From Chitinophagaceae bacterium (lineage in GTDB: Bacteria; Bacteroidota; Bacteroidia; Chitinophagales; Chitinophagaceae): a DNA stretch of 64,000 nt. The stretch lies in NCBI GenBank assembly GCA_019638615.1, contig JAHBTL010000013.1, positions 1-64,000 of the forward strand, read 5' to 3'. Position 1 is the stretch's first letter. Each line of letters opens with the position of its first letter. The notes under the pieces were generated by a model, which was given only the letters and a program-made list of their open reading frames with translations, was not told the DNA's origin and made no database searches. A program made the translations under genes and the position numbers. Positions 1 to 64,000 of this stretch are shown piece by piece.

Positions 1-67
1 AGTGGGCCATGCCGTAACTTTTAATGAAATTCAATACAGCACTGGCTTTGGTCATTTCGGTTAACAT
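1..67 (-). CDS. 5' end of an unidentified gene running off the left edge
   Basis: An open frame on the minus strand starts at an ATG at 67 and stays open to the window edge (about 22 codons, beginning MLTEMTKASAV). A second in-frame ATG lies four codons later. It is divergent from recO, leaving about 49 bases for both promoters. The fragment is too short to assign a family; it is called only because its position and codon use fit a real divergent gene. Confidence 0.35.
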   Translation of the reverse strand, partial: MLTEMTKASAVLNFIKSYGMAH

Positions 68-116
68 TTTAACCGGATAACAATGTTTCAAATATTACCT
101 TAGCTTTTTGCATTGT

Positions 117-851
117 ATGATTCATACCACCAAGGGAATTGTATTAAGAACTGTTGCCTACGGCGAAACATCGGTAATTGTATCGGTGTACACCGAGCTA
201 TACGGTTTGCAGTCGTACCTGGTAAATGGCGTGCGAAGCAATAAAAAATCGCACACAAAAGGAAACCTTTTTCAGCCGGCTTCCATTGTTGACATGGAAG
301 TGTACCACAACGAATTTAAAAACCTTCAACGCATTAAAGAAATCCGGTGGCACTATATATACCAACAGGTATTATTTGACGTACACAAAAATGCCGTTAT
401 CCTGTTTATGACAGAACTGTTGCAAAAGACCATTCGCCAGCCGGAGCACAACCCTAACCTGTACAGTTTTATTGAAGATGCTTATATTGAACTCGACAAG
501 GCCAACAAAAAGGTAGTATCCAATTATCCTTTATTTTTTTTGCTCCATCTTACCGCTTTTTTTGGATTTAATCTCCGCGACAACTACTCACCCGAAAACC
601 AGGTACTTGATTTGAAAGAAGGAAATTTTGTAAAAGAAAATCCTGTTCATCCTTATTATATCGACTCCGCTAAGGGATTCCAGGTTTCACAGCTGCTCAA
701 GGCAATGCATCCCAGTGACCTCGAACATATATCTCTAAACAACAATATAAAAAGACAGCTTACAGAATCACTTCTTCTTTTTTATTCGCTCCATATCCAG
801 GAATTTGGAACGCTGAAATCCCTCCCCATCTTACAGGAAGTATTGAGTTAA
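117..851 (+). CDS. recO: DNA repair protein RecO
   Basis: RecO works in the RecFOR recombination-mediator pathway: it binds SSB-coated single-stranded DNA and helps load RecA at gaps. The N-terminus (MIHTTKGIVLRTVAYGETS) is the typical start of the RecO OB fold, followed by the VNGVRSNKK stretch and a helical C-terminal domain. The length, about 244 residues, is normal for the family. The ATG at 117 is preferred over an in-frame TTG at 108, because family members begin at this Met. Bacteroidota RecO proteins often lack the zinc-finger cysteines, and none are seen here. The gene stands alone, divergent from the fragment at the left edge. Confidence 0.9.
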   Translation: MIHTTKGIVLRTVAYGETSVIVSVYTELYGLQSYLVNGVRSNKKSHTKGNLFQPASIVDMEVYHNEFKNLQRIKEIRWHYIYQQVLFDVHKNAVILFMTELLQKTIRQPEHNPNLYSFIEDAYIELDKANKKVVSNYPLFFLLHLTAFFGFNLRDNYSPENQVLDLKEGNFVKENPVHPYYIDSAKGFQVSQLLKAMHPSDLEHISLNNNIKRQLTESLLLFYSLHIQEFGTLKSLPILQEVLS

Positions 852-989
852 TACTTGTTTTTTTCAGGTGATCTGTTTGTAAACATATTTCGTTATTTTT
901 GGAAACAATTGTCCTGAAAAGGATTCTAATATATATTGTTACGGAATTTGTGTGTTTGTATTAAAAGTATTGAATACGTCCATCATATT

Positions 990-1139
990 TCAATATAACT
1001 TATTCTGAATTAACCGGTTATGTACTTTCCAGTATACCGGCTTGTTTAACAGGTCATCCATTTTTAATTCGGGATGTTCATTGTCAGGATAATAGTGTGT
1101 TTATTCCTTCCTTAACAATATTTCCTTTGCCAGGCTATT
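990..1139 (-). pseudogene. possible gene remnant, family unknown
   Basis: The 314-base gap between recO and ricT holds a minus-strand stretch that reads like protein. It has residues such as HYYPDNEHPELKMDDLL and KPVYWKVHNRLIQNKLY, interrupted by an in-frame TAA and ended by TGA at 990-992. There is no start codon in good context. I do not recognise the family. It may be the decayed tail of a gene or a chance open frame; the coding-like composition is the only support. Confidence 0.25.
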
Positions 1140-1165
1140 TTTAACTATTTAATGTTTGAGTATAT

Positions 1166-2494
1166 ATGGGTTGCAGTAGTTGTGGCACTAATTCGGGCGG
1201 AAAACCGAACGGATGTAAAAGTAATGGAGGATGCAGTACAGGTGGTTGTAACAGGATGAACGTTCACGATTGGTTGACAAATTTGCCTGTGGCAGATACT
1301 GATACTATTTGCCGGATTGTGGAGGTTTCCTTCAATAATGGAAGCAGGAAGGATTTTTTCAGGAATACCACAGTACACTGGTATGAAAAAGGTGATATGG
1401 TAGCGGTAGAAGGTGTAAGTGGTTTCGACACCGGCGAGGTAAGTCTTAGCGGGGAACTCGTAAGGCTGCAAATGAAAAAAAAGGGGATAGACGAAAATAA
1501 CCCTGAAATCAAGAAAATACTGAGGCGGGCCGGAGACCGTGACCTGGAGCTAATGAAACAGAACAAAAGCCGCGAACCACAGGCTTTGATGCGGGCAAGG
1601 TCGATCGCCAGGCAGTTAAAGCTGGAAATGAAGCTGTCGGAGGTAGAATTCCAGGCAGATGGAAGGAAAGCAACCTTTTTTTATACTGCTGACGGAAGGG
1701 TTGACTTCAGGGAACTGATAAAAGCATACGCATCGGAATTTAAGGTAAAGGTGGAAATGAAACAGATCGGCACCCGCCAGGAAGCCGCAAAAGTGGGAGG
1801 CATTGGCAGTTGCGGGCGCGAGTTATGCTGCAGCACCTGGCTCACCAGCTTCAAAAGTGTTACTACCATAGCAGCGCGTTATCAAAATCTCAGCATCAAT
1901 CAAACCAAATTAAGCGGGCAATGCGGCCGCCTGAAATGTTGTTTGAATTATGAGCTGGATACTTATCTCGATGCCCTGCAGGGATTTCCCGACAATGCCG
2001 ATCTGCTGGAAACGGTAAAAGGCAACGCACTGCTTATAAAGAAAGACATCTTCAGAAGCATGATGTGGTATACATTGCCGGATAGCAATAAGCAATATGC
2101 CCTTTCCATTACAACTGTTCGAAAAATAAAGAGCATGAACATGAAGGGACAGAAAGCTGAAACGCTCGAAAGCGAAGAGATCGTGAGCAACAAACCCAAG
2201 GAAATTGAGCCTGAATTTGTAGATGTAGTTGGGCAGATAAGCCTTCGTACATTAGAAAGGAATGACAAAAAGCGCAAGTTCAGCAAAGGGAAAGATCAAA
2301 GACCCGAACAGAAAGAGAATAAGGATAGGGTGCAGAGCAATCCCAGGCAACCCAACACGCCATTGCAACGCCCGCAGCAACGTGGCGCCGATCCGCGCAG
2401 GGATAAGAACAAGGGAAACGGACATCGCGACCGCGATAATAACCGTGGAGGAGGAAACCAGCCACCCCGCGACAATAAACCTAAAACCAATTAG
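1166..2494 (+). CDS. ricT: PSP1-domain protein, RicT/YaaT-like
   Basis: The protein has a glycine/cysteine-rich head (MGCSSCGTNSGGKPNGCKS), a PSP1 domain over roughly residues 40-290, and a basic, disordered tail rich in R, K, N, Q and P. Conserved cysteines are visible in GIGSCGRELCCSTWL and SGQCGRLKCCLNYEL, as in RicT. In Bacillus, RicT belongs to the Ric (YaaT/YlbF/YmcA) complex, which carries Fe-S clusters and affects RNA processing; the role in Bacteroidota is not settled. The ATG at 1166 follows an A/T-rich leader without a clear ribosome site. The last four bases overlap the convergent fucP gene. Confidence 0.8.
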   Translation: MGCSSCGTNSGGKPNGCKSNGGCSTGGCNRMNVHDWLTNLPVADTDTICRIVEVSFNNGSRKDFFRNTTVHWYEKGDMVAVEGVSGFDTGEVSLSGELVRLQMKKKGIDENNPEIKKILRRAGDRDLELMKQNKSREPQALMRARSIARQLKLEMKLSEVEFQADGRKATFFYTADGRVDFRELIKAYASEFKVKVEMKQIGTRQEAAKVGGIGSCGRELCCSTWLTSFKSVTTIAARYQNLSINQTKLSGQCGRLKCCLNYELDTYLDALQGFPDNADLLETVKGNALLIKKDIFRSMMWYTLPDSNKQYALSITTVRKIKSMNMKGQKAETLESEEIVSNKPKEIEPEFVDVVGQISLRTLERNDKKRKFSKGKDQRPEQKENKDRVQSNPRQPNTPLQRPQQRGADPRRDKNKGNGHRDRDNNRGGGNQPPRDNKPKTN

Positions 2495-3759
2495 GCTCCG
2501 GCAGGTTTTATCTTATACCCTTTCCAACCATACCAGGCTACTATTATAAAGCAAAGCAGGGGAACAATATAGGAATGCGCTGTGCCTTTTTCAGCAAGCA
2601 AACCCATTACAAAAGGCATTAAGGCACCGCCTACTATCGACATGATCTGGAAGGAAGAAGCCTTCTTTGTGTGGCCCCCCAGGTCTTTTACCCCTAATGC
2701 AAAAATGGTAGGGAACATGATTGATTCAAAAAAGAAAACAGCCATCAGCGAATACACAGATAGCCAGTTGCTTCCCCACACCACAACCGCGCAAAGCACA
2801 ATATTGATCAACGCGAAAATCATTAATAAAATATTAGGTGCTATTTTCCTCATTAACGCTGTACCTACAAAGCGCCCCGCAGTAAAAAGTGCCAGGCTGA
2901 TAGAAAGCAGGTAAGCAGCTTTTGCATTATCTATTCCTACTTTTGCCTCAGCGCAATAGTTAATAAAAAGCGCGGCTATACCCACCTGCGCCGCCACATA
3001 AAAAAACTGGGCAATCACGCCATATACAAAATGGCTATGCTGAAAAAGTGGCTTTTGCTGATCAACGCTTTTCCCGGGTAATTGATCAACCAGATCATCT
3101 CCTGTTCTTGATTCCTTTATTTCGGGCAGATAGGTGCGCCAGAACAAAAACGCGATAAACAAAACCACGATAGCGATAATAACATATACCATTTTAACGG
3201 AATCCAGGCTACCGGCATCGTTAGATGATGACTCGCCAAAAAATACTTTGGCAGCTATAATTGGCCCAATGAAAGACCCAACTCCGTTAAAACACTGCGA
3301 TAAATTAAGGCGAAACTCAGAAGTTTCCGGCTTACCCAAAACAGTTACATACGGGTTAGCTGCCGTTTCCAGGCAGGTGAGTCCCGAAGCTAAAACAAAA
3401 AGAGCTCCCAGGAAAAAATTGAAGCTTCCGGCCTGGGCAGAGGGGAAAAACAGGAAAGCGCCTAATGCATATAACAAAAGTCCGAGTATAATGCCTTTTT
3501 TATACCCATACCTGTTCATAAATAATCCAGCAGGCAAAGCAATTAAAAAATAAGCACCAAAGTAAGCCGCCTGAAGCAGGGTTGATCTTGCCTTGGTTAC
3601 ATTCAACGCTTCCTGGAAATGTTTATTCAGCACGTCCAGCAGCCCATATGCCAGTCCCCACAAAAAAAACAGGCTGGTAACAAGAATGAACGGGAACAGG
3701 TAACTTTTTGATCCGTTAGAGTTTACAGCAGTTGGGGCTGTGGTTGAATGTAATGCCAT
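2491..3759 (-). CDS. fucP: L-fucose:H+ symporter, major facilitator superfamily
   Basis: A 422-residue inner-membrane transporter with about 12 hydrophobic helices. FucP-family signatures include FILVTSLFFLWGLAYGLLDVLN in the first helix, the acidic residue of the ALNVTKA loop region and the LTCLETAANPYVTVLG stretch. FucP takes up L-fucose with a proton; relatives move other hexoses such as glucose or galactose. It is the last gene of a minus-strand run that also encodes a mutarotase, SDR dehydrogenase, lactonase and FAH-family hydrolase, which supports a deoxy-sugar substrate. The stop overlaps the 3' end of ricT by four bases. Exact sugar specificity is inferred from context. Confidence 0.85.
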   Translation of the reverse strand: MALHSTTAPTAVNSNGSKSYLFPFILVTSLFFLWGLAYGLLDVLNKHFQEALNVTKARSTLLQAAYFGAYFLIALPAGLFMNRYGYKKGIILGLLLYALGAFLFFPSAQAGSFNFFLGALFVLASGLTCLETAANPYVTVLGKPETSEFRLNLSQCFNGVGSFIGPIIAAKVFFGESSSNDAGSLDSVKMVYVIIAIVVLFIAFLFWRTYLPEIKESRTGDDLVDQLPGKSVDQQKPLFQHSHFVYGVIAQFFYVAAQVGIAALFINYCAEAKVGIDNAKAAYLLSISLALFTAGRFVGTALMRKIAPNILLMIFALINIVLCAVVVWGSNWLSVYSLMAVFFFESIMFPTIFALGVKDLGGHTKKASSFQIMSIVGGALMPFVMGLLAEKGTAHSYIVPLLCFIIVAWYGWKGYKIKPAGA

Positions 3760-3794
3760 GCAATCTGTTTAAATGCTTTGTAAAAATTATTATC

Positions 3795-4574
3795 CTATAA
3801 CGACCTGTCTAGATGCGTATACCCGCCATCCACATAAATAATCTGGCCGGTAGTATGGCTGGAACGATCGCTTAACAGGAACACTGTCATATCAGCGATC
3901 TCCTGCGCGGTGGTCATTCTTTTTTCAAATGGAATTTTAGCAACGATCTGCGCCAGCTTCTCTTGAGGGTTCGGCAAACTGTTGATCCAGTTCTCATATA
4001 ACGGGGTCCATACTTCCGCAGGCAGTACGGTGTTAACCCGAATAGAATAGGGCAACAACTCTACCGCCCATTCTCTTGTTAATGCATTAATAGCACCTTT
4101 TGAAGCGGCATATCCTGAGGTATTTCCCTGTCCCGTGGTAGCTACCTTTGAACCGATATTCACGATGTTGCCTTTTACTTTTTTCAGGTAAGGCAGTGCA
4201 TAATGTGCAAGATTATAATAATGGCTCAGGTTCTTATGCAGCGATTGAAAAAATTTTTCGGGAGAGCCGTTCTCCAATCCTACCCCATCGTTCATACCGG
4301 CATTATTCACCAGCCCATCGATCCTTCCATACTTTTCAGCGGCAAAATTGATCACGTCCTGGCATACCTGTGCCACAGAAAGCTCCGCGGTAAAATAACT
4401 GGCTTTTCCGCCTGTTTTAATAATTTCATCAACAATTTTAATATTGTCTTCTTTTCCGCGGCCGACCACTACCACAATACCGCCCTCCGCTGCAATTGTT
4501 TTGCTGATAGCGGCGCCAATTCCTTTCGCGCCTCCTGTAACTATAAATACTTTGCTTGCCAGGTTAAGATTCAT
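3795..4574 (-). CDS. SDR-family oxidoreductase, probable L-fucose dehydrogenase
   Basis: A 259-residue short-chain dehydrogenase. It has the Rossmann nucleotide-binding motif (TGGAKGIGAA) near residue 13, the NNAG motif (LVNNAGMNDG), the catalytic Ser and YxxxK (SGYAASKGA), and a C-terminal IIYVDGGYTHLD. In non-phosphorylative fucose breakdown an SDR oxidises L-fucose to L-fuconolactone, and a second SDR can oxidise 2-keto-3-deoxy-L-fuconate. Only one SDR is present here, so either step is possible. It lies 35 bases upstream of fucP and 70 bases downstream of the lactonase, consistent with one operon. Confidence 0.75.
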   Translation of the reverse strand: MNLNLASKVFIVTGGAKGIGAAISKTIAAEGGIVVVVGRGKEDNIKIVDEIIKTGGKASYFTAELSVAQVCQDVINFAAEKYGRIDGLVNNAGMNDGVGLENGSPEKFFQSLHKNLSHYYNLAHYALPYLKKVKGNIVNIGSKVATTGQGNTSGYAASKGAINALTREWAVELLPYSIRVNTVLPAEVWTPLYENWINSLPNPQEKLAQIVAKIPFEKRMTTAQEIADMTVFLLSDRSSHTTGQIIYVDGGYTHLDRSL

Positions 4575-4644
4575 ATTCGTTTTGTTTTTATAAAGTAAAA
4601 GCGGCTAAGAGACGCGGCTTATACCCTTATACGCTTTTAAAAAA

Positions 4645-5469
4645 TCATAAGCTATAAAACTGTATGGCATTCCCTCCAAATACTTTTTCTCTCTCCTCTT
4701 CCGGATAGTTTTCCATGTATTTTTCCAGGAGGCTTTTCCATTGCACATACATGCCCGATACCAATATAACAGGCCAATCGCTGCCAAACATCACCCTGTC
4801 GGTACCAAATGCTTCAAACACCACATCAAGATAGGGATAAAAATCACCGGCACTCCATTCTTTCCAGACAGCTTCCGTAAATAAGCCGGAAAGCTTGCAA
4901 CAGACATTGGGCTGAGCAGCGATTTCCTTCATCAGCTTTGCCCATTCGTTTATTTCCCTGTTCCTTATATCTGGCTTGGCGCAGTGGTCAATCACCAGTT
5001 TTTGGTCGGGGTACAGCGATATAAACTTCAGGGCAGGTTTCAACTGGTAATGATAGATCAGCACATCATAAGTATATCCAAAGTTTTTCAGCGCGGTAAC
5101 TCCTCTTTGAAAATCGTCACGCAAAAAAAACTCCGGCGGCTCGGCCTGCAATATATGCCTGTATCCTTTTATAATGGAATACGACGAAAAATGCTGCAGG
5201 CGTTCTTCTATATCAGGTGCTTTAAGGTCTATCCAGCCTACCACTCCCTTAATAATGGGATGTGTCTTTGCCAGTTCTGTTAAAAACCTTGTTTCCAGCT
5301 CCGACTGATCTGCCTGCACAGCCACACACCCATCCACACCATTGCGTTTAAGGGTAGGCGCTATTGTTTCAGGCAGATAATCCTGCTGCAATACTTTCAT
5401 ATCGTCCATCCAGGCATCCCGCTTTCGGTCGTATTTCCAGAAATGAACATGGGAGTCTATTATAGTCAT
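4645..5469 (-). CDS. amidohydrolase-family sugar lactonase (L-fuconolactonase type)
   Basis: A 274-residue COG3618-type amidohydrolase with a TIM-barrel fold. It begins IIDSHVHFWKYDRKRD, where the HxH metal motif is typical, and contains VIDHCAKPDI and FGSDWPV near the C-terminus (the catalytic Asp). Family members open L-fuconolactone, L-rhamnonolactone or related lactones. Set between a dehydrogenase, a transporter and a keto-acid hydrolase, its likely job is to hydrolyse the lactone made by the neighbouring SDR. Upstream is the wreck of a four-helix-bundle gene, which separates it from the SGNH gene but is on the same strand. Confidence 0.8.
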   Translation of the reverse strand: MTIIDSHVHFWKYDRKRDAWMDDMKVLQQDYLPETIAPTLKRNGVDGCVAVQADQSELETRFLTELAKTHPIIKGVVGWIDLKAPDIEERLQHFSSYSIIKGYRHILQAEPPEFFLRDDFQRGVTALKNFGYTYDVLIYHYQLKPALKFISLYPDQKLVIDHCAKPDIRNREINEWAKLMKEIAAQPNVCCKLSGLFTEAVWKEWSAGDFYPYLDVVFEAFGTDRVMFGSDWPVILVSGMYVQWKSLLEKYMENYPEEEREKVFGGNAIQFYSL

Positions 5470-5503
5470 AAGTGATATGTGGTAAGTGGTATGTAGTTAT
5501 TAT

Positions 5504-5858
5504 TTATGAGTTAAATTGTTTTTCAACAGGACACGATAATCCTACAAGAATTTTTGTTACCTCGCTACAAAGAAAAATCAATTCATCCATTTTTCCCTTG
5601 TTTACATACGATAAACGTTCTGCCAAATAGCACATCGATTTTACTTCATTGCAAGAGTTTCTTGAAATGTTTAAAAATCTTATGAAATCCTTCTTACTTC
5701 TCGAATCAAAGCCTTCGGCACCGATATTGCAGCAGAACGCACCTGACTTCTGAAATCAAAATCATTAACAGACTTAAATGTCATGTAAACTTCTACTGCA
5801 AGATCCTGGGCTTTTTGCCAGGCAATTAATCTTCAAATCTTACAATTGGTGTATTCAT
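5504..5858 (-). pseudogene. broken four-helix-bundle protein (23S rRNA intervening-sequence protein family)
   Basis: Reading the minus strand from ATG 5858 gives MNTPIVRFED and then a stop. After a one-base shift the frame continues AWQKAQDLAVEVYMTF and FRSQVRSAAISV, then about 13 bases that should encode the conserved PxNIAEG region are missing. After a second shift it continues EGFDSRSKKDFIRFLNIS and runs to the stop at 5504-5506. This is the diagnostic order of the four-helix-bundle (S23/IVP) family, so the gene carries at least two frameshifting lesions. It lies within the fucose operon and on the same strand. Family members are often stand-alone passenger genes in Bacteroidota; the biochemical role is unclear. 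Confidence 0.8.
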
Positions 5859-5886
5859 AGCCATATAGCTAGCTTACTTTGTCTTA

Positions 5887-6555
5887 TCACTTTATGTACG
5901 GTAAAAACTGCTCTGCCAAAAACCTGTTGCCTTCTTCATTCATATGAACGCCATCGGAAGTCAGCACTCCCGAATACTTATTTTCAGGGTTGTGCTGATC
6001 GATATAGCTTACCATATTTTTACGCAGGTCCAGCAACCCTACATTTTTATTCTTTGCGATATTTCTTATTATCTCGGCATACTTGTTCAAATCGCCATCG
6101 AGTTCATTCACATTGTCCTTTTTCTCTCCTATTACAGTAGGCGTGCATATTACTACTTTTGCACCGGCTGCCTGGATTTTATCAATCAGCCTGTTATAAA
6201 ATTTTTCAAACTTATCAGCGTCAGTACCGGTACCATGTGTTCTTTTATGCCATACATCGTTAATGCCTATATAAACAAAAACCAGATCGGGCTTTTTAGA
6301 AAGCACATCCTCTTCCAGCCGCAGGTATAAATCATATACTTTATTGCCTCCTATACCGGCACCAATCAAATCAAACTGGTTCGATTTTCCCGTTTTGGCA
6401 AGCGTTTGCTGTAATACGGTAATGTATCCCTGGGGACTCACCCCTGCCTGGGTAATGGAGTCTCCAAAAAAAATTACTTTCTTTTTTTGCATAACAGTAA
6501 ACGCAGATAAAAGTACCAGCAGTAACCCCGGAAAAATTACAAGTAACCGTTTCAT
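5887..6555 (-). CDS. secreted SGNH/GDSL hydrolase
   Basis: A 222-residue esterase with an N-terminal signal peptide (MKRLLVIFPGLLLVLLSAF). Block I is IFFGDSITQAG, containing the nucleophile Ser; Gly comes from the GAGIGGN region, Asn from YIGINDVW, and the Asp/His pair from TSDGVHMNEEG near the C-terminus. These are the four SGNH catalytic positions. Enzymes of this type deacetylate sugars or cleave acyl esters in the periplasm or outside. It sits 19 bases downstream of the mutarotase, inside the deoxy-sugar operon, which suggests removal of acetyl groups from a fucose- or rhamnose-containing glycan before uptake. That substrate is inferred from context. Confidence 0.85.
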   Translation of the reverse strand: MKRLLVIFPGLLLVLLSAFTVMQKKKVIFFGDSITQAGVSPQGYITVLQQTLAKTGKSNQFDLIGAGIGGNKVYDLYLRLEEDVLSKKPDLVFVYIGINDVWHKRTHGTGTDADKFEKFYNRLIDKIQAAGAKVVICTPTVIGEKKDNVNELDGDLNKYAEIIRNIAKNKNVGLLDLRKNMVSYIDQHNPENKYSGVLTSDGVHMNEEGNRFLAEQFLPYIK

Positions 6556-6574
6556 ATGCTAAGGGTAAAAATAT

Positions 6575-6907
6575 TTATGTAAGCTCGAAAATTTTGTCCA
6601 TCAAAACCCATTTTTCCCCCGGCTTTGCCCAGGGTAATTCCTGCTGAAAGGTCCACATAAAATTTTCCCATTCCTGCACCCTCGGATCAGCAGCGTCAGA
6701 AGCAGCTTTTCTTTCAAATGAAAAGTCGTCTTTCACTTCCATGATCATAAACAACCGGTTACCGGTATTGTATATATCCATACCCGTTATCCCGTCAGCT
6801 TTTATTCTTTCAAGTATATCGGGCCATACATTTTTGTGTATTTCTTTATACGCTTCAATAACAGCGGGGTCATTCTTTAAATCTACGGTAAGGCAGTATC
6901 GTTTCAT
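6575..6907 (-). CDS. L-rhamnose/L-fucose mutarotase family protein
   Basis: A compact 110-residue protein of the RhaM/YiiL family. Features are MKRYCLTVDLKNDP at the start, AYKEIHKNVWPDILERI with the conserved His, GITGMDIYNTGNRLFMIME, and a Trp-rich WENFMWTFQQELPW tail. The family interconverts the alpha and beta anomers of L-rhamnose or, in related proteins, L-fucose. The start is placed at ATG 6907, not at the upstream in-frame codon at 6928, because family members begin at MKRY. It is separated from the FAH-family gene by 20 bases. In this operon it would supply the anomer used by the dehydrogenase. Confidence 0.85.
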   Translation of the reverse strand: MKRYCLTVDLKNDPAVIEAYKEIHKNVWPDILERIKADGITGMDIYNTGNRLFMIMEVKDDFSFERKAASDAADPRVQEWENFMWTFQQELPWAKPGEKWVLMDKIFELT

Positions 6908-6927
6908 GCAAGCTTTTTTAATAATCA

Positions 6928-7788
6928 TTATCCTTTCCAGGGCACAAGCGTTTGCTTCGCCTGTCCCAATCCATCTATACCAAGTTCTACCACATCGCCA
7001 GCCTTCAGGTAAACCGGTTCGGGTTTTTGCCCGAGTCCTACTCCTGCAGGCGTGCCGGTAGTAATAATATCGCCCGGCAGCAGGCTCATAAACTGGCTTA
7101 AGTAAGATACCAGGAAAGGAATTTTAAAGATGAGATTTTTAGTATTACCGTCCTGCATGGTTTTACCATTTACGGTAAGCCATAACCGAAGGTTGTCCAC
7201 ATCGCCGATCTCATCTTTGGTAGCCAGCCAGGGTCCCAGTGGCGCAAAAGTATCGCAGCTTTTTCCTTTTACCCATTGCCCGCTTCTTTCCAGTTGAAAT
7301 GCCCGCTCGCTGTAATCATTGTGGAGCAAATAACCGGCAACATAATCCATCGCATCCTTTTCTTCAACATACGATGCTTTTTTACCAATTACTACTGCCA
7401 GCTCTACTTCCCAATCGGTTTTCACGCTGTTTTTGGGAATAGTAATATCATCTTCCGGCCCAACAATAGCGCTGGTAGCTTTAAAAAAAATAATAGGTTC
7501 TGCCGGGAGCTGCATATTGCTTTCCGCGGCATGGTCAGAATAGTTCAAACCAATACAAATCAGTTTGGATGGACGAACGATGGGGGCTCCAAGCCTTTCC
7601 GCATTGCTGACTACCGGCGCCTTGGCAGCATTGCCGCTAAGCCATTTGCCCAGGCGATCCGGACCGTTTGTTTCAAAAAACTGCTCGGTATAATCTTCCC
7701 CGAATGCAGATACATCAAGGCGCTTTCCGTCTTGCAATACAATACCCGGCTTTTCTTTTCCAGCCTGACCAAATCGAATTAATTTCAT
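6928..7788 (-). CDS. fumarylacetoacetate-hydrolase-family enzyme (2,4-diketo-3-deoxy sugar-acid hydrolase type)
   Basis: A 286-residue FAH-family protein. It shows IGLNYSDHAAESNMQLP, the metal-ligand region (EVELAVVIGKKA), the catalytic dyad region (HNDYSERAFQ) and a GDIITTGTPAGVG loop, all standard. In the fucose route such enzymes split 2,4-diketo-3-deoxy-L-fuconate into pyruvate and lactate. It is the first gene of the minus-strand operon and shares a 125-base divergent intergenic region with the icmF N-terminal gene. A fuconate dehydratase, needed between lactonase and this step, is not in the window. Confidence 0.8.
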   Translation of the reverse strand: MKLIRFGQAGKEKPGIVLQDGKRLDVSAFGEDYTEQFFETNGPDRLGKWLSGNAAKAPVVSNAERLGAPIVRPSKLICIGLNYSDHAAESNMQLPAEPIIFFKATSAIVGPEDDITIPKNSVKTDWEVELAVVIGKKASYVEEKDAMDYVAGYLLHNDYSERAFQLERSGQWVKGKSCDTFAPLGPWLATKDEIGDVDNLRLWLTVNGKTMQDGNTKNLIFKIPFLVSYLSQFMSLLPGDIITTGTPAGVGLGQKPEPVYLKAGDVVELGIDGLGQAKQTLVPWKG

Positions 7789-7913
7789 AAAATGTATGCC
7801 TTTTTTGAATGGACTAAACTACTTCCATTTTTCATGCGCACCAAACCAATTTTTTGCAATCGTTTGCCGTGCTAACACACATTAGTGCTAATTTTAAGGG
7901 AGAACTGCCTTTC

Positions 7914-9341
7914 ATGAACAAACAAAATGCTCCCAGGATAAGAATTGTAACGGCCGCCAGCCTTTTTGACGGACATGACGCCGCCATTAATATTATGCGG
8001 AGGTTGTTGCAGCAAAAGGGTGCGGAAGTGATACACCTGGGCCACAACCGGTCGGTACACGAAATTGTTGAATGCGCTATTGAAGAAGACGCACATGCCG
8101 TTGCAGTTACCAGTTACCAGGGCGGGCATATGGAATTTTTCAGGTACATGAAAGACCTGCTGCAGGAAAGCGGGTGCGGCCATATTAAAATTTTTGGAGG
8201 CGGTGGCGGAACTATTCTGCCACACGAGGCTGAAACGCTTCACCAGTATGGCATCAATCGTATTTATAGCCCAGACGATGGGAGGAAAATGGGGCTTGAA
8301 GGGATGATACAGGATGTAATAACCCAATGCACCGATACCCGTAATTATGATGAAGCGATTAACAAATGGGGCGATGCATTGCCACTGAATGAACTAAAAG
8401 ATATAAGGGTCGTTGCAAGGGCTATTTCGCTGGCCGAAAACGGTGATATATATGATACCCTGCTACAAAAGTTGCAACGGGGCAGGCAGGAAGCGATCAT
8501 TCCCGTTGTTGGTATTACAGGAACCGGTGGAGCCGGCAAATCTTCGGTTACTGATGAACTGGTCAGGAGGTATCTGCAGGCTTTTCCGGCAAAAACAATT
8601 GCTGTTATTTCTGTTGATCCCAGCAAAAGAAAAACAGGAGGCGCTTTACTGGGCGACCGCATACGCATGAACGCGGTATCAAATTCCAGGGTATACATGC
8701 GGTCGTTGGCTACCAGAGAGGATAACACATCCGTAAGCAAGTCTGCAAAAGCAGCTATTGATATCTGTAAAAAAGCCGGCTACGATTGTATTATACTTGA
8801 AACTGCCGGCACCGGGCAAAGCGATGTAAGCATTACCGAATACAGCGATATCTGCATGTATGTAATGACCCCGGAATATGGGGCGGCCTCTCAGCTTGAA
8901 AAAATAAACATGCTGGATTATGCCGATATCATTGCTATTAACAAAGCAGACAAGCCGGGCGCAGATGATGCGTTGAATGATGTGAGAAAGCAATACAAAC
9001 GAAACCACCAGTTGTTTTCAGCAACGCCGGAACAATTACCTGTTATAAGCATGTGCGCAAACAAGTTTAATGACGCAGGGGTAAACAGTCTTTTTCAATT
9101 ATTGCTGGAAACAATAAAAAACAGATTGCAGCTACCGTGGCTACACGAAGCTGAAACATTTAATAACATGTTACAGCAACCGCAAAAAAATGAAACTATT
9201 ATACCGGCTGACAGGGTAAGATATTTAAGTGAGATCAGTAAATGTGTACGTGATTATAACAGTTGGGTAACAGAGCAAAGCAAAACGGCCTCGCAACTCT
9301 ACCAGCTTAACGGCGCAATAGAAATACTTAAAAACAAATGA
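7914..9341 (+). CDS. IcmF N-terminal half: B12-binding domain plus MeaB-like G-protein chaperone
   Basis: This is the front half of a fused isobutyryl-CoA mutase (IcmF). A B12-binding Rossmann domain (about residues 8-140) holds the base-off DxH motif in SLFDGHDAAINIM. A MeaB-type GTPase domain follows, with Walker A GTGGAGKSS, the ETAGTGQSD switch region and the NKAD specificity motif. The product ends after the linker helix start (RYLSEISKCVRDYNSW). ATG 7914 is chosen over the TTG at 7854, since homologues start just before RIRIVTAASLFDGHD. A normal IcmF continues directly into the mutase domain; here a stop falls in the linker, and the mutase is a separate gene 1.1 kb downstream. IcmF interconverts isobutyryl-CoA and n-butyryl-CoA. 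Confidence 0.9.
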   Translation: MNKQNAPRIRIVTAASLFDGHDAAINIMRRLLQQKGAEVIHLGHNRSVHEIVECAIEEDAHAVAVTSYQGGHMEFFRYMKDLLQESGCGHIKIFGGGGGTILPHEAETLHQYGINRIYSPDDGRKMGLEGMIQDVITQCTDTRNYDEAINKWGDALPLNELKDIRVVARAISLAENGDIYDTLLQKLQRGRQEAIIPVVGITGTGGAGKSSVTDELVRRYLQAFPAKTIAVISVDPSKRKTGGALLGDRIRMNAVSNSRVYMRSLATREDNTSVSKSAKAAIDICKKAGYDCIILETAGTGQSDVSITEYSDICMYVMTPEYGAASQLEKINMLDYADIIAINKADKPGADDALNDVRKQYKRNHQLFSATPEQLPVISMCANKFNDAGVNSLFQLLLETIKNRLQLPWLHEAETFNNMLQQPQKNETIIPADRVRYLSEISKCVRDYNSWVTEQSKTASQLYQLNGAIEILKNK

Positions 9342-9342
9342 T

Positions 9343-10482
9343 ATGAAAAACACCGCTAAACAGTACCAGCAATGGCTGGCAGTACTTAAAAAGAGCATAG
9401 ACCAGTCAAGGCTGCAAACTTCATTGCAGGCAAACAAGAACCTGATAATATTGTATTGGTATATCGGCAAGCAGATTGAACAAAAGATGGACATTGAAAA
9501 CTGGGGAGCAAAAATTATATCTTCTCTGTCAGGCGATCTCAACAAAGCATTTCCGGAATTGGAAGGATTTTCTGAAAAAAACCTGCTGTATATGAAACAG
9601 TTTGCAGTTGCATATCCATATTTCTTAATTACGCAGCAAGCTGCTGCGCAAATACAACAAAAAGGAAAAAACCAAATTACGCAGCAGCTTGCTGCGCAAT
9701 TTGGCAATACCCAATGGCATGTAACAAATGAAGCATTAGTGAGTATTCCATGTGGACATCACATTTACCTGATGGACAAGATAGAAGACCATGACCAACG
9801 GGTATGGTATGTAAAAAAAACCATTGAAAACAACTGGAGCCGGTCGGTTCTAAAATACCAGGTAGATACTGATTTATATCAACGACAGGAGAAAGCGAAA
9901 AAAATAAACAACTTTCATCTTACACTACCGAAAGCCCAAAGCGATTTGGCCAACCAGATATTAAAAGATCCTTACAAATTCGGATTCATCCAGCTCGGAG
10001 AACAAATTACGGAATTTGAGCTCGAACAGCAGATCATAAAGCACATTGAGGAGTTCCTCATTGAATTAGGCGCAGGCTTCGCCTTTGTAGGAAGGCAGAT
10101 CAAAATGCGGGTAGGAGGAAAATTCAGGAAGCTTGACTTATTATTCTATCATCTTTATTTGAGATGTTTTATAGTGATTGATTTAAAGATGGATGAGTTT
10201 CAATGGGAAGATACCGGTCAAATGAATGGTTATCTGAACGTAGTAAATAAAAAATTTAAACGGTCCGAAGACAATGCAACTATCGGTATTATTTTATGCG
10301 GAGCAAAAGATAATGTGGATGTAGATTTCGCATTGCAAAACATTAATCATCCGATAGGTGTAAGCGAGTATCAATATATTAAATCGTTGCCCAAATCGTT
10401 AAAAGACAATCTTCCTTCTGCAAAGCAATTGCAGCAGGAAGTTCAAAAAATAATACGCGGCAGGCGTACTAAAAAACAATGA
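9343..10482 (+). CDS. DUF1016 (YhcG-type) PDDEXK nuclease-family protein, inserted between the icmF halves
   Basis: A 379-residue protein with an N-terminal DUF1016 region ([27 protein letters not shown]) and a C-terminal PDDEXK-like fold ([52 protein letters not shown]). The usual ELK of the active site reads DLK here. Members are widespread as accessory or defence-associated genes; the cellular target is not established. The ATG lies one base after the stop of the IcmF N-terminal gene, and the stop overlaps the start of the mutase gene (ATGA). It is therefore co-transcribed with, and probably translationally coupled to, the split enzyme. A palindromic DNA repeat sits inside the coding region near residues 96-119. 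Confidence 0.85.
9629..9699. repeat. paired palindromic repeat inside the DUF1016 gene
   Basis: Two 23-base copies around 9629-9651 and 9677-9699 share the ends TTACGCAGCA and TGCTGCGCAA. The core of the second copy is the reverse complement of the first (GCAAGCTGC versus GCAGCTTGC). Each can also fold on itself. In protein they give duplicated ITQQ..AAQ segments. This may be a small palindromic element tolerated in frame. Confidence 0.6.
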
Positions 10483-12443
10483 TCATGTTGTATACCGAAC
10501 TTGAAGAGAAATATACATCGCTGCAAAACAAATTAGATCCGGAGCTGCAAAAGCTGCTGGGTGAATGGAAACAACTGCAGGAGAAATACGGTAAGGAGGT
10601 ATTTGAATATACGGTACGCGGCAAAGTCATCAGGCAGGATATGGCAACAACATCGCTGAGCGGCACTTCCATTAAAAAAGTGATGTTACCTAAATACAAT
10701 GATTGGGGTGATATCCTGCGCTGGCAATTGCAGGAAAATGTGCCGGGCTCATTTCCGTATACCGCCGGCGTTTTTGAGCTGAAGCGGCAGGGAGAAGATC
10801 CGACAAGAATGTTCGCTGGTGAAGGAGGCCCCGAAAGAACCAATAAACGCTTCCATTATGTATCTGCCGGACAACAGGCAAAAAGATTATCAACCGCTTT
10901 TGACAGCGTAACGCTGTATGGACAAGATCCTGCCTACCGACCCGACATTTATGGTAAGATTGGCAATGCCGGTGTAAGCATCGCTACACTGGATGACGCG
11001 AAAAAGCTGTACAGCGGATTTGATCTTTGCGACCCGCATACCTCGGTGAGCATGACCATTAATGGCCCTGCACCAATCATACTGGCATTTTATATGAATG
11101 CCGCCATAGACCAGCTTTGCGAGAAATGGATAAAAGAGCACAAACAGGAACACAAAGCAGCATCGCGCAAAAAAGAAAAATTTTCCGGTAATGAAATACC
11201 CTTTTACAACGACACCACATCTCCCGACATTATACCGACAGGTAATGATCAACTGGGGCTTGCCTTACTTGGCATTAGCGGAGAGGAAGTTGTACCGCCT
11301 GGTATATATGAGCAACTGAAAGCTTCGGCGCTGCAACAGGTAAGAGGCACCGTGCAGGCAGATATCCTGAAAGAAGACCAGGCACAGAATACCTGCATTT
11401 TTTCTACCGAGTTCGCATTGAAATTAATGGGTGATGTACAGGAATATTTCATCCGAAACTCAGTAAAGAATTTTTACAGCGTAAGCATCAGCGGCTATCA
11501 CATAGCAGAAGCAGGAGCCAATCCTATTACACAACTGGCTTTTACACTGGCAAATGGCTTTACGTATGTAGAATATTACCTGAGCCGCGGGATGCATATT
11601 GACGATTTCGCACCCAATCTCTCTTTCTTTTTCAGTAACGGCATGGATCCGGAATACAGTGTAATTGGCAGGGTTGCACGGCGCATATGGGCCAAAGTGA
11701 TGAAACACAAGTACAATGGCAATGAACGTTCTCAAAAGCTGAAATATCACATACAAACCAGCGGGCGCAGTCTGCATGCCCAGGAAATTGATTTTAACGA
11801 CATCCGCACAACACTCCAGGCCTTGTATGCTATTTACGATAACTGCAATTCTTTACATACCAACGCGTACGACGAAGCCATTACTACTCCTACGGAAGAA
11901 AGTGTACGAAGGGCGATGGCAATACAACTTATTATCAACCGGGAGTTGGGCACTACCCAAACAGAAAACTTTATGCAGGGTTCCTTTGCACTGGAAGAGC
12001 TGACGGACCTGGTAGAAGAGGCTGTGCTAAAAGAGTTTGACCGGATTTCAGACAGAGGTGGCGTTCTGGGTGCTATGGAAAGAATGTACCAGCGTAATAA
12101 AATACAGGAAGAAAGCCTGCATTACGAACATCTGAAACATACCGGCGAACTTCCGGTAATAGGGGTGAACACATTTTTAAGCAGCAAGGGAAGCCCGTTA
12201 ATTACACCCGGGCAGGTAATCCGAAGCACTGAAGCCGAAAAGAAGCAACAGATTAAAAATGTATTACAGTTTCAAAAGGTAAATGAAACAAAAGGCAAAG
12301 AATCTTTAAAAACACTCAAAGAGGTAGCTTCACAAGGTGGAAACATTTTTGCCGAATTAATGAATACTGTTAAATATTGCTCGCTTGGGCAAATTACCCA
12401 CACCCTATATGAAGCGGGAGGACAGTATCGAAGAAATATGTAA
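10479..12443 (+). CDS. IcmF C-terminal half: acyl-CoA mutase catalytic domain
   Basis: A 654-residue mutase subunit with the IcmF-specific stretches [68 protein letters not shown] and [12 protein letters not shown], ending [21 protein letters not shown]-like as in intact IcmF. It begins in the helical linker ([15 protein letters not shown]), so the two products together cover a complete IcmF without loss of a known domain. The first ATG (10479) overlaps the stop of the DUF1016 gene; ATG 10485 is an alternative. The enzyme would need the B12-binding half made from 7914-9341 in trans. It ends 13 bases from the convergent sulfatase gene. Confidence 0.9.
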
Positions 12444-12456
12444 CAAGGGCAAAAAA

Positions 12457-14343
12457 TCAATACTTAAGAAAAGCATCGTACAACATCTGCATGTAAGCTT
12501 TTCCGTTAGTGAGGCTGGTATCGGAAGCTTTTTTTCCGCTTCCCTGCAGAAGCTGTTGAGCCCGGTTATCAAAAATGATCGTATCGACAGGTGTCAGCCA
12601 TCCAAAACCATCGTCAAAAGTATAGAACGCGAACTGTTGTCGTTGCGGCAATAAGAGATCATTACTCCATCTAAATACATCTGCAGGTATGCCCAACTGC
12701 CTGGTAAGTGTAGCGGCTATATCGGTTTGGGAACCCAATGTAGTTATCTTCACCCCTCTGTACTCCTCCTTTAAGGCCTCACCAAAAAATAGCAATGGAA
12801 TATGATAACGGGCAGGCTCATCAAATTTCCTGTTTTTCGGCAAAACATGTCCATGATCTGCCACCAGTACAAATAAGGTATGCTTATACCATTCTGAACT
12901 TTTAACCGAATCGAGTAATACACCCAGCGACTGATCGGTAAAATAACAGGCATTTTTAAATTTCTCTTCAAGACTATCCCCTCTAAATACCGGCTCTATG
13001 GGTACGGTAAAAGGCTCATGGCTGCTCGAAGTAATTATGTATGAAAAAAAGGGCTGAGAAAACGTTTTACTCTCTCTTGCAAATTTTTCAAAAAGAGACA
13101 GGTCGTCCACCCCCCATTTATTGAATTGCCTTGCGTCTGAAAAATCACTTTTTCCTATAATGCGATCGAAGCCTGCATGATAAGCGATGGTGTTGAATCT
13201 GCCAAAGGCAAGTTCACCCCCGTAGTAAAAATTATTCTGGTATCCTTTTTTCCTGCATGCAAGAGATAAAAAAGGAAGGTGTTCAATTTTATCGGGCTGA
13301 TAAATAATACTGGTTTGTGGCTGGGCCGGAAAACCGCTGAGCAATGCAATAATACCCTGGTCGGTACGCACGCCACTTGAATAAATATTAGTAAAAAATA
13401 AGCCATCGTCAATCAATCGACTTAATACCGGGGTAATACCACTATCGCCTCCCAACTGCTTTACAACATCGGCAGTAAAACTTTCCAGTTGAATAAAAAC
13501 GATGTTAGGAGCCGGCTCTTTTAATACGCTTACCGTTGAGTCGTGCCCGGGAAAGCTGTATAATTGGTGCACCAATGCAGTTGCCTTTTCTTCCGGTAAA
13601 TACGAATAAATATTAGTATGGCCGTGATTGCTGTTTTCAGATATACTTTTAAACAGGTGCCAGGCAGTATTTACTGCTGCGTGATTAGCTACCGGAAATG
13701 AACAAAAATAGGCAGTGCTTTCATTAACTGGTATTTGCTGTACACCTCCCCGTATACTGATTACAATCACTGCCGCTACCGCCAGCATGCTGATCGAAAA
13801 ATATATTTTCCCGGTATTACGAAAATCCCAACCCGCAACGGGGGCAATTAATAATCTGTAAAGCAGCCAGGCGATCATACCCTGGGCAACCATTATTATG
13901 ATCAACAAAAAAAGGGGAGCCGATTGGATTGTTTCAAATGCTTCCGCAGGATGGGCCAACATTGTTATGGCCCGGTAGTTTAATTTAACACCCCAGTTTT
14001 CATATAGCCCCAAATCACCGCCGGAAATAATAACGGTAAGTACTACCAATACCAATACGTACCACTTTATAAATTTTTTAAACACCGGATAAGCAGTGAA
14101 ATACTGTATACCCAGACATAAAAATGGCAACAGGGCAAAGTATCCTGCCAGCGACAGGTCGAGCTGTAACCCATGCCAGAAGCTCTCTGCTCCCCGTGCA
14201 AACCCCGCTTCCGAAAATGCGCCGGAGTAATAAAGCACAAATGCAAGTCGCTGAACAAAAAAAAACAGTAACCAAAAAATATAATGGCCTATAAAAAACT
14301 GAAGAATATTTTTTTTACGGGGCTTTGCCGAAAGGGTAACCAT
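12457..14343 (-). CDS. LTA-synthase-like membrane sulfatase/phosphoglycerol transferase
   Basis: A 628-residue membrane enzyme with five N-terminal transmembrane helices (residues about 12-230) and an extracytoplasmic alkaline-phosphatase/sulfatase-fold domain. Visible motifs are the metal-binding Glu in NIVFIQLESF, a Thr nucleophile candidate in SSGVRTDQGIIALLSGFP, and the C-terminal metal ligands in FVLVADHGHVLP. The family transfers phosphoglycerol or phosphoethanolamine headgroups onto glycolipids or envelope polymers. Gram-negative Bacteroidota lack classical lipoteichoic acid, so an envelope glycan or lipid headgroup modification is more likely. It is convergent with the mutase gene and divergent from rlmN. 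Confidence 0.85.
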   Translation of the reverse strand: MVTLSAKPRKKNILQFFIGHYIFWLLFFFVQRLAFVLYYSGAFSEAGFARGAESFWHGLQLDLSLAGYFALLPFLCLGIQYFTAYPVFKKFIKWYVLVLVVLTVIISGGDLGLYENWGVKLNYRAITMLAHPAEAFETIQSAPLFLLIIIMVAQGMIAWLLYRLLIAPVAGWDFRNTGKIYFSISMLAVAAVIVISIRGGVQQIPVNESTAYFCSFPVANHAAVNTAWHLFKSISENSNHGHTNIYSYLPEEKATALVHQLYSFPGHDSTVSVLKEPAPNIVFIQLESFTADVVKQLGGDSGITPVLSRLIDDGLFFTNIYSSGVRTDQGIIALLSGFPAQPQTSIIYQPDKIEHLPFLSLACRKKGYQNNFYYGGELAFGRFNTIAYHAGFDRIIGKSDFSDARQFNKWGVDDLSLFEKFARESKTFSQPFFSYIITSSSHEPFTVPIEPVFRGDSLEEKFKNACYFTDQSLGVLLDSVKSSEWYKHTLFVLVADHGHVLPKNRKFDEPARYHIPLLFFGEALKEEYRGVKITTLGSQTDIAATLTRQLGIPADVFRWSNDLLLPQRQQFAFYTFDDGFGWLTPVDTIIFDNRAQQLLQGSGKKASDTSLTNGKAYMQMLYDAFLKY

Positions 14344-14512
14344 AACTCGCTTGCTGTTATAGATCAGCAGCGCAATTTAAGGGTATTTATACAAGAATGT
14401 CAAAGATGTTATTTGCTTTCACTTTTCATAAGACTGCCATTCTGTGAACCCGGTATAAGTATCCTTTTGCCTTCTTCAGCCGTTCAAATTTCTTAACAGT
14501 AGCTGCTTTGCG

Positions 14513-14520
14513 TATCTTTG
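14513..14520 (+). promoter_or_regulatory. possible -7 box of rlmN, implying a leaderless mRNA
   Basis: TATCTTTG matches the Bacteroidota -7 consensus TAnnTTTG and ends seven bases before the ATG at 14528. Transcription would then begin at about the start codon. The -33 TTG is not well matched, so the call is tentative. Confidence 0.4.
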
Positions 14521-14527
14521 CAGCTTG

Positions 14528-15583
14528 ATGCAGGCGGCAAAAAAGCAAAATATAAGGCATTTAAGCCTGGAGGAACTCCAGAGCTATTTTGAGCGTTCAG
14601 GAGATAAAAAGTTCAGAGCCAGGCAGGTATATGAGTGGTTATGGCAAAAACATGCACACAGCTTCGATGCAATGACCAGCCTGGGCAAAGAGCTCCGTAA
14701 CAAACTTTCCGGTGATTTTGACTTACCTTCCCTTACGGTTGACGCCTCCCAATACTCTGCAGACGGCACCATTAAAAGCAGGTTCAGAACGGCAGACGGA
14801 CACCTGGTGGAAGGTGTTTTGATCCCCACTGAAACAAGGCAAACAGCCTGTGTATCTTCGCAAATCGGGTGCAGCCTGAGTTGTAAATTTTGCGCTACCG
14901 GCTATATGGACAGGAAGCGCAACCTGCACTATGATGAGATATACGACGAAGTAGTACATATTAACCAGCAAGCCGAAGGCACTTATCAGAAAAAACTCAG
15001 CAATATCGTTTTTATGGGGATGGGAGAACCGCTGCTGAACTATAAAAATGTATTAAAGGCTATTGAAAGAATCTCTTCACCTGATGGTTTAGGCATGAGC
15101 CCACGGCGTATTACTGTATCAACCGCCGGAGTTGCCAAAATGATCAGACAACTGGGTGATGACGAAGTAAAATTTAAACTTGCGCTTTCACTGCATGCCG
15201 CAAACGATCAAAAAAGGCATGAAATAATGCCGATCAATGATACAAATAATATCAAATCGCTCATAGAAGCACTCAATTATTTCTACCGGAAAACGGGCAA
15301 TGAAATAACGCTGGAATATATTCTCTTCAAGGACTTCAACGACTCCATACAGGACGCCGGTGAGCTGACCAAAATATACAGGCAGATACCCGCAGACCTG
15401 GTGAACATTATAGAATACAACCCCATTGAACTGGCTTCGTTTTCAAAGCCGGATGAAGCTACAACGGAACTATTTATGCAACACCTTGAAAAGAACAGGG
15501 TGAATGCCAGATTGAGAAGAAGCAGGGGAAAAGATATTGATGCAGCCTGCGGGCAGTTGGCAAATAAGGATACTATACATTAA
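14528..15583 (+). CDS. rlmN: dual-specificity 23S rRNA/tRNA (adenine-C2)-methyltransferase RlmN
   Basis: A 351-residue radical-SAM methyltransferase that methylates C2 of A2503 in 23S rRNA and of A37 in some tRNAs. The radical-SAM cluster motif CxxxCxxC is seen as CSLSCKFC. Other signatures are FMGMGEPLLNY, RRITVSTAGV, LALSLHAAND and a C-terminal GKDIDAACGQL holding the methyl-carrier Cys. The start is placed at ATG 14528; the in-frame TTG three bases upstream is less likely. The following pseudouridine synthase gene begins 37 bases after the stop, so the rRNA-modification genes may be co-expressed. Confidence 0.93.
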   Translation: MQAAKKQNIRHLSLEELQSYFERSGDKKFRARQVYEWLWQKHAHSFDAMTSLGKELRNKLSGDFDLPSLTVDASQYSADGTIKSRFRTADGHLVEGVLIPTETRQTACVSSQIGCSLSCKFCATGYMDRKRNLHYDEIYDEVVHINQQAEGTYQKKLSNIVFMGMGEPLLNYKNVLKAIERISSPDGLGMSPRRITVSTAGVAKMIRQLGDDEVKFKLALSLHAANDQKRHEIMPINDTNNIKSLIEALNYFYRKTGNEITLEYILFKDFNDSIQDAGELTKIYRQIPADLVNIIEYNPIELASFSKPDEATTELFMQHLEKNRVNARLRRSRGKDIDAACGQLANKDTIH

Positions 15584-15620
15584 CTATACTTTTTATTACT
15601 GTTGTAAAACAGCAAGTTTT

Positions 15621-16727
15621 ATGAGCAAAAAACCTTTTGACAAGTTCATTAACAAGGAAAGCGGCGCGAAAAAGAAAGAACGCATCCGCCAGGAAAAACG
15701 AAAAGCCAGGGCAGAGAAAAATGCCTACTTTGAAGAACAGAAACGTTTGGCATGGGAAAAAAGAAAAGCGGGAAGTAGCAGCCAGCGGTCAGCGATCAGC
15801 GGTCAGCGATCAGCAGTCAGCGATCAGCATTCAGCGATCAGCATTCAGTCAACAGCTAATGAGAAAAGGCCGGCTTTAAAAAATCAAAGATCAATAACAG
15901 AAGCAGTCCCAAAATCTCAAATCTCAAACCTGCCTGCCGGCAGGCAAGGTCAGAAATCTGATTCCGCAACTGCGGGATCAGATAATGAAATGCCCCTCAA
16001 CAAATTCATTGCCTGGAGCGGCGTTTGTGGCAGAAGGGAAGCTGCTGATTTAATAAAAGCAGGAAAGGTGTTGGTAAATGGTCAGGTCATTACTGAGCCC
16101 CCGCACCGGGTTAGTCAGCAGGATAATATAAGAGTAAACGGGAAAAAAATTGTTCTTCAAAAAAACCTGGTATACATCTTATTAAACAAACCCAAAGATT
16201 ATATCACCACAATGGATGATCCTGAAGGAAGGAAAACCGTAATGGATTTGGTAAAGAAGGCTACCAGCGAGCGGGTATTCCCCGTGGGCAGGCTTGACAG
16301 GAATACCACCGGTGTAATGCTATTGACAAACGATGGCGAACTGGCTCAGCGACTGACGCATCCGAAATACGAAGTAAAAAAAATATACGAAGTGCGGGTA
16401 GACCAGCCTGTTACCAAACAACAGTTAGACACTATTGCCGGCGGACTTACGCTGGAAGACGGATTTATTCAGCCGGATGCTGTAGCGTATGCAGACAGCA
16501 AAGACAAAAGCGTAATTGGTATAGAAATACATAGCGGGCGCAATCGCATTGTACGCCGCATTTTTGAACACCTGGGCTTTAAAGTAAAAAATCTCGACCG
16601 GGTGATGTATGGCATCTTTACCAAGAAAAACGTGGACCGTGGCAAGTGGCGCTTCCTTACCGAAAAGGAAATACGCCTGCTCAAACACCTGAACACCTCA
16701 TTCGGGAATAAAAAATCTTCACGATAA
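15621..16727 (+). CDS. RsuA/RluB-family pseudouridine synthase with a repeat-expanded N-terminus
   Basis: The core has an S4 RNA-binding domain (LNKFIAWSGVCGRREAADL) and the RsuA/RluB/RluE/RluF catalytic domain, with the Asp motif FPVGRLDRNTTGVMLLTNDG and the IHSGRNRIVRRIFEH tail. It isomerises a uridine in ribosomal RNA. Before the S4 domain is a basic, charged region of about 120 residues that contains translated DNA repeats (RSAISGQRSAVSD, LPAGRQGQ). Start ATG 15621 (MSKKPFDKFI) is preferred to the long open frame that begins within rlmN. The GTG of the next gene follows the stop immediately. Confidence 0.87.
   Translation: MSKKPFDKFINKESGAKKKERIRQEKRKARAEKNAYFEEQKRLAWEKRKAGSSSQRSAISGQRSAVSDQHSAISIQSTANEKRPALKNQRSITEAVPKSQISNLPAGRQGQKSDSATAGSDNEMPLNKFIAWSGVCGRREAADLIKAGKVLVNGQVITEPPHRVSQQDNIRVNGKKIVLQKNLVYILLNKPKDYITTMDDPEGRKTVMDLVKKATSERVFPVGRLDRNTTGVMLLTNDGELAQRLTHPKYEVKKIYEVRVDQPVTKQQLDTIAGGLTLEDGFIQPDAVAYADSKDKSVIGIEIHSGRNRIVRRIFEHLGFKVKNLDRVMYGIFTKKNVDRGKWRFLTEKEIRLLKHLNTSFGNKKSSR
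15783..15849 (+). repeat. in-frame CAGCGATCAG-type tandem repeat in the pseudouridine synthase gene
   Basis: Seven or eight near-copies of a 7-10 base unit (GGTCAGCGATCAGC, ATTCAGCGATCAGC) are translated as SAISGQRSAVSDQHSAIS-like sequence. A related imperfect repeat lies in noncoding DNA at 29651-29712. Confidence 0.8.
15931..15946. repeat. TGCCTGCCGGCAGGCA palindrome, read in frame as LPAGRQG
   Basis: A perfect 16-base palindrome within the N-terminal region of the pseudouridine synthase gene. It translates to the LPAGRQG peptide, which is familiar from palindromic elements that settle in coding sequences of Bacteroidota and other bacteria. A shortened relative (TGCCTGCCGTAGGCA) occurs near 31527 in the Uma2 gene. 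Confidence 0.75.
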
Positions 16728-17453
16728 GTGCAAAAGAACAAAGTAGAAGTCCTGGTAGAAACCGAACATTTTATTGCCGTTAATAAACCATCAGGGCTCT
16801 TATCGATTCCGGCACGGGAAGGCAACGAAACTTCTCTTAAAGATATATTAGCAGAAAAATCCGGTCAGGTATGGACTGTTCACCGGCTGGATAAAGATAC
16901 CAGCGGCGTTATTGTATTTGCTAAAAGTGAGCAGTCTCACAAATATTTATCAGGATTGTTTGAGGGAAGATCTGTTGAAAAATATTATACAGGAATTGTT
17001 CATGGGACGCCGGCAAATAACAAGGGAAGCATTGATGCTGCTCTCATGGAGCACCCTGCAAAAAAAGGAATAATGGTAACTAATAAAAGGGGGAAACCGG
17101 CACTTACCGATTATGAAGTAGTGGAGTGCTTTGGAAGTTTTTCCTTAATGAAGTTTCGTATCCATACCGGCAGAACGCACCAGATACGAGTGCACATGAA
17201 GCATATAGGCCATCCCATTGTGTGTGACGCTGTTTATGGCAATGGTGAATCCGTATTACTCTCTTCCATTAAGAAAAAATTCAATCTCTCTAAAAAAGAA
17301 GAGGAGGAACGCCCTTTGTTTAACCGGCTGGCATTACATGCCGAAAGGCTGGAATTTATTGACGAGCAAAACACCCAACATATCCTGGAAGCTCTATTGC
17401 CCAAAGACATGAGAGCGTTGTTGCAGCAATTGAAAAAGTGGAAGGCACATTAG
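16728..17453 (+). CDS. RluA-family pseudouridine synthase
   Basis: A 241-residue enzyme of the RluA family without an N-terminal S4 domain. The catalytic Asp motif is VHRLDKDTSGVIVFAKS; the substrate-site motifs HTGRTHQIRVHMKHIGHPI and ALHAERLEF follow. It makes pseudouridine in rRNA or tRNA; the exact target cannot be read from sequence. It uses a GTG start directly after the TAA of the RsuA-type gene, so the two pseudouridine synthases are translationally coupled. Confidence 0.88.
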   Translation: MQKNKVEVLVETEHFIAVNKPSGLLSIPAREGNETSLKDILAEKSGQVWTVHRLDKDTSGVIVFAKSEQSHKYLSGLFEGRSVEKYYTGIVHGTPANNKGSIDAALMEHPAKKGIMVTNKRGKPALTDYEVVECFGSFSLMKFRIHTGRTHQIRVHMKHIGHPIVCDAVYGNGESVLLSSIKKKFNLSKKEEEERPLFNRLALHAERLEFIDEQNTQHILEALLPKDMRALLQQLKKWKAH

Positions 17454-17556
17454 GAAGGATAGTTCAACTCCTGATGGAACGCAGAAAAAGCAACTGAGAA
17501 ATAAAATTTATTCTCCCAATAATTTTGCCAGGCTGATCACCATGTAAGTCATATTG

Positions 17557-18162
17557 TTATTTAATCCTCCATGCTACTCCAAAATCTATATGCTTAGACT
17601 CCCATTTATACCTGCTTCCCATGTTGCTGATATTCGAAAGCCCCTGAGTAAATCGTCCATATATCCCACAAATACCCAAATTAGCCTGCACCCCTCCTAT
17701 CAAACTTGTTTCAGCATTCTTAAATGCACTAACACCGTCTTTTCTCAGATTTTCATCCCTGAAAAAAACAACACCTACCTGTGGGCCTGCCAATACACTC
17801 ACCCATGGAATGATATCGTAGCGCAATAACAATGGTACATTTAAATATGCCATCCTTATTTTGGTATTTGCACCTATTCTACCAGCATCGTTCTTGTAAT
17901 ATTTATCAAAGTCGTTCGCCTTGATATAGTTGTATTGTACCCCTGATACTTCAGGTTGGAATTTGAATCTTTTTGTAATAGCATAATTAGCCCAGCCTCC
18001 AATAGAATAGCCTATATTCATTTTGTTTGCTAAGCCATTCCCGATCGCTGTTGAATAGTTAAGATCAACTTTTACACCATATTGCCAGTTTTGTGCCCGG
18101 CCAACACTAGAGGCGAAAAGCAATGATACAACAATGGCGGTAAGCTTTGAAACCTGCATCAT
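17557..18162 (-). CDS. outer-membrane beta-barrel protein (PorT-like family)
   Basis: A 201-residue protein with a signal peptide (MQVSKLTAIVVSLLFASSVGRAQ) and alternating hydrophobic strands expected of a small beta barrel. Examples are WQYGVKVDLNYS, YSIGGWANYAITKRF, FQPEVSGVQYNY, VPLLLRYDI, LAGPQVGVVF and a terminal HIDFGVAWRIK. Proteins with this outer-membrane beta-barrel domain are common in Bacteroidota and mostly uncharacterised. Two consecutive ATGs (18162 and 18159) could serve as start. It is isolated from neighbours and convergent with the pseudouridine synthase genes. Confidence 0.75.
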   Translation of the reverse strand: MMQVSKLTAIVVSLLFASSVGRAQNWQYGVKVDLNYSTAIGNGLANKMNIGYSIGGWANYAITKRFKFQPEVSGVQYNYIKANDFDKYYKNDAGRIGANTKIRMAYLNVPLLLRYDIIPWVSVLAGPQVGVVFFRDENLRKDGVSAFKNAETSLIGGVQANLGICGIYGRFTQGLSNISNMGSRYKWESKHIDFGVAWRIK

Positions 18163-18368
18163 ACTATTTTGATTTTACAAAGCAATAATATTCAGCAAGG
18201 TTGTTAGCATATTGTTATTATGGCTTATTCATTTATCTTTCTATATCAACATTATTTTTTCCCCTACGAAAATTCATGCAGTTGTATAAAAAAGAAAAAG
18301 CCCGCAACAGGGAGCTTTATTTCAATGATTGGAGCTGAATAATTTAAGGGTGGTTATGCGCCCTTTCA

Positions 18369-19361
18369 TTATACTGCGAGCAGCTTATCACATTCTTTCA
18401 ACAGTTTACTTTTATTAATAGCAGCAGTTCCCACTTCTTCACAAACAAGTCCCCCGGCGATATTTGCTATCTCCGCCATCAGCCGAACATTTTTTGTGGC
18501 AGCGTACACCAGCGAAGCCACTGCTATTACCGTATCACCGGCGCCGCTTACATCGGCAATGCTCCGGACATGCGACGGTACAATGAATGCATCATTATCG
18601 TATTGGCAAAAGACTCCTTTTTCAGATAAGGTGATAAATGAAATGCGGTGTTGCAGCTTTTCGTGCAAAGCATTGTGTATGCTTCGCAAAAGTTTTTCAT
18701 CTATTGTAGTATATAAAATATTTAATGCTTCCGTTGCTTCCTTCAGGTTGGGCTTGAATATATCAGCATGTTTATAATTAAAAAAATTCTTCCGTTTCGG
18801 ATCTATTGCCGTAATTATATTGTTGCGTCTGCAAAGGTCAATTATCTTTTGCACCACCAGTTCTGTAAGAACACCCTTATTATAATCTTCAAGTATTACA
18901 ACCTGTGGTTTTTCCTGTGCTATATAATGCTGAACGGCCAATATCAGCCTGTTCTCATCTTCATACCCAAGGTCGGCAGTTACCTCGTTATCAAGCCGCA
19001 TCATTTGCTGGTTGCGGGCTATAACACGTATTTTATTGGTAGTAACTCTTTTTGTGCTCTGTAAAAGAAAGGAGGTATGAATGCCATTTTGTTCGAACAT
19101 TGTTTTAAGCTCAGCGCCTTCATCATCATTACCGGTAACAGATATTATTGACGCATGAGCTCCCAGGGCTGCAATATTAAGCGCTACATTTCCGGCCCCG
19201 CCTATCCTATACTCCTTTTTATCAACTGCTACAACAGGCACCGGCGCTTCGGGCGAAATCCGGTCAACCTTTCCCCACATGTAAGTATCAAGCATTACAT
19301 CGCCAACAATACCCACCTTGATATTGTTAAATGATTCAAACAATGCTTTGATATCCTTCAT
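18369..19361 (-). CDS. D-glycero-beta-D-manno-heptose-7-phosphate kinase (HldE N-domain type)
   Basis: A 330-residue PfkB/ribokinase-fold kinase of the RfaE domain I type. Motifs are VGIVGDVMLDTYMWGKVDRISPEA-like at the start (typical of heptose kinases), GGAGNVALNIAALGA, AIDPKRKNFFNYKHADIFKPN-like substrate region and the anion-hole SGAGDTVIAVASL. It phosphorylates D-glycero-D-manno-heptose 7-phosphate at C1 for ADP-heptose and LPS core synthesis. The cytidylyl/adenylyltransferase half of HldE is missing from this polypeptide, so it corresponds to a stand-alone HldA. It ends an ompH-to-hldA minus-strand run with a 74-base gap. Confidence 0.82.
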   Translation of the reverse strand: MKDIKALFESFNNIKVGIVGDVMLDTYMWGKVDRISPEAPVPVVAVDKKEYRIGGAGNVALNIAALGAHASIISVTGNDDEGAELKTMFEQNGIHTSFLLQSTKRVTTNKIRVIARNQQMMRLDNEVTADLGYEDENRLILAVQHYIAQEKPQVVILEDYNKGVLTELVVQKIIDLCRRNNIITAIDPKRKNFFNYKHADIFKPNLKEATEALNILYTTIDEKLLRSIHNALHEKLQHRISFITLSEKGVFCQYDNDAFIVPSHVRSIADVSGAGDTVIAVASLVYAATKNVRLMAEIANIAGGLVCEEVGTAAINKSKLLKECDKLLAV

Positions 19362-19435
19362 GTCGTTTAATTGAAGCGATAAAGTAAAGAAGGATTTTTC
19401 GATTGGAAAATTTTAGAAAGAGGATTTTTTAACCC

Positions 19436-20047
19436 CTATTTCTTTGTTTCTGGTTTTGGATACGCAGTATTTAGCCCGGTAATTACTTCGCCGGTTATAT
19501 CAAAAGCTGCATCCTGGTATAAAAAGATATTGGCATTACGGGAGTAAGAAAAAATATAGGTATACCCTTTTTCCTTGCTATATCCCGTGAGGTAATCGTT
19601 GATCTTCTTAAATATATCATCCCGCATAATCATGGCTTCCTGCTGAACTTCCTGCTCTATTTTCCGGCGCCTGCTTTCCAGTTCCTGCAATTGCTGGTCA
19701 TATTCCCTTTTAAAAGATTCTGCTTCCGCCTGCGTAATGGCATTTCCTTTTTTTAGAAATTCAATTCTCCTGTTGTCCAGTTGTTGATACGCGCCATTCA
19801 ATTGCCTGTCCAGTCCATCCTTTTTTTTCTCGAACGCTTCCATCTTAACCTTATAAAATTCAAATTTCGCATCAATCGAGTCAAGGTCTACATAAGCGAT
19901 ACGAAGTGGTTTGATAGTAGAGGTATCACCTGCCGGGCGCTCAGTTACAGGAGCTTTTGCATTGCCGGTGTTAGTCCGTTGCTGGTAAAACAGCACACCT
20001 GTCAGCAGTAATGCAACAACGCTTAAAACAAGGGATAGATACTTCAT
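19436..20047 (-). CDS. OmpH/Skp-family periplasmic chaperone
   Basis: A 203-residue protein with an N-terminal hydrophobic anchor or signal (MKYLSLVLSVVALLLTGVLF), the RIAYVDLDSID start of the OmpH domain, and a long charged coiled coil (AFEKKKDGLDRQLNGAYQQL, ELESRRRKIEQEVQQEA) that forms the Skp tentacles. It ends in a strand region (YTYIFSYSRNANIFLYQ) typical of Bacteroidota OmpH. Skp-like proteins escort outer-membrane proteins across the periplasm. It follows rpoC on the same strand, but the rpoC terminator lies between, so it is probably transcribed separately. Confidence 0.8.
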   Translation of the reverse strand: MKYLSLVLSVVALLLTGVLFYQQRTNTGNAKAPVTERPAGDTSTIKPLRIAYVDLDSIDAKFEFYKVKMEAFEKKKDGLDRQLNGAYQQLDNRRIEFLKKGNAITQAEAESFKREYDQQLQELESRRRKIEQEVQQEAMIMRDDIFKKINDYLTGYSKEKGYTYIFSYSRNANIFLYQDAAFDITGEVITGLNTAYPKPETKK

Positions 20048-20133
20048 GAATACTTTTTTGCAAATTATGGAAATATGTACAAGTCAAAACGCTTTTAGAA
20101 AACAGTTAACACCCCTGTCGGGGTGCTTACACC

Positions 20134-20169
20134 AAAAAAAAGGAGCAGAAGTTTTTACTTCCACTCCTT
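20134..20169 (-). terminator. rho-independent terminator of rpoBC
   Basis: On the minus strand, just after the rpoC stop, AAGGAGTGGAAGT and ACTTCTGCTCCTT can pair around an AAAA loop, and eight Ts follow. A second hairpin (CACCCC-GACA-GGGGTG, 20110-20125) lies next to it. Confidence 0.85.
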
Positions 20170-20187
20170 ATACAATATTTCATTTAG

Positions 20188-23100
20188 CTATTCTTCATCG
20201 TCGAAACTCATTGCTTCGCGCGTGGTCTGCAACAACTCATATTCCTCTTTACTACCCACTACCATATTCTCAAACTCACGCAAGCCGGTTCCGGCAGGTA
20301 TCGGGTGACCGGTAATCACATTTTCTTTCAATCCCAGCATATCATCCGTTTTACCCTGTATAGCGGCAGAGCTCAGTACTTTGGTCGTTTCCTGGAACGA
20401 AGCCGCCGATATCCAGCTATGTGTGCCCAAAGATGCTTTGGTAATACCCAGCAATACCGGTTTGGAAGTTGCCGGATTGGCATCGCGGTATTCCGCCAGC
20501 TTTTTGTCATTTCTTCTGAGTATGGAGTTCTCTTCACGCAATTCGCGTAAGCTAACGATCTGCCCCGCGCGAAGTTTGCCCGATTCACCAGGATCGGTAA
20601 CAACCTTCTTGTCGAATATCCAGTCGTTCTCTTCAATGAACTCAAACCTGTCTTCCAGGTCCTCCTCCAGGAACTTGGTATCGCCGGGCTCAACAATTTC
20701 AACTTTCTTCATCATTTGCCTAACGATCACCTCAATATGCTTATCGTTAATGCGCACACCCTGCAAGCGGTATACTTCCTGGATTTCATTTACCACATAT
20801 TCCTGAACGGCGTAAGGACCCTTGATGTTAAGAATATCCGCAGGAGCTGTCTGACCATCAGATAATGATGTTCCGGCTCTTACAAAGTCGCCATCCTGTA
20901 CAAGGATCTGCCTTGTTAACGGAACAAGGTACTTTTTCACTACTCCATCCTTCGCTTCAATTACGATTTCGCGGTTACCACGTTTTACAGCACCAAAGGT
21001 TACCACGCCGTCTATCTCAGATACGATTGCAGGATTACCCGGGTTACGCGCTTCAAATAATTCTGTTACACGTGGCAGACCACCGGTGATATCGCGCAAT
21101 TTGCCTAATACACGGGGGATTTTTACCAGCACTTGTCCTGCTCTCACTTCTTCTGCCTCATCAACCACAATGTGTGATCCTACAGGAAGGTTGTAGTTTT
21201 TAATCTCTTTGCCTTCCACCAGCATCATCGGTATTTTTGTCTTATCCTTTGTTTCTATTACTACTTTTTCACGGTGCCCGGTTTGCTCGTCAGCCTCTTC
21301 GCGGAAAGTAATGCCTTCCAGTACATTTTCAAATTTCACATTACCAGCCTGTTCAGATATAATTACGTTGTTGAATGGATCCCACGAACAAATTACATCT
21401 CCTTTATTGATATGCTGACCATCCTTCACCATTAAGGTGGCACCATAAGGTATATTATTGGTAATCAATAAACGGTCATTCTTCACATCAACAATCCTCA
21501 ACTCACCTGTCCGTCCAATAACTATCTGAACTTTTTCACCATCGTTACCGTCTGCTGTTACTGTACGTAACCCATCGAATTGCACGGTACCGTCAAACTT
21601 GGCAGCAAGTTGCGAATCAACCGTAGCCGACCCGGCCACACCACCCACGTGGAAGGTACGAAGCGTTAACTGCGTACCAGGCTCACCGATTGACTGTGCG
21701 GCGATGATGCCAACGGCATCCCCTTTCTGGGCAAGATACCCGGTAGCCAGGTTCAGTCCGTAACATTTTACACACACGCCGCGTTTGCTTTCGCAGGTCA
21801 ATACAGAGCGGATCTCCACAGTTTCGATACCACTCTCTTCTATTCTCCTTGCGATGTCTTCATTAATATGCTCACCTGCCGCTACGATCAACTCATCAGT
21901 TTGAGGATCGTATACATCATGTACGGAAGTACGTCCCTGGATACGATCGAATAAAGGCTCAACAATATCCTCATTGTCTTTTAACGCACTGATAGCGATA
22001 CCACGCAATGTTCCGCAATCTTCATCATTAATTACCACATCCTGCGCCACGTCGACCAAACGACGGGTTAAGTAACCTGCATCAGCCGTTTTTAACGCAG
22101 TATCGGCAAGACCTTTACGCGCACCGTGCGTGGAGATGAAGTATTCCAATACATTCAATCCATCTTTAAAGTTGGACAGAATCGGGTTTTCAATAATTTC
22201 AGAACCGGTAGAACCGCTTTTACGCGGCTTAGCCATCAAACCCCTGATACCTGCCAACTGCTTTACCTGTTGCTTGCTGCCACGGGCGCCGGAATCGAGC
22301 ATCATATATACAGAGTTAAAGCCCTGTTTATCTGTTGCCATTTCACGGATCAAAGTTTCAGTTACACGGGTATCGACGCGTGACCATATATCAATGATCT
22401 GGTTGTAACGCTCGTTATTGGTAATAAGGCCCATGTTATAGTTGTCCCATACTTCCCTTACTTCATCAGAAGCAGATTCAACCAGTTCCTGTTTAATTTG
22501 AGGAATAACAAGGTCATTGATATTGAACGACAAACCACCACGGAAGGCAGTACGGAAACCTAACTGCTTGATATCATCCAGGAACTTGGCGGTTTTAGGA
22601 ACATTGGTGATCTTAATGATATCGCCAATGATTTCCCTGAGCGATTTTTTAGTAAGCAATGCATTTACAAAGCCTACTTCTTCAGGTACATATTGATTGA
22701 ATATAACACGCCCTACTGTTGTTTCAATCAGCTTCCTCTCAAGCGTGCCATTGTCTTTGCGAACATTGGCTTTCACTTTTATCGGCGCATGCAAGTCTAC
22801 CTTACCCTCATTATAAGCAATAATCACCTCTTCAGAATTGTAAAAAGCTTTTCCTTCGCCTTTTATTTTTTCTGTTTCAGTTGATTTTTTCCCTTTTGAA
22901 ATATAGTACAATCCCAATACCATGTCCTGTGAAGGCAGGGTAATCGGCGTACCGTTCTGCGGATTCAGAATGTTATGCGAGGAAAGCATCAGCAACTGTG
23001 CTTCCAGTATAGCCGCACTGCTCAACGGCACATGCACCGCCATCTGGTCACCGTCGAAGTCGGCGTTGAACGCAGAACATACCAGCGGGTGCAGCTGTAT

Positions 23101-24480
23101 CGCTTTACCTTCTACCAATCGGGGTTGAAATGCCTGTATAGATAACCTGTGCAGCGTTGGGGCACGGTTCAGCATCACCGGGTGTCCTTTCAATATATTT
23201 TCGAGGATATCCCAAACAACTGACTCCTTACGGTCTACCAGTTTCCTGGCGCTTTTTACCGTTTTTACGATACCTCTTTCAATGAGCTTACGGATGATAA
23301 ATGGCTTGAACAATTCTGCCGCCATATCTTTTGGTAATCCGCACTCATGCAATTTCAATTCAGGGCCAACCACAATTACAGAACGTCCGGAATAGTCAAC
23401 GCGTTTACCCAACAGGTTCTGACGGAAACGCCCCTGCTTACCCTTCAACACATCACTCAGTGATTTCAATGCGCGTCCACCCTCTGCTTTAACAGCATTC
23501 GATTTACGCGAATTGTCAAACAGTGAATCGATCGCTTCCTGCAACATGCGTTTTTCGTTACGCAATATCACTTCAGGAGCTTTGATCTCCAGCAAACGTT
23601 TCAAACGGTTGTTGCGGATAATCACACGACGATACAGATCGTTCAGGTCAGACGATGCAAAACGACCGCCATCCAATGGAACCAGCGGACGCAATTCCGG
23701 TGGAATAACAGGTATATATTGCATTACCATCCACTCCGGGCGGTTTTCAATCCTGCCATTGGCATCGCGGAACGATTCTACCACGCTCAGCCTCTTCAAC
23801 GCATCCGCTTTGCGCTGTTGCGAAGTTTCGGTAGCGGCGGCATTGCGCAGGTCATAGCTCAACTGGTCGAGGTCTACTCTTGCCAGCATTGCCTGGATAG
23901 CTTCCGCCCCCATTTTGGCAATAAATTTCTGCGGATCATCATCCGGCAGGTATTGATTGTCTTTAGGAAGATTTTCTAATATTTCAAGGTATTCTTCTTC
24001 GGTAATAAGGTCGCCCATCTTCAGGTTACGGTCTTCACGTACACCTGGCTGTATTACCACGTACCTTTCGTAGTAAACAATGCTCTCCATTTTTTTGGAG
24101 CTGATACCCAGCAAGTAACCGATCTTATTAGGAAGGCTTTTAAAATACCAGATATGCACAACCGGTACAACCAGCTTGATATGTCCCATGCGCTCACGAC
24201 GCACTTTCTTTTCGGTTACTTCCACACCGCAACGATCGCACACAATACCCTTATAACGGATACGCTTATACTTTCCACAGGCGCATTCGTAATCTTTTAC
24301 AGGTCCAAAAATTCTTTCGCAAAACAAACCGTCTCTTTCCGGTTTGTATGTACGATAATTTATGGTCTCAGGCTTCAAAACCTCACCATAAGATCTTTCC
24401 AGTATGGCATCGGGCGATGCTAAACTGATTGTGATCTTTGAAAAATTTGATTTGGGACGATTGTCTTTTTTGATAGCCAT
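20188..24480 (-). CDS. rpoC: RNA polymerase beta' subunit
   Basis: At 1430 residues this is a full-length beta' subunit. Zinc-finger cysteines appear in [20 protein letters not shown]; the active-site [12 protein letters not shown] is intact, and the clamp and bridge-helix region ([24 protein letters not shown]) is normal. The second zinc site is in [15 protein letters not shown]. With RpoB it forms the core enzyme. The gap to rpoB is 227 bases and carries a dispersed palindrome, wider than in many bacteria. Transcription most likely comes from the rpoB promoter at 28657-28686 and ends at the terminator at 20134-20169. Confidence 0.98.
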
Positions 24481-24674
24481 AATCTTATTTAAGATTTTTA
24501 ATTTGACATTTGAGATGCTGATTTATTCAAATCGCTTTAGAACTTATCAGCATTTTTTGTTTACCAACTTCATATCTCTTATCATCTTCTGTTGCGTCGC
24601 ACTCTTGTACTTTCTGTTCTCTATTCAATAATTCAGTCAATAATAAAAGCTGTTGCCAAAGTCCCTCCTTTGGT

Positions 24675-24690
24675 CCCGATAGCTATCGGG
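24675..24690. repeat. CCCGATAGCTATCGGG palindrome, copy 1 (rpoB-rpoC gap)
   Basis: A perfect 16-base palindrome in the rpoB-rpoC intergenic region. The same core with one more C/G pair on each side recurs at 42958-42975. Confidence 0.85.
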
Positions 24691-24707
24691 AGAGGAAGCT
24701 GTCTTCT

Positions 24708-27700
24708 TTATTCAAACTTCAACTCCAATCCCAGTCCCCTCAACTCATGCACCAATACATTGAATGATTCCGGTAATCCGGCTCTCGGAATATTATCCCC
24801 TTTCACGATTGATTCATACGTTTTTGCACGACCGATGATATCATCCGATTTAAGCGTAAGCAGTTCCTGCAGGATGTTGGATGCACCGTATGCTTCCAGC
24901 GCCCATACTTCCATTTCACCAAAACGCTGTCCACCGAACTGCGCTTTACCACCCAGCGGCTGCTGTGTGATCAGACTGTACGGCCCGATAGAACGCGCGT
25001 GCATCTTGTCGTCTACCATGTGGTGCAGTTTGATCATGTAAATGATGCCTACGGTTGCCTTCTGGTCGAAACGCTCACCGGTTTCACCATCATAGAGATA
25101 AGTGTGACCGAATGAAGGTAATCCTGCCTTATCAATATAATCAGCAATTTCTTCAGTAGAAGCTCCGTCAAAAATCGGCGTAGCGAATTTTACGCCCAGC
25201 TTTTCTGCAGCCCATCCTAATACTGTTTCGTAAATCTGTCCGAGGTTCATACGACTGGGTACTCCCAACGGATTCAGCACGATATCAACCGGGGTTCCAT
25301 CTTCCAGGAACGGCATATCTTCCGCACGTACGATCTTCGCTACAATACCTTTGTTTCCGTGACGACCCGCCATTTTATCCCCCACTTTCAACTTACGCTT
25401 TACAGCAAGGTATACTTTGGCGAGCTTCAATACACCTGCAGGCAATTCATCACCTATAGAGATGTTGAATTTCTCTCTTTTATATCTTCCCAGCTCTTCG
25501 TTGAACTTGATATTATAGTTGTGCAGCAGGATGTTGATCTGGTTATCTACATGTGCATCGCCTGTCCAGCCCAAAGGATTGATGTTCTGGTAATCGAGCG
25601 CTGCAAGGTTTTTAGCATTGAACTTAGCGCTCTTACCGATCTGCATTTCACCAAAGTTATTGGTTACACCGGCAGAGGATTTGTCTTTCAACAATACCTG
25701 CAGTTTGCTGATCAATACATCCAGCAGGTCTTTTTCATTCTGCTCATGCACTTTTTCGAGCTTATCAATCGCGGCTTTTTCACGAACCTTGGCATTCTTA
25801 TCTTTTTTAGCGCGCTGGAAAAGCTTTTTATCTATCACCACACCTTCTGTTCCGCTCGGAGCTTTCAATGAAGCATCCTTCGCATCGCCCGCTTTATCGC
25901 CAAAGATGGCGCGCAACAGCTTTTCTTCCGGTGTAGGATCGCTTTCACCTTTAGGAGTAATTTTCCCGATGATGATATCACCTTCTTTTACCTGCGCACC
26001 TATACGGATAATGCCATTCTGATCCAGGTCTTTGGTAGCTTCTTCCGATACGTTTGGAATATCCGGGGTCAGCTCTTCTTCACCCAGCTTGGTATCACGC
26101 ACTTCCAGCTCATATTCAGAAATATGGATAGAAGTAAAGAGGTCTTCTTTGGCAACTTTTTCGCTGATCACGATCGCATCTTCGAAATTGTACCCTTTCC
26201 ATGGCATGAACGCTACTTTCAGGTTGCGTCCCAATGCCAGCTCTCCATCTTTGGTAGCATATCCTTCAGTGAGGAAATCACCGTTCTTCACTCTTTGTCC
26301 TTTCTTAACGGCAGGACGCAGGTTGATACAGGTTTCCTGGTTGGTCTTCATAAACTTCGTAAGCCTGTATATCTTCAGATCATCTTCAAAGCTTACCAGT
26401 TTTTGCGCCTCATCTCTTTCGTAGCGCACATGAATTTCGTTGGCATCCACAAACTCTACCACGCCTTCGCCATCCGCATGTATTTGTATACGTGCGTCAC
26501 GTGCAGCTTTGCCTTCCAACCCGGTACCCACAAAAGGCGCCTGGGGAACGATCAAAGGAACTGCCTGGCGCTGCATGTTAGATCCCATCAGTGCACGGTT
26601 GGCATCGTCATGCTCCAGGAACGGAATTAACGATGCGCTCAATCCCACGATCTGGTTAGGCGCAACGTCCATATATTCTACTTCTGTTTTTTCAAGAATA
26701 GGGAAATCGCCTGTCTGGCGCGATTTAACCTGCTCTTCCACAAACAAACCGTTGGTATCGAGAGGGGCATTCGCCTGGGCAATTTTTGCTTCATCTTCCT
26801 CTTCAGCGCTCAGGTAGGTCAGTTGTTTCATGTCTACCTTTCCTTCATTCACCTTGCGGTAAGGCGTTTCAATAAAGCCCATTTCGTTGATCTTGGCGTG
26901 AACGCACAAGGTTGAGATCAAACCGATATTTGGACCTTCAGGTGTTTCAATTGTACACAAACGGCCATAGTGAGAATAGTGCACGTCACGAACCTCGAAG
27001 CCTGCGCGCTCACGGCTCAAACCACCGGGCCCGAGTGCCGAGATACGACGTTTATGAGTGATTTCGCTCAGCGGATTGGTCTGGTCGAGGAACTGCGACA
27101 ACTGTGATGTTCCGAAGAAAGAGTTGATCACAGAAGACAATGTTCTTGCGTTGATCAGGTCAACCGGGGTAAATACCTCGTTATCGCGTACATTCATTCT
27201 TTCGCGGATGGTACGGGCCATACGGGCCAAACCAACTCCGAACTGGGCAAACAACTGCTCGCCCACAGTACGAACACGGCGGTTGCTGAGATGATCAATA
27301 TCATCAATCTCCGCCTTGGCATTGGTTAAACGCACCAGGTATTTGATGATCTCGATAATATCTTCTTTTGTAAGCGTTTTCTGATCCAGCGGCTGGTGCA
27401 GGTTCAGCTTACGGTTGATCTTATAGCGTCCCACTTCTCCAAGATCATAACGTTTATCGGAGAAGAAGAGTTTATCAATAATACCACGGGCAGTTTCATT
27501 ATCAGGGGCATCAGCACCACGCAACTGGCGGTAAATGTGCTGAACCGCTTCCAGTTCGGAGTTAGCGCTATCCTTATTCAGTGTATTATATATAATAGCG
27601 TAATCACCGCTCACTTCTTCTTTCTGAATAAATACACCCTTCACGTCCATATCCACGATCAGATCCACTGCTTCCTGGTCCAATACGGTATCACGCTCCA

Positions 27701-28517
27701 ACACAACCTCGTTTCTTTCAATAGACACCACCTCACCGGTATCTTCATCCACAAAATCTTCCACCCATGTTCTTAATACGCGGGCGGCCAGTCTTTTACC
27801 AATATATTTTTCAAGCGTCTTTTTGTCGGTTTTTACTTCATCGGCCATGCCAAACAATTCCAGGATGTCCTTATCGGTTTCATAACCAATAGAACGCAAC
27901 AGGGTAGTTACCGGGAATTTTTTCTTACGGTCGATGTATGCATACATCACATTGTTGATATCTGTAGCAAATTCCATCCAGGCCCCTTTGAAAGGAATTA
28001 CCCTTGCGGAATAGATTTTTGTGCCGTTCGGGTGCAGCGACTGACCAAAGAATACGCCGGGTGAACGATGTAACTGGGATACCACCACACGCTCCGCCCC
28101 GTTGATCACGAAAGTGCCGCGGGGAGTCATATAAGGGATATTACCCAAAAACACATCCTGCACAATGGTCTGGAAGTCAACGTGTTCCTCATCATTACAG
28201 CTCAGGCGAAGCTTGGCCTTTAAAGGGACGGCATAAGTTAAGCCGCGCTCCATACATTCCTCTATACTATAACGGGGGGGATCAATAAAATAGTCCAAAA
28301 ACTCAAGTACGAAAATGTTACGGGTGTCCGTAATAGGAAAATTTTCCTTGAACACTTTAAATAATCCTTCAATATTTCTCTTGTCGGGGGTAGTTTCCAA
28401 CTGGAAAAACTCTTTGAAAGACTGAATCTGGATTTCCAGAAGATCGGGGGTTTCGGCTAAATGTTTGATTTTTCCGAAATCGATCCTGCTGTTTGCAGCA
28501 ACTTTTGTTGAAGACAT
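24708..28517 (-). CDS. rpoB: RNA polymerase beta subunit
   Basis: A full-length 1269-residue beta subunit. Landmarks are the rifampicin-binding region ([33 protein letters not shown]), the catalytic-centre lysines in [15 protein letters not shown] and [16 protein letters not shown], and a normal C-terminus ([18 protein letters not shown]). The rifampicin region reads as wild type ([22 protein letters not shown]). No rplJ or rplL gene lies immediately upstream; instead a PfkB kinase gene ends 217 bases away. The gene has a strong own promoter, so rpoBC forms an independent transcription unit here. Confidence 0.98.
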
Positions 28518-28656
28518 AGTATTAAAAGCGCTTTTATTGTTTTATGACAAAATACCCTATTGGCTTTGCTTTTATTTAAAACAAAACTCATTAAAGATCA
28601 GTCACTTATAAATTCAATTGAAAAGTCAAATCGTATCAGGCCCAATTTAAGGAGTG

Positions 28657-28686
28657 CAAAGGTAAAGAATATAGAGTTTCTAACAA
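28657..28686 (-). promoter_or_regulatory. rpoB promoter
   Basis: On the minus strand a -33 TTG (28686-28684) is followed after exactly 19 bases by TACCTTTG (28664-28657), a perfect TAnnTTTG -7 box of the Bacteroidota primary sigma factor. A leader of about 130 bases separates it from the rpoB ATG. The promoter overlaps no gene. Confidence 0.8.
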
Positions 28687-28733
28687 GTTTTTTTATTCAT
28701 TAACAGGATATTAAAAAAATGTTGATAACTTTT

Positions 28734-29639
28734 TTAAATATTCGTTTTGAAGCTCTCAACTGCTGCTAAAATATCCGGGACAGCATAACCGGGGCAGGCC
28801 CCATGTTTTGTAGCTATAAAAGCCCCCATGCCACAGGCAAAGGACAGGGCGTCATTAAGCGGGGCACCCGCAATATACTTTGACAAAAAGGCTGCCAGGA
28901 AGGAGTCGCCGCTGCCAATAGTGTCAGCCACTTTAACCACAAATCCGGGATGCTCGTAAAGTTCTCCATCATCTAAAACAATAGCGCCTTTATCGCCGCA
29001 TGTGGTGAGTATTGTATTCAGGTGGAATTTATCCTGTAAAGCAGCTATTATATCTTTTTCGTCCCCGTTAATACCATACCAGCCTGCCAGCAATTGCAGT
29101 TCATCATTATTTAATTTTAATATATCAGCATGCTGAAGCAGGTAATCGAGGGTTTGCTTTTCGTAATGCGGCGCCCTCAGGTTTATATCCAGTATTTTGC
29201 AGGGTGCTATTTCCAGCAGCTCACATAAAGTACGTCTTGAGGTTTCACTCCTGGCGCCGAGGCTGCCAAATATAAAATAGCGTGCACCGGATACCAGCTT
29301 TTCAATTGTCATATTGTATTCAACAAAATCCCAGGCAACCGGTTTCACTATATCGTATGTAACATGATTACCATCCACTTTAGCCAGCACACGACTGGTT
29401 TCGTGCTCATTGTCTTTTTGTATAAAGTCGCCGGTAACTTTTTTGGAAGTGAAATAATCAAACAATTCTTTTCCAAGCTCATCATCACCAATCCGGCTGA
29501 TCATTGCGGTAGATACACCCAATTGATTGAGATGATACGCCACATTCATCGGCGCACCACCGGGTTGTTTGGTGCCATCGGGCAAAAAATCCCATAAAAT
29601 TTCTCCGAAACATACGGCTGAATAATCGTTATTGTTCAT
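28734..29639 (-). CDS. PfkB-family sugar kinase (fructokinase-like)
   Basis: A 301-residue ribokinase-fold enzyme. It has FGEILWDFLPDGTKQPGGAP at the start (the GGAP sugar-binding motif), LNQLGVSTAMISRIGDDELG, and the anion-hole catalytic loop TIGSGDSFLAAFL. The N-terminal pattern is close to bacterial fructokinases. It probably phosphorylates fructose or a similar hexose. There is no other sugar gene beside it, and the gene reads towards rpoB without a clear terminator in between. Confidence 0.82.
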   Translation of the reverse strand: MNNNDYSAVCFGEILWDFLPDGTKQPGGAPMNVAYHLNQLGVSTAMISRIGDDELGKELFDYFTSKKVTGDFIQKDNEHETSRVLAKVDGNHVTYDIVKPVAWDFVEYNMTIEKLVSGARYFIFGSLGARSETSRRTLCELLEIAPCKILDINLRAPHYEKQTLDYLLQHADILKLNNDELQLLAGWYGINGDEKDIIAALQDKFHLNTILTTCGDKGAIVLDDGELYEHPGFVVKVADTIGSGDSFLAAFLSKYIAGAPLNDALSFACGMGAFIATKHGACPGYAVPDILAAVESFKTNI

Positions 29640-29650
29640 GTAGATAATTT

Positions 29651-29712
29651 TAGCTATCAGCGGTCAGCTGTGAGCTATGGGCTATGGGCTTTCGGCTATC
29701 AGCTATCAGCTT
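29651..29712. repeat. imperfect AGCTATCAGC/GGTCAGC repeat upstream of the PfkB kinase
   Basis: About six degenerate copies of GCTATCAGC or GCTATGGGCT in noncoding DNA. They resemble the coding repeat at 15783-15849. The rest of the 29640-29950 gap shows no gene. Confidence 0.65.
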
Positions 29713-29950
29713 CAACTGCACAATTTAGCGAAAAGATGAGATTTTTTTGCTGCGATCAAAACTAATGTAAGCCGATTCCCGGTTCAGCTTTACGATAACC
29801 CGGACTGCTCCTTTTTTCAACCAAAGAATTATTATGATGTGCAACGAAATATGATTTCTACTGCTCACTACCGGTAAAAGTGCATTGGATCTGCAACCCG
29901 TATTATATACATTTTCCATTCTTGTCAACAATTTGATTAAAACAACTGCA

Positions 29951-30940
29951 ATGAAAACCAATATTTATATTCTTCTGCTGTTGATTGGTGTATTTACTTC
30001 CTGCAAAAAACAGAATATTGTAAAACTGCCGGAGTCGTATATCGAATACCTCAATGAAAAACAAATACTGGGCATTACCGCTGCCGGTAACGAGGTTTGG
30101 GTATTGTCTGCAACCGTGTGTGATACCTGCTCTGTACCAATTTATGTAAGTTCTGTTCCGCTGAACTACCAGCTTACCAGAATAACAGGCAATGATTATA
30201 AGGTAGATGAAAGACCACGCGTAGGGAAACCTGTAAGAGATAAAAATAATAATTTATACGCAAAAGGAATTGACTATAAAGGCATTTATAAGATCAATGG
30301 CGTTAATGATTATTCACTCGTAGTGGAAACCGGCGATTTAATGATCAATGATTTTGTTTTCGACAATAACAATCATATCTGGATATGGGGCACAACAGGT
30401 ATTGGCTATTGGGATGGCAACCGGTTGGAAGTATACAACAGTTCAACTGCCGGGCTACCCACTAATATTATACATGGCATAACCGTTGATGCCAATAATA
30501 GTGTATGGGCTCCTTTGGATTATGCGGGCAATGGTGTTTTGAAGATTGATAACGGCAACCGGAGTATCGTACCCATCACCGCTATACCGGGGCTCACCTC
30601 AAACAATTACCTTTCCAACCCTGTTGCCGATGATGCAGGCAATATATGGTTCAACACCTACGCATTCACCTCTCCCAAAATTGTTAAATACGATGGCAGT
30701 AGCTGGACAATGCTGTCCGCTGATCACGATGGATATATTATCGGCAGGGATCAAAAAGGAATCGTCTGGCAAACGAGAAATAACAGCAACACTTCCCAGG
30801 GACCAACATCCCTGTATTATTTTAAGAACAACGAGTGGCAGCAGGTGAACACAGGTGAAAGCAAGGGTTATATCTATAATGTGGATGTAACCGATAACAA
30901 TATTTTTATCGGCACTTCGCGGGGGTTATTGGTGAGGTAG
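29951..30940 (+). CDS. lipoprotein with a beta-propeller (two-component-regulator-propeller-like) fold
   Basis: A 329-residue protein with a lipoprotein signal peptide (MKTNIYILLLLIGVFTSC, lipobox Cys at 18). Repeated blades follow a pattern of a short strand with W and G: NNHIWIWGTTGIGYW, DANNSVWAPLDYAGNGV, DAGNIWFNTYAFTSP, DQKGIVWQTRNNS. The ATG at 29951 is chosen because it begins the signal peptide; the open frame extends upstream to a TTG at 29885. It is probably anchored in the outer membrane. The function is unknown, and no partner sensor gene is nearby. Confidence 0.75.
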   Translation: MKTNIYILLLLIGVFTSCKKQNIVKLPESYIEYLNEKQILGITAAGNEVWVLSATVCDTCSVPIYVSSVPLNYQLTRITGNDYKVDERPRVGKPVRDKNNNLYAKGIDYKGIYKINGVNDYSLVVETGDLMINDFVFDNNNHIWIWGTTGIGYWDGNRLEVYNSSTAGLPTNIIHGITVDANNSVWAPLDYAGNGVLKIDNGNRSIVPITAIPGLTSNNYLSNPVADDAGNIWFNTYAFTSPKIVKYDGSSWTMLSADHDGYIIGRDQKGIVWQTRNNSNTSQGPTSLYYFKNNEWQQVNTGESKGYIYNVDVTDNNIFIGTSRGLLVR

Positions 30941-30964
30941 GAGGGTTTTGAATTATATGAATGC

Positions 30965-31564
30965 CTACTCTCCCAATCTCACCCCGTCATATATTTCTGT
31001 AACGGCTATTACTTCATTAACCGCTTTTATATGAAGCTGATCCTCTAATGAATTATATTCTTCCAGTTCCCAGCGGTGAGCGCCATTCAGGCGGAACGTC
31101 TCAATATGTACGTGTTCGGAATCTATCAGTATATATTCTTTCAACGTGGGTATATCGCGGTATAGCATGAATTTTTCACCACGGTCGTAATTTTTGGTTG
31201 AGGGAGAAAGCACTTCAATTAGTACAACAGGATTCAGAATATTCCAGTTATCATTATTAAGTGTAGCATATTCACCACAAACAACGGATATATCCGGGTA
31301 AGTAAATAAAGTGTTTGATTCAATATGAATACGTTGGTCGCTATTATATGGTCTGCATTTCTTTCCTTTTAATTTTTGATGCAGCACGGCATATACATTT
31401 CCGGATATTCGATTATGCGGCACTTTGGAGCCCGACATGGCAAATATCTCCCCCCTGTAGTACTCATGCTTTTCAACAGCAGCCTCTTCCATCGCCAGGT
31501 ATTCTTCGATGGTGAACTTTTGCCTGCCGTAGGCAACTGCAGGTTCTCTTAACTCCATATCCAT
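30965..31564 (-). CDS. Uma2-family (DUF820) PDDEXK protein
   Basis: A 199-residue protein with the Uma2 order: [11 protein letters not shown], a [13 protein letters not shown] block, the [10 protein letters not shown] acid and [20 protein letters not shown], giving the D-x-ExK-like core. Uma2 proteins are very common in cyanobacteria and Bacteroidota, and their biological role is unclear. The N-terminal [10 protein letters not shown] is encoded by a shortened relative of the TGCCTGCCGGCAGGCA palindrome. It marks the left edge of the accessory region. Confidence 0.8.
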
Positions 31565-31762
31565 GTTATAAAAATACTCATTATTTGCAGAAAAAGATTA
31601 CACTATTGCATTTTACCGCAAACGTCCAACCAGAACCGTAAGGCTTTCTTTTACTTACCAGTTCAGCTCGGGTAAAAAGATGCAGGCAAAAAATATTGAT
31701 GCGGGTGGGCAGGAAGAGAGGGGGAGGGTGGGGAACTGAGGGAAGGATACCCGGTGCTGGGT

Positions 31763-31815
31763 GTAAAACGTGAAAGTTTCGTTTCTCGTCTCACGTTTCA
31801 CGACAACGCATCAAC
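31763..31815. repeat. dispersed noncoding repeat, copy 1
   Basis: This segment (GAAAGTTTCGTTTC, CTCACGTTTCACGACAA) closely resembles 49903-49965. It lies in the 315-base gap between the Uma2 gene and dinD, which otherwise contains a purine-rich stretch and no gene. Confidence 0.6.
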
Positions 31816-31879
31816 ATCGTTTGAAACACCGAGCGGATAACCATTTCGTTGGCTTCAACGGAATGGTTGATACTGTCTT

Positions 31880-32716
31880 TTATTTTTTCTTCTTATTTCC
31901 TTTCAGTAACTTTTTCTCATCACCATCCAATTTTCGCTGTAGTTTTTTTACATCTTCGGCGGGTGGCAGATTTTCAGGTACAATGCCACGCTGGGTAAGC
32001 ATATTTCGCACCGCGAGGTTATTGTCAATATGCTCTTTTTCAATTTTGTTCTGCCCTTTCAGGTCTTTGTTTTGCACATTCAGCCCGGTCATTTCGGCTG
32101 CAAGGTCTTTAGCTTTAATACTGATGGTGGGTAAAAAATCAGCAACAGGCCGGCTATCGGGTATACCCATTTTCTTTTTAAGCATTTGCGTATTAAGCCG
32201 AAATAAGGCCTGGTCGCCTTTGCTCCTGATTATTGCAAATCCCTGGCTATCCACTCCCCGTTCATACAAAATGCCCGAAAGTTGTTTTTCGGTCTGACTT
32301 AGCTTTTCTCTTGCCTTTACCCGTTCATATTCCAATAGTCTTTGCTCTACCAGTTCTGCACGGCGGGTTTGCACGGCAAAATAATTTTGGGCAAATGCTA
32401 TTTCCACCTTACGGCTATCACCATTTTGAGCAATAAGGTAGCAGGCGTAGCGGGTTAAAGCAATGTCATTGATTTCTCTTTCCGTATCTGAACCAATTTC
32501 GACCATTTTCCTGACGTCGGGAAAATGGTTTTCTATTTGCTCACCTGCATTTTCACAGGCATCTTTAGCTTTTTGAATTACCTTTTCAAAGTTTTCCCAT
32601 TTACTGTACCCCAGCAGAGTTTGCAATTCCCTTGCACTCCAGCATTCAACGCCTTCCAACTCAGCAGCAGCAGCTTCAAATCGTTCAAAAAGTTGTTTTA
32701 TTTCTTCTGATTTCAT
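31880..32716 (-). CDS. dinD: DNA-damage-inducible protein D
   Basis: A 278-residue DinD homologue. A BRO-N-like N-terminal domain has WSARELQTLLGYSKWENFEKVI and TRYACYLIAQNGDSRK. The C-terminal region has LYERGVDSQGFAIIRSKGDQALF and NMLTQRGIVPENLPPAEDVKKL, then a lysine tail. In Escherichia coli DinD is an SOS gene product that acts on RecA filaments. No LexA box was found here. A second, frameshifted relative lies at 41632-42449. Confidence 0.85.
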   Translation of the reverse strand: MKSEEIKQLFERFEAAAAELEGVECWSARELQTLLGYSKWENFEKVIQKAKDACENAGEQIENHFPDVRKMVEIGSDTEREINDIALTRYACYLIAQNGDSRKVEIAFAQNYFAVQTRRAELVEQRLLEYERVKAREKLSQTEKQLSGILYERGVDSQGFAIIRSKGDQALFRLNTQMLKKKMGIPDSRPVADFLPTISIKAKDLAAEMTGLNVQNKDLKGQNKIEKEHIDNNLAVRNMLTQRGIVPENLPPAEDVKKLQRKLDGDEKKLLKGNKKKK

Positions 32717-32835
32717 AGCACGCTAATTTAACCTATTTATTTTTTCACACCATTTCGATAAGATATTCGAAATGATTTTTATTCTAAAAATCAATAGCAG
32801 AAATATTGTCAAAAAGTTTCGTAACAAGCATTTTA

Positions 32836-32951
32836 CCAGGATTTAACAATTACACATACTCGCCGAATATGTATAATTTACCGCGTTGCACCCCTGTAAC
32901 TTCTTTTACTATTTCCAGCTTTTCCAATAGCGGCATAAAATTATATGCCGG
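32836..32951 (-). pseudogene. C-terminal remnant of a Fic-family protein
   Basis: The 375-base gap between dinD and the TOTE gene contains a minus-strand reading MPLLEKLEIVKEVTGVQRGKL, followed by YIFGEY, a stop, and LLNPGK. This matches the C-terminal winged-helix region found after Fic domains (LEKLGIVKEVTGxQRNRLY). The Fic catalytic domain is absent. The rest of the gap shows no gene. Confidence 0.5.
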
Positions 32952-33092
32952 TTTTAACGACAATCAACAATAGCCGGCATCGTTATTTTACTTTTTTAGG
33001 AAAAACGACAATAACAGGAACTCTAATTGTTGTTTTTCTCCACCTCAAACATTCTTCCGATACCCGTTTATTGCCACATTTTAACCTCACCA

Positions 33093-36000
33093 TTAAACCA
33101 ATCTTTCCTCCAGCATATCTTTCCAAAGGATAAATCCTTTCTGATCATCGGAATAATCGTGGAGAATACGGTTGAAATTTTCCGGCGGATTTGTCAGAAA
33201 ACTTTGCCGGCCCTGCTTCCTGATAGTATCCAGGTGATTATCTATTTCCTTCAGCCTTAACGGTAGTTTGGAAACTATTTTGGGAAAACGCCAAAGATAG
33301 CTGGCCTCCTCCGTATCCAAAGTTTCTAAAATGATATGGAACTGTTCAGCTCCTTCCAAAAGAAACACAAAAGAAAAAGGTTGTAATATAAATCTCACTT
33401 TCACCAAATGCCCCGCATGATTATCAGCCAGGTATCGCAAATGCCTGTGATGTTTGAATTGGGGATGCTTTAGCACGTCCTCCAGCAGCTCTTCACCTGA
33501 TTCATATAAGGAATGACTTGTTTGAAGCTGCTGACCTGCATCATTTTCCCTATCAGGATTTGTCCGCCCAAACAAAGGTTTAGTGACAAACTGAAAACGA
33601 ACGCCTTCAATAATTTGCCGGCCTATCTTTTTAATATCTTCTGAACTTGCAAATTGAGAGACTAATTGTCCATTTTCTGCTTCTGCGTATATAGCTACAT
33701 TAATATGCTTAGATTTTATAGCCTTGATAAAATATGGTTTTAGCACTTCAAATTCAGGGCGGATATCATTATGCTCAATTTCAAATTCAATTTGAAGATT
33801 CAATTCGGTGGCTGTGTAGGTAAAAGCAATGCTGCCATACCTGAACTCTAATGACTCTATGGCGACATTTACTTGCCGGTCAATCGTTACAACAGTATTT
33901 CTTTCAGGAGGAGCATCACTTTCTTCAACAGGGTCATCAAATAAATTCGCCTGCTTTTCCAATTTTCTGTAATACACGTTTCTTTTTAAAAACATCTTAT
34001 TGAGATAGTCAACCTTAATATCACGGTAGTCATATATAACCGGTGTAATTTCTGATCGCTGTACCCTGCCAATATACTGTATTAATTTGCCTTCAAAAGA
34101 GAAAGGATATACCAGGAACAGACAGGAAGTATTTTGAAGGTCGGTTCCCTCCCCGAAAAACTGCCCTGTTGTAATCAGAGCCTGGTAATTTCCTGCATTC
34201 AGCACTCTCCATTTGGTAGTTCGGCTGCTTTCAGAATCCTCACCACTTAATGTTATGACCTCATACGATTGTTTTAGATATTGCTGCAGCGAATCAATAT
34301 GTTCTTTTCGTTCTGTAAGTATAACTACCTTTTTGCCGCTATTCAGCTCATTGGTAATGTCATTCAAAATCAGTTTGTTCCTGGAAGAATCATGTACCAG
34401 GATCTTCGATAAAGTTTCAAACCTGTCTGTTTTGGAATTGAATGGAACATCAAGTTCTGTGTTTCTTACAACAACAGAAGCCTGCTTGTGCCTGCCGGTT
34501 TGCTGTGCTGTAATTTCAGCGATTATTTCCCCGAGATGAATAAAGATCAGTTTGCCGTCATTGTATTTCCGAAAAGGTGTGGCTGTCAATCCGTATAAAT
34601 AATAGCTATTGAACTGGTGGATTGTTTTTCTGTAGCTCTCAGCAGGAATGTGATGACATTCGTCAACCAGTATTGTTCCGAATGTATTTTTTAATGCTTC
34701 ATTTTTTTCAATTTCTTTAGCCAGGCTTTGAATAGTGGCCACGGTGACGTGTTTGCCTGTTTTTGATTTTCCCTTTCCGATTTTCCCTATTTCTTGTTGG
34801 GGAATTCCCAGGAAAGCCTCAATCCTTTCGATCCACTGATCCATCAACTGTTTCCGGTGAACCACTATTAATGCAGGTTGTTGCTTGTCTGCAATGATCT
34901 TTAATCCAATCACTGTTTTTCCTGATCCCGGCGGCGCAACAATCACTCCCATATCTTTCCTGCGCGTTGCTTCAAGGGCAGGTACCTGGTAATCTCTTAA
35001 CATTGCCTGAAACTTAAATAAAACAGGTACTTTCTTTTGCCTGTCATCTTTAAAGCTGTAAGCAATACCGGTATCTTTACAAAATCTTAGTGCTTTACCT
35101 GCAAAGCCTCTTGGTAAAATAACTTCGTCTTCAGTTTCTTCTATAAACCTGAAATAACGTTCTGTTCCAAAAGTATTCTTCCCGGCTTTCTTTTTTATGA
35201 TAAATGCCGAATTAGTGAAATTCAATTCTTCCTTCAAAAAAGTGATGAGTGTAAGCGGTATTGCTGAGCGGGTGAACCGTAAAGCATTATCTAATGATGC
35301 AATCAGCTCGCCGCTACCTCCGGGTGCATTGTTTTTTGCTTTGCTGTTGCCGGCTTCTGAAATAGAGTGGTATATATCCTCCAACAGTCTTATGTCCACC
35401 CTTTCAATCCTCGAAAGAAAATTCCATTGATCGGGAAATGGTATCAATGTTTCCGGATCAACGAAGCAACTGTTTCCTTCGTCTAATGCAGGCTTATGTA
35501 ATGGCAATGCTATCAGATTGCCAAGTCCTTTTCCGGAAAGCGTATCCTGGTTAGGAAACAGCCTGTCAAAGCTTGAATTCTTATCAAATACCGAAATCAC
35601 CCCCGATTCTGTAAGGATTGAAAGGAATATCTTTCTGCTCCTGGTTGCAGCATAAGGTTGGCTGAAAAACACCCACACATGCCCTCCCTTACCAGAACGG
35701 GAACGCTCCAGGTATGCAGGTATATTTTTGGCTTTGCAATATTCTATGAATTTTTGGCTGTCGGCTATCCAGTTCTGCTCATCAAAATCAGCAGCAATAA
35801 ACCATGATGTATTGTTTTGTAATAAAGGATATACTCCTATAAGCTGCCCGCCGTTCAAATGTTTTATAAGCTGGTCATCCGTAAGCGGTAAATATTTTTT
35901 ATCAGTGTATGACTGAAAAGTACCTCCTTTCATCTTATGAGCCTTGTATCGGTAAGGATCATACAAATAAGCGGGCATATAACCGCTCTTCCCTTCCCCA

Positions 36001-36107
36001 CCCGGAGAACCGGCGGGTATTTCCCAACGAGTTGCAAATACATCTTCCCGGCCTTTGAATAGGGAGCTGAATAGCTGCAATTTTCTATCTATGCGTAGTT
36101 CTGACAA
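33093..36107 (-). CDS. TOTE-type primase-helicase (AEP domain fused to SF2 helicase)
   Basis: A 1004-residue protein. The N-terminal archaeo-eukaryotic primase domain (about residues 15-280) shows WFIAADFD and RSGKGGHVWVFF. A superfamily-2 helicase follows, with Walker A VIVAPPGSGKTVIGLK, the DECHH box (ILVDECHHIPA), GLTATPFRK and motif VI QYIGRVQRS. The C-terminal third has no family I recognise. In TOTE conflict systems such primase-helicases occur with nucleases and other effectors in invader/host conflict. It starts with TTG, since no ATG precedes the conserved region, and lies 10 bases after the Schlafen-type gene, so the two are probably co-translated. Confidence 0.8.
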   Translation of the reverse strand: MSELRIDRKLQLFSSLFKGREDVFATRWEIPAGSPGGEGKSGYMPAYLYDPYRYKAHKMKGGTFQSYTDKKYLPLTDDQLIKHLNGGQLIGVYPLLQNNTSWFIAADFDEQNWIADSQKFIEYCKAKNIPAYLERSRSGKGGHVWVFFSQPYAATRSRKIFLSILTESGVISVFDKNSSFDRLFPNQDTLSGKGLGNLIALPLHKPALDEGNSCFVDPETLIPFPDQWNFLSRIERVDIRLLEDIYHSISEAGNSKAKNNAPGGSGELIASLDNALRFTRSAIPLTLITFLKEELNFTNSAFIIKKKAGKNTFGTERYFRFIEETEDEVILPRGFAGKALRFCKDTGIAYSFKDDRQKKVPVLFKFQAMLRDYQVPALEATRRKDMGVIVAPPGSGKTVIGLKIIADKQQPALIVVHRKQLMDQWIERIEAFLGIPQQEIGKIGKGKSKTGKHVTVATIQSLAKEIEKNEALKNTFGTILVDECHHIPAESYRKTIHQFNSYYLYGLTATPFRKYNDGKLIFIHLGEIIAEITAQQTGRHKQASVVVRNTELDVPFNSKTDRFETLSKILVHDSSRNKLILNDITNELNSGKKVVILTERKEHIDSLQQYLKQSYEVITLSGEDSESSRTTKWRVLNAGNYQALITTGQFFGEGTDLQNTSCLFLVYPFSFEGKLIQYIGRVQRSEITPVIYDYRDIKVDYLNKMFLKRNVYYRKLEKQANLFDDPVEESDAPPERNTVVTIDRQVNVAIESLEFRYGSIAFTYTATELNLQIEFEIEHNDIRPEFEVLKPYFIKAIKSKHINVAIYAEAENGQLVSQFASSEDIKKIGRQIIEGVRFQFVTKPLFGRTNPDRENDAGQQLQTSHSLYESGEELLEDVLKHPQFKHHRHLRYLADNHAGHLVKVRFILQPFSFVFLLEGAEQFHIILETLDTEEASYLWRFPKIVSKLPLRLKEIDNHLDTIRKQGRQSFLTNPPENFNRILHDYSDDQKGFILWKDMLEERLV

Positions 36108-36117
36108 ATCAGGAGTT

Positions 36118-37581
36118 TTAATCGTTCTGCTCTTTACCCAGTTTTGAAAGCATATAATCGGTTAGAAAATATCCTCCTGTTTTTTGACTGCCTTTGTACT
36201 CCACCAGGGGTCTTATTTTTTGCATATCCCGTTTGATCGTTACTTCGGACACATTATATTTTTCTGCCAGTTCATTTATTCTCAAGCCCGGATTATGGCG
36301 TAAGTGGTGGATTATTTGTTTGAGGCGCTTCTTTACAGTATCATTTACAGTATCATTTACAGTATCATTTACAGTATCATTTACAGTATCATCAACCACC
36401 ATGACTTTTTCTCCGGGCAGGGGAATAATGGTTTTAAAGGTTCCTCCTTCTATAAATACTGCCTTGCCTTTGCCCGCATATTCTTTCATTAAACGGCTGG
36501 TAGTCAATATGCCGGAACCCAGCTCCTCTGCCCGCCCCAGTTGAATAAAGAATTTTGCGATCAATGGGTTTTTGGGGAAAGGAACAAAATTAGCAGGGTC
36601 AATAGGACCTTCGCCATGCGGGTTATTGGCGTTTTCTGTCTCCACCCGGTCGGCATAAATAACAAAGGTGCCGGGCGCCGCATTGGTGTATTCCCGGTGA
36701 ATGATGAGGTTGGCTGCAATTTCCCGGAATATGGTGTTACGAAGACTTATTCGCTGATCGCCTTTCAGGTAAAATTTGTCCGGCAGATGGCGGCTCACAA
36801 AATCCATCAACAGCTCATAGGCTTCCACAAGATTGGTCCGGATATATAGCCTGTCATCGTAGCGCTCGACATTGTTTATTCTTACCAGCGCATCTATCTT
36901 ATAATGGGGTACGATCTGCTGGATCACCTCCTCTTTACCTAACAATAAAGCAGCAGCCAGCGTAAACCCTTCCTGGCCATTCAGATAGTCCTTTTTCCAA
37001 AGCCCGGAAATTTCCATCATCTGCAGGTCATCCAATGCAAGCCAGGGATGAGCCGGGTTATTGCTGCGGATAAGGTTGCGGACTTTAGGAAAGAGTTCCT
37101 GCTTAAAGTCCTCCATTCGCAAAGCAGGATAAATAATACCTTCCGTATAATGATTGCGCTTACGGTTGGCCATTTCCGCGATCCGGTGAGGTTGCTCTAC
37201 TTTAAAATCGCCGTCATTACTGCGATCGTAAATGATCTTCCCGGTTTTATGCACCTGCGAACTTGCCGGCGCCTGGATATGAATGATCTTCCGGCTATTG
37301 ATATCATATACCTGCGGGAAAAGAATAAACGGCGGATCGAGCTTTTGCGGGTTATTGGAAAGATTGACCAGATCGGTTATCATTTTCGTGACTGCATTAT
37401 CGTCAACTCCCGAAACGTTTCCATTATCATCAACACCCAAAAGAATATCACCACCATCACGGTTGAGCATGCCACAGATGGTTTCAAAAAGATTGCCCGG
37501 TAAAGCAGTGGCAGCCTCCTTAAATTCAAGGTGGAGATTCTCTTTTTGCTTTAGTAAACGCTTAATTCGTTCCGGATTCAT
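36118..37581 (-). CDS. Schlafen/AlbA_2-domain ATP-binding regulator
   Basis: A 487-residue protein. The AlbA_2 (Schlafen) domain comes first (LHLEFKEAATALPGNLFETI, DGGDILLGVDDNGNVSGVDD); a GHKL-like ATPase region follows (REIAANLIIHREYTN, VIYADRVETENANNPHG). A winged helix near the C-terminus (INELAEKYNVSEVTIKRDM) would bind DNA. A run of NDTV units separates ATPase and winged helix. Start at ATG 37581, with TTG 37584 less likely. Proteins of this type are often regulators or sensors in defence and TA-like loci. Its tight coupling to the TOTE helicase suggests joint action. Confidence 0.8.
   Translation of the reverse strand: MNPERIKRLLKQKENLHLEFKEAATALPGNLFETICGMLNRDGGDILLGVDDNGNVSGVDDNAVTKMITDLVNLSNNPQKLDPPFILFPQVYDINSRKIIHIQAPASSQVHKTGKIIYDRSNDGDFKVEQPHRIAEMANRKRNHYTEGIIYPALRMEDFKQELFPKVRNLIRSNNPAHPWLALDDLQMMEISGLWKKDYLNGQEGFTLAAALLLGKEEVIQQIVPHYKIDALVRINNVERYDDRLYIRTNLVEAYELLMDFVSRHLPDKFYLKGDQRISLRNTIFREIAANLIIHREYTNAAPGTFVIYADRVETENANNPHGEGPIDPANFVPFPKNPLIAKFFIQLGRAEELGSGILTTSRLMKEYAGKGKAVFIEGGTFKTIIPLPGEKVMVVDDTVNDTVNDTVNDTVNDTVKKRLKQIIHHLRHNPGLRINELAEKYNVSEVTIKRDMQKIRPLVEYKGSQKTGGYFLTDYMLSKLGKEQND
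36332..36391 (-). repeat. five perfect 12-base tandem repeats in the Schlafen-type gene
   Basis: TTTACAGTATCA (as read on the plus strand) occurs five times without a mismatch and encodes NDTV repeats between the ATPase and the winged helix. Because the unit is a multiple of three, copy-number change would alter the linker length without breaking the frame. Confidence 0.95.
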
Positions 37582-37798
37582 CAATTCAAATGATCAATTT
37601 AGGATTTTTATCTCTCATAGCCCGGGGGTCTGTAATATTTGAATATTCCAATATAAAATCCCGGCTTATGTCCATAGCAAGGTTAAAATCTTATCAATGA
37701 TTGGCCGGAAAACAGAATTGAAAACGCTGTTTTGTATCTGCCCCGCAAACAAAAACAATACCTTTTACAACAAATGTTTATATAAAGCTGCGCTACCT

Positions 37799-37839
37799 AA
37801 CTATGCAAATCTAAAATCTATTTTGAATTTTGCATAGTT
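37799..37839. repeat. 11-base perfect inverted repeat at the edge of a gene remnant
   Basis: AACTATGCAAA (37799-37809) and TTTGCATAGTT (37829-37839) are exact inverse complements around a spacer that also contains TAAAAT/ATTTTG pairing. The DUF4143 fragment starts about ten bases further on. It could be an operator, a hairpin, or the end of a lost element. Confidence 0.8.
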
Positions 37840-37849
37840 GTAAAACCTG

Positions 37850-38098
37850 TTTTATTATCGCACTGCGGGGGGTGCCGAAATTGATTTTGTATTACTACTC
37901 AACCACCAGGTAATAGCTATAGAATGTAAAGCATCCTATTCGCCAACACTCTCCAAAGGCAACCATATTGCCATTAGCGACATTGCACCCAAACACAGCT
38001 TTGTGGTAACACCTTCGCCCGATGACCGGGCAATGAGGAAGGGTATTGATGTGGTATCGCTTGCCGGTTTAATGAAAGGCATAAAAGATATTATTTAA
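37850..38098 (+). pseudogene. 3' remnant of a DUF4143-type AAA ATPase gene
   Basis: An open plus-strand frame without start reads FYYRTAGGAEIDFVLLLNHQ, then IAIECKASYSPTLSKG, PKHSFVVTPSPDD and GIDVVSLAGLM, ending at TAA 38096-38098. This is the C-terminal DUF4143 nuclease-like tail of ATPases common in Bacteroidota. The AAA domain is gone. The remnant starts right after the inverted repeat at 37799-37839, which suggests a recombination endpoint. The rest of the 37582-38303 gap holds the TA promoter and no further gene. Confidence 0.8.
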
Positions 38099-38214
38099 GC
38101 CCCAACGTTATTAACTGTTCTTATGATTGCCCTTTATTTTCTTTACTGCCGGAAATGCTATGGGTAGCTGTTTTTTACGGTATTTAGATTGACTTTTTGT
38201 ATATGTTTATTTTT

Positions 38215-38294
38215 CAATTTTAAAAGTGTATAAAGTTCAATAATAGCATATTTTTCAACTTTAAAGTTGTTTTTTAGGAAATTATTTATATTTG
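38215..38294 (+). promoter_or_regulatory. promoter and operator of the MqsR/Panacea TA pair
   Basis: A -7 box TATATTTG (38287-38294) lies nine bases before the toxin ATG, with a TTG at 38267-38269 at 17-base spacing. The perfect palindrome CAACTTTAAAGTTG (38256-38269) overlaps the -33 element, and a weaker copy (CAATTTTAAAAGTG) lies at 38215-38228. The layout fits autorepression by the HTH antitoxin. Confidence 0.65.
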
Positions 38295-38303
38295 TGTTAC
38301 CAA

Positions 38304-38651
38304 ATGGCTAATCAAGATGAGATACACGTTTTTTTACAGGATTTTCATGTTAAAATGAACATCTGGGGGATTGTTGTTAGAGATGACCGGGGTAAAAATG
38401 CTCAAACACTTCTTGACCTTGAGATTACTAAGGATTTCAGAAATAAGGTATTGAAAAGCCTGGTAGTTGAAGATTATGCTGAAGGGCCATTGCCAGAAAA
38501 GCTTTATGGCGGGGCTGATATGTGGGTGTTTGGGAAGCAGGTAAAGGGAAAAGAGATTTATATTAAAATAACGATGGGAATAGCAGGGGCTCAGGTAATA
38601 TGTATTTCATTTCATATTGCAGAGCATCCGATAAATTATCCCTGCAGGTAG
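38304..38651 (+). CDS. MqsR-like toxin of a type II toxin-antitoxin pair
   Basis: A 115-residue protein (MANQDEIHVFLQDFHVKMNI, DRGKNAQTLLDLEITKDF, GPLPEKLYGGADMWVFGKQV, IYIKITMG and a C-terminal ISFHIAEHP). The LEITKDFRNKVLKSLVVEDYAEGPLP stretch and the final strands match the small MqsR-like toxins found beside MqsA/Panacea antitoxins in Bacteroidota. MqsR is a RelE-fold mRNA interferase; that activity is inferred. Start is ATG 38304, not TTG 38292, because the -7 box ends at 38294. The antitoxin gene follows after 77 bases. Confidence 0.65.
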   Translation: MANQDEIHVFLQDFHVKMNIWGIVVRDDRGKNAQTLLDLEITKDFRNKVLKSLVVEDYAEGPLPEKLYGGADMWVFGKQVKGKEIYIKITMGIAGAQVICISFHIAEHPINYPCR

Positions 38652-38728
38652 AAAGGCAATGATTTCGGACTTGATGCTTAATTAGGTTTGTTAAGTATTT
38701 CTTGAATCATTCTTTAAGTTGTAAAACA

Positions 38729-39739
38729 ATGAAAAGTCCATTTACAGGAGGCGAAGCTACACTCCAAAAAGAAATGCGAACAATGGATTTCCGCAAGGAA
38801 ACATTCCAGGTTATGTTCCAGTATTATTTGTGCAAGGACACTGGTGAGCAGTTTACAGATGATGAATTGGATGAGGTAAATACCAACCAGGTTTATAATC
38901 AATATCGTGCAAAATATGGCATTCCATTCCCTGACGAAATAATAGCAATAAGGGAACAATATGGACTACCTGCGAATAAAATGGCAGAGATTTTAGGACT
39001 TGGAGTAAATGTATATCGTAATTATGAAGCTGGCGAAGTTCCCAGTGTTTCTAATGGAAGACTCATTCAAATGGTGAAAGACCCAAAAGAATTCAGGCAA
39101 TTGATTGATTACAGTAAAAATGAATTTAGTACTGAAGAACTGGAGAAGATAAACAGGAAAATTAATCATGCTTTGCTTGGGTGGGATGATTTTGAGCATT
39201 TGTATGAGACGTTAATGCTTGGAGAGAAAAGGCCAAGCCTTTTAAATGGTTACAAAGTTCCGAGTATCAAAAAGGTAAATAATATGGTTTTATACTTTGC
39301 CGAAAAAGTAAAGCCTTTTAAAACCAAATTGAATAAGCTTTTATTTTATGCAGATTTTCTGCATTTCAAAAAAACCTGTTTTTCAATAAGCGGGTTAACT
39401 TACCAGGCAATACAAAAGGGACCTGTGCCAAAGAATTATGATTGGCTATTTGATAACACCATGGAAAAGAAGTTAGTCAAAATATTGCTGCATGATTATG
39501 GCAATTATATGGGAGAGCAATTTGTATCGGCAGAAGGAAGTGTATTTGATGAAGAATTATTTACAGCATCCGAGCTGGAGGTCATGCAAATAGTTGCAGA
39601 TGCTTTTAAAAATGATACTGTAAACGGGATAGTGAATAAAAGTCATGAAGAAGATGCATGGGCTGATAATATTGATTGCTTCAATACAATCAGTTATGAT
39701 TATGGATTTGGATTAAAGTATCCGGCAAACGGCAATTGA
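38729..39739 (+). CDS. antitoxin with MqsA-like HTH and Panacea (DUF4065) domains
   Basis: A 336-residue protein. An HTH region of MqsA/Xre type (IIAIREQYGLPANKMAEILG, NVYRNYEAGEVPS) is followed by a Panacea/DUF4065 domain (NNMVLYFAEKVKPFKTKLNKL, LLFYADFLHFKK, GLTYQAIQKGPVPKNYDWLF). Panacea-domain antitoxins neutralise many unrelated toxins. The N-terminus (MKSPFTGGEATLQKEMRTMDF) resembles the zinc-finger lead of MqsA proteins but lacks the cysteine pairs in this piece. Start is ATG 38729; the open frame extends upstream to TTG 38702. It would repress its own promoter through the palindromes before the toxin gene. Confidence 0.8.
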   Translation: MKSPFTGGEATLQKEMRTMDFRKETFQVMFQYYLCKDTGEQFTDDELDEVNTNQVYNQYRAKYGIPFPDEIIAIREQYGLPANKMAEILGLGVNVYRNYEAGEVPSVSNGRLIQMVKDPKEFRQLIDYSKNEFSTEELEKINRKINHALLGWDDFEHLYETLMLGEKRPSLLNGYKVPSIKKVNNMVLYFAEKVKPFKTKLNKLLFYADFLHFKKTCFSISGLTYQAIQKGPVPKNYDWLFDNTMEKKLVKILLHDYGNYMGEQFVSAEGSVFDEELFTASELEVMQIVADAFKNDTVNGIVNKSHEEDAWADNIDCFNTISYDYGFGLKYPANGN

Positions 39740-39913
39740 AATCAAAGAAAAGGATTCACAATATAGAGCCGCCAAAGTAAATCTAACAGCATAGAACTTA
39801 TTTAAAAGAAGAAGCGGAGCGATTGGGGAAAGAGGCAGGGAAGAAATGAGGATTACAACCGGTTATTGCATTTTGCTTTCTGCATATACGGAACTGTGTA
39901 GCCTGATAGCTGT

Positions 39914-40186
39914 TTACCCGTAGCCTACGGCAATAATGGCATCAAGGTTAAAGAAGTCAACATCCCTGGCAACATCCCGGTTACCTTCTTTTTGAACTAT
40001 CCGGATTTTCCGGATAGTTGACTCTTTGTCGAGTTCGCTGGTTTTATATATATTTTACAGGTGTTCGGTTACCGCTCTTACGTCTGCACCGAACAAACCA
40101 TCCTTTTTTGGCTCAGCCAAAAAGTTTCATTTGTAAAAATCACTTCTATTTTTACCTCACCGGCAGGGGTGTTGAATGAATATAAA
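39914..40186 (-). pseudogene. broken RhuM-family gene, copy 1
   Basis: The gap 39740-40260 holds a minus-strand remnant. It starts SFNTPAGEVKIEVIF, continues TNETFWLSQKRM, then after a small deletion LFGADVRAVTEHL, a stop in place of Lys, NIYKTSELDKESTIRKIRI, and NRDVARDVDFFNLDAIIAVG before it ends. This is the ordered N-terminal half of RhuM (virulence protein) family proteins, which are related to phage-like regulators. It carries a nonsense codon, a frameshift and a C-terminal truncation. No other gene is seen in the gap. Confidence 0.8.
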
Positions 40187-40259
40187 ACGGCGGAAAGAGT
40201 ATTGGGTGTTTTGCTGGTATAAACAGTACAAGCGAGGTGCTTACGCCAAGGCTGGGGAA
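40173..40259. repeat. diverged dispersed repeat, copy 1
   Basis: AATGAATATAAAA, then GTATAAACAGTACAAGCGAG and a purine-rich end, matching 41527-41611 in the same order. Both copies lie just downstream of a gene block of the AbiEii/dinD region. Confidence 0.5.
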
Positions 40260-40260
40260 A

Positions 40261-40914
40261 TCACAATCCATTATTGTGTTTTGCTACAGTTTCCACAAAA
40301 TCTTCTTTAATAAATTCCCAGTGCTTGCCCAAAAGACAAACAGGGGTAAAATCATCTTCAGCGATACTAAAATCAGTAAGATTGTGAAGAATGAGTTTTT
40401 CATCGTGGTTAAATTCATAACGCTGAAGATGGAATTGCAACATTTGTTGAATAGAATAATGCTGTAATAATTCGTGCAGATCCCAAAAGTCTTTCTTGCG
40501 ACCGCCACGTTGTACAATATCAATTTTCATTGCTATAATTTCTTCAACAGAAGCAAGACGTATTCCATCTATAATTTTGGATGGCTGTATAAATGGGTCA
40601 GTATAAAACACATCAACCTTAATAGCGTCATCAGTATTTGCACCTATTATATATGATTTGCCCAACCCCGGATTGATATCTTTAAAGTGTTGCAGGTAGG
40701 TAAAATTATTCTTTAAGAAATGTTCTATAGCGTCAAAATCAATATTACCATAAGGCGAGTCACTGAAAAGGTCTATATCAACAGATTTCCTATACCCTAA
40801 CTGTAAACTCAATGCTGTACCACCTACTAACCGGAACTGGTTAAATGCAGGTGCAGCCATTAGCTGCAAAAGTATTTGCCTGAGTGGAACACTTATGGTA
40901 TTGTAATACAACAT
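40261..40914 (-). CDS. AbiEii-family nucleotidyltransferase toxin
   Basis: A 217-residue nucleotidyltransferase. The catalytic motif is FRLVGGTALSLQLGYRKSVDIDLFS; IKVDVFY supplies the third acidic position, followed by LASVEEIIAMKIDIVQRGGRKKDFWDLHEL. AbiEii and related proteins transfer nucleotides to targets such as tRNA and cause reversible growth arrest or phage abortive infection. The gene lies 17 bases after a HigA-like antitoxin gene on the same strand, so it forms a two-gene TA unit. ATG 40914 is the start. Confidence 0.85.
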   Translation of the reverse strand: MLYYNTISVPLRQILLQLMAAPAFNQFRLVGGTALSLQLGYRKSVDIDLFSDSPYGNIDFDAIEHFLKNNFTYLQHFKDINPGLGKSYIIGANTDDAIKVDVFYTDPFIQPSKIIDGIRLASVEEIIAMKIDIVQRGGRKKDFWDLHELLQHYSIQQMLQFHLQRYEFNHDEKLILHNLTDFSIAEDDFTPVCLLGKHWEFIKEDFVETVAKHNNGL

Positions 40915-40931
40915 GCGGGTTTATTATAGCG

Positions 40932-41414
40932 CTAATGTGTTAGCGAAAAAAGTGCAGTCTTTCTTGCCTGCAATGCAGCCTGAACTTTAGCCATACCGTA
41001 AAATCGGGATATTTCATTTTGCTCATTTGCATTGCCTCGTTCATATACACGCTGTATCACGGCTTTATATTGCTTCTCCCAATCTATCTGTTTTACATCC
41101 GTATCCCAGAACAAAGTTTTTCTAAGCTTTGCCAGATCAGGTGTATGTTTCTTTTCCTTCTCTTTTTCTTTTTTAATATCATACCAGGCTTGCAGAAAAA
41201 CCAGCGTTCCTTCACCCAGTTGTAATTCTTTTTCTATCCTGAGGGCAAGCGCAGTATTTAAACTTCGTTTGCCTTTTGTAATAGCATTAAAAGTTTGGGG
41301 ATGCTCGGAAAGAGATAATGCAAAAGGACGTTTTTTGATAGAACGCTTTTTTAACTCCCTGTCGAGTATAATACCAGGATGAATGCCCTTATATTTTTCA
41401 AACTGTTTGTTCAC
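40932..41414 (-). CDS. HigA/VapI-like HTH antitoxin paired with AbiEii
   Basis: The product has an Xre-like HTH typical of HigA antidotes: HPGIILDRELKKRSIKKRPF, LSEHPQTFNAITKGKRSLNT and a C-terminal helical region (QIDWEKQYKAVIQRVYERGN, EISRFYGMAKVQ). The open frame could start at TTG 41450, but a near-perfect promoter (TTG-N21-TACATTTG) lies inside that extension. The GTG at 41414, four bases past the -7 box, is therefore the more likely start, giving about 160 residues and a nearly leaderless mRNA. It probably controls its own operon. Confidence 0.75.
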   Translation of the reverse strand: MNKQFEKYKGIHPGIILDRELKKRSIKKRPFALSLSEHPQTFNAITKGKRSLNTALALRIEKELQLGEGTLVFLQAWYDIKKEKEKEKKHTPDLAKLRKTLFWDTDVKQIDWEKQYKAVIQRVYERGNANEQNEISRFYGMAKVQAALQARKTALFSLTH

Positions 41415-41417
41415 ATA

Positions 41418-41450
41418 GCAAATGTAATCAAATTTGCTTATATATTTCAA
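41418..41450 (-). promoter_or_regulatory. promoter and operator of the HigA-like/AbiEii operon
   Basis: On the minus strand TTG (41450-41448) is followed after 21 bases by TACATTTG (41426-41419). The -7 box lies within an inverted repeat, GCAAAT-N8-ATTTGC (41418-41437), that would let the antitoxin block RNA polymerase. It lies inside the frame extension upstream of GTG 41414. Confidence 0.65.
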
Positions 41451-41526
41451 TATTTTCCGGCATCACCTGTAGCAAGGTGTCCGTCAAATTACCAATACTT
41501 GCACCGGTTGAAAGTTATTGAGTAGG

Positions 41527-41611
41527 AATGAATATAAAAAGTAGGAAGTAGAGGGTTGAAAGTTTGTTAGTATAAACAGCACAAGCGAGACGTTTGCGCT
41601 TGGAGGAGAAG
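41527..41611. repeat. diverged dispersed repeat, copy 2
   Basis: AATGAATATAAAA, GTATAAACAGCACAAGCGAG and AAGCGAGACG...CGCTT, in the same order as 40173-40259. It fills most of the gap between the antitoxin gene and the second dinD. Confidence 0.5.
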
Positions 41612-41631
41612 GCACATACCAGTAGGGGAAA

Positions 41632-42449
41632 TTATTTCTTCTTTTTAGGTTTTAATTGTTTTGGTTTAGAAGTTTTTCCCAACTTTTTAATGCTATCCGC
41701 TGCCGGCAGGTTTTCAGGCATAGTTCCTCCAGGTTCCTGTATGGTTTTGTGTACTTTTTTGCCTACTTCAAAATGTGTTTGATTGGCATTGTGTTTACCT
41801 TTTATATTTTCCCTGCGTAATTTTTCCTCTGTTTGTGTAGCCCTGAAAAGGTTGGCTGCCAGTTCGGTACTACCCATGTGATCAGGTATTTGCTGGCTTT
41901 TAGCGAGCCCTTTTCTTTTGTGTATGCCTTTGGCATCAAGCCCGCCATACAAACCCATGTACCCATGATTTTGAAAAATGGCATAATCAAGCGAAGTAAT
42001 TACACCTGCATTTTTGGCAGCAGCTAAATGTGTGTTGTGCTTAGACATTTCATTACGCAGGAAAACTCTTTTTCATCTTCGGTACTAAGGCGGTTATAGG
42101 CTTCCATCTGCGTTATTTCCTGCAACCTTGTTTGCACGGCAAAATAACTTTGTCCTAGCGCTACTACTTCTTTAGAGGGATCGGCATTTTGTACAATTAA
42201 ATAACAGGCGTAGCGGGAGAGTTTATAGCTTGTATAGGTTTGCTTTGCTCCCTGCCCGGCAATTAACACCTCGTTGGCTTCAACGATGTGTTCCAGAGGG
42301 TTGTGACCGCTGTTTTTGCAGGCTTCAATAGCTTTTTCTATTACGCCTGAAAAATTTCTAAAATCGGTATAATCAAGTGTTTTAGCAAGTTGTCTTGCCA
42401 TCCAAAATTCATTACCGTTTTCATCAGTCTGTTTAATTTGTTCAAACAC
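41632..42449 (-). pseudogene. frameshifted second dinD-like gene
   Basis: Two adjoining open frames make one DinD. The first (GTG 42449) gives MFEQIKQTDENGNEFWMARQ, FRNFSGVIEKAIEACKNSG, YACYLIVQNADPSKE and LSTEDEKE. The second gives MSKHNTHLAAAKNAGVITS, IFQNHGYMGLYGGLDAKGI and GTMPENLPAADSIKKLGK. The intact join would read DEKRVFLRNEMSKHN; a run of five As where six are needed causes the -1 shift near 42070. It may be a true pseudogene, a sequencing slip, or a slippery phase-variable site. Confidence 0.8.
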
Positions 42450-42559
42450 AGATAGTCTTTATTGTGATAAGTCTTTTTTCATTGGTTAAGTCTTTTAATT
42501 TTGTTTTATCACCTTCCTGACGTCAGGAAAACGATACATGGTTTTGATATAATGTATTA

Positions 42560-42663
42560 TTGTTTCAGCCAAAAAGTTTGTCATTAAAGATCACTTCTAT
42601 TTTTACATCACCGGAAGGGGTGTTGTAAAAAATGATGTCATTATGTTGCGGGTTGCTATCCAT
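42560..42663 (-). pseudogene. 5' remnant of a RhuM-family gene, copy 2
   Basis: From ATG 42663 the minus strand reads MDSNPQHNDIIFYNTPSGDV, then KIEVIFND and, after a deletion, LFG before a stop. This is the conserved start of RhuM proteins and is similar to the copy at 39914-40186, but only about 35 residues remain. The surrounding 42450-43064 gap otherwise contains a palindrome and a hydrophobic open frame (42813-43073) that I do not call as a gene. Confidence 0.7.
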
Positions 42664-42957
42664 TTTAATTGTAGATTAGTAAAATAAAAATACTAAATTT
42701 TTTAGTTTGCCGATCACTTTCTTGCATTTACAAAAAGAAGATACTATTGAAAAGGTTTACCGGGTCTGTTACCATTTTGGAAACCGCACTACTGTTAATC
42801 CCCGGTTTATGAATGAAACATAATTTTTTGTTACAACTGCTTCTCAAATACTTTAAAATATTTTTTCCTTTTTCGAGAATGCTTAAGTATAAGCTGTTTG
42901 AATTATTTTATTTGCAGATACCAGCTTTTATTTTTCATGCCATCTTCGTTGCGCCTG

Positions 42958-42975
42958 CCCCGATAGCTATCGGGG
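42958..42975. repeat. CCCCGATAGCTATCGGGG palindrome, copy 2
   Basis: A perfect 18-base palindrome whose 16-base core is identical to the copy between rpoB and rpoC at 24675-24690. Confidence 0.85.
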
Positions 42976-43064
42976 TCGAACAATCACTTCATCAGTATAT
43001 TTTCATGGCAGCAAAGCGCATTTTGCAATTCCCTTTCACTATAGCAGAATTTTACACCTTTAAA

Positions 43065-43883
43065 CTATCCTAAATCTATCTTTCTGTTCTCAACTTTAAA
43101 TTTATCATCTAAGTTTATTAGATTATACAAAGATGTCCCTAAATGCCGTCTTGAATTTTCATCAAAAACTTCGATATGAGCTTTTGCTCCTGCATGTTTC
43201 ATAGCACTATCCACTACCCATAATTCATTAGTTCCTTTTCTTTTGTAAACTATACGACCATTATTTCTAGGGTAGTTGGTTTTTTCAAAAAGCGTATCAT
43301 CTTTTAATACTGTTTGAAAATCTGCAGGAGCGGTTCGAGAGTTTTCATCATAAATTTCCTCGGGATTAATAAACCCTCTATTAATAAGCCAACTTTCGAT
43401 CTCTTCTGGAGTTACAACAGCATCAACTACAATCGAATCCGCTTTGTTTTTTAAAATGGTAAGGCTCGGTTCATTTCCAAACTTTGACTCACTAAAATTT
43501 AATAGGAACCCGTAAAAATTTTGAGAGACTAAAGTTCTTTCAGAAATTTCGGCTACAGAGGTAGTTACAAAATTTTCATCGTTATATTCATAACTACAAG
43601 AATTGTCGTGTATTTGATCTTTTTGCCAACTTTTAGGAGATAATTTATCCAGGTTTTCAGAGAAAACTCGATTTAAAGGAGGATTATTTTTTATAACTGA
43701 ATCAAAAAAAGAGCCCTCTATTCCTGTATAATAAAAGAAATGATCACTTTTGAATGTATCTTTTTCATTTTTAATTTCACTAATCCTTTTTAAGGATGAT
43801 ATGAACACCTTCAATGAATTAAAAAAATGAAGTTGCTCATTATATTGACCGTGTAATGAAGTCTCGTTTATGAATAGTTGCAT
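43065..43883 (-). CDS. orphan 272-residue protein, last gene of the methyltransferase-DUF262-DUF3696 operon
   Basis: I do not recognise this protein. No signal peptide, membrane helix or Walker motif is visible. The N-terminal half is mixed alpha/beta (HFFYYTGIEGSFFDSVIKN, ISERTLVSQNFYGFLLNFSE). A VTPEEIESWLINRGFINPE helix leads to a short C-terminal domain with NNGRIVYKRKGTNELWVVDS, HAGAKAHIEVFDENSRRHLG and a final YNLINLDDKF. That C-terminal pattern of strand, W and aromatic acid with conserved His and Arg residues loosely recalls small RNase-toxin (BECR-type) domains, but this is only a resemblance. It starts one base after the DUF3696 stop (TAATATG), so it must be made with that ATPase. 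It could be the effector. Confidence 0.8.
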   Translation of the reverse strand: MQLFINETSLHGQYNEQLHFFNSLKVFISSLKRISEIKNEKDTFKSDHFFYYTGIEGSFFDSVIKNNPPLNRVFSENLDKLSPKSWQKDQIHDNSCSYEYNDENFVTTSVAEISERTLVSQNFYGFLLNFSESKFGNEPSLTILKNKADSIVVDAVVTPEEIESWLINRGFINPEEIYDENSRTAPADFQTVLKDDTLFEKTNYPRNNGRIVYKRKGTNELWVVDSAMKHAGAKAHIEVFDENSRRHLGTSLYNLINLDDKFKVENRKIDLG

Positions 43884-43884
43884 A

Positions 43885-45156
43885 TTAAATCCCTAATAAA
43901 TAATTCAAATCTCTAGTAGCTTGATCAAAAAAGTCTTTTGGCCAGTTATTTACACCACCTTCTTCATCAATGTTTATTTTATCAAAAAGCTTATCATTTT
44001 TGTTGTCGAAATATAGAACATTTGTTTCTTCGGAACTTACAATAGAGTCCTTCACAGTAATTCTAAATCCATTAAGAATATGTTCACTATGTGTTTCCAC
44101 CAAAACTTGTACTCCGGCTGCAGAAACTAGACCTAGAAATTTTGCTAATATTGATTGTGCATAGGGGTGTAAGTGTGCTTCCGGGTTCTCAACAATAAGA
44201 ATCTCGCCCGACTTAGCTATTAAGCCTGCAACAATAATAGGTAATGAATAACTAAATCCATATCCAACATTTGTCGGTTTGAAATATGAGCTTTTACCAT
44301 CAGAATTAATTCTTAATTTCAATAAATCTTCACCTTTTATTGGTTCAACCTGAATTTTTGCTCCTTGAAATATTTTGTCAATCCAATAATTTGTATTGTC
44401 TTCAATTGTCAAGCTAAGATCTTCAATGTTTTCTCCAAACATTCTACTATATCCTTCTAATACAGTTTTGTTTACCTTATCATTTCCTTTATGATGTAAT
44501 ATATTAACGGTATTTTCTCCTAATGCTCCAACACTAACAAAATGATTTAAGGATTTATTTTCGTAGTAATTTTTAGGTCCGATTCTATCAGCAGAGACAT
44601 AATGTACGCCAATAAAATTGATTCCCAATTTAATATTTTTGATATTTTTTTGTTGGAAATATTGCTCTATTGTAGCATCTCCTAAAAACAAATCGAATAA
44701 AGGGTATTGCAATTGTTTCTCTTCCGTATTAGTTAATGTCTTCGAATCTGAAAACGCTTGATACCATTCATCAGTTCTTTGCAGTTCAATCTGTGTTGCT
44801 CCACATTTTGATTTGATAGTTTCAATAAATACTTCGGAGGCATCTGCGTTATCATTATACAAATAGTAATCAATTGAAAACTGATCATATTCAAATCCAA
44901 AATGGATTTTTTCAGAAAAGTTGGTTTCCTTGTTTTTTACATCATCAAAACTTCCAAGTTTTACATTATCACCATTAAGAAAAATTTTATTGGTAGCTCT
45001 ATTTGTAAGAGCAGACTGACTTAAAAGTAAAAAAACCTGTAAAACTGTTGATTTCCCTCTACCATTAATTCCGGTAAATAAATTTAAACTGGACAAAGGA
45101 ATTTTTACGTTTTCCTTATACAATTTAAAGTTGTCTATAGATACTTGTGTTATCAT
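43885..45156 (-). CDS. DUF3696-type AAA/ABC-like ATPase
   Basis: A 423-residue SMC/ABC-like ATPase. It opens with ITQVSIDNFKLYKENVKIPL and the Walker A GINGRGKST. A C-terminal Walker B (ILIVENPEAHLHPYAQS), the D/H-loop VETHSEHILNGFR and the DUF3696 ending (EEGGVNNWPKDFFDQATRDL) follow. Relatives are the ATPase partners of several defence loci and of OLD-like nucleases. The start codon overlaps the stop of the DUF262 gene (TAATG), and the next gene follows after one base, so the stoichiometry may be fixed by coupling. Confidence 0.87.
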   Translation of the reverse strand: MITQVSIDNFKLYKENVKIPLSSLNLFTGINGRGKSTVLQVFLLLSQSALTNRATNKIFLNGDNVKLGSFDDVKNKETNFSEKIHFGFEYDQFSIDYYLYNDNADASEVFIETIKSKCGATQIELQRTDEWYQAFSDSKTLTNTEEKQLQYPLFDLFLGDATIEQYFQQKNIKNIKLGINFIGVHYVSADRIGPKNYYENKSLNHFVSVGALGENTVNILHHKGNDKVNKTVLEGYSRMFGENIEDLSLTIEDNTNYWIDKIFQGAKIQVEPIKGEDLLKLRINSDGKSSYFKPTNVGYGFSYSLPIIVAGLIAKSGEILIVENPEAHLHPYAQSILAKFLGLVSAAGVQVLVETHSEHILNGFRITVKDSIVSSEETNVLYFDNKNDKLFDKINIDEEGGVNNWPKDFFDQATRDLNYLLGI

Positions 45157-46739
45157 TATATGTTTAATATTTCAAATGTTTTATTAAACCTTGTTTTAAC
45201 ATTCGTTGGGCTACCTGTTGAAATTCTAATTGATTCTCTAAATTCATTATCTTTCAGAAGACGATCGTAATATTGGTTAATTATATTTTGTTTGTTATTT
45301 GATAACTCTAAATCACTTTTTTTATCAAAGAATACAGATATACATTCCAACAAAGCGATATTTATTCTCCCTCTACTGTTTTCTATTGGTAACCTAAAAT
45401 TATTGCTACCAAAGAATGCAAAAGTTAAATTCATTACTCTTAAAAATCGTCGCTTCAAATCCTCAATTTCTAAATTTGACATCCGGTTAATTCGTCTCAT
45501 TGTTTTGCCTAAAAAGTCATCTAAATCGCCTTTATATTCATCAATTGCATTTCTATTTGAAAAAGCAAAAAAACGTAAGATAGCTTCCCGATCTTTCATC
45601 CTAAGAGAAGGAATACCATTATCAATCGCCTGTCTAAATTCTATTGTTTCAGAGAGTTCTGCAAGCAGGCTTGTTGCGTTCCCTATATAGATACAGTTCC
45701 TTATCTCCTGCCGGGTGAGCGGCGTACCATTGGAATTAATTCTGTTAAAAATGTCATATACTATTGACATTGGCACGGAGGGTTTAAGTACATATAACAA
45801 CAACTCTCTATCTTCAATTCTAGCTTGTAGTTCACTTGGTAAATCAGAGTAAAATTTACCTTTCAAAAGAGGAAGTGCTTCGAGTCCTGCTAATGCGTAA
45901 TCTCCATTTAAAAAATCAAAGATGGCTGATGATCTCTGCAACCCATCAACAATGATCATTTTTCCTTCTAAATCCTGGCTTATGTAAAAAGGTGGAATAG
46001 GTATATTTAAAATAAGAGACTCAATAAATCTACTTTTTTGTTGGAGTTTCCAAACCTGATTTCTTTGAAAAGGAGGGATTACAATTTTATCTTGTTCTTT
46101 CCTTCTTAAAAGAGTTACAACCTGCATATGAGCCTCTTTGATATCTAACTCTTCATTAGTATAATTTGCAGGGTATATACTGCCTTTAGAATCATCTTCT
46201 TCTTCATCAATAATAAAATCTGACTCCTCATCTAATTGGTCATTTATTTTATAAACAGTCTCCCTATCTCCACCAGCTAATTCTCTAATGTCCGAAACTA
46301 CAAGAGAAGAATAAATCAGCCAGTTTATGATCGTGCTATATCTGCGAGCGATGGTAGATTCTGCACCTTCGATAAAATCTCTGAGAAAATCTAATATTTG
46401 TTGACGACTCAGCCCATCTTCATTACTTTCAATTTCCTTAAGTACTTTTTTAAATAAATCATTTTGTCTAAGAATTACTCGAATTTTTTTCAACCGATTT
46501 TCTTCATCAAGTATAATAAGAGATTCTCCTAATTTAGTCAAAGAAGCATTGTTGTTTTCATTTTCAAGCAATCCTAAAATTTCCGCGGCTAATCTGTAAT
46601 ATCTTCCTTGTCGATCAGTGAAACCGACATAATCTGCTATTTTCTGATCTGTCTTATAATCATTATATACTGCCTCTACAGCTATTATTACTTTACTCAA
46701 TTCATCTGCCTGAGGCACTTGTGTTATAGATATTTTCAT
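45156..46739 (-). CDS. DUF262-domain protein with an N-terminal winged-helix (DUF7226-like) region
   Basis: A 527-residue protein. The N-terminus (KIADYVGFTDRQGRYYRLA, LGLLENENNNASLTKLGE) resembles the small winged-helix domain found in several type II restriction proteins. The DUF262 ParB-like domain (about residues 200-400) shows VIPPFQRNQVWKLQQKSRFI, the DGLQRSSAIFDFL motif (usually DGQQR) and FNRINSNGTPLTRQEIRN. DUF262 proteins such as GmrS and SspE use nucleotide hydrolysis in type IV-like restriction. No HNH/DUF1524 nuclease domain is attached, so a separate effector is needed. Confidence 0.87.
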   Translation of the reverse strand: MKISITQVPQADELSKVIIAVEAVYNDYKTDQKIADYVGFTDRQGRYYRLAAEILGLLENENNNASLTKLGESLIILDEENRLKKIRVILRQNDLFKKVLKEIESNEDGLSRQQILDFLRDFIEGAESTIARRYSTIINWLIYSSLVVSDIRELAGGDRETVYKINDQLDEESDFIIDEEEDDSKGSIYPANYTNEELDIKEAHMQVVTLLRRKEQDKIVIPPFQRNQVWKLQQKSRFIESLILNIPIPPFYISQDLEGKMIIVDGLQRSSAIFDFLNGDYALAGLEALPLLKGKFYSDLPSELQARIEDRELLLYVLKPSVPMSIVYDIFNRINSNGTPLTRQEIRNCIYIGNATSLLAELSETIEFRQAIDNGIPSLRMKDREAILRFFAFSNRNAIDEYKGDLDDFLGKTMRRINRMSNLEIEDLKRRFLRVMNLTFAFFGSNNFRLPIENSRGRINIALLECISVFFDKKSDLELSNNKQNIINQYYDRLLKDNEFRESIRISTGSPTNVKTRFNKTFEILNI

Positions 46740-46740
46740 A

Positions 46741-48612
46741 TTATTTCGCTATAAACAAATATTCTTTTACTGTATTGGCATTATTACCAACTTTATGATT
46801 CTGATTGCCAAATGAATATTGATAATCTATCTCCTTTAGTTCGACATCTTTTTTATATTTATTAAGAAGCTCTTTCATTTCTTCTTTTGATGGTATTGAA
46901 TTAGACGAATACGATACTACTAAAATACTATCCTTAAATTTATTAAATAACTTATCTAAGGCTTCATTGACAGTACTTTTTGAATCAAAAGGAGATTTAT
47001 ATTTGTTAAATTTTTTGGTTTTTGTCGATTGATCAATTACTAATCCTTTCCAATTCTTTACCAACCCTTCCACAAAATGGTATCTTCTTGTATAATCGTT
47101 ATCGGATTTTGAAGTAAGATAAGGGGGGTCAAAATATACTAGATCCGCCTTAATATCTATATCAAAAACATCACAATTGAATGACTTATTGGATTGCCCA
47201 TTGTCAAATACAGCATTATTAAAGCTATCCACATTTTCTAAAAAATGCTCTTCTAATGATAATTGCAAATCTCGGCGACCATCATCATATCTAGCACCTA
47301 CATATGTAAATATGCCTCTTGGTCGCTTTTTCATACAAGCTCTTGTAATAGCTCCTAGTGCTAAGGCTTTCTTGTGTTCATTGTTCAATAAATTAACATT
47401 AGCAATTATCTTATCAATGAAAGCATTATCCCCATCTTCGAAATACAGGTCTTTAAATGTGTTTTGAACAAAATTGCCGGTGTTTGAATTGTTTGCTAAT
47501 AATATATCAATATCTTGCCGATCAAGGTGAACGCTGGAATTTTCAATTAAAGCTTTAGTAAAGTTTGCAGAAAAGGACATAAAATCGTTTGAGTAAACTT
47601 CGATGCCTTTTTGCTTCAACATGTAGGATACGCAACCGCTTCCGGAAAAGGCATCAAGAGCTGAAGTAAACTCTAAATTTTTTATGTTTTCCCATAAGAA
47701 TGGTAAAATTTTGTACTTACTTCCCATATAGCGTGTGCCAGGAAAATTTTCTAATAGTTCTTGCTTTGCTTCCGATTTTTTTTTGCCATTAATAGAATAT
47801 ATAACAAGATCCTGCCCTATCCGAGTTGAGCTTTTACTACTAATTAATCGTTTGGTATCAAATATCTCAATTTTATGTCCTTTGTATAACTCATGAACAA
47901 ACTCGACATTTGAATTGGTTAATATAACTTTGGCCCCTATTTTTTCCAGCCTGTTGAATTCATCTCTCAATTCAATGTGATCATCATCATAGAAAAAATC
48001 CTTTGTGTATCTCTGAAAATCAGAAAACTTCCCTACCGGCACATAAGGAGGATCTAGGAAAATTAGATCTCCGTATTGTGCATATCTTTTTAATACCATT
48101 TTATAATTTGCACAAATTAATTTAGCCCCTTGAAGAGCCTCATGAGCAGCGTATAATCGGTCTTCATCGCAAAATTGTGGGTTTTTATATCTACCGTAAG
48201 GCACATTAAATTCTCCATTCTTATTTTCTCGGTACAGCCCATTGAAGCATGTTCTATTAAGGTAGATAAATCTTGCTGCACGTTCATTATTATTCAAGTT
48301 TGTTAAATCCATCCCTCTTATTTCATAATAAAATGATTCACTATCATTGAATGTTTTTAACTCAGCGATTAAATTCTCAATATTGTCTCTTACTGCAGTG
48401 TAACAGTTTATCAATTCTGGATTTATATCTGATAAAATAGCCTTAGAAGGACGTAAGTAGAAAAACAGAGCCCCCCCCCCAAGGAATGCTTCTATATATG
48501 TACTGTATTCGCTTGGAATAAATCTGTCTAACACTCCTAATAATTGAGTCTTTCCACCTGCCCATTTTAAAAATGGTCTTACCATTCTTTGTTTACTTTT
48601 TATGTTGATCAT
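46741..48612 (-). CDS. two-domain N6-adenine DNA methyltransferase (M.FokI-like fusion of two D12 domains)
   Basis: A 623-residue protein made of two Dam-type (D12 class) domains. Domain 1 has FLKWAGGKTQLL (14-25), the SAM motif FLGGGALFF (43-51) and DPPY (187-190). Domain 2 has YMGSKYKILPFLW (295-307), the SAM motif AFSGSG (321-326) and a second DPPY (495-498). This layout matches M.FokI, whose two domains methylate the two strands of an asymmetric site; the target here cannot be read from sequence. Residues 45-48 are encoded by a run of ten Gs, so the frame is open only at this tract length. The DUF262 gene starts one base after the stop. Confidence 0.88.
   Translation of the reverse strand: MINIKSKQRMVRPFLKWAGGKTQLLGVLDRFIPSEYSTYIEAFLGGGALFFYLRPSKAILSDINPELINCYTAVRDNIENLIAELKTFNDSESFYYEIRGMDLTNLNNNERAARFIYLNRTCFNGLYRENKNGEFNVPYGRYKNPQFCDEDRLYAAHEALQGAKLICANYKMVLKRYAQYGDLIFLDPPYVPVGKFSDFQRYTKDFFYDDDHIELRDEFNRLEKIGAKVILTNSNVEFVHELYKGHKIEIFDTKRLISSKSSTRIGQDLVIYSINGKKKSEAKQELLENFPGTRYMGSKYKILPFLWENIKNLEFTSALDAFSGSGCVSYMLKQKGIEVYSNDFMSFSANFTKALIENSSVHLDRQDIDILLANNSNTGNFVQNTFKDLYFEDGDNAFIDKIIANVNLLNNEHKKALALGAITRACMKKRPRGIFTYVGARYDDGRRDLQLSLEEHFLENVDSFNNAVFDNGQSNKSFNCDVFDIDIKADLVYFDPPYLTSKSDNDYTRRYHFVEGLVKNWKGLVIDQSTKTKKFNKYKSPFDSKSTVNEALDKLFNKFKDSILVVSYSSNSIPSKEEMKELLNKYKKDVELKEIDYQYSFGNQNHKVGNNANTVKEYLFIAK
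48471..48480 (-). repeat. G10 homopolymer in the SAM-binding motif of the methyltransferase gene
   Basis: Ten consecutive Cs on the plus strand read as GGG GGG GGG G in the gene, coding for the glycines of FLGGGALFF. A change by one or two bases would frameshift the gene after about 45 codons. The rest of the window has no G/C homopolymer of this length. Confidence 0.95.
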
Positions 48613-48738
48613 TATTTTATACGAATAAAGTAATTAATGTATAATAATTCATTTGGTTATGAGGGGTGAGAGTTGGATTTTATTACCCACCACTTAATAT
48701 TAATGATTATAACAATAATTGTCGCATTTTGCTTTTGT

Positions 48739-48951
48739 TCAATTTGCTTTCAACTCCCTGTACAGTGCTTCCAGCAAATCACACGGAGCCACATCTATAG
48801 CAAGTGCTATTTTGTACAATTCTTCAGCCTGAAGCCGGGTCGAGGGATTCAATGATAATTCGCTGATTCTTGCCTTACTCAATCCCGTTTTACGGGCTAT
48901 TTCTGATTTATTAACTGATTTTTGGGCGAGATATAGACCGAGTTTTGTCAT
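48739..48951 (-). CDS. small XRE-family transcriptional regulator
   Basis: A 70-residue HTH protein (MTKLGLYLAQKSVNKSEIAR, KTGLSKARISELSLNPSTRL, ALAIDVAPCDLLEALYRELK). Size and position recall the controller (C) proteins of restriction-modification systems. It lies 126 bases upstream of the methyltransferase gene on the same strand. Repeated motifs at 48962-49070 directly before it could be its operator. Confidence 0.82.
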   Translation of the reverse strand: MTKLGLYLAQKSVNKSEIARKTGLSKARISELSLNPSTRLQAEELYKIALAIDVAPCDLLEALYRELKAN

Positions 48952-48961
48952 TGGTTTTCAA

Positions 48962-49070
48962 GATTTTCTAAACAGTTTATTAGCTTAAAGCTATATTTTT
49001 TTAGAAAATCAAGACAAAAATGATCTAAACTTATTAGCTTTTCACTAAGTTTGTCGTGATTTTCTAAACA
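48962..49070 (-). promoter_or_regulatory. putative operator array of the XRE regulator
   Basis: GATTTTCTAAA (48962-48972) and its exact inverse TTTAGAAAATC (49000-49010) are followed by a third copy (49058-49068). In addition TCTAAAC-n-TTATTAGCTT occurs twice (about 48967 and 49024), with a weaker third (49063). This spacing is typical of controller binding sites. The rest of the 48952-49257 gap has no gene. Confidence 0.6.
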
Positions 49071-49257
49071 TTTGACTTGTCTAGCTAAAATTTATATTGA
49101 TGGAAAACATGTTTTTAAATACGTCTTAAGGGTGTCGCAGCCTTTAACACGGTAAGGGCTAACCCATGTCTTTTTTATTACCTGTTGTCTCTCACTACTT
49201 CTTTCACCGGCATCGCCGCAAACCAAACCATACATCACCACTGAAAAACATTCCACC

Positions 49258-49812
49258 ATGCAATCATCACCACGTAAGCGTTTTCACAAGCCCTGCCACC
49301 TGCCGAACAAAGTAAGCAAGCACTTTTTCAAAGGTCTTGAAGCCATGTTTCAGAACTTTCAACCGGAGGATTTCAGGAAAGAGCTGAACCTGTGGCTGCA
49401 TGCCGCCCTTGCCAGCGAACAGAGCGCCTACGGAGAAGGAGGCGAAAGGGAAGACCTGATGGATTTTGTGCATCACCTGCACCGGCTGATCGAAGCTTTT
49501 TGCATCCTCCATACCAGGACCCCCGCACAGCAAAGCTTACCGGCCCCAACCAAAGGATTGCTGACACATGCCAACCGGCCTTTCTACCTTACCGAAGCGG
49601 AACAGGGCAATCCCGCTAAGGTGATACGGCAATTCCGCCGTACATTCCGGTACAGCTACGCAAAAGCCGAACTGCTGGACTTGCTGGAAGCGGTGATCAC
49701 CTACAAAGGCGAGCAGGCAATATGCCGGGTTGACCTGGTGATGTTTTACCGGCACCTGCTGCATTTGGTGAGGCTGGCATACAGGATGCATAAGAGGATA
49801 TTGCGCGTGTAA
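49258..49812 (+). CDS. hypothetical protein, basic
   Basis: A 184-residue protein that I do not recognise. It is helical and rich in His, Arg and Leu (FHKPCHLPNKVSKHFFKGLE, DFVHHLHRLIEAF, YRHLLHLVRLAYRMHKRI). It has no signal peptide or membrane segment. Base composition is richer in G+C than in the adjacent methyltransferase operon, so it may belong to a different acquisition. It is divergent from the XRE regulator, separated by about 300 bases. The ATG at 49258 is the only good start. Confidence 0.55.
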   Translation: MQSSPRKRFHKPCHLPNKVSKHFFKGLEAMFQNFQPEDFRKELNLWLHAALASEQSAYGEGGEREDLMDFVHHLHRLIEAFCILHTRTPAQQSLPAPTKGLLTHANRPFYLTEAEQGNPAKVIRQFRRTFRYSYAKAELLDLLEAVITYKGEQAICRVDLVMFYRHLLHLVRLAYRMHKRILRV

Positions 49813-49902
49813 GGTTGGCGTGCTGTAAAAATTATACGAAACAGGGATAACTGCATTGCTTACTTCATCCGGAAAAGGATCAGCAATACTACCGGTGCTA
49901 TG

Positions 49903-49965
49903 TCAAACGTAAAATGTGAGGCGCGAAAGTTCGTTTCACATCTCACATTTCACGACAATATACCG
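49903..49965. repeat. dispersed noncoding repeat, copy 2
   Basis: GCGAAAGTTCGTTTCACATC and TCACATTTCACGACAA match the order and most bases of 31763-31815. It lies in the 49813-50345 gap, which has no gene. Confidence 0.6.
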
Positions 49966-50085
49966 ACATGATTTGATGCCAATGACATGTTATCCAGTTT
50001 GATGTTTATCAACCGGTTATGAACTTCAATTTGTTGTTGCACAAACTCGGTTTTCCTTTCAACTACAATCCCTCCGCTTTTTTCT

Positions 50086-50111
50086 GTTACTTTTTTGCGG
50101 AAAAAAGTAAC
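50086..50111. repeat. perfect hairpin GTTACTTTTTT-GCGG-AAAAAAGTAAC
   Basis: An 11-base stem with a four-base loop, in the gene-free gap before the adhesin operon end. The T/A arms also make it a possible bidirectional terminator for the 49258 gene and the OmpA-family gene. Confidence 0.7.
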
Positions 50112-50345
50112 CAAAAAGCCGCCGGGAAATTATTACCGCAATTTCCCGGAACGCCATGATGAAGCTTTATTACTACTGTAAACTCAGCAACAGAGCCCTG
50201 ATGTGTTTGCTGATAACTTAGCCGACTTAGGATGCTTACAAATCAGAAAGCTGTAACAAACAAATGCAACATGTCACGCCACAATGATGGAGGCGCCGCC
50301 TAATTGGGTACTTGGCATGACATTAATGGTAGAAACAAAAGCACT

Positions 50346-52409
50346 TTAACGATCAGCCCCTACCAGCTTATACTCCACTCTCCTGTTCTTCTCTCTTGCC
50401 GCAGGGTTATCTTTTCCGTCAATGGTTTCCGGCTCAAGCGGGCAGCATTCGCCATACGCTTTACCTGCAAGGCGGTCTCTGCCAATCCCTTTTCTAACTA
50501 AATAATTTATACAGGCGTCTACCCTTTTTTGTGCAAGCACAAGATTGTATTCCTCGGTTCCTTTTGTATCGGTGTACCCTCCTATCTCAATTTTCATAGT
50601 TGGGTATTGCTTCATCAGCAGCACTAAGGAATCAAGCTGGGCAAACGATCCGTTAATGGCAGACTTATTATACCCGAACTGTGCCAGCGTTGACGAAGTA
50701 TTGGCAAGATTGTTCAATACCTGCTGCAGGCTGTCTGCATAATCACTCAACCTGATGTTCAGGCAGAGCGGTTCATTATGAATGGTTTCTTTACCAGCTT
50801 CCATCCGTACCAGGTAATCTTTTGATGTGGTATCATAACTTTTCTTTCCGGCAACTATGGTATACCGGGAAATATTACTCATTTCAAAAGCATAGCCGCC
50901 CTGCTGATCTGTTTTTTCGCTACGAACCAGCTTACCGGTTCTGGTGTCTTTAATATCAATGGTCACATCCGGCAACGGCTTTTGGGTGGCGCAATCTATT
51001 ACCTTACCGTTTATATATTGCTTATTGTTTTGGCGAACGCTGTACATTGCCAGGCAACAGCCTGATGTATCACGGTCAGAGCTCATCAGCCCTGTATTCC
51101 ATAAATTATCTTCATCGGTGCTGATATAGTAAAGATCATCTTTACTGGAGTTGATGGGGCTGCCTGCATTGGCAGGAGTATTCCAGTCAGACATTATAAT
51201 GCTGCCGCGACTGTAATAAATATCCAGCCCGCCCATACCTGTGCGCCCGTTACTGGAAAAAATAACTGTTTTACCCGGCGCATGATAAGACGGGGCGAAT
51301 TCATCTTCCACCGTATTGATCACATTCCCCATATTTTTTGCAGTAAGCGCGTTGGCATCACTATCCAGCTCAATGAACCATATATCATATTTGCCTACAC
51401 CACCGGCACGGTCGGAAGAAAACAGTAAATACTTACCATCACGCGTTGCAAAAGGTTGCGTGCTGCCGGAGCCGGGCATATTGAACGGCTCTCCCAGCTT
51501 TACCGGCGTTGACCAGCCTTGTTCCTTTCTTTCGGCAGCATATAACGCCGCTGCTGATTTACCGTTAACGTCGGTCCATCTTGTAAAAAACATTTTATTG
51601 CCTGCAAAAGTGGCCAGCCCGTCGTGAAACCCTTCCGGCGTGCCTGAGTTCCATTCTCCGGCATTTTGTAATATGCCATCCTGTTGTATGGCTTCAAACA
51701 GCCTTGCCCTTGCCGGCGGATCTGCAGGTGCTCCTTTTGAGGAAGCGGCTACCGTAGCGGCAGGTTTTTGTATGGCTGTAAAAACAACCGTATCTCCTGT
51801 ACGCAATGTTTGCGCATAAGCGGAACTGTTGGTTGGTGAGGAAACAGGCGTTACAAAAAAGCCGGGCCGGGTTTGGCTAAGCTGCGCTTTAATAAAGCTG
51901 AGATTCAGCAGTTCCCTGTCGGTCGCCAGTCCTGCCTCATCCATCTGGCCATGCTTTTCGCGGTAGGTGCTCAGCACTTCAATAGCTTCCGCATATTTTT
52001 GATTAGCTCTCAGGGTTATACCATACCAATAGACAGCCGCGGGGTATATCTCTTCTGAAAATGTTGCTGCTTCTTTATAATATTTTTCCGCATTATTATA
52101 ATCGTGGCTGAGCCTGTAGCTTTCCGCAAGGTTATACACAGCCTGCTGGTGTACGTTTACGCCATTATTAACACCGGTCTTTTTTCCTACCGCGAACGGG
52201 TCGGCTTTTGCAGTAACGGATCTTTCTGAAGCGAGGTACTTTTCATAATACTGCGCCGCTTCAACATATTTTTGCTGCCGGTGCAATTGTTCCGCTTTGT
52301 TAAAGTAGCCCTGCTGACCTCCCTGCGCAACAGCGTTGGTAAACACAAAAATATGGCAGCTTATAATAGCCAGTGCAACTAATGGGAAAGTGTTCAGCTT
52401 AACATTCAT
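50346..52409 (-). CDS. OmpA-family protein with TPR, PD40 propeller and carboxypeptidase-like domains
   Basis: A 687-residue envelope protein. A signal peptide (MNVKLNTFPLVALAIISCHI) is followed by TPR-like helices (YFNKAEQLHRQQKYVEAAQY, AEKYYKEAATFSEEIYPAAV). A WD40/PD40 propeller comes next (ATRDGKYLLFSSDRAGGVGK, DIWFIELD), then a carboxypeptidase-regulatory-like domain (INGKVIDCATQKPLPDVTID) and a C-terminal OmpA peptidoglycan-binding domain (IEIGGYTDTKGTEEYNLVLA, GIGRDRLAGKAYGE). This matches T9SS PorE-like proteins. ATG 52409 is chosen because it starts the signal peptide. It follows the PorP/SprF gene by 35 bases and likely anchors the exported adhesin. Confidence 0.85.
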   Translation of the reverse strand: MNVKLNTFPLVALAIISCHIFVFTNAVAQGGQQGYFNKAEQLHRQQKYVEAAQYYEKYLASERSVTAKADPFAVGKKTGVNNGVNVHQQAVYNLAESYRLSHDYNNAEKYYKEAATFSEEIYPAAVYWYGITLRANQKYAEAIEVLSTYREKHGQMDEAGLATDRELLNLSFIKAQLSQTRPGFFVTPVSSPTNSSAYAQTLRTGDTVVFTAIQKPAATVAASSKGAPADPPARARLFEAIQQDGILQNAGEWNSGTPEGFHDGLATFAGNKMFFTRWTDVNGKSAAALYAAERKEQGWSTPVKLGEPFNMPGSGSTQPFATRDGKYLLFSSDRAGGVGKYDIWFIELDSDANALTAKNMGNVINTVEDEFAPSYHAPGKTVIFSSNGRTGMGGLDIYYSRGSIIMSDWNTPANAGSPINSSKDDLYYISTDEDNLWNTGLMSSDRDTSGCCLAMYSVRQNNKQYINGKVIDCATQKPLPDVTIDIKDTRTGKLVRSEKTDQQGGYAFEMSNISRYTIVAGKKSYDTTSKDYLVRMEAGKETIHNEPLCLNIRLSDYADSLQQVLNNLANTSSTLAQFGYNKSAINGSFAQLDSLVLLMKQYPTMKIEIGGYTDTKGTEEYNLVLAQKRVDACINYLVRKGIGRDRLAGKAYGECCPLEPETIDGKDNPAAREKNRRVEYKLVGADR

Positions 52410-52444
52410 CGTTATTCTTTTATATAATGACAGGTGCATCATAA

Positions 52445-53434
52445 TTAAAATCTCGGGCAGGGAGCAGCACTTGTTTGTGTTGATCTTTTGCGCCACCAGG
52501 TATATGATAAGGATACCTCAAGGCTGTTCCTGTTAAGAGACGCGGTAGTCTTTTCAGAAATGCCAATATCATAGCTCATCCCTACTGTTAATCCTTTATG
52601 AAAAAAACCGGCAAACGGGATGATCGCGTTGCCCAGCCTTATGTTCGCTCCAAAAAGCAAATCGGTTTTTTCGGTAGCATTCACCTGCAGGTACGCGCCG
52701 GCGGCTTTTTCTTCTGCTTCACCCTGGCGCATATACAGCACATTAGGCACAATGCTGAACAATTCATTCACCAGTATTTTTGCTCCCGCGTGTACGCTAT
52801 GCCGTATGGGCATCCTTTCTTTTGATCCACCGGATATAAAAGGATCTTTGGGGCGTGATAAATGAAAGGCGGAAAAACCACCGAACAGGTTTACCTTTTT
52901 TTCCGGCGTGGCATCATAATAGAATATGCCCGCACCGGCATCCAGCACGGTAACAGAGGGCTTATTGAAAACTTCGTTGCCAACATTCGTTTCATCAAAC
53001 CCCATGCCCATAGTCCATTGATCGCCAAACTGCAGCTTGCTCCTGTTAAAATAACGGTTAAGTATACCCGCCTGTAAGGCCATGGCTATATAATGATCAT
53101 TAAAGCGAACGCCTGTATAGGCAAGGCTTAATGCTGCCGTGGTATATTGATACGCTTTATCGGATGAGGCCTGGTTAAATACATTAATGCCCGCATTCAG
53201 GTTCCTGTTGGTTGCCATCTCTGCAGATACCCCTCTTGAAGAAAGCGTATTGGCATACTGGTTTTTCCAGATGGCAGCAACACGGTAATCGCCCTGCATG
53301 GCGCCGGTGAGCGCGGGGTTTAAGGTGGAGGGCTGAATATAATACTGCGAAAAATGAGGGTCAACCTGTGCGCTGGCAAATTGCATTGCTATGCAACCTG
53401 CTATCAACCCTGTTATGTATAGTGCCTTTTTCAT
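52445..53434 (-). CDS. PorP/SprF-family type IX secretion outer-membrane protein
   Basis: A 329-residue barrel with a signal peptide (MKKALYITGLIAGCIAMQFA). The family start is VDPHFSQYYIQPSTLNPALTG, with GDYRVAAIWKNQYAN, HYIAMALQAGILNRYF, GAGIFYYD and a barrel-like C-terminus (GMSYDIGISEKTTASLNRNS). SprF-type proteins work with type B cargo of the T9SS and help its delivery to the surface. ATG 53434 is used; ATG 53443 is possible. It lies just downstream of the giant adhesin gene, consistent with a cargo-transporter pair. Confidence 0.88.
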   Translation of the reverse strand: MKKALYITGLIAGCIAMQFASAQVDPHFSQYYIQPSTLNPALTGAMQGDYRVAAIWKNQYANTLSSRGVSAEMATNRNLNAGINVFNQASSDKAYQYTTAALSLAYTGVRFNDHYIAMALQAGILNRYFNRSKLQFGDQWTMGMGFDETNVGNEVFNKPSVTVLDAGAGIFYYDATPEKKVNLFGGFSAFHLSRPKDPFISGGSKERMPIRHSVHAGAKILVNELFSIVPNVLYMRQGEAEEKAAGAYLQVNATEKTDLLFGANIRLGNAIIPFAGFFHKGLTVGMSYDIGISEKTTASLNRNSLEVSLSYTWWRKRSTQTSAAPCPRF

Positions 53435-53451
53435 TGCTGCCATTGATTTAA

Positions 53452-56400
53452 TTACCGTATCAAACTGATGGTTCCGTTACGTATAATAGAACTATTGTTA
53501 TACAAATAGATTTTTATAGCATAGAGATAAATGCCCACGGGCTGCTGCTTACCTTTATAAGTGCCATCCCAGCCTTTGTTATTGTCTTTTGTTTCGTACA
53601 AAAGATTGCCCCACTGGTTGTATATTCTCATCTCAATACTTTTAACAGAAGTGCCGTACACTTTAAAAATATCATTCTTACCATCATGGTTAGGTGTAAA
53701 GGCATTGGGTATAAACAACTCCCTGGTATTATCCTCAACATTTACTCTTACATTGGCGGTATCACGGCAGCCGTCGGGCGATTGCAATATGGTATAGAAT
53801 GTTTTGGAGCTATCTGTAATGGTTATGGTTTGTGCGTTAGCCTGCTGCCCCGGGAAGTACTGCGCCGGCATCCACGCAATCACATCAAAACCTGTGTTGG
53901 CAGATGGCGTGAGCGTAACGGTTGTGCCTGACATAACCGGGTTAGGCGTTGCCGTTAGTGCGGCTTTAAAATCTCTTACCGAAATATTGATATGATCGGT
54001 TGTTTTACACCCGAGCGCATCGGTAGCTACAGCCGTATAAGATGTATTGGCAGATGGATACGCGGTATAGGCATTACCGTTGTGATTGTTCTCCCATACA
54101 ATGGTGCTGCCTGCGGATGTTGCAGAAAGATTCACTTCTTCCCATTTACATACCAGCGTTTTGTCGGCAGATAAGCTTAATGCCGGTTGCGGGTTAATGG
54201 TAACACTCACCGGCTCAACCAGTGTAGGGCAGCCCCGCGAATCAACACCTTTAATATAGTAGGTATTACTTGTGCCAACGGCAGCCGGGTTTGAAAGGGA
54301 GGCTGTGCCCGCCGCATCAGTATAATATGAATAGGTAAGATCACCTGCGCTTCCCGCAGTAACAGCCCCTGCCGTAATATTTACCGTGCCCGGAGCGCAG
54401 ACTGCTGCGGGGTTGGTTATTACCAGTGTTGGTGTGCCGATATTAATAATGGTATTGGCTGACCCTGTGCATGCACCGCTTGTAAACGTATACACCACCG
54501 TATATTGCCCCGGCGTGCTCATACCCAGGTCAATAGCGCCTGTTGTTGCATTGATAGATAATCCCGCAGCAGAAGAATATGTTCCGCCTGCATAGCCGGT
54601 TTGTGTTACGGTGGCAGTGCCGGTAGCGCAGTATGGGCCGCCGTTATATGATATAGATGCGGTTGGCATTATATCAACCACAACATTAACGGGCTGTACA
54701 TCACTGCAACCGGCCGCTGTCGTGCCTTTAATATAGTATGTGCCGCTTGTTGTAAGGGCAGAAGGATTACTCAGGGTAATGGTTGCAGCCACATCCGTAA
54801 AGTAAGTATAGCTAAGTCCTGCGGTGCTGCCGGTTGTAACGGCGCTATTGGTAATATTAACAGCACCCGGGGCGCAGACCGCTGCAGGGTCCGTAACTAC
54901 CACAGTTGGCTCAGGATTAATAGTTACCACAACAGGTCGTATATCTGTACAGCCTGAAGCTGTTGTTCCTTTAATATAGTACGTGCCGCCTGTGCTGATG
55001 CTGTTCGGGTTGCTTAGCACCGTTGTACCTGCCGCATTGGTAAAGTAAGTATAGGTTAAGCCCGGAGTGCTGCCGGTAGTTATGGCTGCCGCAGTTATGT
55101 CAACGGTTGACGGCGAGCATATTGCTGCAGGATCAGTAACGGCTACTGTTGGCAGCGCGTTAATAGTAACTGAAGCAGTTGTAGTATTGCTGCATGTGCC
55201 ATCGGTAAATGTATAGGTAACAGTATATGTGCCTGCCGTACTTGCCGAAAGGTTTATAGCGCCTGTAGCGGAATTGATGGAAAGCCCGGTAGTGGACGAA
55301 TATGTGCCACCCGTTTGCCCGGTTTGTGTAACAGTTGCGGTACCTGTAGCGCAGAACGGTGTGCCGCTATACGATATGGTTGCAACCGGTAAAGGATTGA
55401 TAACAACAACTACGGGTTTGATATCAGTGCAACCTGCCGCAGTTGTGCCTTTAATATAATATGTGCCGCTTGCTGCCACAGCATTCGGGTCGCTCAAAGA
55501 AGTTGTGCCTGCTGCATCCGTAAAATAAGTATAGGTTAAACCGCTTGTGCTGCCGGCAGTAACTGCAGCGACTGTTATATTAACGGTATTGGGCGAGCAA
55601 ACTGCTGCCGGGCTGGTAATCACCACATTTGGTACCGGGTTGATCACCACATGAGCGGTGTCAGTGTTGCTGCATGTGCCATCGGTAAAGGTATAGGTTA
55701 CAATATATGTGCCTGCAGTACTTGTGGCAAGGTTTATCTCTCCTGTAGCTGCATCAACGGATAAGCCGGTTGTTGAACTGTATGTTCCGCCGGTTTGCCC
55801 GGTTTGTATTACAACTGCCGTACCTGTTGCGCAGAATGGTGAACCGCTATAAGAAATACTTGCAACAGGTAGCGGATTAATGGTAACAGTTACCGGTTGA
55901 ATGTCGCTGCAGCCGGCCGCTGTTGTGCCTTTAATATAGTATGTGCCGCTTGTTGCCACAGCATTAGGATTGCTTAGTGTTGCTGTGCCTGCCGCATCAG
56001 TGAAATAGGTATAGTTTAAACCGGTGGTGCTGCCGGTTGTAACTGACGCTGTTGTAAGATCAACCGTATTGGGCATGCAAACCGCCGCGGGATCGGTGAT
56101 GGCAACGGCAGGTTGCTGGTTGATGGTAATGTCGGCGGTTGTCGTATTAGGACAGGTGCCATCCGTAAAGCTATAGGTAACGGTATATACACCTGCTGTG
56201 CTTGCGCCAAGATCAATCTCACCTGTGGCGGCGTCAATAACCAGGCCGGTTGTTGAACTATAGGTTCCGCCACCCTGCCCGGTTTGTGTAACAACCGCAG
56301 TACCTGTTGTGCAATACAGTGCATTGGGATAGGAAATGGTAGCCGTTGGTAAAAGATCAACGGTTACGTTCAATGAGTCTTTTGTTGCACATCCGTCGCC

Positions 56401-59400
56401 ACCTGTTACTGTGAGCGTATATTTACCGGCATCGGTTGCCTGCATATTATTGCTGACCAATAATGTGGCAGATGTTGCGCCCGGTATATCAGCGCCGTTC
56501 TTTGCCCATTGATAAGTAAGCACAGCGTTCACTACAGATGCAGAAGCCGTAACAGAAAGTGTATTGCCCTGGCAAACCGCAGTATCGTTTAATGGAACGA
56601 TAACAGGTTTTGCGTTGTTGATCAATCTTATGGTGTCAGGATATACTATAATATTTTTTGTAGTATCAGTGGTATAGGCAAACCATAATAATCTTGCTTT
56701 ATCTCCTGCATTTACCGTTGCTGTTGTATTTACAGCATGTGGTGCGGCAATAACCGCAGCGCCACTGTCGAGCACCCATTTGCCCGAAGCATCAGCAGCA
56801 GCCAGGCTGAATGTGTTGTTATCGCATTGCGATATTGTTTTTGCCGTTCCGCCATTGGAGTAAACGGCAGTAGCGCTGCTGCAATTATAGGAGGCGGTAG
56901 CAGCATAGCAGCCAAAATCGGCAACCGCAACCAGCGAAGGGCAAAGGTTACCGGTATACGGGCTGTTGATATTGTATATAAATGTTTGCGATGCATTATT
57001 CAATACCGGGAAAGTTTGCTGTCCTAGCAACAGGTCACCGGCATCAAACGCATTATTATTGTTTACATCTTTATATACTTTAATGGTAACATCATGTGGC
57101 GTATATAATGTATTGGTATGAACAATACGCAGCGTGCCGATCAGCCCTGTATCCTTGCTTGTATTTTGTTGTATAGAAAATGCTTTGATGCTGTATGCAG
57201 GGCTTGCCACCGGTATAGCCGTTGTTTGGTTGGAGCTTACTATTACCTGGCTTGAAGGACAGGATAACCCTGTTGAGCTGCAGAACCCGCTGTATAATAC
57301 GATGGCGTTCTCCGTAATAAGCGGTGTAAGTCCTGTAGGAACAGTGGCTGCCTGGGGCGCCTTCACCCGCAATGTGGCGGTTAATACCACTGAATCGCCG
57401 GCCACAACGCCCACACCTGTTTTAAAATAGAATACACTACCGGAAGATTGCCAGTATACCGCCCCGTTAGGGTTATGCAGGTAGGTTACCGATGTAGTAT
57501 CCAGCTCCCAGGGCGATGGCAACTCAATGGAAAATATATCGGAAGAAGAGGTAGGCAGCGGCCCCTGGTTTACGATCTTAAACCTGTACTGTGCGGCAAT
57601 CTCTCCTGTTGGCACACAAGCCTGAGCAGCAGTGTCTGCAGCAGATGTTATGCCATATAAGTTGGTATTGGCAGGCACGCCGGCCATCTGGATTTTTTCA
57701 GACTGCTGTGTGATACCGCTTGTGGTTTGCCCGCAGGGCGTTGTGCCCGATGGGGTGAACCTTACGGTTTGCCCGCTGGCGAAATTACAATTGGCTTCAA
57801 GGCCTATACGCAGCCTGAAGCCCTGCATGGCATCTAACTTTGCAAGTATGGCTGCAGGTATGGAACATATAAGCTGTGTTCCGCTTGTTGCTACACAAGA
57901 GTCGTGCAGGCTGATATATGAACCCGAGCCTGCGGGGAACTCAAAATAAAGACTTCCCGGTATATAGCTCAACCCTCCGGCCGCAGGTAATTGAACCGTT
58001 ATTTTGTTGTTGCTTACACTGCCGGGGCCGGCATTATATGCTTCAAGCGTATAATCAAGCACGTCACAAAAATTATGTGTTATAAGCGGATCCGGCTGGG
58101 ATATAATACCCAGTTGCAATGCCGCCTGCTGCGGAATAACATACAGCCCAATGGTTTTTTTGGACGCAGCCGCCGTTATGGATGAAGGATAACCACTGCT
58201 GCTGCAATCAAAACCATATGCCATTGTAATGCTGTCTTTTATACAATTGGTATATGTTGCATTGATACGGTAATAGTTGCTGACCTGTGCAAAATTTCCC
58301 AGTTGATATATTCCACCACCCGAAGGAGCAATAGTAGCCACCACTGTGCCGGCAGGGCCGCTTAACCGCTGAATACTTGTTATGGTTACGCCACCGGGGT
58401 CAATATCTTTCGCTATCCACACATTTTTTGCAGTGGCAATGGTTGCATTGGAGAGCTGCACATCCCAGCTTACCGTATTTGTATTGGTAGTTATGGTATT
58501 GTTTGCCGCCGCCGCGATAATATCCGCCGCCGTAAGGTATAAGCTGTCATATACTGTCGGCGAAAATGGCGTGAGCGTAAAGCCTGAGCCTGGTGTGGCA
58601 ACCTGCCTGACATTAAATCTTGCAGCAGTTCTTGCCGGCGCGTTACAATTAGCCCTCACATTTACGGTAAGCGTTATATAGCTACCCTGGTCTCCGTATG
58701 GTAAAGAGCCGTTCTCAAACAGCGCTTTTATATTAAACACCAACGTGCCTGCGAGTGGGTCTACAGGAGCGATAGCCACTGTTTTTGCAGCAGTAGCGCT
58801 TGGGCCTTTTGTATACACATAATAAACAGATGCCGATACGAAGTCGTAACCTGCCGGCATTACATACCAGGCAGAATCGTATATGGTTACAGACCGGTAT
58901 TCGTATACAAAAGGTTTGCTTCCTGCATTTACGCAACAAGGCCCAAGCATGGCTGTGTTGGTTGCCGCTGTTGCGGCTACTGCATCCCCGGTAATATTAT
59001 AAATTACTGTGCCGGAAGCGCCGCCGCCCCAGCCAACCAATGTCAGATTGCTGCTGTATTTACCACCGCAACTATACTGCTGCGCGGCGCCCGGGTTAGC
59101 TACATTGCTCACCAAAAATTTATTAGCTATGGTTAATGGCACAAGCGTAGCGCCCGGGTTGGTGGCTACCCGGTAATATATTTTTACCACAGCGGAATCG
59201 CCATTATTGTATTTCGTATAACCGGGCGGCAGGGCACAGCCACTGATATTGTTAAGCGCATCTATGCTGAAATCAACCTTCCTGGTATTGGTTGTACCAC
59301 CTGAAATGGGCACATTATTACATGTATAAAAGGGAGTGGCGTTGCCTGAAGCATACAACTGCACGGTTGCATACAGGTTAGTAAAATACGTACTATACGC

Positions 59401-61965
59401 CGAGAATGTATCAACCGCATAGCCGAATCTCAAACCATTGGGTGCAAGAGGGGCGCCCACATTAATACGACCATAGAATGCAGCTTCAACCGTATCACCG
59501 ATCATAGCGTAATTGGTTCTTACTTTGCTCATGTCTATTGCCCCGGCTCCATCTGCAACACCATCATTATTATTGTCGGGCAGCCCGTAATTAACACGTT
59601 TGAAAGAAAACCCGTTAAAGCTCATTCCGCCATTTACGCCACATGCTTCAGGACAAACAAAGCCGATACTGTTGGTTACGGCCGGCATCTGCTCTTCGTT
59701 GGCACAGGTAGTCATTGCCTTTACATATGTTTTCAATATTGCCTTATTGTCGTTACCGGCCGCCGCGCAGTTCAGGCTAAGGTTTTTAAATGTGAGGGTT
59801 GCTCCCTGCATTCCATTAACAGTGAATGCGCCGCTTACCGGGTAAGTAATGGTTACTGTTTTAGTGCCAGCATTATAGGCGAAGCCTGCAGGAGACCCGT
59901 AGGGTGTCCCGTTTTTTATGAGCGTTACATCTGAAGCATTGCCGCTGAAATCAATTTTACCAGGCAAAACAAGCTCGAACCGTACATGCGATCCCGTTGC
60001 GCCTGTATATATATACACACCTGAGTTAGCTTCCGAAAAAGTATAGGAGAAATCATACAAATTGCCCAGTTCCATATTAGCCGGAACGGTGGATAATGTA
60101 TTAATCCGTACCTGCTGGTAGTTTCTTAAAAACATAGCCACAGGCAATATGCCTGTGCCGCAGGCTTCAGTATAGGTATATCTCAGCAGCCCGCCGCTTA
60201 CTTCCATCGTATTGGATGGATTAACGGCAGGCAGGGGGCTGTTTAATTCATCATAGGTTATATATACGGTATCACCGTTGTTGATAACAGGAATATTTAT
60301 TTTTACACTGCTGGGTAAACCCACTATCGCGCTTCCGGGGGTAGTGAATGAAGCTGTTGAGGTTAATGGCAATGGCGCCCATGTGCCGTTAATACCTGTT
60401 TTGTACCTGAAGTTGGAATACCCTGATTGACCTCCGCCTGTATAAGACCTGGCAGGGTTAAAGTATTGGGTGCCTGCCACCGAGCTCCACGCGCTGGAAA
60501 AAATATCCATATCCAGGTTGTATAACGGAGCTGTGCCGGTATTGGCAAAAGCTACCGTTTGCGCATATGGGGTGCCCCGGCATATAAGGGCGCTCATCCC
60601 GGTAGTAATCACTTTTAAGGATGGCGCAAAAGAGCTGTTAACAGTGGCGCCTGCAGTTGCAGCAGCGCTTACATTATTAGTGGTGCATATGCTTCCGTTG
60701 CATCCAAAGTATGCGTTGAGCCGGGTTTGCAGGTAACACTTGTTTACAATTTTTACATTTTCTGTTAATGTAATGCTTTGCCCCTGCGACAAGCCTGCGC
60801 CTGATATTACATAGGTATGGATGGTATCAGTACCGGAAGCTGTTTTTGTATGTATAATATTCCATCCTGCATACATAGCAGGAGAAAAGGAAACATCATC
60901 TACGATCACACCCAGCGTGGTAGTATTATTATAGGGCTTAAAGCTCAGGTAAACGTAATCATCAGTGGCAGATGCCGGAACGGTAAATGTGGCGGTGGTG
61001 GTGGTATAACCAAAAGTGGTGTTAGAATAGGTATAGTTCTGTGAAAAAAAATCAGTATTGCTGGTTGTGCCTGTTGCCGCAACGGTCATACCTACCGTTG
61101 CCGGGGTGCCGTTTGATGTTCTCCTGGATGCGTTGAATCGTATTTGATAGGTTTGCCCCGGTGTTACATGAATTCTTTGTGCGAAGCATGAGGCATTGTC
61201 TATTTCTGCCGTCAGATTTGAAGTGGAACCGCCGTATACAGATTCTGCATTAACTTCCGGGATACACCCGGCCTCCTTCCAGCCGGTATTCCCTGAGCTG
61301 AAATTCATGTTTGTACCAAAATCCCCAATGAATGAAATTGCAAGACCATTACCACTCGTGTCTTTTACAGTAAATTGAGAAATTGCTCCCAAACCGTTAT
61401 TGGTGATGGTGATCTCCCTGTTATAGATATCACCAACGGCGCCGTTATAATTGCTGTTGGTTATATTGGTAAAACTCAAAGCTGCGCTTTGTGTATTAAA
61501 TGTATTGCTTGTTACCACATAAGCGCCCATGCAGGGGGAAGTAAGGGTATATTTTGCCTGGCTGTTGGTAGTAGTAGCTGTTCCTATAGCGCCGCAATCG
61601 GCATAAGCCTCGTAACTTATAACTGTTGAATCAGGTAATGCAGGAATACCGGTTACCTTGAGCTGTGCGGTAGTAACTGTTGCAGATACCTGGCTTACCG
61701 CGCCTGTTCCTGCCGAGACCTTAGCAGACCCGCCTACATAAACATACCCTGCAGGCAGCAGTATATCAATGGTGCCCTCCGCGCATGGGCTGCCGCTACC
61801 AATTATTTTAATTTTGAAGACAGCATTGCCATTACACACACTGACAGGCATTGCAGGCGCGCCATAAGTGGGTTGAAGTGTTTGTGCCCCTGTTTTGTTA
61901 ATCAAAAAAAGGCACAAACACAAACAAACAACCCGCATTAGTGAGCTCAGGAAAGCATTCTTCAT
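53452..61965 (-). CDS. giant T9SS type B surface protein with Ig-like repeats
   Basis: A 2837-residue secreted protein. A signal peptide (MKNAFLSSLMRVVCLCLCLF) is followed by DUF11-like repeated beta domains. Residues about 1880-2620 hold repeats of two alternating modules: one with FCATGTAVVTQTGQTGGTYS, the other with TYTYFTDAAGT and GTYYIKGTTAAGC. The C-terminus carries the gliding-motility-associated type B sorting domain (FIPNAFTPNHDGKNDIFKVY, RIYNQWGNLLYETKDNNKGW, GIYLYAIKIYL). It would be exported by the T9SS and held at the surface as an adhesin or motility-type protein. Start is ATG 61965. The genes for PorP/SprF and OmpA-family proteins follow. Confidence 0.92.
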   Translation of the reverse strand: MKNAFLSSLMRVVCLCLCLFLINKTGAQTLQPTYGAPAMPVSVCNGNAVFKIKIIGSGSPCAEGTIDILLPAGYVYVGGSAKVSAGTGAVSQVSATVTTAQLKVTGIPALPDSTVISYEAYADCGAIGTATTTNSQAKYTLTSPCMGAYVVTSNTFNTQSAALSFTNITNSNYNGAVGDIYNREITITNNGLGAISQFTVKDTSGNGLAISFIGDFGTNMNFSSGNTGWKEAGCIPEVNAESVYGGSTSNLTAEIDNASCFAQRIHVTPGQTYQIRFNASRRTSNGTPATVGMTVAATGTTSNTDFFSQNYTYSNTTFGYTTTTATFTVPASATDDYVYLSFKPYNNTTTLGVIVDDVSFSPAMYAGWNIIHTKTASGTDTIHTYVISGAGLSQGQSITLTENVKIVNKCYLQTRLNAYFGCNGSICTTNNVSAAATAGATVNSSFAPSLKVITTGMSALICRGTPYAQTVAFANTGTAPLYNLDMDIFSSAWSSVAGTQYFNPARSYTGGGQSGYSNFRYKTGINGTWAPLPLTSTASFTTPGSAIVGLPSSVKINIPVINNGDTVYITYDELNSPLPAVNPSNTMEVSGGLLRYTYTEACGTGILPVAMFLRNYQQVRINTLSTVPANMELGNLYDFSYTFSEANSGVYIYTGATGSHVRFELVLPGKIDFSGNASDVTLIKNGTPYGSPAGFAYNAGTKTVTITYPVSGAFTVNGMQGATLTFKNLSLNCAAAGNDNKAILKTYVKAMTTCANEEQMPAVTNSIGFVCPEACGVNGGMSFNGFSFKRVNYGLPDNNNDGVADGAGAIDMSKVRTNYAMIGDTVEAAFYGRINVGAPLAPNGLRFGYAVDTFSAYSTYFTNLYATVQLYASGNATPFYTCNNVPISGGTTNTRKVDFSIDALNNISGCALPPGYTKYNNGDSAVVKIYYRVATNPGATLVPLTIANKFLVSNVANPGAAQQYSCGGKYSSNLTLVGWGGGASGTVIYNITGDAVAATAATNTAMLGPCCVNAGSKPFVYEYRSVTIYDSAWYVMPAGYDFVSASVYYVYTKGPSATAAKTVAIAPVDPLAGTLVFNIKALFENGSLPYGDQGSYITLTVNVRANCNAPARTAARFNVRQVATPGSGFTLTPFSPTVYDSLYLTAADIIAAAANNTITTNTNTVSWDVQLSNATIATAKNVWIAKDIDPGGVTITSIQRLSGPAGTVVATIAPSGGGIYQLGNFAQVSNYYRINATYTNCIKDSITMAYGFDCSSSGYPSSITAAASKKTIGLYVIPQQAALQLGIISQPDPLITHNFCDVLDYTLEAYNAGPGSVSNNKITVQLPAAGGLSYIPGSLYFEFPAGSGSYISLHDSCVATSGTQLICSIPAAILAKLDAMQGFRLRIGLEANCNFASGQTVRFTPSGTTPCGQTTSGITQQSEKIQMAGVPANTNLYGITSAADTAAQACVPTGEIAAQYRFKIVNQGPLPTSSSDIFSIELPSPWELDTTSVTYLHNPNGAVYWQSSGSVFYFKTGVGVVAGDSVVLTATLRVKAPQAATVPTGLTPLITENAIVLYSGFCSSTGLSCPSSQVIVSSNQTTAIPVASPAYSIKAFSIQQNTSKDTGLIGTLRIVHTNTLYTPHDVTIKVYKDVNNNNAFDAGDLLLGQQTFPVLNNASQTFIYNINSPYTGNLCPSLVAVADFGCYAATASYNCSSATAVYSNGGTAKTISQCDNNTFSLAAADASGKWVLDSGAAVIAAPHAVNTTATVNAGDKARLLWFAYTTDTTKNIIVYPDTIRLINNAKPVIVPLNDTAVCQGNTLSVTASASVVNAVLTYQWAKNGADIPGATSATLLVSNNMQATDAGKYTLTVTGGDGCATKDSLNVTVDLLPTATISYPNALYCTTGTAVVTQTGQGGGTYSSTTGLVIDAATGEIDLGASTAGVYTVTYSFTDGTCPNTTTADITINQQPAVAITDPAAVCMPNTVDLTTASVTTGSTTGLNYTYFTDAAGTATLSNPNAVATSGTYYIKGTTAAGCSDIQPVTVTINPLPVASISYSGSPFCATGTAVVIQTGQTGGTYSSTTGLSVDAATGEINLATSTAGTYIVTYTFTDGTCSNTDTAHVVINPVPNVVITSPAAVCSPNTVNITVAAVTAGSTSGLTYTYFTDAAGTTSLSDPNAVAASGTYYIKGTTAAGCTDIKPVVVVINPLPVATISYSGTPFCATGTATVTQTGQTGGTYSSTTGLSINSATGAINLSASTAGTYTVTYTFTDGTCSNTTTASVTINALPTVAVTDPAAICSPSTVDITAAAITTGSTPGLTYTYFTNAAGTTVLSNPNSISTGGTYYIKGTTASGCTDIRPVVVTINPEPTVVVTDPAAVCAPGAVNITNSAVTTGSTAGLSYTYFTDVAATITLSNPSALTTSGTYYIKGTTAAGCSDVQPVNVVVDIMPTASISYNGGPYCATGTATVTQTGYAGGTYSSAAGLSINATTGAIDLGMSTPGQYTVVYTFTSGACTGSANTIINIGTPTLVITNPAAVCAPGTVNITAGAVTAGSAGDLTYSYYTDAAGTASLSNPAAVGTSNTYYIKGVDSRGCPTLVEPVSVTINPQPALSLSADKTLVCKWEEVNLSATSAGSTIVWENNHNGNAYTAYPSANTSYTAVATDALGCKTTDHINISVRDFKAALTATPNPVMSGTTVTLTPSANTGFDVIAWMPAQYFPGQQANAQTITITDSSKTFYTILQSPDGCRDTANVRVNVEDNTRELFIPNAFTPNHDGKNDIFKVYGTSVKSIEMRIYNQWGNLLYETKDNNKGWDGTYKGKQQPVGIYLYAIKIYLYNNSSIIRNGTISLIR
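54400..56350 (-). repeat. about 480-base composite tandem repeats in the adhesin gene
   Basis: Each full unit encodes about 160 residues (a GGTYSSTTGL module plus a TYTYFTDAAG module). Near-copies recur at about 480-base spacing, with one half-unit of about 240 bases (near 54877-55118). Module identity is high at the DNA level. Confidence 0.85.
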
Positions 61966-62269
61966 AAGTCTCAAGGATATTGTATTAATAAGTTTTAGCT
62001 ATACCCGGCAATCGGATAAATAGAAAACGTTATATCTAAGTATTTACCATTAATTAACAGTTAGTTGCTATTATTTATTGTGTGGTAAAAAATTTGAAGG
62101 CATGAATAGTGTCATACTAACCAAATTATGCCGGTGTGCTGTTGTAAGACGTGGGACCAGGACGAACTTTTACTTTTGACATTTTTACATTTGACATACA
62201 ATAGGTCTCTTATAGAAAGAAACACTTCCTTTTAAGTATATTAGCTACCACAAACCTAAAAAACACTAT
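61966..62269. other. intergenic region upstream of the adhesin operon and ORF6N gene
   Basis: This 304-base gap between divergent genes must hold the promoters of both. It is AT-rich. I see no clear TAnnTTTG box at good distance on either strand and no further gene or RNA. Confidence 0.5.
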
Positions 62270-62842
62270 ATGCAAATCATCAGGTCTATCCAAAACAGGA
62301 TTTACGAAATAAGGGACGAGCGTGTAATGCTTGATTATGACCTTGCCGGATTATACGAAGTAGAAACAAAAGTTTTTAACCAGGCCATAAAGCGCAATAT
62401 AAAACGTTTTCCGACTGATTTTATGTTTCAGCTTACCCGTACTGAATGGAATGGGTTGAAGATCCTGGCAATACCACAATCTGTTGAAATACAAAGCATT
62501 GCAAAGGACTGGTCACAAATTGTGACCGGTTCACAAAAACACCGTTCAAAAATCGCTTTGCCCTACGCCTTCACCGAACAAGGCGTTGCCATGCTCAGCG
62601 GTATACTCAACAGCGACAGGGCGATTAAAATGAACATAGCGATTATGCGGGCTTTTGTAGAGGTAAGAAGAGTGCTCCTGCAACAAACAGATATTAAAGA
62701 ACAGCTCCGGCTGATCCGCGACAGGATTACTGAGCATGATGTACAGCTCAGCCAGATATATGACAGCATAGAAAACCTGCTGGATGAAAAAGCGGCGCAG
62801 CGTAAATGGGATGACAGGGAAAGGATCGGGTTTAAAAAGTAG
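62270..62842 (+). CDS. ORF6N-domain protein (phage-type regulator)
   Basis: A 190-residue protein. The ORF6N domain covers most of the N-terminal part (NRIYEIRDERVMLDYDLAGL, YEVETKVFNQAIKRNIKRF, PTDFMFQLTRTEW, YAFTEQGVAMLSGILNSDRA). A coiled coil follows (QLRLIRDRITEHDVQLSQIY). ORF6N/KilA-N-like domains bind DNA and are found in phage antirepressors, yet stand-alone chromosomal copies are common in Bacteroidota. The gene is convergent with the aldehyde dehydrogenase. Confidence 0.85.
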   Translation: MQIIRSIQNRIYEIRDERVMLDYDLAGLYEVETKVFNQAIKRNIKRFPTDFMFQLTRTEWNGLKILAIPQSVEIQSIAKDWSQIVTGSQKHRSKIALPYAFTEQGVAMLSGILNSDRAIKMNIAIMRAFVEVRRVLLQQTDIKEQLRLIRDRITEHDVQLSQIYDSIENLLDEKAAQRKWDDRERIGFKK

Positions 62843-62851
62843 TCCCCCGCT

Positions 62852-62875
62852 GTTCGTGGCGTCCTCGCCACGAAC
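62852..62875. terminator. convergent hairpin GTTCGTGGCG-TCCT-CGCCACGAAC
   Basis: A perfect 10-base stem with a four-base loop in the 60-base space between the convergent ORF6N and aldehyde dehydrogenase genes. No T-run follows it on either side, so it may be a dispersed palindrome that acts as a hairpin barrier, not a classical terminator. Confidence 0.55.
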
Positions 62876-62902
62876 TTCCCACCCGCCTCCGGCGACCCCC
62901 CA

Positions 62903-64000
62903 CTACCCTCTTAAATGATACGCTTTCGGTTGCACAAACGCCCTTATACCATGATAAGACAATGTTGCGCCCAGTCCGGAATTTTTTCTGCCCGACCAGG
63001 GAAGCGCTGCGCTCACCCTGTCGCAGCAGTTCCAGTATACGGTGCCGGTATCCATCTGCTTCATTACTTTTTCGGCGCGATCCAAACTTTTGGAATACAC
63101 GGCTGCTGTTAACCCGTATGGTGTATCCTTCATTAATTCAACAGCTTCGTTATCATCTTTTACTTTTTGTATACCTATTACCGGGCCAAATGATTCTTCC
63201 GTCATCAGCTTCATGCCATGATTCGCGTCTACCACTACGGTAGGTTCAAAAAAATAGCCTTTACCCGGTAACGAACTGCCGCCTGAAAGGATCTTTCCGC
63301 CTTTGGTCCTTGCATCTTCTACCTGCTCTTTTAAAAAAGGAAGCTGCTCTTTACGGCTTACGGGGCCTATGCTTGTTTCCCTGTTAAGCGGGTTACCTGT
63401 AACTAATTTTTTTGCTTCTGTTACAAAAGTATCAACGAATGTATCATATATTTTTTCCTGTACGTATATACGCTCCACCGCGCAGCAACTCTGCCCTGTA
63501 TTATACACCGCACCTTCAAGGGCAGCTTCAGCAACAGCTTTTACATCTTCTACATCATCCATCACATACAAGGGATCTTTACCTCCCAGCTCTAACTGAA
63601 CAGGTACAAGTTTGCCTGCTGTTTGTTCTGCAATATATTTCCCGGTGCGGTAGCTGCCGGTAAAGTAATAGCCATCTAATGGCAAATCAAGCAATACCTG
63701 CCCTACTGCGCCTTTTCCGATCACAATAGCAAAAGCACTTTCGGGAATGCCGGCAAGAAACAATAACCGCTGTATATGTAAACCTGTTAATGTTGAGTAT
63801 TCAGAAGGTTTATATAACACGGCGTTACCGCCGATCAGCGCCGGAATAAACACATTAACTCCAACAAGGTAAGGATAGTTCCATGCGGAAATATTAGCAA
63901 TAACACCCAGCGGCTCATATACTATTTTCTCACGTGTAGCATCTTCCTCGGTTATCCATTCATCGGCCAGCCATTTGGCGGAATTTTTTATAAAATATTC
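62903..64000 (-). CDS. aldehyde dehydrogenase family protein, 5' end beyond the window
   Basis: The open frame continues to the window edge (365 codons seen), so the gene is 5'-truncated here. Motifs are NISAWNYPYLVGVN (substrate/cofactor entry), the GSYRTGKYI NAD-loop region, VQLELGGKDPLYV with the catalytic Glu, GAVYNTGQSCCAVERIYV with the catalytic Cys and SFGPVIGIQKVKDDNEA. It oxidises an aldehyde to the acid with NAD(P)+; the substrate is not evident. The C-terminal ends at 62903 after a hairpin that separates it from the ORF6N gene. Confidence 0.9.
   Translation of the reverse strand, partial: EYFIKNSAKWLADEWITEEDATREKIVYEPLGVIANISAWNYPYLVGVNVFIPALIGGNAVLYKPSEYSTLTGLHIQRLLFLAGIPESAFAIVIGKGAVGQVLLDLPLDGYYFTGSYRTGKYIAEQTAGKLVPVQLELGGKDPLYVMDDVEDVKAVAEAALEGAVYNTGQSCCAVERIYVQEKIYDTFVDTFVTEAKKLVTGNPLNRETSIGPVSRKEQLPFLKEQVEDARTKGGKILSGGSSLPGKGYFFEPTVVVDANHGMKLMTEESFGPVIGIQKVKDDNEAVELMKDTPYGLTAAVYSKSLDRAEKVMKQMDTGTVYWNCCDRVSAALPWSGRKNSGLGATLSYHGIRAFVQPKAYHLRG

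Follow-up and report, generated by a model that had tools for sequence, protein, structure and literature searches.

A five-gene operon in a Chitinophagaceae genome probably represents a hybrid between a restriction-modification (R-M) system and the Menshen defence system, in which a type IIS-like recognition domain carried by the DUF262 protein NsnA would sense unmethylated sites and trigger translation arrest. The operon lies within what is called here the window, that is, the whole stretch of 64,000 nucleotides that was analysed (contig JAHBTL010000013.1, positions 1 to 64,000). As described in the initial annotation, its five open reading frames (ORFs) occupy one strand, the minus strand (Table 1), and four of them are tightly coupled behind a small XRE gene: 1 nt separates the methyltransferase (MTase) gene from nsnA, nsnA and nsnB overlap by 1 nt, 1 nt separates nsnB from nsnC, and the XRE gene is located 126 nt upstream of the MTase gene. 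What that annotation missed is, we think, the decisive feature of the operon, namely the extra recognition-type domain at the N-terminus of NsnA.

Table 1. Genes and domains of the operon, with their positions in the window.
Feature	Position	Strand	Assignment
XRE/Cro-type HTH gene, 70 aa; probable controller	48739..48951	-	Pfam HTH_26 1.2e-9
Two-domain adenine-N6 DNA methyltransferase, 623 aa	46741..48612	-	PADLOC PDLC03261, TIGR00571
NsnA, 527 aa, DUF262/GmrSD_N (ParB-like NTPase); candidate sensor	45156..46739	-	PADLOC NsnA
NsnA aa 1-165, DUF7226, extra N-terminal domain	46245..46739	-	Pfam and modelled fold
NsnB, 423 aa, ABC/SMC-like ATPase with DUF3696	43885..45156	-	PADLOC NsnB; Pfam AAA_15, AAA_21, DUF3696
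NsnC, 272 aa, N-terminal part plus predicted C-terminal colicin-E3-like RNase fold (aa ~176-272)	43065..43883	-	PADLOC NsnC

The G+C content is 0.30-0.33 across the four coupled genes versus 0.42 for the window, which suggests that the DNA of the operon was acquired. Neighbouring genes at 30965-40914 are matched by the PADLOC models of AbiEii and of several candidate families of defence genes. These include an AbiEii-like gene at 40261-40914 (PADLOC 7e-12) and, at 30965-36107, genes matching the PADLOC candidates PDC-S03 and PDC-S13 (type I specificity-like), together with a 1004-aa protein that matches PrimPol and helicase-containing defence models. A Bro-N domain protein is encoded directly downstream of the operon (42024-42449, Pfam 6e-10), and the source genome contains a second, distant DUF262 gene (G000:C1:212194-213135; 31% identity, E 4.1e-32).

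The operon had been regarded as undescribed and its last product as an orphan protein, neither of which holds, as PADLOC names the DUF262 protein, the ATPase and the last gene product NsnA (1.4e-117 over aa 165-526), NsnB (2.5e-111) and NsnC (4.2e-96), respectively. The three genes follow the order A-B-C on one strand, with the PADLOC profiles matched over nearly their whole length, and correspond to Menshen. NsnA shows the motif VDGLQR at position 264, and NsnB a Walker A motif, GINGRGKS, at position 29. Menshen has been presented as a DUF262 system in which mutation or deletion of the DUF262 gene abolishes resistance, and is linked to a predicted OLD nuclease (PMC10952713). No TOPRIM Pfam match was obtained for the proteins of the window up to E 0.1, and the PADLOC Old and GajA models match only the ATPase part of NsnB. 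Nor did any of the five operon proteins give a Pfam match to DUF1524 (HNH).

The candidate effector is NsnC, the C-terminus of which (aa ~176-272) is predicted to fold like the colicin E3 rRNase, an enzyme with Asp, His and Glu as catalytic residues. The NsnC residues D225, H230 and E238, candidates for the same role, are invariant in 15 aligned NsnCs; however, this set comprises the NsnC of the window and 14 others picked from 35 for their similar C-terminus, so that the invariance derives partly from the choice. Proteins encoded at the NsnC position with differing C-termini, RelE-like by eye only, are present in two other loci (L144, 10194-11084; L084, 5589-6518), which suggests that effectors have been swapped. 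In a PDB sequence search, NsnA retrieved a BrxU chain only at E 0.26, and neither NsnC nor the N-terminal domain of NsnA gave anything useful. The same was true of NsnC searches in plasmids and in viral contigs and of searches with the NsnA N-terminal domain in phages. Viral scans returned one relative with NsnA as query and eight with query A2, all limited to the core, as well as one with query A3 (L185), lying by eye inside a phage-like stretch.

The MTase matches the PADLOC type II model PDLC03261 (1.2e-238, aa 9-621) and TIGR00571 dam (7.6e-81), and is composed of a Dam-like half and a second half, with DPPY motifs at aa 187 and aa 495. On sequence grounds, it belongs to a family whose members usually partner AlwI type IIS restriction endonucleases (REases). 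An AlwI-family endonuclease follows the MTase in six of the seven plasmid records examined (39-55% identical), these seven being drawn from 11 records with a full-length match (H44, H45, H46 and H50 were left out); on the L056 plasmid, one small ORF lies between the two genes. A 395-genome phylum sample gave a match in 12 other genomes; in nine of them AlwI lies beside the MTase, at a distance of one gene in L069, and the remaining three (L067, L068 and L070) have no AlwI neighbour. The earlier reading of the MTase as a probable marker of self and its analogy with M.FokI and type IIS systems are supported, the enzyme being a two-domain MTase of the AlwI-partner type. So is the reported lack of a classical nuclease: searches for an AlwI-type gene were negative in the window (best tblastn E 0.81) and in the 87-contig source genome (best E 0.256), where AlwI was the only family sought genome-wide.

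AlwI is specific for GGATC, and by analogy the MTase probably acts on an AlwI-like GGATC site. This pentamer shows only a weak avoidance in 460 kb (840 observed versus 995 expected on both strands, rank 46/1024). The most depleted pentamer in the window plus 396 kb of the same genome is GGACC/GGTCC, at 0.66 of expected, perhaps reflecting another restriction specificity.

When NsnA is compared with its relatives, the N-terminal extension stands out. Its ~165 extra residues match Pfam DUF7226 with 67.7 bits (cut-off 27), whereas the closer relatives of NsnA, mostly of ~365-430 aa, begin near the core, and the distant ones, of ~455-500 aa, carry other stretches at the N-terminus. Residues 1-165 were modelled as a tandem winged helix spanning the whole domain; upon realignment against 997 chains, the best agreement was with FokI (168-172 residues), N.BspD6I aligning over 159. 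The predicted fold therefore resembles the recognition domains of these two enzymes, although neither has detectable sequence similarity to the NsnA domain and FokI is absent from Foldseek's own list for it, which slightly weakens the hybrid reading; moreover, NsnA has a DUF262 NTPase where the cleavage domain would be. Since DUF7226 also distantly resembles AAA_assoc_C of transporter-type ABC ATPases, the fold by itself does not imply restriction. Descent of the domain from the recognition region of AlwI itself is not supported: blastp of NsnA returned nothing there, phmmer gave a weak signal with six sequences, and hhalign 14.7%. The segment RQGRYYR (aa 43-49), placed in a predicted helix (42-54), is present in 7/7 DUF7226 domains linked to a dual or split MTase, and RQ[T/A/H]DYY in 7/7 linked to single Dam-type MTases; this comparison leaves out L219 and Curtobacterium, which are without such a partner MTase. 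The segment at the candidate recognition-helix position hence varies with the partner MTase.

The gene order recurs in other genomes. A two-row NsnA alignment was scanned against the genome_contigs collection (84,980 species), and among the best 80 of 82 loci two match from the NsnA N-terminus, one in Flavobacterium anhuiense (L099, NsnA 76% identical) and one in the Bacteroidetes MAG UBA7688 (L100, 48%). Both have the dual MTase immediately upstream of NsnA and NsnB-NsnC downstream. In L100, an AlwI REase (RE_AlwI 1e-78) begins 3 nt past NsnC, and in the F. anhuiense genome no AlwI REase was found. An order already named in PADLOC accounts for three of the five genes (NsnABC), which takes that part out of the claim of novelty, while the union of the MTase with NsnABC, recurring elsewhere, stands. 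A small HTH gene precedes the MTase in L099 as well (HTH_26 4.2e-5), and none was seen in L100. XRE/HTH annotations are also found in front of the MTase in L055, L057 and L180, Pfam assigning no family to the gene of L180 and giving only matches below cut-off for that of L055.

The best 80 of 82 loci were combined with 28 phylum-sample loci, giving 108, from which L098, without an NsnA-like ORF, was dropped; L095 and L104, being one contig, are counted twice among the resulting 107. DUF7226 and this MTase are found together in 2/107 NsnA-like loci and neither is found in 105/107, 90 of these negative loci having at least 2.5 kb of upstream sequence. The count was made with the longest ORFs, and when all 108 stretches were searched again by tblastn in six frames, DUF7226 and the MTase came up in the same two only. 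NsnB is encoded near NsnA in 87/107 loci, and the 20 without it are DUF262 loci rather than Menshen. The three Menshen proteins form a complete named system by themselves, so that one might take the MTase for an orphan that happens to stand upstream of an ordinary Menshen in a defence island. Such a chance neighbourhood is nevertheless very improbable in view of the intergenic distances (1, -1 and 1 nt), the same gene order in two other genomes and the occurrence of DUF7226 with the MTase in 2/2 loci versus 0/105. L099 and L100 are related to each other and thus do not represent two independent events. A tree of MT2, one half of the MTase, unites the window, L099, L210, L211 and the AlwI-linked L064 in one group (support 100/99), and L100 falls with the other AlwI-linked enzymes, so that the DUF7226-Menshen unit seems to have been joined to two branches of one MTase family.

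Most of the remaining DUF7226 proteins that were examined have links to restriction; a search for papers on DUF7226, DUF6997 or DUF6996 found none. In 395 class genomes, DUF7226 scores above cut-off in five others, all five beside D12-type MTases. Three of these are DUF6996-DUF6997-DUF7226 proteins adjoining a single Dam-type MTase, and the two that were tested, L070 and L208, match the PADLOC type II restriction enzyme PDLC03513. In L210 and L211, separate MT1 and MT2 genes, corresponding to the halves of the window MTase (in L210, MT1 is truncated where the contig ends), are followed by a DUF7226 protein, the C-terminal part of which has a sub-threshold PDDEXK_9 match, with no PADLOC match for the protein. 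These two loci (L210, 5923-8385; L211, 5852-8774) are compact R-M candidates in their own right, with a DUF7226 protein of ~345 aa and a putative PD-(D/E)XK end. Among 199 Flavobacterium genomes there are four DUF7226 proteins besides that of F. anhuiense, three with a Dam-type MTase adjoining or within ~1.5 kb and one a fragment on a 4.3-kb contig.

Plasmids add further arrangements. On a Halorubrum plasmid, DUF7226 is part of an Mrr-type enzyme, and the adjacent gene, on the opposite strand, encodes a Dam-type MTase; on an Acinetobacter baumannii plasmid (L180) a 152-aa DUF7226 protein, standing alone after the dual MTase, occupies the AlwI position. A Priestia megaterium plasmid (L181, 8986-18252) carries an AlwI M-R pair followed by DndF, fronted by DUF7226, and then DndG and DndH; the DndF profiles align from aa 188 on only, and no DndBCDE genes are annotated within the stretch shown. 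This locus resembles the operon in that a DUF7226-type domain has been added in front of another defence protein, next to an MTase of the same family, but differs in its effector module (Dnd FGH) and in the presence of the AlwI REase. In two Curtobacterium plasmids with DUF7226, the surrounding 9 kb contain no D12 MTase, although one plasmid has an annotated phage-type adenine methyltransferase nearby. Another pairing of DUF262 with a methyltransferase is found in L092 (8524-11014), where a DUF262 protein with an N-terminal MTaX1 domain adjoins an N6_N4 methylase. It is about as likely as not that DUF7226 serves as a transferable recognition module, blocked by methylation, that has been installed beside its cognate MTase on several types of nuclease (DUF6997, Mrr, PD-(D/E)XK-like), on NsnA and on DndF. 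An SspE-like licensing, where NsnA would sense the methylated host site, keeping or setting its NTPase activity, and infection would be detected by something else, is improbable, since restriction enzymes that carry DUF7226 and adjoin their own MTase should cleave DNA without the methyl mark.

Gene content, conserved linkage, domain homology and predicted folds are established here; the recognition site, the sensing of the unmethylated state, the signal flow, the RNase target and phage protection we infer. In the hybrid model, the two-domain MTase would mark both strands of an asymmetric site on the host chromosome, and the DUF7226 domain of NsnA would, instead of a restriction nuclease, inspect the site methylated by the MTase. 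An unmethylated site on invading DNA would then switch on the NTPase of the DUF262 protein as well as the ATPase NsnB, and activated NsnA/NsnB would release NsnC, the colicin-E3-like domain of which probably cuts 16S rRNA, thus stopping translation. Most simply, such a system would have arisen by the transfer of a recognition domain from a type IIS-like restriction enzyme to NsnA. The non-classical restriction or abortive response put forward in the initial annotation is supported as a reading.

Alternatively, Menshen could back up the R-M system in the manner of PrrC. It would fire once a phage had inhibited or degraded the R-M proteins, and the extra domain of NsnA would dock on the R-M complex instead of reading DNA. 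The PrrC gene is embedded in an R-M operon between its components, and this layout is shared by L100, where NsnABC is placed between M and R, and by nine further loci of the 107, Menshen-like modules inside type I restriction operons, where by phmmer HsdM-HsdS and HsdR flank NsnA, NsnB and a gene at the NsnC position (L147, L154, L155, L158, L159, L163, L170, L178 and L091; checked with Pfam for parts of L154, L158 and L163 only, and with other ORFs preceding HsdR in L170), which supports a guard function. PrrC itself is kept silent by the type I enzyme to which it is linked, and an anti-restriction factor of the phage activates it (PMC2610378). Nevertheless, we consider a guard unlikely here, as the MTase, DUF7226 and NsnABC are kept in the source genome and in F. 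anhuiense though no AlwI REase was found in either, a complete R-M set in the operon being present in L100, and as no evident candidate for reading DNA other than DUF7226 is present in the L210 and L211 proteins. The same Hsd frame encloses a DUF262 gene, without an NsnB match, in L096.

Compared with known systems, the operon shares with Menshen the presence of NsnA, NsnB and NsnC in order, and departs from it by DUF7226 and the MTase. With the AlwI-family type IIS R-M systems (PDLC03261 plus the REase PDLC03463), it has in common the dual MTase family and, in some cases, a preceding small HTH gene, but a restriction nuclease was not found in window or genome, in contrast to L100, which retains the REase. 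Unlike GmrSD, BrxU and SspE, which combine DUF262 with DUF1524, it relies on a separate candidate effector, NsnC. The novelty would thus provisionally reside in the union of two known kinds of system, Menshen and AlwI-type R-M.

With this variant, Menshen acquires a specific candidate trigger, namely an unmethylated site determined by the methyltransferase of the operon, as well as a specific candidate domain for reading it, which makes Menshen sensing directly testable. If the hybrid model is true, restriction-type recognition of self and non-self would drive abortive infection rather than cleavage, and a role would be suggested for Pfam DUF7226, a domain of unknown function. Were DUF7226, in addition, a transferable module of the kind considered above, the self/non-self recognition of R-M systems would be a plug-in for differing immune effectors, here a ribosome-targeting abortive response.
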